A DNA stretch of 64,000 bases from positions 1 through 64,000 of the forward strand of contig PMSI01000001.1 in assembly GCA_003168375.1 (NCBI GenBank), given 5' to 3'. Source of the DNA: Vulcanimicrobiota bacterium (GTDB lineage: Bacteria > Vulcanimicrobiota > Vulcanimicrobiia > Vulcanimicrobiales > Vulcanimicrobiaceae). Made by a program: the position numbers and the translations under genes. Under the pieces are notes generated by a model. That model saw only the letters and a program-made list of their open reading frames with translations, made no database searches and was not told where the DNA came from. Shown here one piece after another: positions 1 to 64,000 of the stretch; the first letter of the stretch is position 1, and the number at the start of each line of letters is the position of its first letter.

Positions 1-1
1 C

Positions 2-343
2 AGTTTTACTCCGGCGCTAACATCGATTGCCCAATTCGACCGCTTCGTAGCGTCTGGTCTGCGCGGCGAGCTGGAGGCGCTCTTACGGATCCTCGTCATG
101 GTCCACACACAGCGCGATCCCAAAGCCTTAATTGTCGCCAGTACATCGGCGAATCCGCGCGTCGGACTCCTGATCCTCGAAGACCAGCGGCGCCAATTCC
201 GAATCTGCGCAAACTTTAGTACGCAGCGGGAGATAGTCATCCCCTTCAATGCCGGCAGAATTCTCAAGGCAAAGCGGCTACAGGATGACCGCTTAGGACC
301 GCTAGGATACATGATTGACGTACCGAAAGATGGTTCGGTATGA
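2..343 (+). CDS. C-terminal part of an unrecognised protein (cut by left edge)
   Basis: The frame is open from base 2 to a TGA at 343, so this is the 3' end of a gene that begins before the window; the internal ATG at 98 is probably not its start. I do not recognise the family. The last ~70 residues alternate short hydrophobic strands with turns and could be a beta-sandwich C-domain such as those closing many glycoside hydrolases, but this is only an impression. The stop overlaps the next start by four bases (ATGA), so it is translationally coupled to the ROK kinase, which favours a role in sugar metabolism. Base composition is less GC-rich than the window core. Confidence 0.5.
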   Translation, partial: SFTPALTSIAQFDRFVASGLRGELEALLRILVMVHTQRDPKALIVASTSANPRVGLLILEDQRRQFRICANFSTQREIVIPFNAGRILKAKRLQDDRLGPLGYMIDVPKDGSV

Positions 344-1356
344 GCGGGAGATTGCCGCCCAGCAAAGAGCCCCGATCGGCGCCTCGATCAGCTTCCAACA
401 TTGAGGGGTCCTTGGTCTATGCGCTCGATATCGGAGGTTCTTCCGTAAAGAGCTGCCTAGTCCATGTGAAGGGCGATCAGGTTGCAATTCTGGAACGCTA
501 TGGAAGCGCCAGGCTGCCGTCGAGACAGTTCTCCGACGTAGAGCAAATCGTAGTGCAGGCCGTTGGCCAGGTGCTAAGCGCCACGCCGACGCTATCGGCT
601 GTAGGTATTAGCACAACAGGATCCGTGGACAGTTCTGGGATCGTCGTAAGCGCCGGCCATTTTCAAGGCTACGTTAACGTCTCTTGGAACAAATTGTTAC
701 GGCGAGACTTTCCTCGCCTTGAACGAGTGGTCGCAGTGAATGATGGACGCGCTTCGACCTGGGCCGAATACTGTGCGAACATCAGTAAGATCTCATCGCA
801 CATTCACGCTGTCGTGGGCACTGGCGTGGGTGGCGGCATCGTATATAAGGGTGACCTAATGCAGGGCGACAGCGGTCAGGCGGGCTATATAGGGCACATC
901 AAGATAACCCTTGATCAAACCGCACTTTGCAGTTGCGGGAAAATGGGGTGCGTAGAAACGTTAGCTTCGGGTCCGGCAATTGTACGGCACTTCAACGCTG
1001 ACCCGAGCGGTCCAAATGATGATTATGCAACTGCGTTCGACACTGTCTGCGAGCTTGCCCGAAAGGGCGACATGACAGCACGCGCAGCCTTTAGCCGCGC
1101 AGGTTATTTCTTGGGCATGGGACTCGGCAACGCGATGAACGTTCTCAATCCGTCTCAGGTTACGGTCGGAGGCGGCGTCATTCTGGCGTCCGAAAGCATC
1201 GACACCTTGGGAGATGGAGGCCCTTACTTGCGATCCGTCGCCGATGGAATTCAGGCCGCGGCGCACAAACGCGTTGCCGCAGCGGCTACGCTGCGGCAAT
1301 CGGTCCATGGGAATGACGGCGGAATGGTCGGTGCTGCACTCTTAGCGGCTCAGTGA
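340..1356 (+). CDS. ROK family sugar kinase (glucokinase-like)
   Basis: The 338-residue protein has the ROK fold signatures. The ATP-binding motif DIGGSS is at residues 30-35. A catalytic-Asp motif VNDGRAS is near 133-139 (Asp135). The glycine-rich GTGVGGG follows at 160-166, and GYIGH supplies a zinc-ligand His near 186. The zinc cluster CSCGKMGCVE is at 197-206. There is no N-terminal winged helix, so this is the kinase rather than the repressor type, and it probably phosphorylates a hexose or amino-sugar in the cytosol; the substrate cannot be read from sequence. The start overlaps the previous stop by four bases, so the two are co-translated. The first ~25 residues are poorly conserved and the true start could be a little downstream. 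Confidence 0.88.
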   Translation: MSGRLPPSKEPRSAPRSASNIEGSLVYALDIGGSSVKSCLVHVKGDQVAILERYGSARLPSRQFSDVEQIVVQAVGQVLSATPTLSAVGISTTGSVDSSGIVVSAGHFQGYVNVSWNKLLRRDFPRLERVVAVNDGRASTWAEYCANISKISSHIHAVVGTGVGGGIVYKGDLMQGDSGQAGYIGHIKITLDQTALCSCGKMGCVETLASGPAIVRHFNADPSGPNDDYATAFDTVCELARKGDMTARAAFSRAGYFLGMGLGNAMNVLNPSQVTVGGGVILASESIDTLGDGGPYLRSVADGIQAAAHKRVAAAATLRQSVHGNDGGMVGAALLAAQ

Positions 1357-1365
1357 CGACGCTTC

Positions 1366-2625
1366 TTACTCTGACGATAGCCTCCCGAGCCGATTGGCAG
1401 CGACGCCAATCCAGAGACCCAAGAAAATGAAGCCAAGGATACGAGCAACTGGCAACAGAAGGTCGCGGCCCGTCGTGACCTGAGGACTAGTTCCGATACC
1501 GAAAAGACTTGCCCCGACGATTAGAAACTCATCACGGATAAGTTTCAAGTCCGGCGGCCAGACGAATAGATGCTTATCAATCAGGAGAATCACCAGGGCG
1601 ATCAATAGCATAGCCGAACCTGCGACGAGCGATAGCCTCGTGAGGCTTGTACCGAAGGCGGAGCTAGCACCCCAGATCCGTAGCCACGTATTTCTAATCG
1701 CACCACCCGGCTGCGCGTGCATTTCTGCCAGATACTGTGCGTCAGCGATCTCACGGCGAAGTAATGGCGACAGTCCTCGGAGATCTTGAATGGGCTGCCG
1801 CAGCAGATAAGGGCTCGGCTGATACTTTCCCAGCAGCGATGTAGTCCCGCACTGCCTGGGCCAATCACACTCGACCACGACGACATCCAGCATCACTGAG
1901 TGCGGTAGGTCGAAATCTCGAAGTGAAACATTCCTCAAAGTACTGCCAGTAAGATCCAGCTGCATGACTTGAGACTCGTGCAACCGCATTTCGTGTATGT
2001 CACACGACTTAAAGGTGGCTGAAGACAGCTGTCCCTGTGCGATGCAAAGGGAGGATATGTTGCTCTTCTCGAATCGCGTTTCATGCACATTTGAAGATGT
2101 GAGGTGCACACTTGTGAACGCAGCGGCACTGAACTTACAATGAGAGACGGTTAGATTTTTCGCGGAGATATTGGTGGCTACACAAGATGATACGATGCAG
2201 CGCGTCAGGGACGCCGAATCAATTTGCGTGCCCTCGAGAGTGCATCCTGACAGCTCGGAATTGTCGACCGTGACCGATCGAAGGTCGGCCCGACTCAGGT
2301 TGACCCTATTTAGGCGCGCCTCGCGAAAGACGGCATGCTGAAAATTGCTCCCTGACGCGTCAATCTGCTGGAAACTACACGCAATCAGACTCGTTCTCTC
2401 GGCCGAGACGTCTCGCAGGCTGGAGCCCGAAAACCGACAATTGTCCAGATTGGCTGACTCCAAGTCCGCTCCATCCAGATCGCAGCGCTCGAATGACCGA
2501 CCCGACAGATCACGCCCGCGTAGATTGACCATCCGTAGGTCGATTCGGGAACGCGCCGTCGCTACGAAATTGGCCCAATCTTGCGGACTCGCACGAAGGG
2601 CGTTCAGAGCGTCTACGGACGCCAC
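1366..2625 (-). CDS. Pentapeptide-repeat protein with C-terminal ion-channel-like membrane region
   Basis: GTG start; 419 residues. Residues ~30-245 are an A(D/N)LxX-type pentapeptide repeat, with clear runs such as NLRGRDLSGRSFERCDLDGA, predicted to fold as a right-handed quadrilateral beta-helix. The C-terminal ~90 residues hold two hydrophobic helices (about 330-350 and 389-411). Between them is a short re-entrant-looking stretch ending in SLFGIGTSPQVTTGR, laid out like the TM1-pore-TM2 of two-TM potassium channels. The canonical TVGYG filter is not intact, so channel function is an inference. It lies 45 bp downstream of the YdjC gene on the same strand and is probably co-transcribed. Its role is unknown; pentapeptide proteins with membrane tails occur both in transport and as defence effectors. 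Confidence 0.75.
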   Translation of the reverse strand: MASVDALNALRASPQDWANFVATARSRIDLRMVNLRGRDLSGRSFERCDLDGADLESANLDNCRFSGSSLRDVSAERTSLIACSFQQIDASGSNFQHAVFREARLNRVNLSRADLRSVTVDNSELSGCTLEGTQIDSASLTRCIVSSCVATNISAKNLTVSHCKFSAAAFTSVHLTSSNVHETRFEKSNISSLCIAQGQLSSATFKSCDIHEMRLHESQVMQLDLTGSTLRNVSLRDFDLPHSVMLDVVVVECDWPRQCGTTSLLGKYQPSPYLLRQPIQDLRGLSPLLRREIADAQYLAEMHAQPGGAIRNTWLRIWGASSAFGTSLTRLSLVAGSAMLLIALVILLIDKHLFVWPPDLKLIRDEFLIVGASLFGIGTSPQVTTGRDLLLPVARILGFIFLGLWIGVAANRLGRLSSE

Positions 2626-2670
2626 GCCGGCACCAGATCATTCGAGAGTTCGAATAACGACATAAGGCTG

Positions 2671-3441
2671 TCAGAACGAGCCATAGGGTCGCGGCAAGTG
2701 GCCGGCAGACGTCGGCCAACCCTCGTTCGCGAGCTCCATGAGCCCACGGTGTTCGTCTTCTCGCGCAGAAGACAGCGAAGACACCGACTTGAGATATTCA
2801 TCGCAGTACCCCGGATGAACAACGACTTCTATTACGCTTTCCGATGGATGCTCTGCGATCTTGGCCTCTACCTGGCGCTTCAACTCCTGGGCTCCGAGTG
2901 ATCGGCCAGACCAATCTCGCACGATGGCAACGGAGCCCCGTATGCCCCTTGATCGCATGCGCACACCGATGGCGCCCGCGGCGCCGCGAACCGGCACGTT
3001 TAGCTCGGCCGCGAGCTTCACGTAGATCTCGAAAAGGTCTTCGCGACGGTGCATCCCGTGATGGCTGTCCAGATGATTTGGCAAGCCTCCAAGGAGCTCG
3101 ATTGCAACCTCGATCTGCCGTCTCCATTCGGCCTCGACTTCGCCCGGGTCGGGGAGCAGCTCGCTCTTTCTGGGGTCGCGGAAGCGCCCCGTAGCGGCCT
3201 CGACAAGGCTCGGGATCTCTGCCGCTGGCGACAATGGACTCCCGCCCGTAAGTTGCAGATGAACTCCCGCCCTGCCCCTGAGATCGGATACCCCCCAATC
3301 AACCATACGCGTGCGCGCTCCGAGGGCGGCCGTCATCAGGGACGTGCTTGTTATCGCGCCCGCGTCGAATAATTCGCGAATGGACTTACACACTCCATCG
3401 CTTAATCCAAAATCGTCGGCGTTTATAACGATCGAAGCCAT
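2671..3441 (-). CDS. YdjC/ChbG-family carbohydrate deacetylase
   Basis: The 256-residue protein begins MASIVINADDFGLSDGV, the ADDFG metal-binding signature of the YdjC (ChbG/HpnK) family. It also has HLDSHHGMH near residue 125, whose His and Asp residues complete the metal site, and a C-terminal VVVHPGY. Characterised members remove N-acetyl groups from chito-oligosaccharides or related glycans; the substrate here is unknown. It lies between a degenerate ROK gene upstream (137 bp gap) and the pentapeptide gene downstream, all on the minus strand, which suggests a small carbohydrate-related transcription unit. GGATGGA about 9 bases before the ATG could be the ribosome-binding site. Confidence 0.87.
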   Translation of the reverse strand: MASIVINADDFGLSDGVCKSIRELFDAGAITSTSLMTAALGARTRMVDWGVSDLRGRAGVHLQLTGGSPLSPAAEIPSLVEAATGRFRDPRKSELLPDPGEVEAEWRRQIEVAIELLGGLPNHLDSHHGMHRREDLFEIYVKLAAELNVPVRGAAGAIGVRMRSRGIRGSVAIVRDWSGRSLGAQELKRQVEAKIAEHPSESVIEVVVHPGYCDEYLKSVSSLSSAREDEHRGLMELANEGWPTSAGHLPRPYGSF

Positions 3442-3578
3442 CGCGCGATTCCATCCAATGGGCTGCCACGTTACTTAGGCCAAAGCGGGCTCGGCCACAG
3501 CGTTCCGGTTCTTCGAGATGTCGGGGACCCCTTCGCCCCCGCAACGTCATTCGTCTAGAAGCACCGATGGTGTGCAAT

Positions 3579-4826
3579 TCAGGGAGATTGAACCGTACGC
3601 CACAGCTCAACCGCCCCATAAAACTGAGCGTCACGGCCAAGTTTGGAAATCGAAATGTCGGTCTGATTCCACGCCAGTGGCCACGAAAGCTGACGGGCAT
3701 ACCTTACAACGCGATCAGGAAATCCCGGTAGCTCCGTTATCATTCTCCCCCCCAAAACGATACGGTGCGGGTTCAGTATCGTGATCACCGAATTTATGGC
3801 GAAGCCGAGGTATCTAGCCGCAACCTCCAGCACGGCGTCAGCGACAGGATCTCCCTCTGCTATACCGTCGGCAATTCGATCGTAGGGAATCTCGGTCCAG
3901 TCGCGCTCCGAGGCAATCCTCAGAGCCTTCCGGAACTTCGATCCTTCTGATACCGCATAAGACGATCCCCGCTTGCCCTCTTCCGACTGGTATGTGGAGA
4001 CAAGACGCTCACTCACCCAAGGACGACTTGCGAACACCTCCAGCGCACCGCTAGACCGCAACGCCTTATAGTAGGCGCCGTCGGGTTGAACAATCAGGCG
4101 TCCCAAAATTCCGGCTACGCCAGCGCCGACGTAAGCCAATCCATTCATGATAATCTTTGCCCCAACCCCTTCGTCGGCGAATATATAAACCAGACATTGC
4201 GAACCGGTATTCTCACAATCGGGGGCGACGACGTATCTATTTTCGCCTATCGCAAGACACTCAACATCATGAAAAACGTGACACTTCTTTTTCAGACGCT
4301 CCTGCATCCATTTCGTTACGCCTACCGACTCACGAATGCCTAAACGGCTTGAACTCCTAATGGTGTCGATACCCTGCAGCGTGCCGGGTAAGGAAATAAC
4401 TATCCCGGCGGGCTCTCGGCCACGTTCTTTCCAGAACGCCAGCAGCCTCCGTTCAATCTCTTCAAGAAGGCGCTGTCCATTAGAGTCCGTCTGGTACGGG
4501 GCCGGATCCCACGTCTGATCAGCGCACCGTTTGATCTCGCCGGCGGAAGCAATTTCACACTCAATCAGAGTGGCTTCGCGAGCCTCAAGAAGAACGACTG
4601 TCACGAGCTGGCTCCCAGCAACTTGTACCTTACGCTTCATCAGCCAACCCCAGTTCTTGGGAACGGGCACGTCAGTGGCCTGCACGATTCTGATTGAGTA
4701 TGGGTGACCTGAACCGCGATGGTTGTGCGCGCTAATGCGCACGGGACTGGTTTCGGTAACCGAGGCGCGTCCACCCAGTCGCAGATTCCCGGCCAAAGCG
4801 TTCAAGCAGAAGGTCGCCGATTTCAC
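3579..4826 (-). CDS. Degenerate ROK-family protein without P-loop or zinc cluster
   Basis: The 415-residue product has a recognisable ROK C-terminal half: an HDVECLAIGE segment equivalent to the catalytic-Asp region, ADEGVGAKI for the glycine-rich loop, GFAINSVITILNPHRIVLGG, and a final GRDAQFYGAVEL. The N-terminal DIGGT phosphate loop is not seen. The GH zinc His is Arg (GILGRLIV), and the CxCGxxGCxE cluster is replaced by a stretch without cysteines. Kinase activity is therefore doubtful, and a sensor or regulatory role is plausible. The start is GTG, and an in-frame stop lies only six codons upstream, so no longer N-terminus exists in this frame. It probably heads the YdjC/pentapeptide unit. 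Confidence 0.7.
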   Translation of the reverse strand: MKSATFCLNALAGNLRLGGRASVTETSPVRISAHNHRGSGHPYSIRIVQATDVPVPKNWGWLMKRKVQVAGSQLVTVVLLEAREATLIECEIASAGEIKRCADQTWDPAPYQTDSNGQRLLEEIERRLLAFWKERGREPAGIVISLPGTLQGIDTIRSSSRLGIRESVGVTKWMQERLKKKCHVFHDVECLAIGENRYVVAPDCENTGSQCLVYIFADEGVGAKIIMNGLAYVGAGVAGILGRLIVQPDGAYYKALRSSGALEVFASRPWVSERLVSTYQSEEGKRGSSYAVSEGSKFRKALRIASERDWTEIPYDRIADGIAEGDPVADAVLEVAARYLGFAINSVITILNPHRIVLGGRMITELPGFPDRVVRYARQLSWPLAWNQTDISISKLGRDAQFYGAVELWRTVQSP

Positions 4827-4914
4827 GGACTGCTCGCTGGCTTACTTCCTAGGCGGCTGCCAGCCTAAAGCCCGCGGAGACTGCATCTTCGGTCGGGCGC
4901 GCGAACTGTTCGGC

Positions 4915-5205
4915 GTGTACTTGCAGGTTATCTATCTCGCAAACATATCATGCGGCCACTGCGGAAACGTCCTCGTCGACCGGTCAAGCCGACCCGTGAT
5001 CTCGCCCGTCTCGACGCCCAGCGGCGCGCCATACTCGTACGACGAGAACCGCCGTCCGAAGTCGCTTATCCTTGCCCTTCGTTGCGTGCGCTGCAGTGTG
5101 GAGACCGCGTTTGAGCGGAACGGCGCCAACACCGAAGTCAAACCACAGTCGAATCCTCCGACCGTCTACTCCGGATCGGTGTACGTGGTGCGTGAGGGAT
5201 TCTGA
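4915..5205 (+). CDS. Small CxxC (zinc-ribbon-like) hypothetical protein
   Basis: The frame is open from 4723 to a TGA at 5203-5205, but its first part overlaps the ROK-like gene on the other strand. I place the start at GTG 4915 (TTG 4921 is an alternative). The ~96-residue product has two cysteine pairs, CGHC and CVRC, about 38 residues apart, as in a zinc ribbon. Third codon positions are GC-rich across this stretch, as expected for real coding sequence. No ribosome-binding site decides the start. Function unknown. It fills the otherwise gene-free gap between two minus-strand units. Confidence 0.45.
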   Translation: MYLQVIYLANISCGHCGNVLVDRSSRPVISPVSTPSGAPYSYDENRRPKSLILALRCVRCSVETAFERNGANTEVKPQSNPPTVYSGSVYVVREGF

Positions 5206-5239
5206 GCCGTTGGCTCGGCTCCGGCTTTGACGATCACAT

Positions 5240-6472
5240 CTACGGTCCTGTGAGGACAATGTCCATTGGCTCGTTGGCAAACCGCGGATCCCCAGCGGCG
5301 CGGAGTTGCGTGAGGCGTCGCACGACGTCATCGACCAGCCGTAGGACGGCCTTCGTCTCGTTCACATTCTCGCGACCTTCTCTCCCGCGCAACACGGTTG
5401 TTCGCCGCTGAAACGCCCCGAGCAGACCATCGTGGACTTCGCGTTCCGACTTGCCGAGGTCTCTGGCGATGAGCCGTGCCGCAAGTAGTGACAGTCGGTG
5501 CGCCAGTTCATTTCGGGAGTCGTCGCCCAAAATTGATTCGAGCGCCGTCACAGCCTCCAGCAATGCGCTCTCGTCATCACGAGCGAGCTCAATGGTCGCC
5601 AGGCGTTCGCCGGCAAGGCGCACCCGGTTTTGTCGCGTATCTTGAAGACTCGCCCATGTAGATGTCATCGCTGGAATGTGCTCCGGCCCGATAAGCGTCT
5701 TCCTCAGGTCTTGTCGCGGGGAGTCCCCGAGTAGCCTCAGACGGCCCGCTCCCTCCGGATAGAAGCCGACGTTTTCAATCAGGGTGGGACCCGCCGTTGC
5801 GGTCGATCGCTGTGCGACGGCAATTGCAATCAACATTCGGTCGACCGCCGTTCGGCAGGCGCCAATCACATCTTGTATGTCGCCCGGCTCACCTTCGCGT
5901 AAAATTGGGAGCCGAAAATTGTGCACGAACTGCGCAGGGACCTCAGAATTATCGTCCCAGGCAACGCCATTCCAGCGAGGGTCCTCTCGCGGATTCACTT
6001 GCATCGGACCAATGTCGTTTTCACCATCGAGGGAAATGGGCTGCGAGCGGACGTTGTGCAGCGGCGTTATCGCGTGGTACGGAAGGCTGTCAGCCGTCAA
6101 GAACGCCTCGATCTCGCGGTAGACGACTGCGAAGAACTCCGAAGGCTCACCATAAAGGAGCACGCCTTTCCGCATGCGCCGATGTGCAGCCTCCAGAAAG
6201 GCATTGCCGATTGACCGCGACTTGTCAGTTGCGAAGATGCTGAACGCCGTACGTGTTTGACCGCAAATGCGCTCGCGCAGCACGACCTCCTGCGCGATTA
6301 CCGACTGAAGCTGGGTCCATTCGTAGATTTGGAATACTTCGACGCCGAATTCATAGCCCCACGCCTTGTCATCATCTTTGTAGCCCGCCTCGACAAACTT
6401 CCGCTGATACACCATCAACCTTGGCCAGACCACAGTGAGCCAGGCAAGTAGCAATCCCTTTAGCTCGTTCAC
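5240..6472 (-). CDS. HEPN-like protein C, catalytic His lost (third gene of HEPN cluster)
   Basis: The 410-residue protein resembles its upstream neighbour (6469-7863) in layout. A variable N-terminal ~270 residues is followed by an ApeA-like HEPN-type helical region that begins near ALESILGDDSRNELAHRLSL and continues through AFQRRTTVLRGRE. At the place where active HEPN RNases have R-x4-H-G, this protein has R357-TTVL-R362-G, so the catalytic His is Arg. It may be a non-catalytic partner. I chose GTG at 6472 because it overlaps the upstream stop as GTGA; a longer start at 6502 would overlap by 34 bases. Family membership rests on motif layout read by eye and is an inference. Confidence 0.72.
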   Translation of the reverse strand: MNELKGLLLAWLTVVWPRLMVYQRKFVEAGYKDDDKAWGYEFGVEVFQIYEWTQLQSVIAQEVVLRERICGQTRTAFSIFATDKSRSIGNAFLEAAHRRMRKGVLLYGEPSEFFAVVYREIEAFLTADSLPYHAITPLHNVRSQPISLDGENDIGPMQVNPREDPRWNGVAWDDNSEVPAQFVHNFRLPILREGEPGDIQDVIGACRTAVDRMLIAIAVAQRSTATAGPTLIENVGFYPEGAGRLRLLGDSPRQDLRKTLIGPEHIPAMTSTWASLQDTRQNRVRLAGERLATIELARDDESALLEAVTALESILGDDSRNELAHRLSLLAARLIARDLGKSEREVHDGLLGAFQRRTTVLRGREGRENVNETKAVLRLVDDVVRRLTQLRAAGDPRFANEPMDIVLTGP

Positions 6473-7863
6473 GGCACTAATCCGACCACTAAGGCGTCCC
6501 AATCCGGTTCCTGACGCTCGCCAAGGCGCTTCTGTAAAGCGCGTCGCACGATTTCTTCCACACGCGGCGTCAGCGCTTCAACGGTGAGCGGCTCTCCAAG
6601 AACTCTTACCGCGCGGGGTTCGCTACCATGTGCGATCGCGCTTCGCATGTCGTAAGCTGCGCCGACCGTCCTGTATACAATTCTTCTTTCTGCCAGTTCC
6701 GTTTCAAGGTAGAACGCGGCATGCAGGGAACAGCGAAACTTGAGTTCGGTGTGATCCCCGTCGGCCGGCAGGAACAGTGCTTCCGCAGCGATGACGATAT
6801 CTAGTATGCGATCCGCGTCTCGTCGCCGCTCCGCGGCATCCCGGAGGCGTCGAAGCGCGAGGCTTGCAGGGCCCTGTGCCTGAGTCGCGCGCAGTGCAGC
6901 CCAGTAGCGCACGAGGTCTGCGGCGCCCGCGTCGTTGAGCGTAACTTGCGGACGAGGACTCTGCGTGTCGTCTAGCCCGGGTGTCGATGTCGGGAGGTAG
7001 TTTACTGATTGTATTCCCCACGGCGAGCCAATGGTAGCCCATGTCATCGTCGCGCCCGTCTTGGCAAGTCCAGTCGATACGAGCGGAAGTAAGCTGAGAA
7101 GCCGCTCCGGGTCGTCGAATCCGTTCTGCTCGTGCGCGCCGGGATGTCGGCCCGCTAAAACGTCCTCTGGTGTCGGGATACGGTCAAGTACGAGTTTGGG
7201 AAGCGCGATAGTTCGGCGCAGTGCGAGGCGCCGGTACGGCTCGCGCTTATATCGGCGACGCTGCGCCATATCGCCGGCGATTGCGTTCATCTGCAACGCT
7301 TTGATCGCCTCATCGTCTGTGAGCACGTCGATTACGAGTCCCGGCTCGAGCTCGAGTGGAGTTGCAACCTCGAGATCCCAGATCGGCGTCACGTAGACGA
7401 CTTCGAATGTGGCGGCGCGAACAACGGTATGCAGTTGCCTTAACAGCTTTTCGATTCGCCCCGGTTCGCCGAACTGCATATCGGTCGGCCGTTCATAGTC
7501 CGTATCGACTGGGACGACCGATGCGGCGATCCGATCTGGCGATATTGGAAATAGGTGCGACGCTGAACCAACCGCCTTACCGAGAATCGGACCGAAGTCG
7601 GGCTCGGCTGCGAGGGCGGCAACCACACTGTGAAAAGGAGCCAAATGAAACGTGGCCTCAATCGCCCCTGGCGTGTAAACCGCTCGCTCGCGGCATACGC
7701 GTAGGAAAATTTCTGGACCCTCCTTGATAAAGAAGTCCTCGCAGATGCTGCGATGTGCCCCGCTCAGCTTCCAGGCTTGCGCCGAGCTGGAAACCCAGCC
7801 CCAAAGGGCATTCGCGACGTCACGATATGGGGTGTTTTCCGGTACTGGTGCAATGAATGGCAT
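6469..7863 (-). CDS. ApeA-like HEPN domain protein B (Rx4H motif)
   Basis: The 464-residue protein has a C-terminal ApeA-like HEPN domain of about 90 residues, running from RILDIVIAAEALFLP through LKFRCSLHAAFYL to YDMRSAIAHGSEPR. The last segment contains the HEPN catalytic motif R407-x4-H412. HEPN proteins with this motif are commonly metal-independent RNases, and ApeA itself is an anti-phage protein; activity here is inferred. The N-terminal ~330 residues are a mixed alpha/beta region I do not recognise, possibly a sensor. The ATG is 12 bp after the stop of protein A, and its own stop overlaps the start of protein C (GTGA), so the three genes form one operon. Confidence 0.82.
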   Translation of the reverse strand: MPFIAPVPENTPYRDVANALWGWVSSSAQAWKLSGAHRSICEDFFIKEGPEIFLRVCRERAVYTPGAIEATFHLAPFHSVVAALAAEPDFGPILGKAVGSASHLFPISPDRIAASVVPVDTDYERPTDMQFGEPGRIEKLLRQLHTVVRAATFEVVYVTPIWDLEVATPLELEPGLVIDVLTDDEAIKALQMNAIAGDMAQRRRYKREPYRRLALRRTIALPKLVLDRIPTPEDVLAGRHPGAHEQNGFDDPERLLSLLPLVSTGLAKTGATMTWATIGSPWGIQSVNYLPTSTPGLDDTQSPRPQVTLNDAGAADLVRYWAALRATQAQGPASLALRRLRDAAERRRDADRILDIVIAAEALFLPADGDHTELKFRCSLHAAFYLETELAERRIVYRTVGAAYDMRSAIAHGSEPRAVRVLGEPLTVEALTPRVEEIVRRALQKRLGERQEPDWDALVVGLVP

Positions 7864-7875
7864 TGGCGGCTTGAG

Positions 7876-9795
7876 CTAGTCTCCTTGCAGTATTCGCGCG
7901 GCGTTCCGAAAGTGACCGCTGATATGATCTACGCCTCGAGCAATAAGGTTCATTAACCGCAGGTAGTCCGCGCGTTGCCAATTCTTATCCGGAAGACCGA
8001 GATCCGCCGCGGCCCCTCGTGCCTTCGGCAGGTTTGGCTGATGTGCTAGTCCGCCAAACGTGCGGAGGTCATATAAGAAGGCCAGGGGTCCGAATTCCGA
8101 ACGCAGACGCCGGTACAGCGATTGGAGTTCGATCTGTAGGTCTCGGTCAGAAAGAGCCTTGTTGGCTTCGATTTCCCTGACGAGTCGCGCGAGGTCTCCG
8201 CATTGCAGGCCAAAATGCGCGATCACCGCCGCGACTAGCGTTACGCGCTGCAGCAAACGGCGCGAGCCCAGCGGGCGCGGCGGGGTCTCTTCATTCAAGT
8301 CAAGACTTCCACCAATTGTAACTGTGAGCTGGCGAAGTGGCGCTAGTTCCAGCGCGTCCAGAGCAAATGTCGAGGCGAGCGTAGCTCGCTTAAGGAACTC
8401 GTCTTCGCCGGCTGAGGATGCATAAAACCATTTGAGTTGCCGGCCGGCGAGACTGTCCAGGGAACCTTGCCACGGACCCTCGGAGCTCGGCGCGCCGAGA
8501 GACTTCGCTAACGAGCAGAAAGCCGTGTTCATGTTGCCGAGCGCGGAAGCAACAATATTTACTGCCTCTGGTATTGTCTGCTCAGATGAAAGGCTGGCTG
8601 CTGCATCGTCGCTCGGAGGCTCAACCGCGAATTGACGCCAGTACGGCCATTCGGTTAACGGAACGCCCTCGGCAAAGTCGCCGATAGCGGTCATTAGGAG
8701 TTCATTGCCCAGTCGCGAAGTGCTCCGCGTGAGGCCCCAGTAGTCTCGGCATGAGACGGAACCGTCGTCACCTACAGCAAAACCGTCGGCCCCTTCATAC
8801 TTTCTAAGGACGTCTTGGCGAAAGTAGATGCGCTCCATGAAGTCACACGCTTCGGCTGGAAAGCGCTCGCGATCGAGGTCGATGTCATACGTCCACCGGG
8901 CCGGTGCGACAGTTCCGAGCCGCGTCGGAAACGAGAATTCATACACGTCGAACGTCGGCTTATGGCCCGCGGGGTCATCGATATCTAAATGAGGTGGGTT
9001 TATTCGAAACCATAGATGAAGCCGTCGCTGCAAATACTCCTCCGCACCCGGAAGACCGATTTGTGCCGACGCGCTTTGAAGCAACGCTTTTGCGCCCTGT
9101 TCTGGCGACCCAAAGACGAGCTCTCCCGTTACGAATGCGGCAACGGCCTCTGATGTTGGATTGAAGTAGTGAAGGTGCCGGTAATGGCCGACTACCAATG
9201 AAAGCTGCCGTACCCGAAGGTATTTGAGAAGGTAATCGACTCGAATCTCGATGACCGCTACGTTGCCGTTGCTAACTTCGACTCGCCGCAGAGCTTCTAT
9301 TCCGGATAGCGCATCCCACCAAATGCCGCAACCCGGGGAGCGTTCCTCTAACCCTAAGAAAAGCCAAAGATCTGGATTGACAAGGAGAGTTGGCCCTCCC
9401 GCCGTGCCACGGCAGAACGCAAGTGGTTCGCAGGTAACCGACGTGAAGGGAATCTCGAAACGATAGAACGGATCGTAGGAATAATTCCTGCTGCTACCGT
9501 CGTCCACAATTGTATACCCAGAGGTTCCAAGTTCGCCGATCACGTTGCCGATGGAGTGCAGATCGTCGAATATCGCGGCGAACTGCTCCGATTCGAGCAA
9601 GAAGCTTTGTCGCTCGATGAAGCCTTCGACGTCCATGTTGCGTTCGCGGGATGTCGTCCGTGCAGCGAGCCAAAACCACGGACCGAGCATCGGCTGCGCC
9701 AATAGATCGCTAGACAGGTCTAGCTCTGCAATGCTGAATAGTTGCCTTGGGACATCTTCTAGGTCGAAAATTGGATTCATTGAATCGCTCACCAC
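7876..9795 (-). CDS. Large protein A with C-terminal Rx6H HEPN-like motif (first gene of HEPN cluster)
   Basis: The 639-residue protein has no family that I recognise for its first ~500 residues. The C-terminal ~130 residues look all-helical and contain LYDLRTFGGLAHQPN near 574-588. That gives R578-x6-H585, the spacing of the HEPN RNase motif, in the context expected at the start of the last HEPN helices. The first of three tightly spaced minus-strand genes, it ends 12 bp before protein B. Start choice is ambiguous among GTG 9795, GTG 9792 and ATG 9780; AGGTG lies just upstream of the GTGs. Composition is less GC-rich than the A2M gene next door. Function is inferred only from the motif and neighbours. 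Confidence 0.75.
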   Translation of the reverse strand: MVSDSMNPIFDLEDVPRQLFSIAELDLSSDLLAQPMLGPWFWLAARTTSRERNMDVEGFIERQSFLLESEQFAAIFDDLHSIGNVIGELGTSGYTIVDDGSSRNYSYDPFYRFEIPFTSVTCEPLAFCRGTAGGPTLLVNPDLWLFLGLEERSPGCGIWWDALSGIEALRRVEVSNGNVAVIEIRVDYLLKYLRVRQLSLVVGHYRHLHYFNPTSEAVAAFVTGELVFGSPEQGAKALLQSASAQIGLPGAEEYLQRRLHLWFRINPPHLDIDDPAGHKPTFDVYEFSFPTRLGTVAPARWTYDIDLDRERFPAEACDFMERIYFRQDVLRKYEGADGFAVGDDGSVSCRDYWGLTRSTSRLGNELLMTAIGDFAEGVPLTEWPYWRQFAVEPPSDDAAASLSSEQTIPEAVNIVASALGNMNTAFCSLAKSLGAPSSEGPWQGSLDSLAGRQLKWFYASSAGEDEFLKRATLASTFALDALELAPLRQLTVTIGGSLDLNEETPPRPLGSRRLLQRVTLVAAVIAHFGLQCGDLARLVREIEANKALSDRDLQIELQSLYRRLRSEFGPLAFLYDLRTFGGLAHQPNLPKARGAAADLGLPDKNWQRADYLRLMNLIARGVDHISGHFRNAARILQGD

Positions 9796-9876
9796 ACCTT
9801 CGACGCTCCCGCCTACGACGCTATCCGCATAAGTTTCTCTCGCAGAGTGCAGAGAAAGCGCAGTTCGCCGGCGAGA

Positions 9877-12800
9877 CTACCGAACCACGACGACCGAGGT
9901 GGCGCTGCGGCCGAATTCGTCGGGGCGGTCGACGAGGTGTGCGTCGGCGCCGGGCCATGCGAAGGTGCCGGGAGTGACGGTGCGCGCGAGGTAGTGGAGG
10001 CGGTAGATGCCGGCGTCGAGGTGATCGGCGTACGCTTCGATGCGGTCGACGCGGATCTGCTGGTCGCCGATCTTCCAGTCGGTCGCCGGAGTCTTCAGGG
10101 CTTTCGAGCTCGTCGCGAACGAGGTGTCGACCGCTTCGAACCCGGCGGGCAGCGCGTCGCTGATCAGCACGCGCTCGACCGGATGATCGCTCACGACTTG
10201 CAGCTCGATGTCGTAGACGTGCGCGGCCGGGAGCGTCAGCGACGATGCCGGTGCGGTGAGGCCGAGCGTCGCGAGGATCGGCGAGGTGTTCGCTTCGCGC
10301 ACGAGGCGCGTGATCCGCAGCCCGTTCAGGCGCCCCGGCGCGCTGCCGGGAAGGCGATAGGTGTAGGTGACGGCCCAGTGCAGCGTGCCGGTGCCGTCCT
10401 TCGCGAGCGTCACGTCGCTCTTGCCGGTGGGAAGATCGCGCATCGGCACATTTGCGGTGCGCTGCGGCGCGCGCGCGCCGCTGAACGTTTCGTGCGCGAC
10501 CGTCTTGCCGCCGACCGCTGCCGTCGCCGTGAAGTTCGCCGGCTGCTCGCGCGATGCGAGGTCGACCAGCGCGTTCAGCGCCGCCGCGTTCTCGCAGGCA
10601 CAGCCGAACGAGCCGTTGCGTCGCATGTCCAGCAGCGAGCGCGTGAGGCGGTCGATCGTCTCGCCGTCCGCGTTGCGCGCGAGCTCTAGGCGAAGCGCCT
10701 CGGCTTGCGCCACGACCGGCTGGTCGAACCAACCGTAGCGGCCCGGCAGGTTGACCGCCGCGCCGCGTCCGGTCGCGTACAGGTGATCGTCGATGACCTT
10801 CGTCATGCTCGCCGCGGGCGCAGCGTAGCCGGGCGCGAGCGTCAGCAGCCGCGCGAGGCGCGCTTGATCGGCGAATGCGAGCTTGGTGCGCTGCGCGTCG
10901 ATCTCGCCGAGGAACGTCGTGCGCCGATCGCCCGCGGCGGCGAGCGCATCGAGCGCTTGCAGCCGCAGCTCCGCCTTGCACAGATCGCTCTTGCACCACT
11001 TCTCGTGGCCGGTCGGATCGGCGAGCACCTTCGCCGCGTATTCGCGCGCGCCGGTGAGCAGCGGCGTCGCGGCGTCGATCCCGGCATCGTGCGCGCGCGC
11101 GAGCGACGCTAACGCGAACAGCGACTCCCAGGAGTCGGTTGTATCCGAGCTGCGGTACGCCGCGAAGCCGCCATCGGCGCGGCGGAGCGCGTCGAGGATT
11201 GCGATCTCCAGCAGCGCGCGGTCGCGCGACGCCTTGGGGTCGGTGCCATTGCGCTTGGCCAGGATCAGGAGGTCGCTCGCGATCGCGAGCCGGCTCGCGG
11301 CCGAGATCGCCAGACGGTCGTCGCCCTCGAGCGCCTTTTGCGCCGCGACGGTGACTTCGGGGATCAGCGACGATGCCAGCGCGACGTCGACGCCGCCGGC
11401 GTCGCGCGGCGTGTCGGCGGCGACGTCGAGCCCGACGCTCGCGTGCGCATCCGTCGTCCCCGTCTGCACAACGGATTCGCTGACGTCGAGCAGCCGGACC
11501 GGAACCGGTATCGCGAACGCGTCTGCGCCGTTCGCCGCCCGCACGCGGATGGTCGCCGTCGCAATGCCCGTCCCGCTCGCGACGACCGGGAAGCGGTACG
11601 CTTTGGTGATCTTGTCGAGCGGCGTGTCGAGCTGTGTCGTCGTCGCCGGCTTGTCGTTCACGAGGAACGTCAGCGGCCCGGCGAGCGCGGCGTCGATGTG
11701 GAGCGTCCCCGTTGCACCGGTTCCGTTCGTCACCGCGACGCCGGCGTCGAACCGGTCGCCCGGGCGCGCAAACTGCGGCATCACCGGGTTGGCGACCAGC
11801 GTCTTGGTGGTGCGGAAGGTCGTGTCGCCGTTGCCGAACCGTCCGTCGGCGGTCGCCGCGACGACCATGACGCGCCACGTCGTCAGATCGTCGGGGAGCG
11901 TGAACGTCGCGCTGGCGTTCCCGTTGGCGTCGGTGCGCAGCGCGCCGGCGAAGTATGCCAGCGGCGCGAACTTGCGCCGCACGCGCGGGTCGATGTCGGC
12001 ACCGGAGAGCCCGCCGCCGAAGCCCCAGCCCTTCTCGAGCGGACGTGCCGGCGTGTTCAGCACCAGCGCGACGCGGTTGTCGGCGTAGCGCGTCGAGATC
12101 GGCTGCTCGGCGTAGATTTCCTTGACCAGATCGGGCGGACGGTATCCGGTCAGTTGCAGCACCGCCTCGTTGACGACCATCAGCGTCGCTTCGCCGCTCA
12201 CCGGATGCTTCGCGCGGTCGGCGAGGTGGACGTGCACGGTCTGGCGCGCGCCGGGCGCGAGCGTTCCGGCATCGGCCTTCACGGTCGTGGTGACGTACTT
12301 CGAGTCGACCGCGACACTGAACGCTACGAACCCTACGCGGGCGAGCGCGTTCCCGCCGTCGGCCGGATCCTTCGGCGGCGGCGGACCGTGCCGCACGACG
12401 AACGCCTGCACCGCCGCGTTCGGCAGCATCTCCGGCGTCACGGTGAAGCGCACGGTCGGCGCCGCGCTGCTGGTTTGCTGCGTCGTCTCCCAGAGCACGC
12501 CGTGGCGCACGACGGCGACGTGCAGCTCGGCTTTCGGGAACGGCGACTGCACGAGCACGGTCGCGGTATCGCCCGGCTTGTACGAGGTCTTGTCGAGCTT
12601 GACGGTGAGCTGGGTTGGATCGCGTCCCCACCACATCGTCTCGCCGGTGCCGCCGACGAACAGCTCGACGTCGGTCTCGCCGGCGTCGTCCTTCGCGCCG
12701 GCGACGTTCGCGCGCACGCGGTACGTGCCGGGCTTCGGCGGCGTCAGCTTCACCGTCACGGCCTTGTCGGCGCTGGTCGCGTCGGCGCTCGCGACGGTCG

Positions 12801-15555
12801 TGTACGTCACCGACTGCGTCGCCTGCTCCGAGCCTTCCACGATCTGCGTCGCGTTCACGTAGTTCGCGCTCTGCAGCTCGACGTGGACCGCGGTGCCGGA
12901 GCGCGCGGCGCCCTTGGGATCGGTCGCGATCACCGCGACCGAGAGCGGCGTGCCGGCGGTGCCGACGTCGTCGGCCTTGACGCCGATCAGCGTGTCGCTC
13001 GGCAGCGCGGTGAACAGCTTGCTGTCGGAGACGGAGATGTTGGACGCGTCGGTGGTGCCGGCGTCGACTTCGTACGCCATCGGGAACGGGATATCGGTTG
13101 GAACCGGCACGCTGACCGAACTCTTGCCGTTCGCGTCGACGGTCACGGTCGAATCGAGCACGTCGGTCGACGCGTCGGGCTGCTGCTCCGGCCAGAACCA
13201 CTGGCGGCCGAAGCTGAACGCGTCGCGCCCTTTCGGCGTGAACGTGACCGGTGAGCGCGTGACGATGAAGTCGGTCGACGCCCCGTTCAGCGGCGCGCCG
13301 AACAGGTACGCGTTCGCCGCGGTCGCGACGATCGTTCCGCCGCGCGGCGCGATGTCGTGGTCGAGGCTGAGGTCGACCTTGAAGTTCGGCGGCTTGAACT
13401 CGGCGACGCGAAAGTTTCCGAAGATCTCCTCGCCGTTGCCCGCCGTCGCGCGCACGGTGTAGTACCCCAGTTGCGCGTTGTTCGGCAGCACGACGGGGAG
13501 CGAGAACTCGCCGAACGCGTCGAGCGACATGTGCCCGAGCTCGCGCTTGTCGCCGCTCGGCAGCTCCAGACGCACCGTGTACGACGGCGCGACGCCGCGG
13601 CGGAGCACGCCGTCGACCAGGTACCAGCCGACGGCGGTCATCTGCGCGGTCTCGCCGGGCTGATAGAGCTGGCGGTCCGAGAAAATCGTGCCGCGCGCGA
13701 TCGGCGTCGCGGACGACCAGCCGTTGTAGAAATCGCCGGCGTACGCACCCGTGCCCTCGCTGGTGCGCACGTAGGTCCAGTCGGGTCCCTTGCGCACGAT
13801 CGTGACGAACGCGGGCGCTGCGTTCTTGCCTTTATCGGTCGCGGCGCAGCGCGCGAATGCCGGCCCGGCGAACGACGCGATCCCGGCGCCGTCGGTCGTA
13901 CCCTGCGCGCACGCGACCGGCGTCGACTTGGTGTCGGCGTCGGTCTGCGAGGGATAGACCTCGACCTGCGCGCCGGCGACCGGCGTGCCGTCGGTGATGC
14001 GATCGACGCGCACGCTGCCGCCGTCGGGGAACCATTGCGCGAACACGCCCAGATCCGTCAGCTGCACCACGCCGGCGGCGACGAACGGCTGATCTTTGCC
14101 GGCGTACGCGGCGGTGATGCCGTAGGCGAGCGCGCCGGCGGGCGCGCCGAGCTTGTCGCGCAGCGGCACCTGGATCGTCCGCTGAACGTTCTTGGGCGCG
14201 CTCGCGTCGAAGTGCGGCCAGTCGACGCGCGGCCCCAGCACGCCCTTCTCGCCGCCGTAGCTGCTGGCGTCGTCGTTCTGCACGACGTCGTTCGGTTTGA
14301 GCGCGCGGAACGTCGCGCGCACGTCGGCCGGCGCATTGACCGCGACGACGTTCAGCCGCACGTCGCGCGCGGCCGGGAACAGGTTCGTGCCGTCGGGCGC
14401 CCACACGTCGGGCGCGTAATCGCCGGTTCGGAACGTCGCGGTCTGCGCGCTCCCGAGCCGCTGTCCGAACGTGTCTTTGAGGTCGGCGCCGATCGCGACG
14501 GTGTAGTCCGTCTGCGGGTCGAGCAGCGAGGTGTTCACGACGACGCCGTCCATGTCGAGGGCGGCGAACGGCGTCGAGCCCTTCGGCGGCGCCGGGCTCA
14601 GCGTCAGCGCCGCGAGCGACTTGTCGTCGATCGGCGTTGTGAACGTCAGCTTCGGCTGACCGGTCGTGAAGCGGGCGGCGGAGCCCGTCTTGAGGCCTGC
14701 GAAGCGCAGCGCGTCGTACGTGCGGAACGTCCCGGTGAAGGGGTATTCGCTGGGGCGGTTTCCGTCGCGCGGCAGCACGCCGGGTTCGATCACGACTTCG
14801 TACTGTGTCGCCTTGGCGAGATCGTGGGCGGGGACGAGCAGATAGTGCCAGTTCCGCTGCGAGGGATCGAACACGTCCTCGGCCGGAGCGGTCGGCGTCG
14901 GCGTCGCCTTCGCGGTGTCCGGCGGGATCACGAGCGGCTCGCCGGCGTCCTTCGGATCGTCCTTGCGATGGACGCGCGCGTGCGCTTGGAGCGATGTGCG
15001 GTCGAGCGCCACGTTCGAGGTGAACTCGATCTTCGGGCGCAGCTCGCGCGGCTGCTGATTGGTGTCGTCGCCCTGCGCCTGGCCGGGCAGATCGCTCAGC
15101 TCGACTTCCGGCGTTTGGAACGTCCACGAGACGTCCGCGTCGAGCGCGTGTCCGTGCACGTCGTGCAGACCTTTGGCGATCGTCACCCGCACGCGCGTCG
15201 CGGCCGGCCAGGCGCGGTCGGGCTCGAAGCCGATCATGCGCGGGGTCAGGAAGCGGAACTTCCCCGGGAACGCGGGCTCGAGCGTGAAGTGCGCGAGGAT
15301 CGGCGCCTCGTCCGGCGATTCCAGGGCCTGGAGCGCGATCAGGTCGTCGGTGAACCGCACCCGGACCTGCGCTAGCGTGCCGACGTCGCCGGTCGGCGCG
15401 ATCGCGGCGATCAGCGGGCCGGGCGAGGGCGACGGGAGCGGCGAGACCACCGCGAGCGGCCCGGTCTTCGCCGGGGCAAGCGGGTTGCAACCGGTCGCAA
15501 AGAGTGCGACGGCCATCGCGGCGAAGGCGGATGCGCGGCGCGCATGCGTACGCAA
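9877..15555 (-). CDS. Bacterial alpha-2-macroglobulin family lipoprotein, thioester absent
   Basis: The 1892-residue protein begins with a lipoprotein signal peptide (hydrophobic AFAAMAVALFATGC, lipidated Cys23). A long chain of macroglobulin-like beta domains follows, then an A2M core (RKFAPLAYFAGALRTDANG, TFTLPDDLTTWRVMVVA), a helical toroid and a C-terminal receptor-binding-like domain. Family members guard the periplasm against foreign proteases. The CxEQ thioester expected before the toroid is not present; the region reads ALEGDDRLAISAASRLAIAS. It would thus resemble the thioester-less (YfaS-like) subtype. It is divergent from pbpC, the usual A2M partner in cell-wall repair. The start is TTG 15555; an upstream in-frame stop leaves no earlier option. 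Confidence 0.9.
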   Translation of the reverse strand: MRTHARRASAFAAMAVALFATGCNPLAPAKTGPLAVVSPLPSPSPGPLIAAIAPTGDVGTLAQVRVRFTDDLIALQALESPDEAPILAHFTLEPAFPGKFRFLTPRMIGFEPDRAWPAATRVRVTIAKGLHDVHGHALDADVSWTFQTPEVELSDLPGQAQGDDTNQQPRELRPKIEFTSNVALDRTSLQAHARVHRKDDPKDAGEPLVIPPDTAKATPTPTAPAEDVFDPSQRNWHYLLVPAHDLAKATQYEVVIEPGVLPRDGNRPSEYPFTGTFRTYDALRFAGLKTGSAARFTTGQPKLTFTTPIDDKSLAALTLSPAPPKGSTPFAALDMDGVVVNTSLLDPQTDYTVAIGADLKDTFGQRLGSAQTATFRTGDYAPDVWAPDGTNLFPAARDVRLNVVAVNAPADVRATFRALKPNDVVQNDDASSYGGEKGVLGPRVDWPHFDASAPKNVQRTIQVPLRDKLGAPAGALAYGITAAYAGKDQPFVAAGVVQLTDLGVFAQWFPDGGSVRVDRITDGTPVAGAQVEVYPSQTDADTKSTPVACAQGTTDGAGIASFAGPAFARCAATDKGKNAAPAFVTIVRKGPDWTYVRTSEGTGAYAGDFYNGWSSATPIARGTIFSDRQLYQPGETAQMTAVGWYLVDGVLRRGVAPSYTVRLELPSGDKRELGHMSLDAFGEFSLPVVLPNNAQLGYYTVRATAGNGEEIFGNFRVAEFKPPNFKVDLSLDHDIAPRGGTIVATAANAYLFGAPLNGASTDFIVTRSPVTFTPKGRDAFSFGRQWFWPEQQPDASTDVLDSTVTVDANGKSSVSVPVPTDIPFPMAYEVDAGTTDASNISVSDSKLFTALPSDTLIGVKADDVGTAGTPLSVAVIATDPKGAARSGTAVHVELQSANYVNATQIVEGSEQATQSVTYTTVASADATSADKAVTVKLTPPKPGTYRVRANVAGAKDDAGETDVELFVGGTGETMWWGRDPTQLTVKLDKTSYKPGDTATVLVQSPFPKAELHVAVVRHGVLWETTQQTSSAAPTVRFTVTPEMLPNAAVQAFVVRHGPPPPKDPADGGNALARVGFVAFSVAVDSKYVTTTVKADAGTLAPGARQTVHVHLADRAKHPVSGEATLMVVNEAVLQLTGYRPPDLVKEIYAEQPISTRYADNRVALVLNTPARPLEKGWGFGGGLSGADIDPRVRRKFAPLAYFAGALRTDANGNASATFTLPDDLTTWRVMVVAATADGRFGNGDTTFRTTKTLVANPVMPQFARPGDRFDAGVAVTNGTGATGTLHIDAALAGPLTFLVNDKPATTTQLDTPLDKITKAYRFPVVASGTGIATATIRVRAANGADAFAIPVPVRLLDVSESVVQTGTTDAHASVGLDVAADTPRDAGGVDVALASSLIPEVTVAAQKALEGDDRLAISAASRLAIASDLLILAKRNGTDPKASRDRALLEIAILDALRRADGGFAAYRSSDTTDSWESLFALASLARAHDAGIDAATPLLTGAREYAAKVLADPTGHEKWCKSDLCKAELRLQALDALAAAGDRRTTFLGEIDAQRTKLAFADQARLARLLTLAPGYAAPAASMTKVIDDHLYATGRGAAVNLPGRYGWFDQPVVAQAEALRLELARNADGETIDRLTRSLLDMRRNGSFGCACENAAALNALVDLASREQPANFTATAAVGGKTVAHETFSGARAPQRTANVPMRDLPTGKSDVTLAKDGTGTLHWAVTYTYRLPGSAPGRLNGLRITRLVREANTSPILATLGLTAPASSLTLPAAHVYDIELQVVSDHPVERVLISDALPAGFEAVDTSFATSSKALKTPATDWKIGDQQIRVDRIEAYADHLDAGIYRLHYLARTVTPGTFAWPGADAHLVDRPDEFGRSATSVVVVR

Positions 15556-15591
15556 AGCGTTACGACCGTTCGTCTACACCGAGGTGCTCCC

Positions 15592-17799
15592 TTGTCGCGC
15601 CCGAGACTGCTCGCGGTATTGGTCTTCGTCGCCGTTGCGGTCGCGGTACGGCCGATCGGTCCGCGCGCCTTCGCCGGCGGCGCGAACGCCGTGACCTTCG
15701 AAGACCGGGGCGGCGTGCCGCTCGGGACCGTGCTCGCGCGCGACAGCGAGCACGCGGTGCGGGTCCCGCTGGCACGCGTCTCGCCACGCTTTCTGGCGGC
15801 GGTCCGCGCCGTCGAGGACGCCCGCTTCGAGCAGCACGGAGCCGTCGACCCGTTCGCGCTGGCACGCGCCGCGTGGCAGCTCGGGCGCACCGGACACGTC
15901 GTCTCGGGCGGCTCGACGATCACGATGCAGCTCGCGCGGCTGCGCTGGGAGCTGCCGCACTCGCTGGTCGGGAAGCTGGAAGAGATCGTACTGGCGACGC
16001 GCATCGAGGCCGGAACCTCCAAGGACGCGATCCTCGAAGCGTACGTGAACCGGCTGCCGATGGGCGGCGACCTGGTCGGCGTGGAGGCGGGGGCGCGGAC
16101 GTACTTCGGGACCCCGGCGGCGGAGCTCGACCTCGCGCACGCCGCGTTCCTCGCCGCGATCCCGAACGCGCCGGCGGAGCTCGATCCGTACGCGCACCGG
16201 GACGCGCTCGAGACGCGGCGCCGGCTGGTGCTGCAGCGGATGGTCGCGACCGGCGCGACAACGGCCGGCGAAGCGACGCGCGCGGCTTCCGAACCGATCG
16301 ACGTCCTGCCGCGCAGCGACGGGATCGCGGCCGCGCCGCACCTTCTGTTCCGGCTCGCCGCGGGCGTCCCGCCCGAGGCGACGCGCGTGCGGACGACGAT
16401 CGACGGTGAGCTGCAAGCCTTCGCGGAGAACGCGACGCAGCAGATCGTCGGCGGGCTCGGCGAACGCGGTGCACGTGACGGCGCCGCGATCGTGCTCGAC
16501 AACCGCGACGGCGCGATCCTGGCCTACGTCGGCTCGGCCGACTACTTCGCGCGCGAAGGCGCGGGGAAGAACGACGGCGTCACCGCGCTGCGCCAGCCCG
16601 GCTCGACGCTCAAGCCGTTTCTGTACGAGCTCGCGTTCGAGCGGCGCACGGCGCGGCCGACGACGATCCTTGCCGACGTCCCGACGACGTACGCGATCCC
16701 CGGTTTGCACGCGTACAGCCCCGGTGACTACAGCCAGCGGTTCGCCGGGCCCGTGCGCGCGCGGATCGCGCTCGCCGATTCGCTCAACGTCCCCGCCGTG
16801 CGCGTGCTGAGCGACGCCGGCGTTCCGGCGTTTCTCGACCGGCTGCACGCGCTGGGTTTTCGCCACTTGACGCGCGATGCGGATCATTACGGGCTCGGGC
16901 TCGCGCTCGGCGACGGTGAGGTGACGCTCGAAGAGCTCGCGGCGGCGTACGCGACGATCGCCCGTGGCGGGCGCACCGTGCGCGCGTACGCGCTGCTCGA
17001 CGGCGGCGGCAGCGTCGCGGCGGGCGGGCCGCCGAACGTCGGTGCGACTTCGGAGTGGGCGCTGGTCACCGACGTGCTGGCGGACGCGCATGCGCGGGCG
17101 CGGGCTTTCGGCGTGCGTTCGCTGCTGCACACATCGTTCCCGAGTGCGGTGAAGACGGGGACCTCGTCGGATTTTCGCGACACGTGGACCGTCGGGTTCA
17201 CTCGCGACTACACCGTCGCGACGTGGGTCGGCAACTTCGACGGTTCGCCGATGCGGCGCATCAGCGGCATCGCCGGCGCCGCGCCGCTGTGGAACCGCAT
17301 CATCCGCCACCTCGCCGAACGCGACGCGCCGCAGGCGTTCGCGCCGCCGCATGGGTACGTGCGGCGGCCGATGTGCGCGACGACCGGCGTGCGCCCGACG
17401 CGCGCGTGCCGCAGCGTCGTCGCCGAATGGCTCGATGCGCGCGACGTGATCGCGTGGAACAAACCGCCCCGGCCGCTCGACCGCCGCTACGATGCGTGGC
17501 TCGCGGCCCAGCCGCCGCAAGCGGACGACGCGCTCCGCATCGTCGCGCCGCACGACGGCGACACCTTCGTCGCGGCGGCCGGCGCCCGCATCGCGGTCGT
17601 CGCGCGCGGCACGGCGCATCCGGCGTGGGAGCTGAACGGCAAGCTGCTCGGCGCCCGCGACGCGCGCTGGACACTGCCCCTCGCGCGCGGCCACTGGACG
17701 CTGCGGGTGCACGACGGAGCGCACGCCGACACGGTGACGTTCACGGTCGGCGATCCGCTTCCACACGGACGTCACGCCGGGTTCACGATCCCGGGCTAG
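15592..17799 (+). CDS. pbpC: Penicillin-binding protein 1C, bifunctional peptidoglycan synthase
   Basis: A short N-terminal membrane anchor is followed by a GT51 transglycosylase with VEDARFEQHG (catalytic Glu) and SGGSTITMQLAR. The transpeptidase domain has its three motifs: GSTLKPF (SxxK), SLN (SxN) and KTGTS. A C-terminal BiPBP_C beta domain covers the last ~85 residues, typical of PbpC. The protein polymerises and cross-links peptidoglycan at the outer face of the inner membrane. I prefer TTG 15592 because GAGGTG sits 5 bases before it and because ATG 15544 would overlap the divergent A2M start; ATG 15544 remains possible. The divergent pairing with an A2M lipoprotein is the classic pbpC/A2M association. 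Confidence 0.93.
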   Translation: MSRPRLLAVLVFVAVAVAVRPIGPRAFAGGANAVTFEDRGGVPLGTVLARDSEHAVRVPLARVSPRFLAAVRAVEDARFEQHGAVDPFALARAAWQLGRTGHVVSGGSTITMQLARLRWELPHSLVGKLEEIVLATRIEAGTSKDAILEAYVNRLPMGGDLVGVEAGARTYFGTPAAELDLAHAAFLAAIPNAPAELDPYAHRDALETRRRLVLQRMVATGATTAGEATRAASEPIDVLPRSDGIAAAPHLLFRLAAGVPPEATRVRTTIDGELQAFAENATQQIVGGLGERGARDGAAIVLDNRDGAILAYVGSADYFAREGAGKNDGVTALRQPGSTLKPFLYELAFERRTARPTTILADVPTTYAIPGLHAYSPGDYSQRFAGPVRARIALADSLNVPAVRVLSDAGVPAFLDRLHALGFRHLTRDADHYGLGLALGDGEVTLEELAAAYATIARGGRTVRAYALLDGGGSVAAGGPPNVGATSEWALVTDVLADAHARARAFGVRSLLHTSFPSAVKTGTSSDFRDTWTVGFTRDYTVATWVGNFDGSPMRRISGIAGAAPLWNRIIRHLAERDAPQAFAPPHGYVRRPMCATTGVRPTRACRSVVAEWLDARDVIAWNKPPRPLDRRYDAWLAAQPPQADDALRIVAPHDGDTFVAAAGARIAVVARGTAHPAWELNGKLLGARDARWTLPLARGHWTLRVHDGAHADTVTFTVGDPLPHGRHAGFTIPG

Positions 17800-17837
17800 C
17801 CAGGAACGCTGGGCTTACCCGGCGATAGACGAACCGC

Positions 17838-17850
17838 AAAGGGAGGTCCG
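17838..17850 (+). promoter_or_regulatory. Strong ribosome-binding site before the small lipoprotein gene
   Basis: AAAGGGAGG lies five bases before the ATG at 17851. It is among the best Shine-Dalgarno matches in the window and fixes this start. Confidence 0.6.
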
Positions 17851-18267
17851 ATGACGATGATGCGACGCCTTCTCGCGATCGCGCTGCTGGCCGCGGCGGC
17901 CGGCTGCGGCGGCCACAAGACCGACACGACGACGACCACCACCACGACGGCGGCCACCGCCGCCCCGGCCGGCGTTCCGGCCGCTGCGACCGCGGCGCCT
18001 GCGCCGGCCGGCACGATGTCGGTCCAGGTGAACGGCGGGTCGGGCGTCGGCAACGGCGCGACGGGTGCCGGCCAGCCGCCGGGCTTCCCCACCGAAGATG
18101 CCGCGCAGGCGCACTGCACGAGCGATCAGGTCGTCTGGCTCAACACGAAGACGCACGTCTACCACGAGAAGGGCATGCTGTATTACGGCCACACGAAGAA
18201 GGGTGCGTACGTGTGCCGCAAGGAGGCCGACGCCGCGGGCGACCACGACACGAAGAACGGCAAGTAA
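17851..18267 (+). CDS. Small Thr/Ala/Pro-rich lipoprotein with a conserved Cys/His C-terminal motif
   Basis: The 138-residue protein has a lipoprotein signal peptide (RRLLAIALLAAAAGC, Cys19), then a Thr/Ala/Pro-rich linker with eight consecutive Thr residues. The compact C-terminal domain reads VVWLNTKTHVYHEKGMLYYG, followed by a TKKGAYVCRKEADAAG segment. The pattern VW-NTK-VYH-YYG-TK-G-Y-C-A-AG recurs in small exported proteins of uncultured bacteria as I remember them; its Cys and His residues might bind a metal. Function is unknown. It is probably tethered to a membrane facing the periplasm. It follows pbpC by 51 bp on the same strand. Confidence 0.7.
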   Translation: MTMMRRLLAIALLAAAAGCGGHKTDTTTTTTTTAATAAPAGVPAAATAAPAPAGTMSVQVNGGSGVGNGATGAGQPPGFPTEDAAQAHCTSDQVVWLNTKTHVYHEKGMLYYGHTKKGAYVCRKEADAAGDHDTKNGK

Positions 18268-18277
18268 CGGCGCAGCC

Positions 18278-18667
18278 GTGAAGCGCGTCACCGGGATCGG
18301 TGGGATCTTCTTCAAGACAGACGACCCCGAGCGGCTCGCTGCCTGGTATCGCACGCATCTCGGCATCGCGGTGGAACCCGGCACGAGTTACGCGCTGCTC
18401 CGGCGGCGCGACGAAGCGGACGACGCGATGACGGTGTGGGCGCTGTTCGAGCGCGACAGCGACTACTTCGGCGGCGACGGGGCCTTCATGGTGAACTATC
18501 GCGTCGACGATCTCGACGCGCTGCTCGCTGCGCTGCGCAGCGAAGGCGTCGCGGTCGACGACCGGCTCGAAGAGACCCCGGACGGCCGTTTCGCGTGGCT
18601 CACCGACCCCGAGGGAAACCGCATCGAGCTCTGGGAGCCGCCGCGAGCGAAGGCGGACGCCGTTTAG
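18278..18667 (+). CDS. VOC (glyoxalase/bleomycin-resistance fold) family protein
   Basis: The 129-residue product fits the VOC fold. It has a first beta-alpha unit GIGGIFFKTDDPERLAAWYR, the mid-strand FMVNYRVDDLDALLAALRSE, and a final AWLTDPEGNRIELWEPP in which Glu is the usual metal ligand. Such proteins are dioxygenases, isomerases or binding proteins; the substrate is not predictable. I chose GTG 18278 since the conserved first strand begins directly after it and the longer frame overlaps the lipoprotein gene. The start lies 10 bp after that gene's stop. The stop overlaps the end of the convergent FNT gene by four bases. Confidence 0.82.
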   Translation: MKRVTGIGGIFFKTDDPERLAAWYRTHLGIAVEPGTSYALLRRRDEADDAMTVWALFERDSDYFGGDGAFMVNYRVDDLDALLAALRSEGVAVDDRLEETPDGRFAWLTDPEGNRIELWEPPRAKADAV

Positions 18668-19500
18668 ACTCGCCTGTGACGGCGCAACGCGTCGTGCTCG
18701 GAAGCGATCTCCGCCGTGCATATCGCCGCGACGAACGCGGCGCCGCCGACGCAGTTGCCGAGCAGCGTCGGAACGATGAACCCCAGGACGTCGCTCCACG
18801 AGATGACGTGGTGCCACGCGCCGAACATCGCCTCGATCGAGCCGGCGATGATGTGCCCAAAGCCGCCCGCGGCGACGACGTACGTGAGGATCACGATCAC
18901 GAAGACCGCGCTTCCTTCCGCCATCGGGAGCAGCCACACCAAGAGCGCAATGAGCCAGCCAGCGAAGATCGCCTTTGCGAAGAGCGTCAGGAACGGGTGA
19001 GCGGTCGCGGAGCGTGCCAGGTCGTCGAACGCGTTCAGCGTGTCGGCCGGGAAAGCACCACTGAACGCGACCAGCGCCGATGACGCCAGCGCCGCGAGCA
19101 GGTTGCCGATCAGGATCACGGTCCAAAGACGCAAGAGCTGCTGGAACCGCCAGCGCGTGAACGAATAGAATGTCGGCAGCAGCGGCGTGAGCGTGTTCTC
19201 TGTGAAGAGCTGCTGACGACCGAGGATCACGATCAGAAAACCGATCGTGTAGCCGAACGACGCGACGAGCGGCCGCCACGGTGTGTCCGGCAAGTGCGCC
19301 TGCAGCACGCCCATCGTGATCATCGAAAACGTCATCGAGCCGCCGGCCGCGACCGCCGACCAGAACAACGCCGGTGACGAGCGTTCGAAATCGGCCTCGC
19401 CTTCGCGACGAATCGTCTCGAAGATCACGGCGGAACGCGGACGCTCGCGCTCCTCGACCTCCTTGACCTCGTCCTCAGTGATCGGGCTCTCGACGCTCAT
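18664..19500 (-). CDS. Formate/nitrite transporter (FNT) family membrane protein
   Basis: The 278-residue protein has a short charged cytoplasmic N-terminus (ITEDEVKEVEERERPRS) and about six hydrophobic helices with FNT hallmarks. These include FSMITMGVLQAHL near the first helix, FIVILGRQQLFTENTLTPLL at helix 2, and the late GFGHIIAGSIEAMFG and LLGNCVGGAAFVA segments. Family members are pentameric channels for formate, nitrite or related small anions; this one is of the longer subtype with a charged N-tail. ATG 19500 overlaps a tiny upstream frame as ATGA. It converges on the VOC gene. Confidence 0.85.
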   Translation of the reverse strand: MSVESPITEDEVKEVEERERPRSAVIFETIRREGEADFERSSPALFWSAVAAGGSMTFSMITMGVLQAHLPDTPWRPLVASFGYTIGFLIVILGRQQLFTENTLTPLLPTFYSFTRWRFQQLLRLWTVILIGNLLAALASSALVAFSGAFPADTLNAFDDLARSATAHPFLTLFAKAIFAGWLIALLVWLLPMAEGSAVFVIVILTYVVAAGGFGHIIAGSIEAMFGAWHHVISWSDVLGFIVPTLLGNCVGGAAFVAAICTAEIASEHDALRRHRRV

Positions 19501-19616
19501 TTCGAGGTTCGTACCCTGCCCGGGTCCATCTTGAGCATTCCCGGCAGCATGTCCGGCGGCTCGCAGGCGTGGGCGAGCTGCAGTGCCCACGTCTCGGTCA
19601 GTGAATCATTCGCCAC
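19497..19616 (-). CDS. Possible 39-residue small protein between Nudix and FNT genes
   Basis: A short frame opens with GTG at 19616, inside the last codons of the Nudix gene, and closes with TGA at 19497, overlapping the FNT start as ATGA. It fills an otherwise non-coding 97-bp gap exactly, as a translationally coupled leader would. The product ends PGMLKMDPGRVRTSK and matches nothing I know. It could equally be chance in a GC-rich gap. Confidence 0.25.
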   Translation of the reverse strand: MANDSLTETWALQLAHACEPPDMLPGMLKMDPGRVRTSK

Positions 19617-20017
19617 GGCTGCGGCCGGCGCGCCACGAAGGCGCGGTGGATCTCGCCGAGGATCCGGCGCTGCGCCGCGAACTCCAGCATCTCTTCCGCC
19701 GCGGCGAACGTGACCCAGCGGTGCGCGTCGTGCACGTCGTCTTCGAGGCGGACGTCGCCGTCGCCGACATGCGCCACGAAGAACGGCACGTGGACGATGC
19801 GATCGCGCACCGGATCGTAGAACGCGTCCAGCTCGCCGGCCGTGAACAGCGTCACCAGCGAAAGCCCCGTCTCCTCGAACAGCTCGCGGCGCGCCGCATC
19901 GGTGCCGCGCTCGCCGTCCTCGACGCCGCCCATGACGAACGTCCACGCACCCGCGAAGGCCCCGCTGTTGCGCCGCAGCAGCAGCACTTCGGCGCGCTCA
20001 CCCTCACCCCGCAGCAC
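19598..20017 (-). CDS. Nudix hydrolase
   Basis: The 139-residue protein has a complete Nudix box, GGVEDGERGTDAARRELFEE followed by TGL, fitting GX5EX7REUXEEXGU. It is preceded by the strand AEVLLLRRNSGAFAGAWTF and followed by VRDRIVHVPFFVAHVGD. Nudix enzymes hydrolyse nucleoside-diphosphate-linked compounds; the target is not evident. GTG 20017 is the first start available in the frame, although the conserved first strand (AVAVAVLRGE) seems to extend a few codons upstream, where no ATG, GTG or TTG exists. It is 35 bp downstream of rlmN on the same strand and probably co-transcribed. Confidence 0.85.
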   Translation of the reverse strand: MLRGEGERAEVLLLRRNSGAFAGAWTFVMGGVEDGERGTDAARRELFEETGLSLVTLFTAGELDAFYDPVRDRIVHVPFFVAHVGDGDVRLEDDVHDAHRWVTFAAAEEMLEFAAQRRILGEIHRAFVARRPQPWRMIH

Positions 20018-20052
20018 CGCGACGGCGACGGCGTCCGGGCGGCTCTCGGGCT

Positions 20053-21135
20053 TCAGCTGGCTTTGGCTCGCGGCTGCGTTTCGGCGCGAAGCTGGCCGCA
20101 GGCGGCGGCAATGTCGCGGCCCATCGGCGTTCGGACCGTGACCGCGGTGCCGAGCTGCTCTAGGATCTTCGCGAACGCCCAGATCCGCTCGTCGTCGCTG
20201 CCGCTCAGCAGCGCGTCGGATGTGCTGTTGTACGGAATCAGGTTCACGTGGTAGAGCGGACCCTTCATCAGTCGCGCGAGGTCGCGGGCGTGCGCGTCGC
20301 TGTCGTTGACGCCGGCCAGCATCACGTACTCGAAGAACACCTTGCGGTTCGTCTTCGCGATGTAGCGGGCCACCGCGGCCATCAGCTCCGCGGTCGAGAA
20401 CTTGCGGTTCACCGGCATGATCGTCGAGCGCGTCGCGTCGGTCGGCGCATGCAGCGAGATCGCGAGGTTGACCTGGGTGCGCTCGTCCGCGAAGCGGTCG
20501 ATCTTGTCGACCAGACCGACGGTGGAGATCGTGATGTGCCGGTGTCCCAGGCCGAAGCCCTTGGGATCGTTCAGCAGCGCGATCGAGGCCATCACGTTGT
20601 CCATGTTGGCCAGCGGTTCGCCCATACCCATCGCGACGACGTTGGTGATCTTGCGGCCGTCGCGCGCGAGCTGCTTGGCGAAGTAGCGCACCTGGTCGAA
20701 GATCTCCGTCGCGCTGAGATTACGCGTGAAACCTGCCTGGCCGGTCGAGCAGAACGTGCACGCGTACGCGCAGCCGGCCTGCGAGGAAAAGCACACCGTG
20801 TTGCGCTCGCCGTGGTGCTCCATCAGCACGGCCTCGACTTCGTTGCCGTCGTGCAGCCGAAACAGCACCTTGGACGTCTGACCGTCGCGCGAGCGCTGGA
20901 CGACGACCGGCTCGACCGAGTCGAGCGTGAACCCCTCGGCGGCGAGCGCGGCGCGCAGCTCCTTCGGCAGCGTCGTGACATCGTCGAGTCCGTCGACCAA
21001 CTCGCGCGTCGCGGCGCGATAGAGCTGCTCGATGCGGTAGCCCTTCAGATCGTGCGACGAGGCGAGCGCCGCGCCGGTCTCGTAGCCGGCGCGGCGCGCT
21101 TTCTCGTCGATCCAAATCTCCCGCGCGCTGAGCAT
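20053..21135 (-). CDS. rlmN: Dual-specificity 23S rRNA/tRNA adenine C2-methyltransferase RlmN
   Basis: The 360-residue radical-SAM protein has the CxxxCxxC cluster in AGCAYACTFCSTGQAGF. It also has AMGMGEPLANMDNV, ITISTVGLVDKI, LAISLHAPTD, and the C-terminal methyl-carrying Cys region ending MGRDIAAACGQL. RlmN methylates C2 of A2503 in 23S rRNA and A37 in some tRNAs in the cytosol, tuning translational fidelity. Length matches the family. TAGAAT lies 8 bases before the ATG and could be a -10 element, although no convincing -35 is visible. Confidence 0.96.
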   Translation of the reverse strand: MLSAREIWIDEKARRAGYETGAALASSHDLKGYRIEQLYRAATRELVDGLDDVTTLPKELRAALAAEGFTLDSVEPVVVQRSRDGQTSKVLFRLHDGNEVEAVLMEHHGERNTVCFSSQAGCAYACTFCSTGQAGFTRNLSATEIFDQVRYFAKQLARDGRKITNVVAMGMGEPLANMDNVMASIALLNDPKGFGLGHRHITISTVGLVDKIDRFADERTQVNLAISLHAPTDATRSTIMPVNRKFSTAELMAAVARYIAKTNRKVFFEYVMLAGVNDSDAHARDLARLMKGPLYHVNLIPYNSTSDALLSGSDDERIWAFAKILEQLGTAVTVRTPMGRDIAAACGQLRAETQPRAKAS

Positions 21136-21147
21136 GACGGGCTATTC

Positions 21148-21173
21148 TACCACGCCGCGCCCGGCGGCGCGGA
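21148..21173 (-). terminator. Weak GC hairpin between fasciclin gene and rlmN
   Basis: A perfect 7-bp inverted repeat, CCGCGCC and GGCGCGG around a 4-base loop, lies just after the fasciclin stop on the minus strand. No T-tract follows, so it is a doubtful terminator. Confidence 0.3.
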
Positions 21174-21671
21174 CTACGGAAGCAGGACCTTGTCGATCGT
21201 GTTCACGCAGCCGTTGTCGGCCCGCAGATCCCATTGGATCAGGTGGGCTCCGCCGACGGTCGTGCGGTCGCCGTCGACCGCGAAGCCGAGCTCGCGGCCG
21301 GCGGCGTTGGTCACCGACCCGCTGGTGATCGCGCTGTCGCCGTCGCGCATCTTCACCATGTCCTTCACGACGTGGCCGAGCAGGATGGTGCGCAGGCGGG
21401 CGGGGTCGGCGAGGAGCGCCGCGCGGTCCGCGGCCGGGAGGCGGGCGAAGGCTTCGTCGGTAGGGGCGTAGACCGTCACCGGGCCGGCGCCTCGCAGGGT
21501 ATCGTCGAGACCGGCGGTGTGGACCGCCGCGACGAACGTCGAGAGGTTCTTTTGCTGGGCGGCGAGTTCGAGCACGTTGGCGGGGCGCTGAGCGAGGGCG
21601 GGCGCGGCGAGGGAGAGGACGAGCAGGCAGCCGGCAAACGATCGGCATGCCGCAGTACGGGTAAGGCGCAT
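21174..21671 (-). CDS. Secreted fasciclin (FAS1) domain protein
   Basis: The 165-residue protein has a Sec signal peptide ending near LAAPALAQ. A single FAS1 domain follows, with LSTFVAAVHTAGLDDTL, VTVYAPTDEAFARLP, the conserved LLGHVVKDMVK and the final CVNTIDKVLLP. FAS1 proteins are periplasmic or surface proteins linked to adhesion. The ATG has an excellent ribosome-binding site, GGAGGAAGG. Upstream (21700-21796) is a locally AT-rich stretch likely to hold the promoter, but I cannot assign unambiguous boxes. Confidence 0.88.
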   Translation of the reverse strand: MRLTRTAACRSFAGCLLVLSLAAPALAQRPANVLELAAQQKNLSTFVAAVHTAGLDDTLRGAGPVTVYAPTDEAFARLPAADRAALLADPARLRTILLGHVVKDMVKMRDGDSAITSGSVTNAAGRELGFAVDGDRTTVGGAHLIQWDLRADNGCVNTIDKVLLP

Positions 21672-21796
21672 GGAACCTTCCTCCGGAACTGGGGGCGGTG
21701 CAGACGATCGATCGCTATGCTCATTCTACTATTTCAATAGGAGTTTGTTTCGAGCGTAAGATTAAAATTATAGGTGTTGGCGCGAACGCGGCATTT

Positions 21797-22459
21797 TCAG
21801 TCGAACAGCGAGTGCTGCTCGGGCTTCTGCTCCGGCGCGGAGAGCGGCTCGTTCAGCCGGGCGCGGATCTGCTTGAGGTCCGCAAAGACGAGCTTCTTGA
21901 CCTCGGTCATCGCGCCGCCGGTCTGCCGCAGGATGTAGGCCGGATGAAACGTCGCGATCACCGGCGTCCCGTTGGGTCCCTCGAACCACTGGCCGCGCTG
22001 CTTCGTGATCGAGAACTTCTCGCCCATGAACGACTTCGCCGCAGGCGCGCCGAGCGCTAAGATGACCCGCGGCCGGACGATCGCGATCTGCTCCTCGAGA
22101 TACGGGCGACAGTTGCGCATCTCGTCCGGCGTCGGCGCGCGATTCGCCAGCCGATGCCCGACGTCGAGCGTCGGCCTGCACTTGACCGTGTTGCAGATGT
22201 ACACGTCTTCGCGCGGCAGGTCGATCGCGAGCAGCATCTTGTCGAGCAGCTCGCCGGCGCGTCCCACGAACGGTCGCCCCAGCTTGTCCTCGGTCTCGCC
22301 GGGGCCTTCGCCGACGACCATCAGCGCGGCGCAGGGGTCGCCCTCGCCGTACGCGCTGTTGCGCCGCGTCGAGCCGATCTCGCACTTGCGGCACTGCGCG
22401 ACAACCGCTGCCGCGCGCTCCAGCGCGTGCTGGCGCTGCGTCCGCTCTTGCAGGCTCAC
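21797..22459 (-). CDS. Family 4/5-type uracil-DNA glycosylase with Fe-S cysteines
   Basis: The 220-residue protein has CRKCEIGSTRRN (the paired cysteines of the iron-sulfur site). The motif-A segment is GEGPGETEDKLGRPFVGRAG, followed by VYICNTVKCRP and the late motif FHPAYILRQ. It removes uracil from DNA to start base-excision repair. The C-terminus ends HSLFD, like many clamp-binding tails; that reading is speculative. GTG 22459 overlaps the YbjQ-like stop as GTGA and is the last gene of the prfB-GT2-YbjQ-UDG chain, in which every junction overlaps. Confidence 0.9.
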   Translation of the reverse strand: MSLQERTQRQHALERAAAVVAQCRKCEIGSTRRNSAYGEGDPCAALMVVGEGPGETEDKLGRPFVGRAGELLDKMLLAIDLPREDVYICNTVKCRPTLDVGHRLANRAPTPDEMRNCRPYLEEQIAIVRPRVILALGAPAAKSFMGEKFSITKQRGQWFEGPNGTPVIATFHPAYILRQTGGAMTEVKKLVFADLKQIRARLNEPLSAPEQKPEQHSLFD

Positions 22460-22818
22460 AGCTTGTCCTGAGCCGGTCGAAGGGGCGCGGGCTCGAGCAG
22501 CACGGCTTCGCCGAACGAGAGAACGCGGGTCGCGCCGTCCGGGCCTTCCGAAGCTTGAAACTGCAGGCCGATCACGCCGTTCGCGCCCATCCCTTCCGCC
22601 TTGCGGAGCAGCTCGTCGAGCGATTCGGCGCGCGTGCGTTCCGCTTCGGTGAGATACTCCACCGGCGCGAGGCCGATCAGCGCGCCGATGCTTCGGAACG
22701 TCTGCTTGAGCACGTTGCGCGGCCGGCTCGCCTGTCCGTACGCGTAGCCGAACGAACGCACCACGCGGTATCCCTCGACGCGCTCGAACGTGGTGACGGC
22801 GTCCGGAGCGAGCGGCAC
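22456..22818 (-). CDS. YbjQ/DUF74-family (heavy-metal-binding-domain) protein
   Basis: The 120-residue product shows the YbjQ pattern: VTTFERVEGYRVVRSFGYAYGQASRP at the first strands, AESLDELLRKAEGMGANGVIGLQFQAS in the middle, and a beta C-terminus. Family members form pentamers of unknown function. GTG 22818 shares its first base with the stop of the glycosyltransferase (TAGTG), fixing the start. The last nine codons (PLRPAQDKL) are written by a copy of a widespread palindromic repeat, suggesting the original 3' end was altered by its insertion. Confidence 0.8.
   Translation of the reverse strand: MPLAPDAVTTFERVEGYRVVRSFGYAYGQASRPRNVLKQTFRSIGALIGLAPVEYLTEAERTRAESLDELLRKAEGMGANGVIGLQFQASEGPDGATRVLSFGEAVLLEPAPLRPAQDKL
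22459..22485. repeat. Palindromic CCTGAGCC-GTCGAAGG repeat inside a coding 3' end
   Basis: The stretch reads CAGCTTGTCCTGAGCCGGTC then GAAGGGG on the plus strand. I recall closely similar CCTGAGCCTGTCGAAGG elements scattered through genomes of many high-GC bacteria. It encodes the end of the YbjQ-like protein on the minus strand. A single copy was seen in this window. Confidence 0.5.
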
Positions 22819-23702
22819 TAGCGCAGCAGTCTCCGGCCCAGGACGACGGCGGCTGCGACGACACCGGCATAGAGTGCGTAGCGGCCGACCAGCGCGCCGG
22901 TAAGGCTGTAGTACCAAGTGCGCCCGTGGTGCTTGATCCAATACTTCCGCCGCGACGTCTGCTTCCGTTGCTCGACGTTGTACTGCCCGCGCGCGGAGCC
23001 CATCCCCTCGTGCACCGCTTCGCTGGCCGGGACGAACCACGTCTCCCAGCCCGCGACGGCGGCGCGCTTCGCAAAGTCCACCTCTTCGTGATACAGGAAG
23101 AAGCGTTCGTCGAACGGGCCGATCTGCTCGATCGTCGCGCGGCGGATTGCGAGCGCGGCGCCGATCGCGAGGTCGACCTTGCGCGGCACGTCGTAGCCGA
23201 ACGAGCGCAGGCCGGCTCCGTTTGCGAAGCGCCGCAGCGGCGGCAGTTCGCCCCACGCACTCGAGCGGAGAAACGCGCCGGCCCACGTGTCGAACTCGCC
23301 GAGCGACTCCTGAACGCTGCCGTCGTAGTTGTAGATACGGGAGCCCGTGATTCCGCACGCCGGCGTCGCGTCCATGAAGGCGACGATCTCGCGCAGCGCG
23401 CCGTCTTTCAGCTCGGCGTCCGGGTTGAGCAGGAAGACGTACTCCGACGAGGTCGCCGCGAACGCGCGGTTGCACGCCGCCGCGAAGCCGAGATTCGCTC
23501 CGTTCTCGACGATTTGCACGCGCGCGCCGTAACGCTCGGCGACGAACTCGCGCGAACCGTCGCTCGACCCGTTGTCGGAGATGACGACGTGCGCGAACTC
23601 GGGGTCGGCCTTGACCTCGCCGAGCGCGAACACCGAGTCGAGCGCCGTCGCGATCTTGTCCTTGTCGTTCCAGCAGACGACCACCACGTCGACCCGCCTC
23701 AT
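22818..23702 (-). CDS. Family 2 glycosyltransferase
   Basis: The 294-residue protein starts RRVDVVVVCWNDKDKIATAL, a GT2 nucleotide-sugar fold opening. It continues with VISDNGSSDGSREF, ANLGFAAACNRAF and VFLLNPDAEL (metal-binding DxD-like), and later FDERFFLYHEEVDFAKRA, as in rhamnosyltransferase-like GT2 enzymes. A single C-terminal hydrophobic helix (YALYAGVVAAAVVLG) may anchor it to the inner membrane. It probably adds a sugar to a cell-surface glycan; donor and acceptor are unknown. ATG 23702 overlaps the prfB stop as ATGA. Confidence 0.9.
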   Translation of the reverse strand: MRRVDVVVVCWNDKDKIATALDSVFALGEVKADPEFAHVVISDNGSSDGSREFVAERYGARVQIVENGANLGFAAACNRAFAATSSEYVFLLNPDAELKDGALREIVAFMDATPACGITGSRIYNYDGSVQESLGEFDTWAGAFLRSSAWGELPPLRRFANGAGLRSFGYDVPRKVDLAIGAALAIRRATIEQIGPFDERFFLYHEEVDFAKRAAVAGWETWFVPASEAVHEGMGSARGQYNVEQRKQTSRRKYWIKHHGRTWYYSLTGALVGRYALYAGVVAAAVVLGRRLLR

Positions 23703-24827
23703 GCCGCGGTGTGGTCGGGCGGGGGCGCGAATTTGTTGCGGTTCTGCAGGTACGGCCAGATGAACCCGTCGAGGTCGCCTTCGAGCACGGCTTGCGCGCT
23801 CCCGGTCTCGACGTTGGTCCGCAGATCCTTCACCAACTGGTAGGGGTGCAGCACGTAGTTGCGGATCTGCGAGCCCCACTCGTTCGCCATGCGGTCGCCG
23901 CGCAGCTCGTTGAGCTTCGCCTCCTGCTCCTCGCGCGCGCGCTGGACGAGCTTCGCGCGCAGGATGTTCATCGCGACGTCGCGGTTCTGCATCTGCGAGC
24001 GTTCCTGCTGCGAGGCGACGACGATCCCCGTCGGCACGTGATGTACGCGAATCGCCGACTCCGTCTTGTTGACGTACTGGCCGCCCGCGCCGCTGGCTTT
24101 GAACGTCTCGATCCGGAGATCGTCGGGTTTGATCTCGACGTCGGAGGCGTCGCCTTCTTCCATCTCCGGGACGACGTCGACCTCGGCGAACGAGGTCTGC
24201 CGGCGCCCTTGGTTGTCGAACGGCGAGATGCGCACCAGCCGGTGCACGCCGCGCTCGCTCTCGAGCATACCGTATGCGTTCTTGCCGCGGATGATGAACG
24301 TGATCGAGCGCAGGCCGGCCTCGTCGCCCGGCATCTCCTCGACGACGTGCGTCTCGTAGCCGTGGTTCTCCGCCCAGCGCAGGTACATCCGGCCGAGCAT
24401 CTGCGTCCAGTCGGCGGCGTCGGTTCCGCCGGCGCCGGCGCGGATCGTCACGATCGCCCCGTGCGAGTCGTACGGGCGGTCGAAGTTCGCCGCCATCTCG
24501 AGGTCGTCGAGCGCCGTTACGGCGCGCGCGATCATCGCGTCGGCTTCGGCCTCCGCGCCCTCCTCGTCACCGAGCACCTCGAGGATCTCCGCGGCGTCGT
24601 CGAGCGCCGCTTGGACGGCGTCGACCGCGTCGAGATCCGAGCGCAGGTCGGCGATCCGCTTCATGACACCGCGCGCCTGCTCGGGATCGCTCCAGAAATC
24701 GTCGGCGCGCGAGCGCGCCTCGAGCTCGGCTACCGAACGGCGCTTCGAAGCGTCGTCAAAGCCGCACCTTGAGCACGCTGTGGCGTTCGCGGGCGCGGTC
24801 GATGGCGGCGGATTGGGCGTCTGACAC
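23699..24827 (-). CDS. prfB: Peptide chain release factor 2, needs programmed +1 frameshift
   Basis: RF2 recognises UGA and UAA. The main frame carries the SPF stop-codon-recognition motif (VRISPFDNQGRRQTSF) and the catalytic GGQ loop (SGAGGQYVNKT). An N-terminal 23-codon frame opens at GTG 24827, preceded by GGAGAAGG, and reaches TGA at 24758-24756 in CTT TGA C. AAGGTG lies three bases before CTT, the arrangement of the known autoregulatory prfB site. Slipping +1 joins it to ...DDASKRRSVAELEARSRADD, then FWSDPEQARG and the main frame (ATG 24664 is internal). The product is ~375 residues, normal for RF2. Scarce RF2 thus raises its own synthesis. Confidence 0.94.
24756..24770 (-). promoter_or_regulatory. 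prfB programmed +1 frameshift site (SD-like AAGGTG, CTT TGA C)
   Basis: On the minus strand the sequence reads AAGGTG CGG CTT TGA C. The internal SD-like element lies three bases upstream of the slippery CTT and in-frame TGA, the same spacing as in the E. coli site. Coding continuity upstream in frame 0 and downstream in frame +1 supports use. Confidence 0.88.
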
Positions 24828-24861
24828 GGGAGTTCGGCCTTCTCCGGGCGCGCGGTTCACC

Positions 24862-25896
24862 CTACCGCAGCAGCAGCTTCTTGACCGCGGCCCGGACGGT
24901 AAGGTTGAGCGCGTCCCCGGTCGAGCGCGGCAGCTCGGGGCGCAGTGCCATCGCGCGTGTCGCCAGCTTGCCCGCGAACCCGTCCACCCGGCGGATCCCG
25001 CGCGTCCATTCGTCGCGAACCGGAAAGACGACCGGCGCTCCGTCGAGCGTCGGCACGATCAGCTCGCCGGTCCCGATATCGCGGACGCGCCGCACCGCGA
25101 ACGCACCCTCGCTGCGGCGCGAGTGCATCGGCGTGAACGGCACAGCGTCGCTGAAGTAATAGTGCGTCACCTGGCTCTTGCGCGTCAGCGTCCGATCCTC
25201 GCGCGGCGAGCCGCCGTGGAGCAGGTTCGCGGACCACACGAGAAACGTGCCGCGGCGGATCGCGAGCTCCTCGCGCCGGAAGCCGCTCTCGCGCGCGATC
25301 GCGTCGATGCGGTCTTCGTAGAGCAGGTACGACGCCAGCGTGTTCGGGTTCCGCCAGCTCGGTTCGCCGGCGACCGCGGGCACGCCGAAATCCTCGTAGT
25401 CGAATTCGGGCAGCCGCTGCGATCCGGGAAAGTAGTGGAGCGGTCCTTGCCGGAGCGCGACGTCTTCGAGCGCCATCCAGACACCGCACATGAACCCCGT
25501 CGGCAGCGACGAGAAGTGGATCGTGTCGCTGTGCGTGCGCTGCTCGGTGCCGGTCAAGAAGTTCAGCGTCTGGAATGGGACGGGCTCGCGCCCGTACAGC
25601 ATGCGCAGCACCGCGATGACTGCGGTGTGCGTCGCGATCGCGCGAACGGTCCCGTCGGTGCTCCAGGCGTCCTGCACGCGCCCCGCACCGTCCGCCGCAA
25701 AATCCCCGGCGAGCCGCGTCCAGATCCCGTCGACGTCGAGCTCGTCCAGGATGCGGTCGTCCTCGACGACGACGAAGCCCTCCCGCCGGAACGTGTCGAC
25801 CAGCCCCACCTCGCGCGGCCCGAGCGCCCGTCGCGACGCTTCGGCCTCCCAATCGTCCCGCTCGAACCACGGGCGGGCGGGCGTGAGCAACTCCAC
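24862..25896 (-). CDS. Phytanoyl-CoA dioxygenase (PhyH) family protein
   Basis: The 344-residue protein looks like an Fe(II)/2-oxoglutarate oxygenase of the PhyH group. Its HSDTIHFSSLP motif gives the HxD metal ligands, MALEDV and GPLHYFPGSQ follow, and NLLHGGSPREDRT supplies the distal His and the 2-oxoglutarate-binding Arg. Substrates in this family range from lipids to natural products; none is indicated here. GTG 25896 gives a sensible N-terminus, though no clear ribosome-binding site is seen; the longer frame upstream is antisense to the amidohydrolase. It is divergent from that gene, with 39 bp between starts. Confidence 0.86.
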   Translation of the reverse strand: MELLTPARPWFERDDWEAEASRRALGPREVGLVDTFRREGFVVVEDDRILDELDVDGIWTRLAGDFAADGAGRVQDAWSTDGTVRAIATHTAVIAVLRMLYGREPVPFQTLNFLTGTEQRTHSDTIHFSSLPTGFMCGVWMALEDVALRQGPLHYFPGSQRLPEFDYEDFGVPAVAGEPSWRNPNTLASYLLYEDRIDAIARESGFRREELAIRRGTFLVWSANLLHGGSPREDRTLTRKSQVTHYYFSDAVPFTPMHSRRSEGAFAVRRVRDIGTGELIVPTLDGAPVVFPVRDEWTRGIRRVDGFAGKLATRAMALRPELPRSTGDALNLTVRAAVKKLLLR

Positions 25897-25935
25897 CTTG
25901 AGGTTTTTCGCGCCCGAGCTTGGAACACCGCCGCC

Positions 25936-27126
25936 GTGAGCCGCGTCTTGATCCGCCCGGCCGCCGTGTTCGACGGCGAGCAGCGCCGCGAGCGCTGGAA
26001 CGTCCTGGTCGACGGGGAGCGCATCGCCGCCGCCGGACCGGAGCTCGCCGCCGGGGAGGGCACCCGCACGATCGATCTCCCCCGGGCGACGCTCCTCCCC
26101 GGCCTGATCGACCTGCACACGCACCTGCTGCTGCACCCCTACGACGAGCGCTCGTGGGCCGACCAGGTCCTGCGCGATCCGGAATCGTTCCGCGTCGCGC
26201 GCGCGGTCGTCGCCGCGAAGCGGACCCTCGACGCCGGGTTCACGACCGTGCGCGACCTCGGCACCGAAGGCGCCGGCGAAGCCGACACCGGCCTGCGCCG
26301 GGCGATCGAGGAGCACGTCGTGCCGGGGCCGCGGGTCGTGTGCGTCACGCGCGCGATCGTCGCACGCGGCTCGTACGGCCCGACCGGCTTCCATTCAGGC
26401 TGCTGCGTGCCGCAGGGGGCCGAGGAGGTCGACGGGGCCGAGTCGATCCTGCGCGCCACGCGGACCCAGATCGCGCGCGGCGCCGACTGGATCAAGGTGT
26501 ACGCCGACTACCGGTTCGGCCCGGCCGGGGACGCGCGCCCGACCTTCAGCTGCGACGAGCTGGCGCTCATCGTGCGCGTCGCCCACGATGCCGGGGTCCC
26601 GGTCGCTGCGCACGCGACGACCGCCGAGGGGATGCGCCGGGCCGCGCTCGCCGGCGTCCGGACGATCGAGCACGGCAACGAGGGGACCCCCGAGGTGTTC
26701 GCGCTCATGGCCGAGCACGGCGTGGCGTACGTCCCGACGCTGACGGCGTATGAAGCGCTCGAGAGGCTGCGCAACCTCGCCAAAGACCATCCGGCCGTGG
26801 TCGCCAAGCGCGACGCGTTCGCCGCGGCGCGCGTGAGCGGGGTGACGATCGCCAACGGCAGCGACGTGGGGGTCTTCCCGCACGGTGAGAACGCACGCGA
26901 GTTGGAGCTGCTGGTCGAGCACGGTCTCGCGCCGCTCGAGGCGCTGAGCGCTGCGACCAAGACGGCGGCCGCGGTCCTGGGCCGCGACGATCTGGGGACG
27001 ATCCGCCCGGGCGCCCGCGCCGACCTCGTCGCGGTCGACGGGGACCCGACGCGCGCGATCTCCGACCTGCGGGCGGTCCGGCTCGTCCTCAAGGACGGCG
27101 CCGTTGAGCTTGCCGCTCCGTGCTAG
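25936..27126 (+). CDS. Metal-dependent amidohydrolase, prolidase/imidazolonepropionase-like
   Basis: The 396-residue protein has amidohydrolase features. An N-terminal beta segment with a start GTG is followed by LLPGLIDLHTHLLLHP (HxH metal ligands), a Lys in WIKVYADY, VAAHATTAEG and TIEHGNEG (further His ligands). The catalytic Asp is in IANGSDVGVFPHGEN, and the C-terminus reads GTIRPGARADLVAVDGDPT. Such proteins hydrolyse dipeptides, organophosphates or imidazolones; specificity is unknown. It overlaps a longer open frame that continues antisense to the PhyH gene, which I do not accept as N-terminal extension. Confidence 0.9.
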   Translation: MSRVLIRPAAVFDGEQRRERWNVLVDGERIAAAGPELAAGEGTRTIDLPRATLLPGLIDLHTHLLLHPYDERSWADQVLRDPESFRVARAVVAAKRTLDAGFTTVRDLGTEGAGEADTGLRRAIEEHVVPGPRVVCVTRAIVARGSYGPTGFHSGCCVPQGAEEVDGAESILRATRTQIARGADWIKVYADYRFGPAGDARPTFSCDELALIVRVAHDAGVPVAAHATTAEGMRRAALAGVRTIEHGNEGTPEVFALMAEHGVAYVPTLTAYEALERLRNLAKDHPAVVAKRDAFAAARVSGVTIANGSDVGVFPHGENARELELLVEHGLAPLEALSAATKTAAAVLGRDDLGTIRPGARADLVAVDGDPTRAISDLRAVRLVLKDGAVELAAPC

Positions 27127-27253
27127 CGACCTCCCCAAGGAAGCAGCGGACATTTCATACCGCAACGTTACGGTCGCCGGCCGGAATCCGGCGCCGCTGT
27201 CGAAAGAGAGCGGCGTGGGGTCCGATCGAAGGCGCCGTCCGAGGGACGGGGCT

Positions 27254-29884
27254 TTGAAGCGCGCTCGTATCTCCGTTGCGGCGCTCGCACTGGCGGCCAG
27301 CTTCGTCGCGTCCGGCGCCGTCGCGGCGCCCCCGGCACCGCGTCACCTCCAGCTCACGGCGCACGACGAGCCGGTGCGCGACGTCCTCCTGCGGCTCGGC
27401 GACCAAGCGCATCTGAACGTCTCGGTCGCCGACGACGTGCACGGCAACGTGAACATCTCGATGCACGACGTGACCGCCGACGAGGCGCTGCACGCGATCT
27501 GCTCTCAGCTGCGGCTGCGCTGCGTGCGCGACGGGCGAACGGTCGCGGTGACGGTCGAGTCGTCGGCCGTCGTCCCGCTGGCGATCGTCCCGGCCGCCCG
27601 CGCTGCGCGAACGCTGCACGCGCTCTACCCCCGCCTCACCGTCAGCGCCGACGCCGCCGCCAACGCCATCGTGATGGCCGGCTCCGCGATCGACATCCAG
27701 GGCGCGCGCGCGATCCTCCAAGGGATCGACGTGCGCGATGCGACCAAGCCGACGACCGAGGCGATCACGCTGCACACGCAGACGGCGCAGGTACTCGCCG
27801 ACCGGCTTCGCTCGCTCTACCCGTCGGCGAAGATCACCGTCATGTCGCGCACGACGATGCTGGTCAGCGCGATGCCGGCCGACCTGACGCAGATCAAGGC
27901 CCTCGCGACCGGGCTCGACGCGCCGACGCCGGCACCGCAGGTGCAGCCCGTTTCGAGCGACGCCGTCAAGGTGATGCAGCGCCGGCCGCAGGACGTCGCG
28001 CGCGCGGTGAACGCGCAGATCCCGCGCGTCCATGCCGCGGTCTCCGGATCGACCGTCGCGTTGAGCGGGTCGCCCGAGGACGTCAGCCGTGCGAAGGTGC
28101 TGATCGCGCAGCTCGACCTGCCGGCGTACGGCGCGCGATACGTCCAGATCTACCGCATCAAGAACGTCGACGCGACGTCGGTCGCCGAGCTGATCCGACG
28201 TTCGTTTCCCGACGCCCAGGTCACCGTCGACGCGAGTCTCAACGCGCTTTCGGTCAGCGCGACCGCCGGCGATCATCAGCGCATCGCGGACGGCATCGCG
28301 CGCATCGACGGTACCGGCGCTTCCACATCCACCGGCGAACCGGGCAACGTCGTCATCGGCAACGGCTCGACGTCCTCGCACGAGGTCATTCAGCTGCAGT
28401 CGATCGTTCCGAGCCAAGGCTACGGCACCGGGACGACCGCTCAGGACATCGCCAGCGCCGTTCAGCAAGCGCTCTCGGTGTCGAATCCCGATCTGCGCCT
28501 CGTCGTTCCGAACGGGACGCAGCAGCTGATCGTAACGGGCAGCGCGCAGAGCGTGCGGGCGGCGAAAGAACTGATCGCGGAGCTCGACGTCGTGCCGCAA
28601 TCGGTCGTGCTCGACACCGAGATCCTGGAACTCGACGAGAGCAGCTCGCGCAACCTCGGACTTCAGCTCGGGACGACCTCGATCGGCACGACGTTCAGCG
28701 AAGTCCAGCCGACGCCGGATCCGAACACGGGCCTGAGCGGACGGCTGATCCGGCTTCAACCGCTCACGCGCACCGGGATCAGCTTCCAGGCCCAGGTCAA
28801 CCTGCTGATCCAGAACGGGAAGGCGCGCGTCCTCGCCGATCCCCGGATCACGACGATCTCCGGCCGCACCGCGACGATCCGCGCCGGCGACTCGATCAGC
28901 ATCCTGACGACGGTCGGCGGCGGCTCGGGGACGGTGGCCACGACGCAGCTGCAGACGTTCCAGACCGGCGTCACGCTGGACATCACGCCGAACGTCACCA
29001 GCAACGGAGAGATCAGCGTCGCGCTGCATCCCGTCGTGAACTCGCTCAGCGGGTTCCTCAACAACGTGCCGCAGATCTCGACCCGCGACACGCAAACCTC
29101 GGTGCACCTGCGCGATAACGAGACGCTGGTGATCGGCGGCTTGATCCAGGAGAGCACGCAGCACCAGGAGAGCAAGCTTCCGCTGCTCGGCGACCTCCCG
29201 CTCATCGGCCGCGCGTTCCGCAACCAGACCACGACCAGCACGCGCAACGAGCTGATCATCGTCGTGACGCCCCACGTCCTCAAGGGCGGCGCAACGACCA
29301 CGGTCCCCAACGCCGCGGCGCCGCCCGGGATGGTGCTGCCGACGCCGCAACCGCTGCCGACGCTGCCGCCGAACAGCAGGTTCCCCAGCCCCCCGCCGTA
29401 TTCGGCGACGCCTGCGCCGGCGCGAACCTCCGGAGCTCGCTCGTCGCAAAAAGCCGGTGCACCCACCTCGGCGCCCAGCCCCCGGGGGTCGGCACTGCCG
29501 TTCGCGACGCCGACGGCGTTCGCGCAGGCCAACGTCTTCGTGTACGGATCACCGCCGCCGAGCACGTACGCGGTGGCCGGGGACGCGCCGCTGATCTTCT
29601 ACGCGCAGCTCTCGCCGACGGTCCTTACGCCCAACGCGACGGTGCGCGTCAGCGTGATCACGACGACGAACGTGCAAAAGGTGACGATCGGAACGTCGTC
29701 GACCCAGATCGGTCTCTCACCGCTCGGCTCGGGGACATGGCAGGGCGTCTTCCCGGCGAACGCGCTCAGCCTGCCGCCGACCGCGACGACCGTGCAACTC
29801 ACGCTGACCGCAGCTCGCGGCGACGGACAGAGCGCGAGCATCCAGGTACCGGTCTCGCTGGTACGCCAGGAGCAGCAGCTCTAG
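27254..29884 (+). CDS. Secretin (GspD/PilQ-type) with long C-terminal extension
   Basis: The 876-residue protein has a signal peptide (KRARISVAALALAASFVASG), an N0-like domain (LQLTAHDEPVRDVLLRLGDQ), and several N1-type repeats such as YRIKNVDATSVAELIRRSFP. The secretin core follows: VLADPRITTISGRTATIRAG, GVTLDITPNV, TLVIGGLIQE and LPLLGDLPLIGRAFR. Secretins form outer-membrane pores for type II secretion, type IV pili or DNA uptake. After the core come ~100 Pro/Ser/Ala-rich residues and a final ~90-residue beta domain, which is unusual. The TTG start has GGGACGGGG upstream. No pilus or secretion partners are nearby. Confidence 0.9.
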   Translation: MKRARISVAALALAASFVASGAVAAPPAPRHLQLTAHDEPVRDVLLRLGDQAHLNVSVADDVHGNVNISMHDVTADEALHAICSQLRLRCVRDGRTVAVTVESSAVVPLAIVPAARAARTLHALYPRLTVSADAAANAIVMAGSAIDIQGARAILQGIDVRDATKPTTEAITLHTQTAQVLADRLRSLYPSAKITVMSRTTMLVSAMPADLTQIKALATGLDAPTPAPQVQPVSSDAVKVMQRRPQDVARAVNAQIPRVHAAVSGSTVALSGSPEDVSRAKVLIAQLDLPAYGARYVQIYRIKNVDATSVAELIRRSFPDAQVTVDASLNALSVSATAGDHQRIADGIARIDGTGASTSTGEPGNVVIGNGSTSSHEVIQLQSIVPSQGYGTGTTAQDIASAVQQALSVSNPDLRLVVPNGTQQLIVTGSAQSVRAAKELIAELDVVPQSVVLDTEILELDESSSRNLGLQLGTTSIGTTFSEVQPTPDPNTGLSGRLIRLQPLTRTGISFQAQVNLLIQNGKARVLADPRITTISGRTATIRAGDSISILTTVGGGSGTVATTQLQTFQTGVTLDITPNVTSNGEISVALHPVVNSLSGFLNNVPQISTRDTQTSVHLRDNETLVIGGLIQESTQHQESKLPLLGDLPLIGRAFRNQTTTSTRNELIIVVTPHVLKGGATTTVPNAAAPPGMVLPTPQPLPTLPPNSRFPSPPPYSATPAPARTSGARSSQKAGAPTSAPSPRGSALPFATPTAFAQANVFVYGSPPPSTYAVAGDAPLIFYAQLSPTVLTPNATVRVSVITTTNVQKVTIGTSSTQIGLSPLGSGTWQGVFPANALSLPPTATTVQLTLTAARGDGQSASIQVPVSLVRQEQQL

Positions 29885-29893
29885 CCTACGGCG

Positions 29894-32539
<2,646 letters not shown>

Positions 32540-32593
32540 ACAGGGCTACAACCATTCGGCGCGGAGGTCGGTTCCTCCCGAGGCGCGTTCACG

Positions 32594-32620
32594 AAAAAAT
32601 CAGGCGGCGGGGCGCCGCCT
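32594..32620 (-). terminator. Intrinsic terminator of the rodZ-like to deacetylase operon
   Basis: On the minus strand, 13 bases after the deacetylase stop, a perfect 8-bp stem AGGCGGCG/CGCCGCCT with a 3-base loop is followed by GATTTTTTCG. This is a textbook rho-independent terminator and separates the operon from secA. Confidence 0.85.
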
Positions 32621-32632
32621 CCCAGGGACCTC

Positions 32633-33490
32633 CTACCGCGATTCGCCCGCGAGGTTACCCTGCGCGAGCGGCAGCTTTGCCGGGTGGTTCAGCTGATCGG
32701 CCGGAACCCGGCGCAGCAGTTCGCCCACCGTGACGAATCGGAACCCGGCACGCCGATACGCGGCGATCACCTCGGGAAGCACGGCGACGGTCGCCTGGCG
32801 GCCGCTGTGCAGCAAGACGATCTCCGGCGCGGTCGCCCGGCTCAACAGGTGGTCGCGCAAAGCGGTGACCGGGACCGCGCGCCAGTCGCCCGGGTCGTCG
32901 CTCCACAGGATGGTGTCGAAGCCGGACGCCTGCGCGACCCGGATCGTCGCGAGGCTGTAGCGCCCGTGCGGCGGCCGGAACAGGCGCCGCTCGGCCGAAT
33001 CCGGGGCGATCCGCTCCAGCGACACCGCGCCGTCGCGCAGCTCGCCGGCGACCGCGGCATCCGGCAGGCGGTCGAGGTCCGGATGGGTCAGCGTATGGTC
33101 CGCGATCTCGTGCCCGCTTTGCGCGATCGCGCGGGTCAGGCCGGGGTACTGCTCGGCGTCGCGGCCGATCAGGAAGAACGTCGCGGCGACGTCCGCGTCG
33201 TGCAGCACCTGCAGCAGCAGCGGCGTCGTGACCGGGTACGGCCCGTCGTCGAACGTCAGCGCGACCAGCTTCGGACGCGCCGCGGCCGGAACGCGCGACC
33301 GGCCGAGGAGGGCCGCGACCCGCGCGCCGAGCGGCGGCGCGACGAGCGCCGCGGCGTCGGCGCCGCGCAGCACGACGACCGGCCGCAGCAGGTCGTCGGA
33401 CTTGAGCCACAGCCTCCACGAGGCATAGCCGGCCGCGGCGAGCGCGACCAGCACGATCGCCGCGAGCACCTGCGGCGCGCGGCGCGCCAT
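32633..33490 (-). CDS. Polysaccharide deacetylase (NodB/CE4 family), membrane-anchored
   Basis: The 285-residue protein has an N-terminal membrane anchor (VLAAIVLVALAAAGYASW). A NodB domain follows, with the catalytic Asp motif LTFDDGPYPVTT, the metal-ligand pair in HEIADHTLTHPDLD, FRPPHGRYS, and a final ILLHSG-like IVLLHSGRQ. It should deacetylate peptidoglycan or a surface polysaccharide outside the inner membrane. The ATG is one base after the stop of the LCP gene, consistent with joint work on wall or surface glycans, and it is the last gene before the terminator. Confidence 0.92.
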   Translation of the reverse strand: MARRAPQVLAAIVLVALAAAGYASWRLWLKSDDLLRPVVVLRGADAAALVAPPLGARVAALLGRSRVPAAARPKLVALTFDDGPYPVTTPLLLQVLHDADVAATFFLIGRDAEQYPGLTRAIAQSGHEIADHTLTHPDLDRLPDAAVAGELRDGAVSLERIAPDSAERRLFRPPHGRYSLATIRVAQASGFDTILWSDDPGDWRAVPVTALRDHLLSRATAPEIVLLHSGRQATVAVLPEVIAAYRRAGFRFVTVGELLRRVPADQLNHPAKLPLAQGNLAGESR

Positions 33491-33491
33491 G

Positions 33492-34919
33492 CTAGTGGGC
33501 GGGGGCGAGCGACGAGGTCGGGACGGCGGTCGCCGTCGCGGCCACGTAGTCGCGGCCCACGATCACGGTAACGACGATGCGCGGACCGGGCGTCGCATCG
33601 GTCGCGGGCGCAACGCCGGCGGTCGGGACGCCGAGGTCGGCACGGATGCGCTCGCCGACGTTCGGCACGTTCGTCGCGGTGCGGATTTGCGTCGTGTCGT
33701 AACCGAACGTGTCCGCGTTCTGAACCGCATCGACGACGTAGCCGAGCTTCGCGAGCTTCGCGGAGACCGCCGTGGCGAGCCCGGCGATACCGCTGCCGTT
33801 CTGGACGATGACGTGCACGGTGGACGGTTTCACCGCCGCGAGCGCGGTCGCCGGCGGCGGCGTCACGTTGCCGTAGGCGCCGAGCAACGACGCTACCAGC
33901 TGTGCCTTCTGCGCTGAATCGGGGATGACGACTTCGTCCGACGTCACCCTGACGTATTTGAGCGTCTCGGCTTTGAAGTCGGCCAGGTTGACGTCCCGGA
34001 AGTGCCACGCCAGCGACTTCTCTTCGTCGAACGTCAGATTCGTCATGATGTTCTTGTTCAAGGCGCCGATCAGCTGCCCGATGTGCAGCAGGTCGTTGAA
34101 CTTCTGCGTCTTGAGCTTCGCGATCGTGATATGGATGATCTGCTGCTGCCGCTGCGTCCGACAGAGATCGCTGCACGCATCGTGGCGGAAGCGGCTGTAG
34201 CCCATCGCCTGCTCGCCGGTCATGTGCTGCAAGCCCGGCTTGAAATGGATGTGCAGGTGTCCCCAGTTGTCGTCGTAGTCCATCGTCTCGGTGACCGGCA
34301 CTTCGATCCCGCCGATCGCGTTCACGAAGTCCTTCAAGCCGTTCGCGTTCACGACGACGTAGCGGTCGAAGCTCGTTCCCTTCTCGTTCTTCGGAAGGCC
34401 GAGGAAATCACCGATCACTTGTTCCGATAGCTTGGCGCCGCCGACCGCGTACGCCTCGTTGATCCTCGTGTCGCGACCGCCGACCGTCGCTTGGCTGTCG
34501 CGCAAGATCGAGATCAGCTTCACCGCCTTCGTCGGGAAGTCGACCCCGGCGACCATGATCGTGTCGCTGCGCGCTCCCTTCGAGTACTGCATTCCTTTGT
34601 CGTCGGTGTTGAAGTCGATCCCGAGCAGCATCACGTAGATGCGCTCCTTGCCGAACACCGTCTCCGGCGGCGGCACGAAGATAATAGGCGCGGTGTGGTA
34701 GACGGCCCTCCGAAAATCTTCGCCCGTCGAGACCATACGGTACGCCACCAGCGCGAAGAACACGCCGACGAGGATCAGCAGCGCACCCAAGAGATACGTG
34801 AAGAGCGTCTGCCAGCGGTGCGGTTCGCGTCCGCCGGGCGGCGGCGGCTCCGCGCGCCGGCGACGGCGGTCGTCGGGCGGCGACGGCGGCGGCGGGTCGA
34901 CGACGACCGATCGGCTCAC
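33492..34919 (-). CDS. LytR-CpsA-Psr (LCP) family protein with LytR_C domain
   Basis: The 475-residue protein has a Pro/Arg-rich cytoplasmic N-terminus and one membrane helix (LFTYLLGALLILVGVFFALV). The LCP catalytic domain contains MLLGID, GARSDTIMVAGVD, LISILRDSQ, RINEAYAVGG, NGLKDFVNAIGGIEV and GYSRFRHDACSDLCRTQRQQ. A C-terminal LytR_C domain begins VHVIVQNGSGIAGLA. LCP enzymes attach glycopolymers to cell wall or carrier lipids at the periplasmic face. GTG 34919 overlaps the rimO stop as GTGA. Confidence 0.92.
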   Translation of the reverse strand: MSRSVVVDPPPPSPPDDRRRRRAEPPPPGGREPHRWQTLFTYLLGALLILVGVFFALVAYRMVSTGEDFRRAVYHTAPIIFVPPPETVFGKERIYVMLLGIDFNTDDKGMQYSKGARSDTIMVAGVDFPTKAVKLISILRDSQATVGGRDTRINEAYAVGGAKLSEQVIGDFLGLPKNEKGTSFDRYVVVNANGLKDFVNAIGGIEVPVTETMDYDDNWGHLHIHFKPGLQHMTGEQAMGYSRFRHDACSDLCRTQRQQQIIHITIAKLKTQKFNDLLHIGQLIGALNKNIMTNLTFDEEKSLAWHFRDVNLADFKAETLKYVRVTSDEVVIPDSAQKAQLVASLLGAYGNVTPPPATALAAVKPSTVHVIVQNGSGIAGLATAVSAKLAKLGYVVDAVQNADTFGYDTTQIRTATNVPNVGERIRADLGVPTAGVAPATDATPGPRIVVTVIVGRDYVAATATAVPTSSLAPAH

Positions 34920-36304
34920 GCGACGACCTCGGCGCGCACCGAACCGTAGAAATCAAACGCGGTGTTGCCGTCTAGGCGCACGTCGACGAACGCACCGACC
35001 GGCGCGTCGCCGCGGAACGCGATCGTCCCGTCGACGCCGGGTGCCTCTCCCGTCGAGCGCCCGACGAGGACGTCGCGCGAGCGCAGCCCGACGGCGAGCG
35101 GATCGGTCGAGCGCAGCGTGCGGCGCTCTTCGACCAGCACGCGCACCGTTTGGCCGATGCGTTTCGCGCGCGCGCGTTCCGACGCGCGCCGCTGCGCATC
35201 GCGCAGCCGCAGCAGGCGCCGGCGTTTTTCGCGCTCGGAGATTTGGCCGGGCAGGTCGGCGCCCGGCGTTCCCTCTTCACGCGAATACGTGAAGAATCCG
35301 ACTCGGTCGAGCTCGGCGACGTCGATCCACCGCTCGAGCTCGGCGACGTCCTCCTCGGTTTCGCCGGGGAAGCCGACGATGAACGTCGAGCGCATCGTCA
35401 TCCCGGGGACGCGCCGCCGGAAATCCTCGATGATCTCCAGATAGCGCGCACCGTTCGACGGCCGCAGCATCCGGCGCAACACCGGCGCGCTCACGTGCTG
35501 AAGCGGCATGTCCATGTACGGGCAGACCTTTGACAGCTCGGCCATCGCGTCGATCAGCTCCGAATCGACGGTCGCCGGATACAGGTAGAGCAGGCGGATC
35601 CACTCGATTCCGGCGACCGCGTTCAGCTGCCGCAGCAGATCGGCGAGGCCGCCGCGCTTCCAGCCGCGGTCGCGGCCCCACATCGACGTATCCTGCGCGA
35701 TCAGGATCAGCTCTTTCGTACCGCCCGCTGCGAGCGCCCGCGCCTCGGCCAGGATCGACTCCGCCGAGCGCGATCGGAAACCGCCGCGCAGTTTCGGGAT
35801 GATGCAGAACGTGCAAGGGTGATCGCAGCCTTCTGCGATCTTCAGGTACGCCGTCGCCGACGGCGTCGTGATCAGCCGCGGTAGGAAATCGTGTTCGGGC
35901 TCGGGTTCGAAGTCGAGCCGGACGGGCCGCTTTCCCGCGCGCGCGTCGTCGAGCAGCTCGACGATCGAGGCGTAGGCGCCGGTACCGACGACGCCGTCGA
36001 TCTCCGGGATCAGCGACTGCAGCTCTTCGCCGAAACGCTGGGACAGACACCCAGCAACGATCAACTGCTGGCCGGCGCGCTTGCGCTCGGCATGCTCCAA
36101 GATCGTCTCGGTCGACTCCGCCTTGGCGGGGTCGATGAACGCGCACGTGTTGATCACGACCGCATCGGCGTCGTCGGCGTCGGGCACGAGCAACCAACCG
36201 GCGGCACCGAGCTTCGCGATCATCACCTCGCTGTCGACGAGGTTCTTCGCACAGCCCAGCGAGACGAACGAGACCGTTTGGGGTCTATTTGCAGTAGCTG
36301 TCAT
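34916..36304 (-). CDS. rimO: Ribosomal protein S12 methylthiotransferase RimO
   Basis: The 462-residue protein has the N-terminal MTTase domain with SLGCAKNLVDSEVM, INTCAFI and IVAGCLSQR (three Fe-S cysteines). The radical-SAM cluster is in AEGCDHPCTFCIIPKLRGGF, FIVGFPGETEEDV lies in the core, and there is a C-terminal TRAM domain. It methylthiolates an Asp of ribosomal protein S12. It abuts the yajQ stop without a gap and overlaps the LCP start downstream. Confidence 0.96.
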   Translation of the reverse strand: MTATANRPQTVSFVSLGCAKNLVDSEVMIAKLGAAGWLLVPDADDADAVVINTCAFIDPAKAESTETILEHAERKRAGQQLIVAGCLSQRFGEELQSLIPEIDGVVGTGAYASIVELLDDARAGKRPVRLDFEPEPEHDFLPRLITTPSATAYLKIAEGCDHPCTFCIIPKLRGGFRSRSAESILAEARALAAGGTKELILIAQDTSMWGRDRGWKRGGLADLLRQLNAVAGIEWIRLLYLYPATVDSELIDAMAELSKVCPYMDMPLQHVSAPVLRRMLRPSNGARYLEIIEDFRRRVPGMTMRSTFIVGFPGETEEDVAELERWIDVAELDRVGFFTYSREEGTPGADLPGQISEREKRRRLLRLRDAQRRASERARAKRIGQTVRVLVEERRTLRSTDPLAVGLRSRDVLVGRSTGEAPGVDGTIAFRGDAPVGAFVDVRLDGNTAFDFYGSVRAEVVA

Positions 36305-36799
36305 TCACCGGTAGTTGACGAACTGCAGCGGCAGCTCGAAGTCCATCCCCTTGAGCAACTGTTGTACCTTTTGCAGATCGTCCTTGGATTTGCCTGAGAT
36401 GCGAATCTGCTCGTCCTGAAACTGAGCCTGAACCTTGAGCTTCGACGCCTTGATCGCCTCCATCAGCGCTTTGGACTTGTCCTTGGGGATCCCGGCGCGG
36501 ATCGCGATCTTCTGCCGCAAGCTCGAACCGGACGCGGGTTCGGGCGGCTTCGACAGGTCGAGCGCTTTGAGGTCGATTCCGCGCTTGACCGCCTTCGACT
36601 GGATGATGTCGATCACGTTGCGCAGCTTCATCTCGTCGTCGGCCAGGACCGTGATCGTCTTCTCGTCGCTCTCGATCGATGCGATCGAGTGCTTGAAGTC
36701 GAACCGCCCCGTGATCTCTTTTCGCGCCTGGTTCAGTGCGTTGTCGAGCTCCTGCGGATCGACGCGGGAGACGACGTCGAACGACGATTCGGAAGCCAT
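36305..36799 (-). CDS. yajQ: YajQ-family nucleotide-binding protein
   Basis: The 164-residue protein has the YajQ signatures: SFDVVSRVDPQELDNALNQ at the start, then EITGRFDFKHS, QSKAVKRGIDLKAL and a C-terminal KDDLQKVQQLLKGMDFELPL. Length is standard. Some family members bind cyclic-di-GMP or nucleic acid; the role here is uncertain. It lies between the rodZ-like gene (19-bp gap) and rimO (no gap). Confidence 0.95.
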   Translation of the reverse strand: MASESSFDVVSRVDPQELDNALNQARKEITGRFDFKHSIASIESDEKTITVLADDEMKLRNVIDIIQSKAVKRGIDLKALDLSKPPEPASGSSLRQKIAIRAGIPKDKSKALMEAIKASKLKVQAQFQDEQIRISGKSKDDLQKVQQLLKGMDFELPLQFVNYR

Positions 36800-36818
36800 G
36801 AAAGGTGTGTCCTAACGG

Positions 36819-37562
36819 TCAGAGAGGGTAGCGTTGCTCGACGACGTCGCCGTCTTTCCCCATCGGGGCGGGCGGGCGACCGTTCAACGCGACCGTGACC
36901 CCTCCGGCGTTCCCCGCTCGAACGTCGGCGACACTTCCGGTGAACGTCCGGGAGGTCCCGGCCGGATAGATCCCTTCGAGCTGGGTGCTGCCGTCGATGC
37001 TGACCCGCAGCCAGGAGCGTTGGGTGAGACGGATCGCGATCTGGTGGCGCGCGGTCGAGGCCGGCGTCGCGCTCGGCTCGGCCGAGGGCGAACCCGACGC
37101 GCCCGGGGCCGGAGTCTGGGAACCGGTCGCGGCAGCGCCCGGTTGCGGGGCGGCGGTGGCCGCGGCGACGGGGACTCTTCCACTGCCTCCGTGCACGTAC
37201 TGCCAGTACTCGTAGACGACGAACCCCACCAGGGCGAGCGCGACCAGCGCTCCGAGCACGGCCCAGATCGAGAGCCCGGAGCCTTCACGCTCGTCGAGGC
37301 TGACCGAAGCCGTCGAGGCGGGACGCTCGGCGGGTGCCGACTCGTTGAAGCGGCCGACCGCGTCCTCCGCGTCGAGACCGAGGAACCGCGCGTAGGTGCG
37401 GATGAATCCGCGCACGTAGACCGGTGCGCCGATCGCCGTCCATTCCTCGTTCTCGATGGCGTTGAGATACACCGAACGGATGTGGATCTGTTCGGCAACT
37501 TCCGAAAGCGTGATCCCGCGCGCTTCCCGCGCGCTTCGGAACTCCTCTCCGAGCGCAGGCAT
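36819..37562 (-). CDS. RodZ-like membrane protein (HTH_25, TM, C-terminal beta domain)
   Basis: The 247-residue protein begins with a Cro/C1-type HTH domain (LGEEFRSAREARGITLSEVA, then VYLNAIENEEW, VYVRGFIRTYARFLGL). A single membrane helix (IWAVLGALVALALVGFVVYE), a Pro/Ala/Ser linker and a DUF4115-like beta domain (LTQRSWLRVSIDGSTQLEG) follow. This is the RodZ layout, which links MreB filaments to the wall-elongation machinery. ATG 37562 follows CTAAGG by nine bases. It heads a minus-strand operon and is divergent from mnmA, with 60 bp between starts. Confidence 0.87.
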   Translation of the reverse strand: MPALGEEFRSAREARGITLSEVAEQIHIRSVYLNAIENEEWTAIGAPVYVRGFIRTYARFLGLDAEDAVGRFNESAPAERPASTASVSLDEREGSGLSIWAVLGALVALALVGFVVYEYWQYVHGGSGRVPVAAATAAPQPGAAATGSQTPAPGASGSPSAEPSATPASTARHQIAIRLTQRSWLRVSIDGSTQLEGIYPAGTSRTFTGSVADVRAGNAGGVTVALNGRPPAPMGKDGDVVEQRYPL

Positions 37563-37622
37563 GACGTCGAACCTTAGCGGGCGCACCCGGTTCTCCTGGT
37601 GCGAGGTTACACGGTAGAGACG

Positions 37623-38705
37623 ATGAGCGAACGGACACGTGTGGTCGCCGCGATGAGCGGCGGCGTCGATTCGGCGGTTGCGGCGGGTCTGCTCAAGGAA
37701 GCGGGCTACGACGTCGTTGGCGTGACGATGAAGATGTACGCGCCGGCGAAGGCCCCGCACGCCCGTTCGTGCTGCGGCGCGGACGACTTCGACGACGCAC
37801 GCCGCAGCGCAGCGGTCCTGGGGATCCCGCACTATGTCCTCGACTTCGAGGAGACGTTCCGGCGCGGCGTGATCGAGCGCTTCGCCCGCGATTATGCAGA
37901 CGGGCGGACGCCGAACCCGTGCGTCTCCTGCAACAACGAGGTCAAGCTCGGGACGCTCCGCACGTACGCCGACCGCCTCGGCGCACGCTGGGTCGCGACC
38001 GGCCACTACGCGCGGCTCGAGCACGCTTCGGACGGTCCGCACCTCTACCGCAGCGACTCGCCGAAGGATCAGGCGTACGCGCTCGCCCAGCTCACCCCCG
38101 CCCAGCTCGACCGGTTACTCCTTCCGCTGGGAGAGATGACGAAGGGAGAGACGCGAGGACACGCCGCGCGCCTCGGCCTCCCGGTCGCCGAGAAGATCGA
38201 GTCGCAGGACATCTGCTTCGTCGAGGGCGGCGACTACCGCGAGATCCTGGCGCGGCTCGCTCCGCAGGCCGCGCTCCCAGGAGCGGTCGTGACGACCGCC
38301 GGCGAGCGCGTCGGGACGCACGCGGGGATCGGCGGTTACACCGTCGGCCAGCGCCGCGGCCTGCCCGCCGGTGCCGGACCACGCTACGTCACCCGGATCG
38401 ACGCCGCGACGAACACGATCGTGATCGGCCGCGACGACGAACTCGGCGTCGACGGCCTGATCGCCGACGAGGTCAACCTGATCCGCCCCGAACGGTTCGC
38501 GGGCGGCCGCGCCCACGTGCTCGCGATGACGCGCTATCGCGCCAAGCTCGTCCCCGCGACCACGGCGCTCGAAGACGGCGGCGCGACCCTGCGGCTCGCG
38601 TTCGAGGAGCCGCACCGCGCGGTCACGCCGGGACAACTGGTCGCGCTCTTCGATCGCGACGGCATCGAAGTGATCGGAGCCGCGACGATCCGCGAAACGT
38701 ACTGA
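37623..38705 (+). CDS. mnmA: tRNA-specific 2-thiouridylase MnmA
   Basis: The 360-residue protein has the PP-loop [16 protein letters not shown], and [15 protein letters not shown] with the first catalytic Cys. It also has [22 protein letters not shown] with the second catalytic Cys, [17 protein letters not shown] and a C-terminal beta barrel. MnmA inserts sulfur at U34 of Lys, Glu and Gln tRNAs. The ATG at 37623 fits the family start; an upstream in-frame GTG is unlikely. Confidence 0.97.
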
Positions 38706-38723
38706 CGCCGCGTTCGCGGGAAG

Positions 38724-39806
38724 TTACGCCGTCGCGAGCGCGAGGTCCGAGCGCAGGTTCCAGTACGTGTCGCGGATGACCGGCCGGAATCCGGCGCCGC
38801 GAATGATCTCCTCGACCTGCGCGCGCGTCGCTTCGTTGGTGCTGCCGGCGTCGTGGACGACCCGTTCTTCGATGATCGTTCCGCCCATGTCGTCGCAGCC
38901 GTAGAACAGGGCCATCTGTCCGAGCTTCAAGCCGGGCGTCAGCCAGGAGGCTTGGAGGTGCGGCAGGTTGTCCAGGAACAGCCGCGAGACCGCGAGCACG
39001 CGCAGGTACTCCAGGCCGCTCGCCTCGCGCCCGCGCAGCGGCGTTTTGTACGGCACGTAGTACCACGGGATGAACGCGGTGAAGCCGTGCGTCTCGTCCT
39101 GCAGATCGCGGATCACCTGCAGGTGCGCGATGCGCTCTTCATCGGTCTCGATCGAACCGAACATCATCGTCGCCGTCGTCGGCATCCCGAGCAGTTGCGC
39201 CTCGCGCATCACGCCGATCCAGCCGTCGGGTACGATCTTGCGCGCGCTGATCCGCTTGCGCACGCGCTCGACCAGGATCTCGGCGCCCGCGCCGGGCAGC
39301 GACTTCATCCCGGCGGCTTTCAGCCGCACGAGCACCTCGCGCACCGGCAGCTCCTCGATCTTCGCCAGGCCCGCGATCTCCGAGACGGAGAGCGAGTGGA
39401 TGTCGACGGCGGGAAACTCCGCGGCGACGCGGCGGAACAGCTCTTCGAACCACTCGATGCGCAGCTCGGGGTTGACGCCGCCTTGGATCATGATCTGCGT
39501 CGCGCCTTGGTCGGCGGCGTAGCGCACGCGGTCGAGCACGGTGTCGTGCGACATCGTGTAGCCCTCGCCGTGATGCTCGGGCCTGAAGAACGCGCAGAAC
39601 GTGCAGTGCACGTTGCACACGTTCGTATAGTTGATCGTCGTGTCGACGACGTACGTCACGTCATCCGTGGGATACAGTGCCGTGCGGCGCGCGTGCGCCG
39701 CCGCTCCGAGGTCGTGCAGCGAAGCCTCGCGATACAGCCGCACGCCTTCGTCGAAGGTGATACGGCCGCCGCCCGCGGCGCGATCGAGGACGTCAGCGAG
39801 CGACAT
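38724..39806 (-). CDS. mqnC: Cyclic dehypoxanthinyl futalosine synthase MqnC
   Basis: The 360-residue radical-SAM enzyme has VTYVVDTTINYTNVCNVHCT with the CxxxCxxC cluster. It also has QIMIQGGVNPELRIEWFEEL, LPGAGAEILVERVRKRIS, TATMMFGSIET, FTAFIPWYYVPY and the late GGTIIEERVVHDAG, all as in MqnC. It makes the spiro ring in the futalosine route to menaquinone. ATG 39806 has GCAGGA eight bases upstream and overlaps the mqnA end by 14 bases. It is the last gene of mqnE-mqnA-mqnC. Confidence 0.95.
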   Translation of the reverse strand: MSLADVLDRAAGGGRITFDEGVRLYREASLHDLGAAAHARRTALYPTDDVTYVVDTTINYTNVCNVHCTFCAFFRPEHHGEGYTMSHDTVLDRVRYAADQGATQIMIQGGVNPELRIEWFEELFRRVAAEFPAVDIHSLSVSEIAGLAKIEELPVREVLVRLKAAGMKSLPGAGAEILVERVRKRISARKIVPDGWIGVMREAQLLGMPTTATMMFGSIETDEERIAHLQVIRDLQDETHGFTAFIPWYYVPYKTPLRGREASGLEYLRVLAVSRLFLDNLPHLQASWLTPGLKLGQMALFYGCDDMGGTIIEERVVHDAGSTNEATRAQVEEIIRGAGFRPVIRDTYWNLRSDLALATA

Positions 39807-40596
39807 ACGTGTCATCCTGCGGCATGAAGAGGGTTGAGAAACGCTCGAGGCCTTGGCCGGCGCGCTCGTCGAGGCGGTACGAGAGCCGGCTGAAGTAGTC
39901 CTGATACAGGCCGCGGTGGTACGGGCGCTGAGCGATCGCGGCATCGATCACCGCTTCGCGGTTGGCCTCACCCCACGCGCGCGCGGCGATCAGCGCGTCC
40001 GTCAACGCCGCAACCCGCAGCGGTTGCTCGGCGAGAACGTCGCGCCGCACGGCCCAGATCGCGAAGACGAACGGCAGGCCGGTCCACGCACGCCAAGCTT
40101 CGCCGAGGTCGTGAATCTGGGCCGCAGGCAGCTCCGCGCGCGCTACGAGCGCATCGTCGCCGATCACGAGCGCGGGAAATCCGGCGCGCGCGGCCGCGAG
40201 CGCGTCGTCGACGATCTCATAGCGCGGACGGACGTCGCGAAACCCGCTCAGCAGCGCGGCGAGCAGCGCTCTCCCGGAAGCGGAGTGGGACGTCACCGCG
40301 ATCGTCGATTCGCCGAGCAGCGCCGGCGGCTTCGGCGAGACGAACAGTACCGTTCGCACGGGCCCGTCGGCAGCGATGCAGAGGTCCGCGAGCGGCGCGA
40401 ACCGATCGCGGTGCGCGAGATAGTGAGCGGCGCTGATCGCACCGGCGTCGATCCGGCCCTCCGACATCGCCGCGTTCAACTCGGTTGGAACGGCGCCGAA
40501 GACCTCGACCTCGCGTGCGACGGCACCAACGTCGAACGCCGTCTCGACCGGCGCGACGTTGACGTACGCTATCCGCCCGTAGCGAAGCTTCCCCAC
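39793..40596 (-). CDS. mqnA: Chorismate dehydratase MqnA
   Basis: The 267-residue protein has the periplasmic-binding-like fold of MqnA/MqnD. It opens RYGRIAYVNVAPVETAFDVG, then VPTELNAAMSEGRIDAGAIS, IAVTSHSASGRALL, LVIGDDAL and DLGEAWRAWTGLPFVFAIWA, all family signatures. MqnA converts chorismate to 3-enolpyruvylbenzoate, the first step of the futalosine pathway. The GTG start follows the mqnE stop by three bases. Confidence 0.93.
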   Translation of the reverse strand: MGKLRYGRIAYVNVAPVETAFDVGAVAREVEVFGAVPTELNAAMSEGRIDAGAISAAHYLAHRDRFAPLADLCIAADGPVRTVLFVSPKPPALLGESTIAVTSHSASGRALLAALLSGFRDVRPRYEIVDDALAAARAGFPALVIGDDALVARAELPAAQIHDLGEAWRAWTGLPFVFAIWAVRRDVLAEQPLRVAALTDALIAARAWGEANREAVIDAAIAQRPYHRGLYQDYFSRLSYRLDERAGQGLERFSTLFMPQDDTYVAR

Positions 40597-40599
40597 CGC

Positions 40600-41760
<1,161 letters not shown>

Positions 41761-41796
41761 TCGAGTATCACGCCTCCAGACCAGCCTGCGCGATGA

Positions 41797-41833
41797 CAAA
41801 AAGAGGAGGGCGGCCCCGTGGGACCGCCCTCCG
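41797..41833 (-). terminator. Intrinsic terminator after the TonB receptor/lipoprotein unit
   Basis: Perfect 9-bp arms, GGAGGGCGG at 41805-41813 and CCGCCCTCC at 41824-41832, flank a 10-base loop. On the minus strand a TCTTTTTG tract follows. It lies 21 bases beyond the lipoprotein stop and before mqnE. Confidence 0.88.
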
Positions 41834-41853
41834 TGGTCAAGAGCGCGTCGCGC

Positions 41854-42960
41854 TCAGAACGTGATTGGCAGCGCCGGCGGAAGCGGGGAGATCGGCGAGA
41901 CGGTGACGTCTGTTTGCGCCGGCAGCGCCGGGGCCGTGCTGACGTTGCCCGGCTGAGCGCCGCCGACGATGTCAAAGTCCGCCGCGACGACCCAGGCCGT
42001 GAACCGATCTCCTGGGGTGAGGGTCGCGGTCGGCACGGAGAACGTTGCGCCCGCCGCTCCCGCGTTGAACGCGAAGAACTGATTGCCGAACAAGCTGGCC
42101 GCACTGGCCCGGTCGGCGACGTAGATCACGCGCGACGTCGCGCCGGCCGGAGCCGGCCCGACCGTCACCGTGATCGCCGCACCGGCCCCACCACCGACCA
42201 CCGGACCGGGGATGGCGGCCAGCGGCACGGCGCTGGCCAGGGTCGCCGTCGTGTTGAAGACGGCTGTGTTCTGGCCGATGATGTTGCTCGGGACGGTCAG
42301 GTTGAACGCGTAGACACCCGCGACCGGCGTGACGGCAAACATCACGAAGCCCGAGTCGTAGCCCGCGAAGCCCGCCGGAAATCCGAGACTTAAGGGGTGA
42401 AAGTCCGGAACTGCCGGCGGTCCGAGGATGAACGGAAGCTTCGCCGCCGTCGCGAGGAAGATCGGCTGGGTGTAAGAGTTCGCCACGCTCACACCCGCGA
42501 CTTGGCTCGACGTCGTGCTGGTCTTCGAGTAGTTGGCGGCGCCGGTCGTGGCGGAGTTCGCCGGCGCGAAGCCGTACGCGAACGCACCGCCGGTTTGAGC
42601 GAATGTCGTCACCACCGCAACCGTGCCCGGCTGCGTCGGCGGCGTCCCGCTGAGGTGGTTGGTTCCCGTGTCGGTGTTCGTCGCTCCGGCGATCGCCGGA
42701 ACGACGAACCCGGCCGGGCCGGTGATCGTCGGGGTGTTGAACAGCGTCGCCGACAACCCGTTCGGCTGCCGGAACGTCACGACCGTGTTGAGGTACGTGG
42801 TCCCCTGATAGTTGGCCGTGCCGACGCGGAACTGGAGCGTCGACGTGTTTTGCACGTCGACCGCGGTCGACGGCACTTGGACCGCGGATTGTCCGCTCGT
42901 GCACGCCGAGAGGATCGCGATCCCCCCGGCGGCTCCGAGCGCTCTATAGACTGCGCGCAC
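41854..42960 (-). CDS. Secreted lipoprotein of unknown function, low complexity
   Basis: The 368-residue protein has a lipoprotein signal (LGAAGGIAILSAC). A Thr/Ala/Gly/Val-rich mature part follows, with repeated beta-strand-like stretches and few charges, as in exported beta proteins. I recognise no domain. The ATG lies eight bases after the stop of the TonB-dependent receptor on the same strand, and a strong terminator follows, so the two probably form a unit in which this lipoprotein could be a surface or periplasmic partner of the receptor. Confidence 0.72.
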   Translation of the reverse strand: MRAVYRALGAAGGIAILSACTSGQSAVQVPSTAVDVQNTSTLQFRVGTANYQGTTYLNTVVTFRQPNGLSATLFNTPTITGPAGFVVPAIAGATNTDTGTNHLSGTPPTQPGTVAVVTTFAQTGGAFAYGFAPANSATTGAANYSKTSTTSSQVAGVSVANSYTQPIFLATAAKLPFILGPPAVPDFHPLSLGFPAGFAGYDSGFVMFAVTPVAGVYAFNLTVPSNIIGQNTAVFNTTATLASAVPLAAIPGPVVGGGAGAAITVTVGPAPAGATSRVIYVADRASAASLFGNQFFAFNAGAAGATFSVPTATLTPGDRFTAWVVAADFDIVGGAQPGNVSTAPALPAQTDVTVSPISPLPPALPITF

Positions 42961-42968
42961 GCGTCCTC

Positions 42969-45900
42969 CTATAGGTTCAGCTGGTAGTAGAATTGGACCG
43001 TACGCGGGATTGCGTTCGGCGTTAACAGGTACGCCCTATTTCCGCCACGGAACGGCAAGTTGTTCGTGATCCCGTAGAACGTCGGCTGAACCTGGTTCGC
43101 CGACGAACTGTAACCAGAGTATGGGCCCCCGATGCCCGTCGCGATGGGCTGGTACCGGGTGTTCAGTCCGGGCAGTCCGTAGATTTGGTTGAACACGTTG
43201 AACATCTGCGCACCGATCGTGCCGGCCCGCGGGTTGCGCGGCGACTGGTACTCGACGGTGAGGTTCACCGGCGTGAACCGGGCAGCGGTCAGAACACCGC
43301 CCGCCGAGTTCGCATCCGGCGTTCCGCGCGTGGCGGCGATGTTCGGAGCGAACATCGAGCCCGGATTACGCGGGTCGACGTAGCGGTCCGCGCCTGCCGC
43401 GGCGCCGAGCTGCGTAGAGTTCGTGATGTTCGTGTTGGGCAAGTTGAACGGGGTGCCGTTCACGAAGTTCGCCGTGATCAAGCCCGGGGTGATCGGGTAG
43501 CCGCGGTTGTAGTAGATCACCGGGTTGATCCGCCAACCGCTGCGGGTGCGCTCCTGGAAGGTGAGCGCGCCGACGAACGGCGAGAGGAAACCGACGCGGT
43601 ACAGGTTCCCGAGCTGGAGCGACGCCGGCGGGATCGAGGGGAAGAAGTCCTCGCTCGGGCTCGTCGGGACGACGTTCGAGAACTCGTTCTGATACGTCAG
43701 CGACAACGAACCGGAGAGGCCGTATGCCGCCTCCTTGGTGAGCAGGAACTCGGTTCCCATGATCTGGCTCTTGCCGAGATTCGAGTTGACGGCCGGTCCG
43801 AGGATCGGGTTGCCGTTGATATCGGCCAGCGGCACGCCGTTCTTGACGATCTGTTGCGCCGTCGATGCGATCTGATTGAACGACTTGTTGTAGAACGGAG
43901 TGACCTTGACGGACACCTGATGCGGGAACAGGTGCGAGTACGAGAAGTCGAAGTTGTTGTAGGTGACGGGCTTCAGCGGCGTGATCGGAATCCCGAGGAT
44001 CGCCGCCTGGTTGTCCCAGAAGAGCTGTTGCGCATAGCTCGAGCAGGGAGCCTGGAACGCGCCGAGCGGGCCGCCGGCGACATTGGCGACGCTGCAGAAC
44101 TGCGCCGTCGTGCCCGTGTTCACGTCGTACGACGGGATGTTCGCGAACGCGCTGTACGCCGAAGCCTGGCCGGTGACGTCGACCTGCGCGATCGCGGGAA
44201 ACTGCACGGAGCGGCCGTAGCTGAACCGCAGCGCGTCGTTCCGCGTCGCCTGCCACGCAATCGCGAGACGCGGCTGCCAGACTCGCGGCTGCGATGTACT
44301 GGCATCGTAGTTGAACGCGAAGCTGGTCGGCGTACCCCCCGCATCGGTCGTGAACGAGGTCGGCAGGCACCACTGGATCGTGCATGCCGGCATGCGCCAG
44401 TTCGCGGCGTCGAGCCGGAACCCGACATCGATCTTCAGCCGATCCGTCGGCGAGTACGTGTCCTTGAGGTAGATCGACCAGTCCTGGCGGTTGGTGCTGG
44501 TGCCTTCGTCGGAGTACGGCAGCTGCACCGCGAAGGGAAGTGATCCCGCGGCCGGGCAGATCTGCGCCGGCGAGTTCACGCCGGGGCAGTTAGCGGTCCC
44601 GAGCTGGTACGCCGGCATGAACTGCGTGATGTACCCGCAGGTGCTGGTCGCCGGGTTGAACACCGGGCTCACGGTGCTGCCGAACGGGCACGTGTCCGAG
44701 CGGTAGAAGTCCGCCGCTTCGAAGCCGTTGCCGCCCCCGCCGAACGCCAACAGCGAGGTTGTAGCCGAGCGCTGGGTATAGACCGGATGCAAGTAGTTGT
44801 ACTTGCCGCCGAAGCCCAGGAGGTTCTTCGAACCGAGCTGCTTCGTGCCGTCGAGCGCGACCCCGTTGGTCGTACCGCCCTGGAGCGCATTGATGTCACC
44901 GAAGGCGACCGTGTTCGTGCTATCGTACGGGAAGTCGAACAGCGACACGGAATTGATCTTATAGAACTTCGCCGTCAAGAACGTGGTCGCGTCCGGCGAG
45001 ATCGAATACTGCAGCTTCATCGTCTCGTCGGGCTGGTTGTAGTTGATGGCGTTGCGCTGGTTGGGGCCGCCGATCACGTCGCCCAGGAATTGCTGACCGG
45101 GCGTGAACGGCATCACCGCTTGGATCTGCCCGTTCGTGAGGCCGAAGGTGGCCCGCGCATTCGCGAGGTAGAACGCGTCGGTGTCCTTGTACGGGATGCC
45201 CGTGCCGGGTATCCCGTAGCCGAGATGCAAGTTGAACTGCGTGTTGTTGTAGAACGCTTGCGCCGACTGGTTGTTGTCCTTGCCGAACTTGTAGACGAAG
45301 TTGTTGACCACGTCGTTGATCCACTGATAGCTGCGTCCGTTAAAGAATTGACCGATCAGCAGTGGGTCTGCGCCGGGGGCTCCGTAGTGGCGTGACGAGC
45401 GCGCCATGTCGACGGAAGCGTAGTCGGAGTAGCGCCCGTTGGGGCTGGCCCAGCCGTACTCGCCACGGGCCTCGTGCGCAAAGTATCCGGCGAGGAAGTT
45501 GCCCTCGAGCTGTCCGAAGGCAGGATGCGTGCCGCGCTTCGCGACGACGTTGATCGAGCCGGTCCCGACGTTTCCGATCGACGCATCGCCGGCGCCCGGC
45601 GAGACCTGGAAGTTCGACGCACCGTTGAGGATCAGCGAGTTGGTGAACTGGTGCGTGAAGGCGTCGGTGTAGTCGATCCCTTCGTATTGGAAGCCTTCCT
45701 CGTATTCACGGCCGCCGCGGAGAACCGGGTAGCCGCTGGAGTCAAAGGAGGCGCCGGGGATCGAGGCGAGCAGGTTGGACTCGTTGTTCCCGCCCTGCTT
45801 GCCCAGAGTGGTCGTGATCTGCTGCGTGCCCACGTTGTACGTGTCGCTGGTCTGCGTGGGCTGGAACGCACCGGTCGTGCTACGCGATTGCGTGCGGCCG

Positions 45901-46280
45901 ATGCGCTGCAGAGTTTGGTTGAGGGCCGTCGAGACGTTCGCGATCTGGCCCTGGACGACCGTTACGCCCGATACCGTAAACGTCTCGTAGCCGGTGCGGC
46001 TGAGCGAGACTGAATACGTGTCCGGCGTAACGCCGTTCATGGAGAAAAAGCCGCTGGAATCGGTCGTCGCCACGTAGTGACCGGAAGGAGCCGTAGCAGT
46101 CACCTGCACGCCGGCCAGTTTCGTATTTGCCTGGCTGGCGGTGATGGTGCCTTGGATCGTCCCAGTGATTACTTGCGCGAACGCCGACGGCATGGTGCAC
46201 AGCACGAACGCCAGGAGCAGCGTGAGCGCCAATGCGCTGCGCAGCCCGGCCTTGGTGCGGTGCGTAAGCTCGTTGAGCAA
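42969..46280 (-). CDS. TonB-dependent receptor with N-terminal carboxypeptidase-regulatory-like domain
   Basis: The ~1103-residue protein has a signal peptide (SALALTLLLAFVLCTMPSAF, then AQ) and a CarboxypepD_reg-like domain (GTIQGTITASQANTKLAGVQ, then SGFFSMNGVTPDTYSVSLSR). A plug domain (LLASIPGASFDSSGYPVLRG, GTGSINVVAKRGTHP) is followed by a long C-terminal beta barrel of YxxxxxR-rich strands ending FYYQLNL with a terminal hydrophobic residue. This is the CarboxypepD-TonB architecture used for large or carbohydrate substrates. The TTG start at 46280 has GAGGTAG just upstream. It is the first gene of a two-gene unit with the downstream lipoprotein. Confidence 0.88.
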   Translation of the reverse strand: MLNELTHRTKAGLRSALALTLLLAFVLCTMPSAFAQVITGTIQGTITASQANTKLAGVQVTATAPSGHYVATTDSSGFFSMNGVTPDTYSVSLSRTGYETFTVSGVTVVQGQIANVSTALNQTLQRIGRTQSRSTTGAFQPTQTSDTYNVGTQQITTTLGKQGGNNESNLLASIPGASFDSSGYPVLRGGREYEEGFQYEGIDYTDAFTHQFTNSLILNGASNFQVSPGAGDASIGNVGTGSINVVAKRGTHPAFGQLEGNFLAGYFAHEARGEYGWASPNGRYSDYASVDMARSSRHYGAPGADPLLIGQFFNGRSYQWINDVVNNFVYKFGKDNNQSAQAFYNNTQFNLHLGYGIPGTGIPYKDTDAFYLANARATFGLTNGQIQAVMPFTPGQQFLGDVIGGPNQRNAINYNQPDETMKLQYSISPDATTFLTAKFYKINSVSLFDFPYDSTNTVAFGDINALQGGTTNGVALDGTKQLGSKNLLGFGGKYNYLHPVYTQRSATTSLLAFGGGGNGFEAADFYRSDTCPFGSTVSPVFNPATSTCGYITQFMPAYQLGTANCPGVNSPAQICPAAGSLPFAVQLPYSDEGTSTNRQDWSIYLKDTYSPTDRLKIDVGFRLDAANWRMPACTIQWCLPTSFTTDAGGTPTSFAFNYDASTSQPRVWQPRLAIAWQATRNDALRFSYGRSVQFPAIAQVDVTGQASAYSAFANIPSYDVNTGTTAQFCSVANVAGGPLGAFQAPCSSYAQQLFWDNQAAILGIPITPLKPVTYNNFDFSYSHLFPHQVSVKVTPFYNKSFNQIASTAQQIVKNGVPLADINGNPILGPAVNSNLGKSQIMGTEFLLTKEAAYGLSGSLSLTYQNEFSNVVPTSPSEDFFPSIPPASLQLGNLYRVGFLSPFVGALTFQERTRSGWRINPVIYYNRGYPITPGLITANFVNGTPFNLPNTNITNSTQLGAAAGADRYVDPRNPGSMFAPNIAATRGTPDANSAGGVLTAARFTPVNLTVEYQSPRNPRAGTIGAQMFNVFNQIYGLPGLNTRYQPIATGIGGPYSGYSSSANQVQPTFYGITNNLPFRGGNRAYLLTPNAIPRTVQFYYQLNL

Positions 46281-46439
46281 CGCACTACCTCGTTGGGAAG
46301 GGAGTGATGGCAACCTTAAGAGTTGCTGGGGGAACCGTGCTTTCAGCCGGTTCCAATCTCCTCCTAATACTGCCAGAGGAAGGACAATCGGCCCAAAAGG
46401 CTTTGTACGGCAGCGTTCCGTAGACCCGGCCCGGTACCG

Positions 46440-47336
46440 ATGACCGCCGCCCCGACCCCAAGCGAGCTCGAAGCCGCGGCCTCTCTGGAGCCGCCCGGCC
46501 GGACCTTCGCGGCCGACGTCTGGCGGCGTTTCCGGCGGGCGCCCGGGGCAGTGACCGGGGCGGTCGTGGTCGCGCTGATCGTCGTGCTGGCGGTCTGCGC
46601 CCCGCTGATCGCCGGCGGCGACCCCCTGGCGCAGAACGTCGCGCAGGGCGCGCAGCCTCCGTCGGGGGCGCACTGGTTCGGGACCGACAAGCTCGGCCGC
46701 GACATCTTTGCGCGGATCCTGTTCGGGGCGCGCATCTCGATCCGGATCGGGTTCGTCGCGGTCGGGCTCGCGATCACCGCCGGGACCGTGATCGGGCTCG
46801 TCGCGGGCTACGCCGGGAAACGGGTCGAGGCGGGGCTGATGGGCGCGATGGACGTGATGCTGGCGTTCCCGTCGATCATCCTGGCGATCGGGATCACGAC
46901 CATCCTCGGCCCGAGCATCAACAACCTCATGCTGGCGGTCGGGATCGTCTACGTACCTCAGTATGCGCGGCTCGCGCGCTCGTCGGTCCTCTCCGTCAAG
47001 GAGCACGAGTACGTCGAGGCGGCCCGGGCGATCGGGGCGCCCGCGCCGGCGATTCTCGCTCGCCACGTCCTGCCCAACATTCTCGCCCCGCTGCTCGTCC
47101 AGGCGACGCTGGGGATCGCCACCGCCGAGCTGGAGGCCGCGGGGCTCTCGTACCTGGGGCTCGGAGCGCGGCCGCCGGCCCCGGAATGGGGCGCGATGCT
47201 CAACGACGCCCGCGACTACTGGCTCTCCGCGCCGTGGGCTTTGATCTTCCCCGGGGTCTCGATCACGGCGCTGGTGCTCGGGTTCAACCTGCTCGGTGAC
47301 GGTCTGCGGGACGCCCTCGACCCGAAACTGCGGTAA
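46440..47336 (+). CDS. ABC transporter permease, DppC/OppC type
   Basis: The 298-residue protein has the OppC N-terminal segment (FAADVWRRFRRAPGAVTGAV), HWFGTDKLGRDIFARILFGARISI, six predicted membrane helices, and the EAA loop EYVEAARAIGAPAPAILARH. LSYLGLGARPPAPEWGAML at the end is diagnostic of peptide/nickel permeases. Partner permease, ATPases and binding protein are not in the window, so the substrate is open. It is followed by a DMT exporter with a 5-bp gap. Confidence 0.9.
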   Translation: MTAAPTPSELEAAASLEPPGRTFAADVWRRFRRAPGAVTGAVVVALIVVLAVCAPLIAGGDPLAQNVAQGAQPPSGAHWFGTDKLGRDIFARILFGARISIRIGFVAVGLAITAGTVIGLVAGYAGKRVEAGLMGAMDVMLAFPSIILAIGITTILGPSINNLMLAVGIVYVPQYARLARSSVLSVKEHEYVEAARAIGAPAPAILARHVLPNILAPLLVQATLGIATAELEAAGLSYLGLGARPPAPEWGAMLNDARDYWLSAPWALIFPGVSITALVLGFNLLGDGLRDALDPKLR

Positions 47337-47341
47337 CCACG

Positions 47342-48214
47342 ATGGTCGTCGCGCTCGCGGTCGCTGCGGCGCTGTTCTACGGCGCCGCCGACTTCTGCGG
47401 AGGGCTGGCCTCGCGCCGCAGCTCGACGCTGGCGGTGGTGGTGTGGTCGCAGGCGAGCGGGCTCCTCGTGCTGTTGCCGGCGCTCGCGCTGATCCCGGGG
47501 ATCGCGCGGCCGAGCGACGTCGGCTGGGGGCTGGCCAGCGGGATCTCGGGCGCGTTCGCCATTGCCCTCCTTTATCGCGGTCTCGCGATCGGCGTGATGG
47601 GGGTCGTCTCCCCGATCACCGCCGTGCTCGCGGCCGCGATCCCGGTCGCGTTCGGGATCGCCCACGGCGAGTGGCCCGCGCCGCCCGCGCTGATCGGGAT
47701 CGTCTGCGCGCTGGCGGCGGTGGTACTGGTCTCCGCCGCGACGCCGCGGCCGGCCGCCGTCGAGGATGCGCCGCTCGCCCGCGCGCCACGGGCGCGCCGC
47801 TGGCCGCCCGGGATTCCGGAGGCGCTGGGGTCGGGCGCCGCCTTCGGCTTCTTTTTCATCGCGCTAGCTCAGACGCACGCCGACGCCGGGCTCTATCCCC
47901 TGCTCGGGACGCGTCTCACCTCGCTCGCGATCCTCGGCGGCTTCGCATTCGCCGCGCGCCGGCCGCTGCGCGTCACCCGCCCTGGACTGCGCACGATCGT
48001 CGTCGCCGGTGGGCTGGACATGAGCGCGAACATCCTTTACGTGCTGGCCGCGCACGCCGGGCCGCTCAGCATCGCCGCCGTGATCACCTCGCTCTATCCG
48101 GCCGGCACCGTCGCGCTCGCCGCCGTCATCCTGCACGAGCGGCTGGGACGGGTTCAGTGGCTCGGGGTCGCCGTCGCGCTCGCCGGGGTCGTCTGCCTCT
48201 CCGCGTCGCGGTAG
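47342..48214 (+). CDS. EamA/DMT-family transporter
   Basis: The 290-residue, ten-helix membrane protein has two EamA repeats. The first ends with VSPITAVLAAAIPVAFGIAH and the second with AAVITSLYPAGTVALAAVIL followed by HERLGRVQWLGVAVALAGVV, the family signature. It is probably an exporter of small metabolites at the inner membrane; the substrate is unknown. It begins 5 bp after the permease gene and is probably co-transcribed with it. Confidence 0.9.
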   Translation: MVVALAVAAALFYGAADFCGGLASRRSSTLAVVVWSQASGLLVLLPALALIPGIARPSDVGWGLASGISGAFAIALLYRGLAIGVMGVVSPITAVLAAAIPVAFGIAHGEWPAPPALIGIVCALAAVVLVSAATPRPAAVEDAPLARAPRARRWPPGIPEALGSGAAFGFFFIALAQTHADAGLYPLLGTRLTSLAILGGFAFAARRPLRVTRPGLRTIVVAGGLDMSANILYVLAAHAGPLSIAAVITSLYPAGTVALAAVILHERLGRVQWLGVAVALAGVVCLSASR

Positions 48215-48267
48215 CACTTGCCTGCGAGGAGACTCTGTGATACAAAGCATCTAACCGAAGCCGCTTT

Positions 48268-49455
48268 GTGAGGCAGAGCTACGTGCTGAACGCGAAATAC
48301 TTGGCCGGGATCTTCCTGGTCGTCGCCGCGGCCGCGGCCGGCTGGTTCATCCTGGGTGCGACGATCGGCGTGCGTACGCAGACCTCTGACGGGGCGCAGC
48401 GCGGAGCGCTCGGCGGGCTCTGGGGCTCCTCCCTCGTCCAGGACGCCCCGTGGTTCGAGGCGATCACCGCCGGCAAGCACACGCACGAGTCCGAGATCGC
48501 GGCCGCGGGATCGGACGTCGACGTCGATCTCGCGCTCGAACTGCGGCGCAAGGGCCTGCTCTGGTATAACACGTACGCGGTGGTGTTCTCCGGCACGTAC
48601 CGCATCGCGATGCCGAACCGTGCGATCGTCCGGATGACGTTCCTGCTCCCGTCAGAGACGGCGACCTACGACGACGTCGTCGTCCTGGTCGACGGCCGTC
48701 GCGTCGGGACGGCCGGCGACGCCAGCGGTCTGGTCGTCGAGATCCCTGCGGGTGCGGCCCGTTCCAGCACCATAACCGTGCGCTACGGCTCACGCGGGCT
48801 CGGCACGTGGCGCTACCGCTTCGGCAAGACCGTCGTCGCCGCGCACGACGTCCGGTTTGCCGTGCACACGAACTTCAAAGCGATCGACTTCCCGGCGAAC
48901 ACGTTGGCGCCGACCACCGAGCAGCCGACCGCGAAGGGCTGGGACCTGGGTTGGCGATACCGCGAGCTCGTTACCGGCGCCGGGATAGGAATGACGTTCC
49001 CGCTGCCGCTCCAGCCCGGTCCGCTCGCCCAGCGAATCACGTTCTGGGCTCCGCTCTCGCTGATGTTCTACGTCTTCGTCATGCTGGTGATCACGACGCT
49101 GCGGCGGATCGAGCTGCACCCGGTGAACTACCTCTTCCTCGCCGCCGCGTTCTTCGCGTTCCATCTGCTGTTCGCGTACACGGTCGATCGCATCCGCGTC
49201 GAGTACGCGTTCGGGCTCTGCGCGGTGGTCTCGATGGCGCTGACGATCTCGTACCTGCGGCTCGTCGTCGGGCTGCGCTTCGCCGCCGTCGAGGCGGCGG
49301 CGGCGCAGTTCTTCTACCTGATCCTGTTTTCGTACGCGCTCTTCGACGAGGGCTACAGCGGGCTCTCGATCACGATCGGCGCGATCGTCACCCTGTTCGT
49401 GACGATGCAACTCACCGGGCGCATCCGCTGGTCCGAGCGCTTCGCGAAAGCGTAG
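48268..49455 (+). CDS. CreD-like inner-membrane protein
   Basis: The 395-residue protein has one N-terminal membrane helix and a large periplasmic beta region. A cluster of about five helices near the C-terminus starts at FYVFVMLVITTLRRIELHPV and includes AYTVDRIRVEYAF and a final VTLFVTMQLTGRIRWSE. This matches the CreD layout, in which an IHPIQY-like segment and a terminal MYLTRxxDW occur. CreD affects envelope stress and beta-lactam response. GTG 48268 is listed, but GTG 48283 has a better-placed GAGG. No creBC two-component genes are adjacent. Confidence 0.72.
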   Translation: MRQSYVLNAKYLAGIFLVVAAAAAGWFILGATIGVRTQTSDGAQRGALGGLWGSSLVQDAPWFEAITAGKHTHESEIAAAGSDVDVDLALELRRKGLLWYNTYAVVFSGTYRIAMPNRAIVRMTFLLPSETATYDDVVVLVDGRRVGTAGDASGLVVEIPAGAARSSTITVRYGSRGLGTWRYRFGKTVVAAHDVRFAVHTNFKAIDFPANTLAPTTEQPTAKGWDLGWRYRELVTGAGIGMTFPLPLQPGPLAQRITFWAPLSLMFYVFVMLVITTLRRIELHPVNYLFLAAAFFAFHLLFAYTVDRIRVEYAFGLCAVVSMALTISYLRLVVGLRFAAVEAAAAQFFYLILFSYALFDEGYSGLSITIGAIVTLFVTMQLTGRIRWSERFAKA

Positions 49456-51384
49456 CTACGGCACGGCCGCGAGCGGCTTCGCGATCGCGCCGAGCACGTC
49501 GGCAGTGCCGTCGACGCGCGCCAGGTGCGGATAGCGCGGTCCGCCGCGGTAGTCGAGCGCGATCGTGCGGTAGACGTTGCCGGCGGTGAGCAGCAATCGC
49601 AGCGGCGTCCCACTCCGCGCATCGCGAAGCGCGGCGTCGAGCTGCGGCTGCCCGGTGAGCGCGCGGTCGTTCACGGCAACGATCTTCTCACCCGGGCCGA
49701 TCCCGACGCGAAACGCGACCGAGTCGGGCAGGACGTCGCCGATCGTCCCCTCCCGGTTCGCGACGATCCCGAGCGAGTAACGCAGGTCGATCGTCTTGCG
49801 GCGCCCGCTCTGCAGCTTTTCGTACGCCGACGGCGTCGCGGTGAAGACCAGCTTGTAGCCGCCGCCGGTCAGAAAGTCGGGCGGGTGCGGCGCGACCGCG
49901 TCGACGCGCTGCGCGAAGAACGCGCGCCAGTCGTACGGCTGCACCGCGCTCAGCGCCGCGACGACGTCGTCGCGCGTGTACGGGAGCACCTGCGGGCCCG
50001 TGTTCTCGCCGTGGCCGAAGAACGCGCGCGCCATGTCGTCGAGCGAGCGCCGGCCGCCCGAGAGCCGCCGGATCAGCACGTCGGCCTCGAGCCACATCAA
50101 CTCGCCTTCAGAATAGTAGTCGACGCCGCGCCGCTCGGACGCCCACGGCCCGCGCGCGCTGTAGAGGAACGACGACGAGGTCGCAGTGTCGGCGAGCGGT
50201 CGCGTCAGGCGGCCGTGCTGCGTGTCGTACGACGCGTACGTCATCGCGAGCGCGTCGAGCCACTGCTGCTCGGTGCGCAAGCCGGCGCGCTCGGCCTCGA
50301 GGTTGCCGTAGAACTGCGTCATCCCTTCGTACACCCACAGCAGATCGTCGATCATCGGGACTTGCAGGTTCGGCGTCGCGAGGTCCGCCGGGCGGCGGAA
50401 CTTGCCGTCCCACGAGTGGTTCATCTCGTGCGTCAACAGGTCGGCGCCGCCGGCGAGCGCGTTGTCGTCGGTGAGGAACTCGCCGTTGGTCCCATTGTCG
50501 CTGGACTGATGATGCTCGACGCCCTGGCCGGGCATCACGTCGCTGACGGTGAGCAGGAACGTGTAGTGGTTCCAATGCCGGTTGCGATAGAGCGCACGCA
50601 TCTGCGGCACGATGTTGCGCAGCTTCTCGACGGTCTTGTCGCTCGCGGCGAGCTGCTCCGGCGTGTCGCCGAACGCAGCCAGCGTCACCGGCGCGCCGTC
50701 CCACGTGCCGAGCTCGAACGTGCGCTGCGCGACCCCGGCGTCGAGCGGCGAGTCGACGAGCGTCTCTAGCGACACCGTTTTGAAGCGCAGCTCGCCCTCG
50801 TTCGCGAACTCGATCTCCAGTGCGGTCGCGTACTTCCACTGCGCCGACGGCAGGCGCAGCGAGGGCGCGATCCACACCTGGCTGTAGTCCGGCGCCGCCG
50901 GCGTCAGCACGACCTTGTTCCAAGCCAGCGTGAAGATGGTCGGCGTCGATAGCCGGGCGCGGCTGTTCTCGCCGGTCTGCGCGCCGAGATACTCGAACGT
51001 CACGTCGACCGACGCCGTGCCGGCCGGGACCTCGACGTGAAACGCGTAGAGGTCGACCGGATCGCGCCGCCACGGCAGCGTCGCGCCGCCGGCGCGGATC
51101 GCCAAGCCGGCGACGTTCGCGATCGGCCCGTTCGGAGCGTGCTCGCCGGGGATCCACTTCGGATAGACCAGCGTCAGCGGTCCGCCGCCGGCGGGGATGA
51201 TCTCGTGCACGTACAGGATGCCCTGCACCGCGTGCGATGCATCGACGTCGAGCGTGATCGGCGCGGCGGCGGTTCGCGCGAGCACCGGTCCCGCGGTCTG
51301 CGCGCGCGTTGTGCCGACGGTCGCGGCGACGAACGAGAGCGCGGCGGCGAGCGCGGCCGCGCGGCGGAGGAACGGCATCATCAC
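49456..51384 (-). CDS. M61-family (glycyl aminopeptidase-like) metallopeptidase with PDZ domain
   Basis: The 642-residue protein has a signal peptide (ALAAALSFVAATVGTTRAQ) and a beta-rich N-terminal M61 domain (LTLVYPKWIPGEHAPNGPIA). The catalytic zinc motif is LLTHEMNHSWDGKFRRP (HExxH) with the downstream Glu in WVYEGMTQFYG. A PDZ domain at the end has GTIGDVLPDSVAFRVGIGPG. It cleaves N-terminal Gly or Ala, probably in the periplasm. It lies five bases after the dehydrogenase stop on the same strand. Confidence 0.92.
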   Translation of the reverse strand: MMMPFLRRAAALAAALSFVAATVGTTRAQTAGPVLARTAAAPITLDVDASHAVQGILYVHEIIPAGGGPLTLVYPKWIPGEHAPNGPIANVAGLAIRAGGATLPWRRDPVDLYAFHVEVPAGTASVDVTFEYLGAQTGENSRARLSTPTIFTLAWNKVVLTPAAPDYSQVWIAPSLRLPSAQWKYATALEIEFANEGELRFKTVSLETLVDSPLDAGVAQRTFELGTWDGAPVTLAAFGDTPEQLAASDKTVEKLRNIVPQMRALYRNRHWNHYTFLLTVSDVMPGQGVEHHQSSDNGTNGEFLTDDNALAGGADLLTHEMNHSWDGKFRRPADLATPNLQVPMIDDLLWVYEGMTQFYGNLEAERAGLRTEQQWLDALAMTYASYDTQHGRLTRPLADTATSSSFLYSARGPWASERRGVDYYSEGELMWLEADVLIRRLSGGRRSLDDMARAFFGHGENTGPQVLPYTRDDVVAALSAVQPYDWRAFFAQRVDAVAPHPPDFLTGGGYKLVFTATPSAYEKLQSGRRKTIDLRYSLGIVANREGTIGDVLPDSVAFRVGIGPGEKIVAVNDRALTGQPQLDAALRDARSGTPLRLLLTAGNVYRTIALDYRGGPRYPHLARVDGTADVLGAIAKPLAAVP

Positions 51385-51389
51385 CTGCG

Positions 51390-52463
51390 TCAGAGCGTCG
51401 CCCAGACGTCGAGCTTGGTCTTGACCTTCGCGATGACGGCGTCGGTGAACTCGCCGGTCGAGGCGTGTCCGCCGAGATCGCTGGTCGCAATCCCTTCGCG
51501 AACCGTCTCGAGCACGGATTCGTAGATCGCGCGCGACGCGTTCGTCGCGCGGCGGTCGTCGACGAAGGTGAGGAGCGCGGCGATCGCCAGGATCATCGCC
51601 ATCGGGTTCGCGACGTTCTTCCCGAACAGGCGCGGCGCGGTACCGTGCGGCGCTTCGGTCATGACGACGTCGGGTTTACCTTCGGGCGTGAACGACATCA
51701 GCGTCGACTCGGCGCCGGCGATCGAGCCGAACAGCTGCATCACCAGATCCGAGAGACAGTCGCCGTCCCGGTTCAGCGTCGGGATCACCATCGGATCGCC
51801 GGCGGTCGAGATCAGCAACGCGTACGTCGCATCGATGAGCTGGGGCTCGTACTCGACGTCGGGATAGCGCGCCGCGGCGGCGTCCATCTCTTCCTTGAGC
51901 ATCCCTTCGTACACCGGGCTCACCGTGTACTTCGGCCCGCCGAACACTTTCGCGCCGCTGCGCCGCGCGTGGAAGAACGCGTAGTCGGCGACGACACGGC
52001 AGACCGAGCGCTCGATGCGCTCGGTCCGATAGGCCACCTCGTCGTCACCCTCTTGCTCGCGCCATTCTTTGGCTCCGTACGCGTCGCCGACGGCCATCCG
52101 CACGACCGAGATCGGCGCGTGGATCCCGGCGACCGGGCGGACGCCCGGTATCCGGCGGCCGGTACGGACGATCACCTTGCCGTCGATCGCGCGCCGCAGG
52201 ATCGCGTTCGGCGAGCCGACATCGCCGCTCGCTTCGGGTGTGATCGTCGCCGCCTTCAGCCCGAGCTTCGTGCGTTTCATCGCGGCCGCAGCCTCGTGGA
52301 CGATCGCATTCTTGGTCTCGCGGCGCTTCTCGAGCGAAAGATCGTAGCGCTCGAGGTCGACCTCGAAACCGACGACGTCGGGGACGAGGACGCGCAGCGA
52401 TTCGACGAGCAGCTCTTGTCCGGTCTGGTCGCCTTCGAGGACGACGATCGTGGGCTTCGGCAC
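51390..52463 (-). CDS. Isocitrate/isopropylmalate dehydrogenase family protein
   Basis: The 357-residue protein begins KPTIVVLEGDQTGQELL, then KRTKLGLKAATITPEASGDV, SPNAILRR, and RTERIERSVCRVVADYAFFH in place of the substrate-Arg loop. It also has LISTAGDPMVIPTLNRDGDC with metal-binding Asp, SDLVMQLFGSIAGA and a C-terminal TEAPHGTAPRLFGKNVANPM. It oxidatively decarboxylates a 2-hydroxyacid; whether isocitrate, isopropylmalate or homoisocitrate is not settled. No leu genes are nearby. GTG 52463 is chosen because the longer frame overlaps the opposite-strand start region. Confidence 0.88.
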   Translation of the reverse strand: MPKPTIVVLEGDQTGQELLVESLRVLVPDVVGFEVDLERYDLSLEKRRETKNAIVHEAAAAMKRTKLGLKAATITPEASGDVGSPNAILRRAIDGKVIVRTGRRIPGVRPVAGIHAPISVVRMAVGDAYGAKEWREQEGDDEVAYRTERIERSVCRVVADYAFFHARRSGAKVFGGPKYTVSPVYEGMLKEEMDAAAARYPDVEYEPQLIDATYALLISTAGDPMVIPTLNRDGDCLSDLVMQLFGSIAGAESTLMSFTPEGKPDVVMTEAPHGTAPRLFGKNVANPMAMILAIAALLTFVDDRRATNASRAIYESVLETVREGIATSDLGGHASTGEFTDAVIAKVKTKLDVWATL

Positions 52464-52546
52464 GACGCGGCCGGTTCGCGCTGGAACGCACGGTGTCCGC
52501 CCCTTCGGCGAGGGCACCAAACCAGGGGATCGAACGTTCCGGCATC

Positions 52547-53107
52547 ATGAGATTTCTACCGGGTGTACTCGCCCTCACGGCGCTCGCCGTGTCGATCGTT
52601 CCCGCAACGCCGGCTGACGCCGCCTTCTCCGACTCTCAGTGCGCCGAGGCGTCGCAGTACGTCAACGCGTTCACGCAGCTGACGCAGGCCGACCCGCCGC
52701 AAAAGGTCTATGACGCGGCGCATGCCGTCGTGAGCGCGTACGACTCGTGCCAGAAACGTCAGCTCTCCAACGGCAACGTCGAGCCCGGCGTGCACTACGC
52801 CTACGTGCGTCTCGCGTCGTTCGGCGTCGTCGAAGCGCGCGCGCTGCTCGCGCTGAACCGTCCGAGCGACGCCAAAGCGGTCCTCGAGACCAGCAAACGG
52901 TTCGCGTCGGAGGTCTACGACTGGCGCCAAAACATGTCGTCCACGTCCGGCAGTACCGCCAAAGACAACCGCAAGTCGCTCTACTACGATGCCGCGAAGG
53001 ATATCCTGGACGCGGCGAACGGCATGCTCGCGAAGTTGAACGCGCCGCCGGCTGCTCTGCCCGGGCCTGCGCTCACGCCGCCTCCCAAGTCCAGCCCCTC
53101 CCGATAG
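52547..53107 (+). CDS. Secreted alpha-helical hypothetical protein
   Basis: The 186-residue protein has a clear signal peptide (PGVLALTALAVSIVPATPAD, then AA). The helical mature part contains two Cys residues (DSQCAEASQY and SYDSCQKRQL type spacing ~35) that may form a disulfide, then a Pro-rich tail. Regularly spaced helices hint at a TPR-like bundle but no motif is decisive. It is divergent from the dehydrogenase and 67 bp upstream of ftsK. Function unknown. Confidence 0.7.
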   Translation: MRFLPGVLALTALAVSIVPATPADAAFSDSQCAEASQYVNAFTQLTQADPPQKVYDAAHAVVSAYDSCQKRQLSNGNVEPGVHYAYVRLASFGVVEARALLALNRPSDAKAVLETSKRFASEVYDWRQNMSSTSGSTAKDNRKSLYYDAAKDILDAANGMLAKLNAPPAALPGPALTPPPKSSPSR

Positions 53108-53174
53108 CGGCCGGCCTATGCCGGACGCGGTCCGGCACAGGTGAGGAACCCCACCCGGCGGGAAGTCGGACCCA

Positions 53175-55568
53175 ATGGCTCGGGTCCGACGCAAGACCGG
53201 CGCAGGGACGCGCTGGAACCTCGAGGTCGCCGGTATCGCGGCGCTCGGCTTTGCATTGCTGCTCGGCGTCGCGCTGGTCGCGCCGCCGGCGCGCACCGGC
53301 GTCGTCGGCGGAGCGACCGCGCACGCGCTGCACGCGCTGTTCGGGATCGGAGCGGGACTCTTCGTCCTGCTGATCGCGCTCGTCGCGGCGATCGTCTTCC
53401 TCGAGATCAACGTGCCGAAGATGATCGCGACGCTCGGCGGCGCCGCCTGCGCGTACTTCGTCGCGATCGACGCGGGGATCGCGGCCGCCGGACGCGATGG
53501 GGGGCTGCTCGGTGGCGCGCTCAGCGGCGCGCTGCGAGCGCTGCTCGGAGACGCGGGCGGCTGGATCGTGCTGATCGTCGCCGTGCTCGCGGTGACGGTC
53601 GCGATCACCGGCGTCAGCCTGAAAAAGCTGATCGGCTGGTGCGTCACGCGCCTCGCCGCCCTGCGGCAGCCCGCGGCGCACGCCGCGGCACTCGCCAGAG
53701 TCGCGCTCGCGCCGCCGCGCCCGACCTCGCTGCGCGAAGCGTTCCATCTCCCCGCGCTGCTGCCGCGCGCGGCTGCGCCGGCCGTCGCCGCGAGCGCGGT
53801 CGCGACCGAGATTCCGGCGCCGACGCACACGGTGGTCGAGACCGAACCGCTGCGCTTCTACGATGAGGCGGTCGCCGACGAAGACGAGGACGATCTCGAC
53901 GCCGAGGACGACGACGACGCGTACGACGAAGACGACGACGAGTCGTACGAGGGCGACGACGAAGACGAAGAGACCGACGACGACGCGGTCACCGAAGAAC
54001 CCGGCGACGAGGGCCCCGGCGGGGTCGAGCCCGGCGTGCAGGACCGCACCGCGGCGCGCGTCCTCGCGATCGCCGGCGAGTACGAACCCGTCGCGCCGCG
54101 CAAGACCTACGTCTTGCCCGACGTGACCGCGATCTTCGATCCACCGCAAGCCCAGAAGAGCGATGACGCGAGCCGCGCGCACGTCCTCGAGGACACGCTC
54201 GCCTCGTTCGGCGTCGGCGCGAAGGTCACGCACATCGAGCGCGGGCCGTCGATCACCCGCTACGAATTGCGTCCGGAGCGCGGGGTGAAGATCTCGCGCA
54301 TCTCCTCGCTCGCCGACGATCTCGCGCTCGCGCTCGCCGCGACCTCGGTCCGCATCGAAGCGCCGATCCCGGGCAAGTCGGCGGTCGGAATCGAGGTGCC
54401 GAACACGACGGTCTCGATCGTGGCGCTGCGCGAGATCCTGGACGGGATTCCGCGCAGCGTTCCGCCGCTGACGATGGCGCTCGGCAAGGACATCAGCGGC
54501 AAGGCGGTGACCGGCGAGCTCGGCAAGATGCCGCATTTGCTCGTCGCCGGCGCGACCGGGGCGGGCAAGTCGGTGTGCCTCAATTGCATCATCGCCTCGC
54601 TGCTGGTCGTCGCGACCCCCGACCAGCTCGAGTTGCTGATGATCGATCCCAAGCGCGTCGAGCTCACCGTCTATAACGGGATCCCGCACCTCAAGCACGA
54701 GGTGATCACCGATCCGTCGATGGCCGCCGGGGCGCTGGCGATGATCACGCGCGAGATGGACCTGCGTTACGAGCGGTTCGCCAAGGCCGGCGTGCGCAAG
54801 ATCGAGGAGTACAACGCCAAGTACCCCGACGAGAAGCTGCCGTACATCGTCGTCATCATCGACGAACTCGCCGACCTGATGCTGATCGCGCCGGCGAAGG
54901 TCGAGATGCTGATCATGCGGCTTGCGCAGCTCGCGCGCGCGACGGGGATCCACCTGGTCGTCGCGACGCAGCGGCCGTCCGTCGACGTGATCACCGGGCT
55001 GATCAAGGCCAACATCCCGTCCCGCATCGCGTTCGCCGTCAGCTCGCAGGTCGACTCGCGCGTGATCCTCGACATGGGCGGCGCGGAGCGTCTGCTCGGC
55101 CGCGGCGACATGCTGTATCTCCCGATCGACGCGCCGAAGCCGATCCGGGCGCAGGGCGCGCTGGTGACGATGCCCGAGATCGAGCGGCTGGTCGAGTTCT
55201 GGAAGCGCCAGGCGAAGCCGGACACGACGAAGACGATGGAGATCACGCCGATCCGCGAGGACGACGAGCGCGGCGGCGGCGCCGATCGCAAGGTCGACGA
55301 GCTCTGGTACGACGCCGCGAAGTTTTTGCTCGACGCGCGCGTCGCGAAAGGCGATCCTGGGGTGGGCTCGACCGCCGCGCTGCAGGCGCGCTTCTCGATC
55401 GGCCATCCGCGCGCGGTGCGCGTGATGCGCCAGCTCGAAGAGTTCGGGATCGTGGGCCCCAACGAGGGGACGAAGCCGCGCAACGTGATCGTCGAGAGCC
55501 CGGCGGAGCTGGAAAGAATCGCCGATCGCTTCGGCCGCCCCGCGCAGACGGATCTCTTCGCGGGGTGA
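53175..55568 (+). CDS. ftsK: FtsK/SpoIIIE-type DNA translocase
   Basis: The 797-residue protein has four N-terminal membrane helices and an extremely acidic Asp/Glu linker at about 235-290. The motor region has an alpha domain, LVAGATGAGKSVCLNCIIAS (Walker A), MIDPKRVELTVYNGIPHL, IVVIIDELADLMLIAPAKVE (Walker B) and ATQRPSVDVITGLIKANIPS. A C-terminal gamma winged helix ends the protein (ARFSIGHPRAVRVMRQLEEF). FtsK pumps chromosome DNA at the division septum. The stop overlaps the next start as GTGA. Confidence 0.95.
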   Translation: MARVRRKTGAGTRWNLEVAGIAALGFALLLGVALVAPPARTGVVGGATAHALHALFGIGAGLFVLLIALVAAIVFLEINVPKMIATLGGAACAYFVAIDAGIAAAGRDGGLLGGALSGALRALLGDAGGWIVLIVAVLAVTVAITGVSLKKLIGWCVTRLAALRQPAAHAAALARVALAPPRPTSLREAFHLPALLPRAAAPAVAASAVATEIPAPTHTVVETEPLRFYDEAVADEDEDDLDAEDDDDAYDEDDDESYEGDDEDEETDDDAVTEEPGDEGPGGVEPGVQDRTAARVLAIAGEYEPVAPRKTYVLPDVTAIFDPPQAQKSDDASRAHVLEDTLASFGVGAKVTHIERGPSITRYELRPERGVKISRISSLADDLALALAATSVRIEAPIPGKSAVGIEVPNTTVSIVALREILDGIPRSVPPLTMALGKDISGKAVTGELGKMPHLLVAGATGAGKSVCLNCIIASLLVVATPDQLELLMIDPKRVELTVYNGIPHLKHEVITDPSMAAGALAMITREMDLRYERFAKAGVRKIEEYNAKYPDEKLPYIVVIIDELADLMLIAPAKVEMLIMRLAQLARATGIHLVVATQRPSVDVITGLIKANIPSRIAFAVSSQVDSRVILDMGGAERLLGRGDMLYLPIDAPKPIRAQGALVTMPEIERLVEFWKRQAKPDTTKTMEITPIREDDERGGGADRKVDELWYDAAKFLLDARVAKGDPGVGSTAALQARFSIGHPRAVRVMRQLEEFGIVGPNEGTKPRNVIVESPAELERIADRFGRPAQTDLFAG

Positions 55569-56170
55569 TCCGCCTCCTCGCCGTCGCGCTGGTCGCGGCG
55601 GTGCTCTACGCCGCGCTCGGCGTCGCGGTGTCGCACGTCCCGCCGTTCGGCATCGATCTCACCGGACGCGCGCTCGCCGGGGAGGCCCCGTCGCTGGCGC
55701 TGGTCTTCACCGCGTCGTGCTGGTGGGTGGCGCTGAGCGTGCTCGGGATCATCGCGGTGCTGGTCGCGGTGCGCTACCCGAGTTGGCGCGCGCGCGCGTA
55801 CTACGCGATCCCGACGACGCTGATCACCTGGCAGGTCAGCGACGTCCTCAAGAACGTGTTCCACCGCCCACGGCCGGAGTATTGGAAGCTGATCCACGAG
55901 CCGACGTTCTCGTACTCGAGCGGACACGCGCTGTTCGCGCTGCTGGTCTACGGGCTCTGGGCATGGTTCATCTGGAACAGCGATCTGCCGCCCGGCGTGC
56001 GCCGCGTCGTCGCGCCGCTGCTCGCGGTGTGGGGATGCGGCGTGATCTGGTCGCGGCTCGCGCTGGGCGCGCACTACGTGACCGACCTCGTCGGCGGCGT
56101 GCTGCTCGCCGCGGCGATGCTGGCGCTCGCGGCGGCGACCTGGAGGGCGGCAACCGCGCGAACCCGCTAA
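55565..56170 (+). CDS. PAP2-family membrane phosphatase
   Basis: The 201-residue membrane protein has the three PAP2 motifs: KNVFHRPRPEYW, FSYSSGHALFALL and SRLALGAHYVTDLVGGVLLA, holding catalytic Arg and His residues. It probably dephosphorylates a lipid such as undecaprenyl pyrophosphate or phosphatidate at the outer face of the inner membrane. The GTG start overlaps the ftsK stop by four bases. Confidence 0.92.
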   Translation: MIRLLAVALVAAVLYAALGVAVSHVPPFGIDLTGRALAGEAPSLALVFTASCWWVALSVLGIIAVLVAVRYPSWRARAYYAIPTTLITWQVSDVLKNVFHRPRPEYWKLIHEPTFSYSSGHALFALLVYGLWAWFIWNSDLPPGVRRVVAPLLAVWGCGVIWSRLALGAHYVTDLVGGVLLAAAMLALAAATWRAATARTR

Positions 56171-56193
56171 GAATCAGGCTATGAATTGCGCTG

Positions 56194-57051
56194 CTAAGCG
56201 CGCTGCGTAGACTCGGCGAGTCCAGCAAAATCCTCCGACAGCGCCGCGAGCGAAGCGAGGATCAGATCCGCCTCTTCGCCTCGTCCGAGTATTTCTCTCA
56301 AAAGGACGAGCCCCGGTCCTCCGCTACCGCAGAGGTCTTTCAAAAATCGAGCACCGCGCCGCGCGACCTCCTTGAGATCATTGCTCTTGCATCGCTCTCG
56401 CAGGACCGTCTCCATCGCCTCGAAATCGGCAGCGCGCAACAGAAGATACACGTCTGCGATGTCCTTCCGTACTTCATGAAAGGCTTCAGCGCCCAGCTCA
56501 TAGCGCTCGCCAATCTTCCAGCCCTTTGCGACAAGTAGCGCGAGAATACTAGCAACTTCAACAACTATCGACTCTTCGCTGTCGTCGACCCCGATATGGC
56601 CAAGACGCATGGGCGAGTGATCGACAAGGCAAAGTTCGAGGCCCCGCTGAGACTGCGTCGCAAGATAGTCGCGTCTTTGAAAACCTTCCGCCTGCCACAG
56701 GTGCTCCATCGATTGCGGTACGAGGATGTCGATTTTTGTCGCTTCGCGCTCGTCTTCTGATGCATCTCCGCGCCAGTAAAATCCGCCGTATTCATTCCGA
56801 AAGACGAAGCCAGCTCGCTCGAGATGGTCAGAGATGACGTGCGCGATACGAATCCTTACGGGGTCTGCGGCAAGATCACCGTCGAGAGTGAACGGCGCGA
56901 TCGAAGCGATGACTTCGGGCGCTCTCAAATGGACGGCATGCGCACCTACTAATACGAAACTTCCCTCGGGCAGAGTGGCGAGCGACCGCAGCGCATAGAT
57001 CAGCGTACGACGGGCGATTGCGTAACCTTTAGCGTCGCCAAGTAGACTCAT
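56194..57051 (-). CDS. Nucleotidyltransferase-like protein, putative toxin/effector of an AbiE-like pair
   Basis: In this 285-residue protein the N-terminal part resembles AbiEii-type nucleotidyltransferases: LVGAHAVHLRAPEV followed by FTLDGDLAAD, whose Asp57 and Asp59 would be the metal ligands. Later segments KIDILVPQSM and VVEVASILALLVAKGWKIGE fit the same layout with a helical C-domain. AbiEii proteins are the toxic half of type IV toxin-antitoxin/abortive-infection systems. The start overlaps the end of the upstream winged-helix gene by 23 bases, so it is co-translated. It is less GC-rich than its neighbours. Family placement is an inference from motifs. Confidence 0.7.
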   Translation of the reverse strand: MSLLGDAKGYAIARRTLIYALRSLATLPEGSFVLVGAHAVHLRAPEVIASIAPFTLDGDLAADPVRIRIAHVISDHLERAGFVFRNEYGGFYWRGDASEDEREATKIDILVPQSMEHLWQAEGFQRRDYLATQSQRGLELCLVDHSPMRLGHIGVDDSEESIVVEVASILALLVAKGWKIGERYELGAEAFHEVRKDIADVYLLLRAADFEAMETVLRERCKSNDLKEVARRGARFLKDLCGSGGPGLVLLREILGRGEEADLILASLAALSEDFAGLAESTQRA

Positions 57052-58147
57052 TGCGTTTCATCCAGTTGATTAGCGCCGAGTACTCGTCAGAAGACCGCGT
57101 AGGCAACGTTAGAAGGTCCGCAGCGATCTGGCTTGGCGACGCTAGGACGACGTTCGTGTCGAGGGCCATCGTACGCTCGAATACGACGTGATCGAACGCC
57201 TCGATGAGGCGGACGTTACCGACACGCTCTGACCGTCGAAGAGAAAGAGCTGATCGAGCTTCTTCAATGTCGTTAACGTAAATGTCGACTGCCATCGGCG
57301 CGGCTGCCGGAGCGAGCGCTTCGCTCGCGAACGCCCCAGTAATTGCGTAGGGTTGATTCCAGGCCGGAAGACGACCGATGAACGCGCCGAGGTCACGCGG
57401 CTCGAGAAATGACTCGGTTCGCCGGTCCTTCTGCAGGGCTTGCGACCATAATTTGATGAGCGATTCCCAATCGACGGAGAACACGGAACCTTGTCGGCTG
57501 CGCTCCAAAACGCAATCTCGTTCCAGCAAGCCGAGAATACGCGATACGTTGCCGGGATGGACACTCGTTTCTGCGGCGATTTGACGCACCTTGAGTGGCG
57601 ACCGCGTATCGCAAAGGTACCGTATAACGCGGCCCGTAATCGGACCGCGAAGTGAGGTCCGCGATCCTCGCTGGACGTTGTCCTTGGGAAGCTTGCCCTG
57701 CCCGATGCGATCAACCAGAAGGGTGTCGGCGGAGAGCCATACGCTTCCCGTCGGGTCCAGATACGAAATATTGTGCTCCCGGAGAAGCTGCCGCGAGCGC
57801 GCACTAAAGTGTGGCGCTACGACAAGAAGATTTTCGCCGGCAGCGAGGGTTCTATTCAAACGTTCGAAGGCGCCGACGTCGCGCGGCTCGACGTCCTCCT
57901 TCATTTCGACCGCGAAGCGGACCAGGGGACCCTTCGGGGGCTGGACGTCCAGGATTGCGTCGAACTTCGCTCGCCGCTCCATTCTCTGGGCACGGAACGA
58001 CCAACCGTCGGGCAGGAGGTCCCCAAGGATTGCGGACAAGGTGTTGCTCAGATCAACCCTGTTGCCCGAATCGAGCAACGCAACCTTTTCGGACAACGAG
58101 TGCCGCGCTGGCAACGTAATGTTGCTCGTCTTGGTCATGTTGCTCAT
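57029..58147 (-). CDS. Winged-helix AbiEi-like regulator/antitoxin with nuclease-like N-terminus
   Basis: The first ~150 of 372 residues read like a PD-(D/E)xK fold (KFDAILDV with Asp63, then VRFAVEMKED with Glu81-x-Lys83, then NLLVVAPHFSARSRQLLREH). A winged helix occupies about 168-222 (PLKVRQIAAETSVHPGNVSR, then ILGLLERDCVLERSRQG). The C-terminal half ends SDEYSALINWMKR. AbiEi antitoxins repress their own operon through a winged helix; the nuclease-like domain is not part of classical AbiEi as I know it. ATG 58147 coincides with the predicted transcription start, so translation may be leaderless. ATG 58159 would lie inside the -10 box and is unlikely. Confidence 0.75.
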   Translation of the reverse strand: MSNMTKTSNITLPARHSLSEKVALLDSGNRVDLSNTLSAILGDLLPDGWSFRAQRMERRAKFDAILDVQPPKGPLVRFAVEMKEDVEPRDVGAFERLNRTLAAGENLLVVAPHFSARSRQLLREHNISYLDPTGSVWLSADTLLVDRIGQGKLPKDNVQRGSRTSLRGPITGRVIRYLCDTRSPLKVRQIAAETSVHPGNVSRILGLLERDCVLERSRQGSVFSVDWESLIKLWSQALQKDRRTESFLEPRDLGAFIGRLPAWNQPYAITGAFASEALAPAAAPMAVDIYVNDIEEARSALSLRRSERVGNVRLIEAFDHVVFERTMALDTNVVLASPSQIAADLLTLPTRSSDEYSALINWMKRNESTWRR

Positions 58148-58159
58148 AACAGGCAACAT
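58111..58159. promoter_or_regulatory. Operator-like ATGTTGC/GCAACAT repeats over promoter and gene start
   Basis: ATGTTGCTC occurs at 58119-58127 and 58137-58145, and the inverse GCAACAT at 58153-58159 covers the -10 box. GCAAC/GTTGC at 58111-58125 forms a further small palindrome. Repeats positioned like this fit autorepression by the winged-helix product, an inference by analogy with AbiEi. Confidence 0.55.
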
Positions 58160-58183
58160 ACCCTGTCTGAACAACACTGTCAA
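58155..58183 (-). promoter_or_regulatory. Near-consensus sigma-70 promoter of the AbiE-like pair
   Basis: On the minus strand TTGACA (58183-58178), a 17-base spacer and TATGTT (58160-58155) form a near-perfect housekeeping promoter. The expected start of transcription is about base 58148, one base before the ATG at 58147, so the mRNA should have essentially no leader. Confidence 0.82.
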
Positions 58184-58244
58184 TACGTGACTACCTGCCG
58201 GCAATGGCACGCCAGCAATGGTCAACGGTACGGGTAAGCGCCGC

Positions 58245-59660
58245 CTAGTTCGACGCGCTTTTCCTGGCTGTGACGATTGGCGGGCGCTTCGTATGGAACG
58301 CGGTCTCGCGCTGGTAGCGGCTTCCCAGAGCGGTGAGCGCCGCTTCGCCCCACGCGTGCCCCAGGAATGTCAGCGAGGTCGGTAGCCCGTTCGGACCCAT
58401 CCCGTTCGGGAGCGCGAGCGCGGGGAGTCCGGCGAGGTTTCCGGGCGAGATCAGCGACGGTCCGCCCGGATATTTCGGGTAGGCTTTGTCGAACCCGAGC
58501 CCGATCGGATAGGTGACGGTCGGCAGTGTCGGCGAGACGACCGCGTCGTACCCGTGCATTGCCTTCACCAGCGCCGCGTTCAGCTTGGCGCGCTGGCGCA
58601 GCGCGTCGATGTAGTCGACGGCCGGCGTCGCGTACGCCACATAGCCACCGAGCTTATCGTCGGGGTCGCGCAGCTCGCGCGCGCGGCCGGACTCGATCAG
58701 GTCGCGAAACGCGGCCGCGCCCTCGGCATCGACGATCGTGCCGACGACCGGCCCCCACGGCCCCTTCGGCAGCGCGACCTCGCCGGCCACGTCGGCGAAC
58801 GTGCCGATCGCCTTCAGCGAAGCACGGAAGTTCGCGGCGACCTCGGGCATCGAGGCCTTCGTCGCGTCCTTGAGCACTGCGACACGGAGCTTGCGGCGCG
58901 GCGGCGCGAACGGTGCGTCGACCGCCGTCGGATCGTCGGGATCGGCACCGGCGATGACGCGCAGGATCAGGTCGGTATCGCGCGCGCTGCGCGCCATCGG
59001 CCCCAATTTGTCGAGCGTCCAACAGAGCGCCATCGCGCCGTGGCGCGAAACGCGGCCGTAGGTCGGGCGCAGTCCGGTGATCCCGCACGCCGTCGCCGGA
59101 AAGAGGATCGAGCCCGACGTCTCGGAGCCGATCGCGAACCCGACCAGCGCCGCCGAGACGGCGATCCCGGAACCGCTCGACGAACCGCCGCTCCAGAAGT
59201 TCGCGTTCCACGGCGTGCGGCCGGGGCCGGTGAACGACGCGTCCGCGTCGCCGTAGCCGAAGCCGCCGGCGAGCTCGACCATCGCTAGCTTCGCGAGCAG
59301 CACGGCCCCGGCATCGGTCAGCTTCTTCACCACCGTCGCGTCGAACCCGAACCGCTGCTGACGATACGGCTGCGCGCCCCACGTCGTCGGCGCGTCCGGG
59401 GTGGCGAGCAGATCCTTCACGCCGTACGGAATGCCGTGCAGCGGTCCGCGGACCCGGCCGCGGGCGCGCTCGGCGTCGGCGCGTTTCGCTTCGCGCCGCG
59501 CGCGGTCGTGCAGGATCGTGACGACCGCATTGAAGACGTGCCCGTGCTGCTCGAGCCGTTTCAAGTACAGCTCCGTGAGCTCCACCGACGAGATGGTCCG
59601 CGCCGTCAGCAGCCGCTGCAACGCAACGATGTCGGAGAAGGCGAGATCGTCGTGCGTCAT
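58245..59660 (-). CDS. Amidase signature family hydrolase
   Basis: The 471-residue protein carries the amidase catalytic triad: Lys in GPLHGIPYGVKDLLA, cis-Ser in FWSGGSSSGSGIAV, and the nucleophile Ser region GSETSGSILFPATACGITGL. FTGPGRTPWNANF and a C-terminal GNLAGLPALALPNGMGPNGL are also typical. It is not GatA-like in context, as gatB and gatC are absent. The ATG overlaps the stop of the Tat-signal gene as ATGA, so the pair is co-translated and may act together. Confidence 0.9.
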   Translation of the reverse strand: MTHDDLAFSDIVALQRLLTARTISSVELTELYLKRLEQHGHVFNAVVTILHDRARREAKRADAERARGRVRGPLHGIPYGVKDLLATPDAPTTWGAQPYRQQRFGFDATVVKKLTDAGAVLLAKLAMVELAGGFGYGDADASFTGPGRTPWNANFWSGGSSSGSGIAVSAALVGFAIGSETSGSILFPATACGITGLRPTYGRVSRHGAMALCWTLDKLGPMARSARDTDLILRVIAGADPDDPTAVDAPFAPPRRKLRVAVLKDATKASMPEVAANFRASLKAIGTFADVAGEVALPKGPWGPVVGTIVDAEGAAAFRDLIESGRARELRDPDDKLGGYVAYATPAVDYIDALRQRAKLNAALVKAMHGYDAVVSPTLPTVTYPIGLGFDKAYPKYPGGPSLISPGNLAGLPALALPNGMGPNGLPTSLTFLGHAWGEAALTALGSRYQRETAFHTKRPPIVTARKSASN

Positions 59661-60007
59661 CGCGCCGGGCTCGCGACGGAGAAGCGCGTCACCGGCTCGT
59701 CCGCGTTCTTGAGCGCGGTCGCCTTGCGCGGGTTGAGCCGCGCGGCGCCGCGCCGGTTGTCGTCGATCGCGTGCGCGATCGTGTCCACGTCTTTGTCGCT
59801 CAGCGCCGCATCGAACCGGCGCATCGACGCGGCGATCGCGGCCGCCACCGCCGAGGCCGGTTTCGGCGAACCGCTCGGGGCCGGGGACGGGAGCGGCGAC
59901 GCCGGCGCCGCCGCCGGGGCGGAGGTCTGCGCGTCGGCTTGCGAGGCGAGCAACACGGAAGCCGCGACGCCGGAAACGGCGCCCAGGAACGATCGACGAT
60001 CTGCCAT
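59657..60007 (-). CDS. Small Tat-exported protein paired with the amidase
   Basis: The 116-residue product starts MADRRSFLGAVSGVAASVLL, a twin-arginine signal with an Ala-x-Ala-like end (ADAQ). A Pro/Ala/Ser linker and a short conserved-looking C-terminal part (IDDNRRGAARLNPRKATALK, then NADEPVTRFSV) follow. I do not recognise a domain. The four-base overlap with the amidase start suggests an accessory or chaperone role. A longer start at 60094 would overlap the divergent larB; ATG 60007 puts the signal peptide at the N-terminus. Confidence 0.7.
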   Translation of the reverse strand: MADRRSFLGAVSGVAASVLLASQADAQTSAPAAAPASPLPSPAPSGSPKPASAVAAAIAASMRRFDAALSDKDVDTIAHAIDDNRRGAARLNPRKATALKNADEPVTRFSVASPAR

Positions 60008-60065
60008 AGGCGTCTCTTGGACGCCGCCCGAGGCGTCCCCGCAGCGAACGGGGTAGGAGTCTCGC

Positions 60066-60719
60066 ATGGAAACCTCCGCGATCGCGCGCCTCAATTACGA
60101 GCGGCGCGACCGCACCGGCGTCCCCGAGGCGATCTTCGGCGCCGGCAAGACGGTCGAGCAGAACCTCGCATTGGTCGGCGCGCTCTACGCGCGGACCGGC
60201 TTCGCGCTCGCGACCCGCATCCCGCCGGGCCAGCTCGCCGCGCTCGCCGCGGCGTATCCGGACGCTGTGCTCGAACCGCTCTCCGGAGCGCTGCGCCATG
60301 GCGTGCTGCCGCGGACCGGCGTCCGCATCGCGGTCGTCTGCGCCGGAACGTCGGATCTGCCGGTCGCTGAGGAGGCCGCGTTCTTCCTCGACGCGCTCGG
60401 ACACGAACCCGTGCGGGCGACCGACGTCGGCGTGGCGGGGATCCACCGGCTCTTCGACGTCCTGGGCGACCTCGCGTCGTGCCGCGCGGTGATCGTCGTC
60501 GCCGGGATGGAAGGGGCGCTGCCCAGCGTCGTCGCCGGGCTCGTGCGCGCACCGGTGATCGCGGTGCCGACCAGCGTCGGCTACGGCGCCGCGTTCGACG
60601 GGTTGGCGGCACTGCTCGGCATGCTGACGTCGTGCGCGCCCGGGATCGGCGTGGTCAACATCGACAACGGCTTCGGCGCGGCGGCGCTCGCCCACAAGAT
60701 CGTGTGCAGCGCATCGTGA
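60066..60719 (+). CDS. larB: Nickel-pincer cofactor biosynthesis protein LarB
   Basis: The 217-residue protein opens with IARLNYERRDRTGVPEAIFG and then has an AIR-carboxylase-like core: VAVVCAGTSDLPVAEEAAFF-type segment, GVAGIHRL, VIVVAGMEGALPSVVAGLV, VIAVPTSVGYG and GIGVVNIDNGFGAAALAH. LarB carboxylates and hydrolyses nicotinate adenine dinucleotide, the first step to the (SCS)Ni pincer cofactor used by lactate racemase and related enzymes. It is the first of larB-larC-larE, with overlapping junctions throughout. Confidence 0.95.
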   Translation: METSAIARLNYERRDRTGVPEAIFGAGKTVEQNLALVGALYARTGFALATRIPPGQLAALAAAYPDAVLEPLSGALRHGVLPRTGVRIAVVCAGTSDLPVAEEAAFFLDALGHEPVRATDVGVAGIHRLFDVLGDLASCRAVIVVAGMEGALPSVVAGLVRAPVIAVPTSVGYGAAFDGLAALLGMLTSCAPGIGVVNIDNGFGAAALAHKIVCSAS

Positions 60720-61975
60720 GGGTTGCGTACGTCGACATGATCGGCGGCGCCGCCGGTGACATGCTGCTGGCCGCGTTCCTCGACGCCGGTCTCGACCGCG
60801 ATGCGCTGGAGCGCGCGCTGCGCACCGTCGTCGCCGACGGCTGGACGCTGACACCCCAGCGCGTCGTCAAGCGCGGAATCGCCGCGACCTATGCCGGGCT
60901 CTTCGTGCCGGGTGAGGACGGCGACGCGGAACACCATCACCATCATCCCGGCGACGACGACCACCACGACCATGGCCACGCCGGGGGCGGGACGCGCACG
61001 CTGGCTGAGGTGCTGGCGATCGTCGAGCGCGGCGGGCTCAGCGTGCGCCAGTGCGAGCGCGCGAGCGCGGTGTACCGGCGGCTCGCCGAGGCCGAAGCCC
61101 GCGCGCACGGGACGACCGCCGAATCGGTCGCGTTCCACGAGATCGGACAGATCGACGCGATCCTCGACGTCGCCGCGGCGTGCGTCGCGCTCGATCTGCT
61201 GGAGATCGACGAGTTGCGGTGCTCGCCGTTTCCGATTGGGAACGGCTCGATCCGGATGCAGCACGGCCTCTACCCGAACCCGCCTCCGGCGACCGCAGAC
61301 CTCTTGCGCGGCTGGCCGACGCGCAGCGTCGACGTCGACGGCGAGCTGGTGACGACGACCGCCGCCGCGATCCTCACCACGCTCGGCACGCCCGGCCCGC
61401 GGCCCGACCTCGTCGTCGAACGCATCGGCTACGGTGCCGGAACCAGCGACTTCGCGATCCCGAACGTAACCCGCGTCTTCGTCGGATCCGCGCAACCGGC
61501 AGCCTGGCACGGCGAGTACGTCCCGATCGGCTGGGACGAAGTCGTCGTGCTCGAGACGAACATCGACGACATGCTGCCGCAGCACTACGAGCTCGCGATC
61601 GAACGCATCTTCGCAGCGGGAGCGCTCGACGTGTGGCTGACACCGATCGTCATGAAGAAAGGCCGTCCCGCGATCACGCTCTCCGCGATCGCTCCGCCCA
61701 TCGACGAGGAAGCTGTTGCGAACGCGATACTCAGCGAAACGACGACGATCGGCGTTCGCGCCCGTCGCGAACGGCGTCACGTGCTGCCGCGCTCCAGCGC
61801 GACGGTGGAAACCCCGTACGGAGCCGTGCGGGTCAAGCGCGCCGGCTCCGACGGCCGTTCCCGAACGCGCGCGGAATATGACGATCTGCTGCGCATCGCG
61901 CGCGAAACGCTCCTACCGCTGCCGGAGATCGCCCGCGCCGTCGACGCCGCGATCGAGGGCGAGGGGTCGCGGTGA
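60716..61975 (+). CDS. larC: Nickel insertion protein LarC, single uninterrupted frame
   Basis: The 419-residue protein begins VAYVDMIGGAAGDMLLAAFL, the LarC signature. A His/Asp-rich nickel-binding stretch lies near residues 75-95 (HHHHHPGDDDHHDHGH). It also has FHEIGQIDAILDV, FPIGNGSIRMQHGLYPNPPP, GPRPDLVVERIGYGAGTSDF, VVLETNIDDMLPQHYELAIE and TPIVMKKGRPAITL. LarC inserts nickel into the pincer cofactor. In Lactiplantibacillus plantarum the gene is split and joined by a frameshift; here both halves are one frame. GTG 60716 overlaps larB as GTGA, and the stop overlaps larE the same way. Confidence 0.95.
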   Translation: MRVAYVDMIGGAAGDMLLAAFLDAGLDRDALERALRTVVADGWTLTPQRVVKRGIAATYAGLFVPGEDGDAEHHHHHPGDDDHHDHGHAGGGTRTLAEVLAIVERGGLSVRQCERASAVYRRLAEAEARAHGTTAESVAFHEIGQIDAILDVAAACVALDLLEIDELRCSPFPIGNGSIRMQHGLYPNPPPATADLLRGWPTRSVDVDGELVTTTAAAILTTLGTPGPRPDLVVERIGYGAGTSDFAIPNVTRVFVGSAQPAAWHGEYVPIGWDEVVVLETNIDDMLPQHYELAIERIFAAGALDVWLTPIVMKKGRPAITLSAIAPPIDEEAVANAILSETTTIGVRARRERRHVLPRSSATVETPYGAVRVKRAGSDGRSRTRAEYDDLLRIARETLLPLPEIARAVDAAIEGEGSR

Positions 61976-62787
61976 TCGAGCAGACCGGCGCGACGCTGGA
62001 GCTCAAGGAGGCGCGGCTGCGCGCGATCTTTCACGAGCTGGGCAGTTGCATCGTCGCGTTTTCCGGTGGTGTCGACTCTGCGCTGGTCCTGCACGTCGCC
62101 GCGCAAGAGCTCGGGGATCGCGCGGTCGGGATCACGGCGCGCAGCGAATCGCTCGCCGAGCGCGAGTACGCCGGCGCGGTCGCGTTCGCCGGCACGATCG
62201 AGGCCCGTCACGAGATCGTCGAGACGCGCGAGCTGCACGACCCGTCGTACACGGCCAACCCAGCGAACCGCTGTTACTTCTGCAAAAGCGAGCTGTACGG
62301 CCGGCTCACCGAAATCGCCGGCGAGCGCGGGATTCCGCACATCGTCGACGGGTTCAACCTCGACGACGAGGGCGACTGGCGCCCGGGGCGCCAGGCCGCA
62401 CGCGAGCACGGCGTGCGCAGCCCGCTCCACGAAGCCGGGCTGCGCAAGGCCGAGGTCCGCGCACTCGCCCGTCAACTCGGCCTCGAGGTATGGGACAAAC
62501 CCGCGCTCGCGTGCCTCTCCTCACGCTTTCCGTACGGAACGCCGATCACGCTCGAACTGCTGCGCCAAGTCGACCGCGCCGAGCAGGCCGTCCACGACGC
62601 GGGCTTGCGCGCGTGCCGCGTCCGCCACCACGGTGAGATCGCGCGCATCGAGGTCCCGCCGATCGACATCGCCGCCGCCGCCGATCCCGAGCGCCGCGCG
62701 CGGATCGTCGAAGGCGTTCGCGCCGCCGGCTACCGCTACGTGACGTTAGACCTCGGCGGCTACGTCAGCGGCGGCTTCAACCTCTGA
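61972..62787 (+). CDS. larE: ATP-dependent sulfur transferase LarE
   Basis: The 271-residue PP-loop protein has SCIVAFSGGVDSALVLHVAA, ITARSESLAEREYAGAVAFA, NPANRCYFCKSELYGRL, HIVDGFNLDDEGDWRPG and KPALACLSSRFPYGTPI. The Cys in ALACLSSRF corresponds to the sulfur-donating position of LarE enzymes. It supplies the two sulfurs of the nickel-pincer cofactor. No larA homologue lies in the window, so the client enzyme is encoded elsewhere. Confidence 0.95.
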   Translation: MIEQTGATLELKEARLRAIFHELGSCIVAFSGGVDSALVLHVAAQELGDRAVGITARSESLAEREYAGAVAFAGTIEARHEIVETRELHDPSYTANPANRCYFCKSELYGRLTEIAGERGIPHIVDGFNLDDEGDWRPGRQAAREHGVRSPLHEAGLRKAEVRALARQLGLEVWDKPALACLSSRFPYGTPITLELLRQVDRAEQAVHDAGLRACRVRHHGEIARIEVPPIDIAAAADPERRARIVEGVRAAGYRYVTLDLGGYVSGGFNL

Positions 62788-62794
62788 CCTCGCG

Positions 62795-63337
62795 TTAGCG
62801 CTTCGCGCGCGCAAAGAGTTCCGCGACGTCAAGCGCAAACCCCGGCAGCGCCGTATGCGTCAGGATTTCCCCCGCACTGAAGACGCGAGTACCATCGGCG
62901 TCGTGCATCGCGACCGTTTCGGTGCGAGGATCGACGACGATCACGACGGCCGTCCCCGCGGCGAGATAGGTGGCGATCTTATCGGCGACGTCCGCGCGAC
63001 GGTCGCCGCGCGACAGCACCTCGACGGCGGCCGTCGGCGCTCCGAGCGGAGTCTCGACGTCGTCTTCGCACGCGTCTCGGGCGAGCGCATCGTACGAGAG
63101 ATATCCGACGTCGGGAACGAGCGGACGGATGATCCGGTCGGGCGGCGCGATGCGGAAGCGCCACTCGACGGCGACTCGTCCGTGCGCCCCGCCGTCGGCC
63201 CAAGTCCGGAACGCCATGTAGAGTAAGCCTTGTACCGAGCCATGGCGGAACTTCGGGCTCATCTTTTGGAGCGCCCGACCGCGAACCCATTCGGTCTCCG
63301 GCTTCGTCTCGGGGAGCACGATCTCGTGGAGCGACAT
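62795..63337 (-). CDS. Uma2-family (DUF820) putative restriction-endonuclease-fold protein
   Basis: The 180-residue protein has the Uma2 layout: KMSPKFRHGSVQGLLYMAFR, VPDVGYLSYDA (Pro-Asp catalytic position), PTAAVEVLSRGDRRADVADK (Glu-Val-Leu-Ser with downstream Lys), YLAAGTAVVIVVDPRTETV and a C-terminal ALPGFALDVAELFA. Family members have a PD-(D/E)xK-like fold and unknown roles, often in multicopy families. I use ATG 63337, which begins MSLHEIVLPETKPETEWV, typical for the family; the longer frame adds an unsupported 13 residues. Confidence 0.88.
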   Translation of the reverse strand: MSLHEIVLPETKPETEWVRGRALQKMSPKFRHGSVQGLLYMAFRTWADGGAHGRVAVEWRFRIAPPDRIIRPLVPDVGYLSYDALARDACEDDVETPLGAPTAAVEVLSRGDRRADVADKIATYLAAGTAVVIVVDPRTETVAMHDADGTRVFSAGEILTHTALPGFALDVAELFARAKR

Positions 63338-63419
63338 CTCACGCAAGCGTATCACGCCCGCCCCTCCCCTTGGCAATACCGAAGTTACTGACAGTCAGCG
63401 ATAGCTATCCACTCCACTC

Positions 63420-64000
63420 CTAGAACGGCCGCAAGATCCTCTCAAACATCGATTGCGCGGGCACTTCATTCCCTCCGTGAACCGCGACTGAGACGGCAAC
63501 CATCTCCGCCGATGGGACCATGCCCCATGCGAGACCCATGTCACGCAGCGCTAGAACGTGACTCAGAAACAAACGTTGGACTCTTCCGTTTCCTTCACGA
63601 AATGGATGTAGTGCATTGAGCTCACCAAAGAGGTATGCCAACCGGGCCGGAAGGTCCGTGACTGCTGCATCGACGAGCATCTTCCGGTCGTGCAGTTCGC
63701 GAAGGATTCTGTCCGCCTCGCTGTCTAGAAAGCGCGGCTTTGCGAACTCACTGCCACTCTTATTGATCGGGACGTCACGAAAATCGCCCGCCCACGGGTA
63801 AACATCTTGGAATAGATGACGGTGAATGAAACGTAAATGTCCTCGATCGAAGGTACGTCGAAACACCAGTCGAGCGAGCTGCGACTCACGCAACGCCGCA
63901 TGTTGAGCTTCTCGGATACGCAGCTCATCCGCGTTTGTTATGCCGAGGTCGTTCTTAAGACAGTCCGTGCCCTCAATGAGGTACGGGTCGTGTACTACGT
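63420..64000 (-). CDS. Fic-domain protein (start beyond the right edge)
   Basis: The frame is open to the end of the window, so the gene is cut at its 5' end. The visible product begins DPYLIEGTDCLKNDLGITNA, the usual N-terminal segment of stand-alone Fic proteins. It contains FRRTFDRGHLRFIHRHLFQD, VYPWAGDFRDVPINKSGSEF and the complete catalytic motif HPFREGNGR. Fic enzymes AMPylate or otherwise modify target proteins and often act as toxins held by an antitoxin with an inhibitory helix. No such helix is seen in this part, so an antitoxin could lie outside the window. Composition is less GC-rich than the lar genes. Confidence 0.93.
   Translation of the reverse strand, partial: VVHDPYLIEGTDCLKNDLGITNADELRIREAQHAALRESQLARLVFRRTFDRGHLRFIHRHLFQDVYPWAGDFRDVPINKSGSEFAKPRFLDSEADRILRELHDRKMLVDAAVTDLPARLAYLFGELNALHPFREGNGRVQRLFLSHVLALRDMGLAWGMVPSAEMVAVSVAVHGGNEVPAQSMFERILRPF

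Follow-up and report, generated by a model that had tools for sequence, protein, structure and literature searches.

Near the start of the 64,000-nucleotide stretch of Vulcanimicrobiota DNA analysed here (the window) lie three adjacent minus-strand genes, here denoted P1, P2 and P3. P1 (7876..9795) encodes 639 amino acids, or 634 when read from the ATG at 9780; this ATG, at codon 6, is more likely the true start because the closest relative of P1 starts there. The stop codon of P1 is followed after 12 bp by P2 (6469..7863), which encodes 464 amino acids including an intact ApeA-like HEPN domain at about residues 305-450. P3 encodes a protein with a degenerate HEPN domain at its C-terminus and can be read either from a GTG (5240..6472, 410 amino acids) or from a TTG (5240-6502, 420 amino acids). 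The TGA of P2 and the GTG of P3 share the tetranucleotide GTGA (6469..6472, minus strand), an overlap that suggests translational coupling of the two genes. The open reading frames thus bear out the original prediction of three adjacent genes of 639, 464 and 410 codons joined by a short gap and a GTGA overlap. None of the three products was recognised as HEPN or matched by any entry of Pfam, NCBIfam or PADLOC, and searches for them in phage records found nothing.

The three genes have a GC content of 0.56-0.60 and a GC3 of 0.60-0.66, compared with a GC3 of 0.91 in the adjoining alpha-2-macroglobulin gene, so that the region is, as predicted, less GC-rich than its flank. They belong to a low-GC segment (1..9800, GC 0.55-0.61) that ends 3' of the alpha-2-macroglobulin gene; the window begins at the first base of the contig, and the far border of the segment lies outside the visible DNA. 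Nearly all members of the genus carry the alpha-2-macroglobulin gene, and the three-gene DNA was not found in 20 relatives, ten of the same genus included. In five relatives with long flanks, the DNA after this gene holds none of the window genes from 340 to 9795, and the same flank of a close relative, whose alpha-2-macroglobulin gene is 95% identical, also lacks them. Within the genus, this is thus a variable site. Foreign composition and a variable site together indicate that the locus was acquired horizontally. The neighbours within the segment, at 340-4826, encode two different ROK-family kinases, a YdjC deacetylase and a pentapeptide-repeat protein. The trio had been proposed to be a transferred defence module; transfer and the variable site support that proposal, but the accessory genes flanking the trio on the far side are of the sugar-metabolism type and not defence genes.

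P2 carries the motif MRSAIAHG, in which R407 and H412 form an Rx4H (R407-S-A-I-A-H412, 6628..6645, minus strand). R407, S408 and H412 are invariant across seven aligned sequences (P2 and its relatives), which upholds the assignment of the middle protein as ApeA-like and places P2 among proteins with the conserved Rx4-6H of the HEPN superfamily. One relative, from a member of the same taxonomic family (G053), shares 31% identity with P2 across residues 168-461; for the remaining relatives the alignment covers the C-terminal domain. The P2-family HEPN profile weakly matched the HEPN part of the solved structure 9hxn (E 0.021), titled 'Bacterial antiviral defense protein Ec1Ap' by the search tool, and phrog_28161, a family without assigned function, matched P2 around the motif (5e-6). 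ApeA is a single-gene HEPN anti-phage protein, and P2 likewise ends in a HEPN domain with RSxxxHG. Unlike ApeA, P2 is coupled to a pseudo-HEPN gene, matches none of the PADLOC defence models and falls below Pfam HEPN_Apea (PF18739), and we therefore name it ApeA-like rather than ApeA. With its normal-looking motif, P2 is probably a HEPN RNase. Elsewhere in the phylum, five members with large genomes (~8 Mb; L008-L012, L044-L046) each encode one conserved HEPN protein of 440-465 amino acids, with AARSALVHGYG in those read.

P3 is homologous to this HEPN domain. Residues 270-398 aligned to the P2-family HEPN profile with an hhalign probability of 95.7 (E 1e-8), and the P3 C-terminus still matched a profile built without P2 (probability 94.7, E 6e-8). 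Against the profile that includes P2, P3 scored 61, whereas 100 shuffles of P3 reached at most 23. The catalytic segment reads FQRRTTVLRG in P3 and YDMRSAIAHG in P2: the arginine is kept (R367 counted from the TTG, R357 from the GTG), the serine is replaced by threonine and the histidine by arginine, leaving R-T-T-V-L-R (5387..5404, minus strand) in place of an intact Rx4-6H. The mutated motif predicted for the third protein is thus confirmed (RRTTVLRG versus MRSAIAHG), and the HEPN core is otherwise retained, including the helix 2 glutamate. Since the motif histidine is replaced by arginine, the P3 domain is predicted to be inactive; HEPN domains without the motif may serve in RNA binding or in regulation (PMC3710099). 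An RNELAH in P3 (330-335, TTG numbering) was considered as a catalytic Rx4H and rejected as the canonical site because it aligns with NELSHR of the relatives, upstream of the motif. An N-terminal domain common to P2 and P3 found no support (score 19; the highest of 60 shuffles reached 21). The N-terminal half of P3 has no recognisable relative, and searches of 149 genomes of the phylum, 398 Pseudomonadota (about 550 genomes in all), plasmids and phages turned up no relative of full length.

P1 contains D576-L-R578-TFGGLA-H585, confirming the Rx6H that had been placed near residues 578-585 (R578 to H585, 8041..8064, minus strand); the residue after R578 is T, not the usual N, D or H. We found 16 relatives of P1, mostly on prophages and plasmids. 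Across a 16-member alignment of the family, D576 and R578 are invariant (16/16) and every member has a histidine at x4 or x6, so that P1 shows the conserved Rx4-6H of the superfamily, and D, R and H persist down to ~20% identity. Intact relatives read D-[LM]-R-x4-H, three prophage copies having RNA[DE]AH; the x6 spacer occurs only in P1 and its closest relative, a full-length, ~50% identical protein from a gammaproteobacterial MAG that keeps RTHGGLAH. Despite this relative in another phylum, searches of 148 further genomes of its own phylum did not find P1. Remote relatives lie on plasmids of Rhizobium, Novosphingobium, Sphingomonas, Paraburkholderia and Burkholderia (broken), the last being a Burkholderia glumae plasmid (L064:4400-6300), and in a genome where relaxase and integrase genes lie alongside (E 1e-7 for the profile match); nine more are in viral contigs. 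The family is not in Pfam, NCBIfam or PADLOC, and PHROGs gave one weak match only. Comparison of the P1 and P2 HEPN profiles gave no significant match, the alignment covering the motif only (E 0.04). By sequence, the P1 family is separate from the HEPN kind common to P2 and P3, and it is not previously named. The locus shares with the HEPN superfamily (Anantharaman et al. 2013, PMC3710099) an Rx4-6H with a spacer of 4 or 6 at a helix end, and inserts between helices 2 and 3. The locus differs from that description in that the P1 family is missing from the three databases and P3 lacks the histidine.

An AF2 model of P1 was built from 11 sequences (mean pLDDT 64); a first fold from two sequences (pLDDT 35) was discarded. 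The N-terminal half of the model is beta-rich and of low confidence, and the C-terminal domain is all-helical from about residue 370, with pLDDT mostly 70-90. R578 closes the helix 551-579 and H585 lies in the loop before 589, in agreement with the helix-end position of HEPN motifs (PMC3710099); we infer from the model which P1 helix would correspond to HEPN helix 3. Comparison of the model with the PDB returned no HEPN structure among the matches. Rhodopsins and She2p, which the helical domain matched at Z ~5, were judged uninformative, and HIV reverse transcriptase, matched by the C-terminal profile at E 0.004, was put down to chance because a larger alignment did not repeat the match. For P1, structure prediction gave an all-helical C-terminal domain but no HEPN hit. 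The claim that all three products end in a HEPN-type domain is sustained to different degrees: clearly in P2, by degenerate but homologous sequence in P3, and by motif and helix position in P1.

The N-terminal half of P1 gave a different lead. Avs3, a STAND ATPase of phage defence, senses the terminase of the phage. P1 residues 21-270 resemble its C-terminal part, residues 1854-2077 (8dgc), with Z 8.9 and rmsd 4.1 over 164 residues; this was the top match, the second-best beta-rich row having Z 3.2. Since this half of the model is of low confidence and the Foldseek E value for Avs3 is 0.04, we take an Avs3-like sensor domain in P1 as a lead only. P1 differs from Avs3 in having neither a STAND ATPase nor a TPR array (neither P1 nor its relatives gave any Pfam or PADLOC match), and a HEPN-type domain takes the place of the effector.

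The surroundings of the P1 relatives are typical of anti-phage cargo. The Rhizobium relative adjoins TIR-APAZ and short pAgo genes (PADLOC E 1.6e-138 and 5.8e-95), and that of the gammaproteobacterial MAG adjoins DarT, an ADP-ribosylglycohydrolase and a UvrD helicase. In prophages L071 and L075 the gene is antiparallel, lying between the tail terminator and further structural genes; in L065 and L066 its neighbour is a DNA methylase gene, with endolysin and baseplate genes close by; and in L070 it is near the integrase. Clustering with known defence genes, proposed as a check on the trio, is seen for P1 relatives beside TIR-APAZ/short pAgo and DarT but not among the trio's own neighbours. At the 16 other P1-family loci, no adjoining gene resembles P2 or P3, and a second HEPN gene in the vicinity was seen at one of them only, in Novosphingobium, at a distance of 3.8 kb from the P1 relative. 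This plasmid gene (L003:492-1403) encodes a 303-amino-acid protein with an intact HEPN motif, NQRSRAAHG.

The proposal that the three genes work as one three-HEPN system was not supported: the trio was found in no other genome searched, and we reject a conserved three-gene system as a general claim. Because P1 relatives stand alone, P3 has no full-length relatives and the trio is single, we regard the locus as probably a local stack of defence genes and not a recurrent three-HEPN system, the stack consisting of a standalone HEPN effector and a coupled active/pseudo-HEPN pair. Our main reading, to which we give a probability of roughly 0.6, sees the locus as a set of anti-phage HEPN RNase genes stacked together and gained by horizontal transfer, with P1 as sensor-effector and P2 acting with P3 as its pseudo-HEPN partner. 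The beta-rich N-terminal half of P1 would sense infection or hold the enzyme off, and its C-terminal domain would be a HEPN-type RNase, making P1 a self-contained sensor-effector of a family spread by prophages and plasmids. P2 would be a separate ApeA-like HEPN RNase co-produced with P3; the latter is most likely the pairing partner and regulator of P2, dimerisation of the two being presumed here. Upon infection, HEPN dimers would cut RNA, tRNA being a common target, growth would stop and phage spread would be blocked. RNase activity, the trigger and phage protection are what we infer for the locus from its genes and their relatives.

Several other explanations were considered. P1, P2 and P3 may form one integrated hetero-oligomer of two active HEPN domains and one dead, as their common strand, 12-bp gap, 4-bp overlap, similar foreign composition and HEPN-type C-termini would allow; given the 16 loci at which P1 relatives occur by themselves, the lack of a full-length P3 relative and of a second trio in the genomes searched, we consider this quite improbable. 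That P3 is decaying towards loss, with P1 and P2 the only genes of consequence, would explain the missing catalytic histidine, the lack of full-length relatives and an N-terminal half unlike any recognisable protein. Against decay, 410 codons have stayed open with a composition like that of the neighbouring genes, the start overlaps the P2 stop tightly and the rest of the HEPN core, helix 2 glutamate included, is kept, which leaves this explanation unlikely.

Two further alternatives concern function and fold. HEPN domains are known in toxin-antitoxin pairs and metabolic regulators (PMC3710099), and with sugar kinases and a YdjC deacetylase as neighbours the proteins might be toxins or regulators with a stress or metabolic role instead of phage defence. 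That P1 relatives are concentrated in prophages, on plasmids and next to known systems of defence argues against such a role, as does the fact that no small antitoxin or MNT partner was seen, and we hold it to be rather improbable. It is also doubtful that P1 is not HEPN at all and that its conserved D-R-H motif is part of another helical fold: three prophage members carry the classic R-N-A-[DE]-A-H, the position of the motif relative to the helices fits HEPN and the three residues are retained at ~20% identity, even if the model retrieves no HEPN structure, its best helical matches are rhodopsins and She2p (Z ~5) and no significant profile match links P1 to the P2 HEPN.

The reading of the locus as a stack of HEPN RNase genes is in line with what is described for type IX retrons, whose HEPN RNases act as dimers and cut tRNA (PMC13405049). 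In Kva2, the HEPN effector is an RNase dimer held inactive by its partners until infection (PMC13405049); the locus differs in having no reverse transcriptase or msDNA. A bolder version, which we consider possible but unlikely, is that P1 represents a new single-gene family joining an Avs3-type recognition domain to a HEPN RNase, and P2-P3 a new active/pseudo-HEPN heterodimer system, the two united here in one operon. If our main reading is right, the P1 family would be a prophage- and plasmid-borne HEPN effector, possibly with an Avs3-type fold, missed by the defence catalogue searched, and P2-P3 would show that in nature a HEPN RNase can be under the control of an inactivated version of its own domain.

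Elsewhere in the GC-rich chromosome, the window holds another low-GC gene pair at 56194-58225 (minus strand; GC 0.57-0.58, GC3 0.59-0.67), encoding a 398-amino-acid protein with weak helix-turn-helix matches and, overlapping it, a 285-amino-acid protein without a Pfam match; this is perhaps a further mobile pair. At 62795-63893 (minus strand), a Uma2 putative nuclease gene (PF05685) adjoins a low-GC Fic gene (PF02661).
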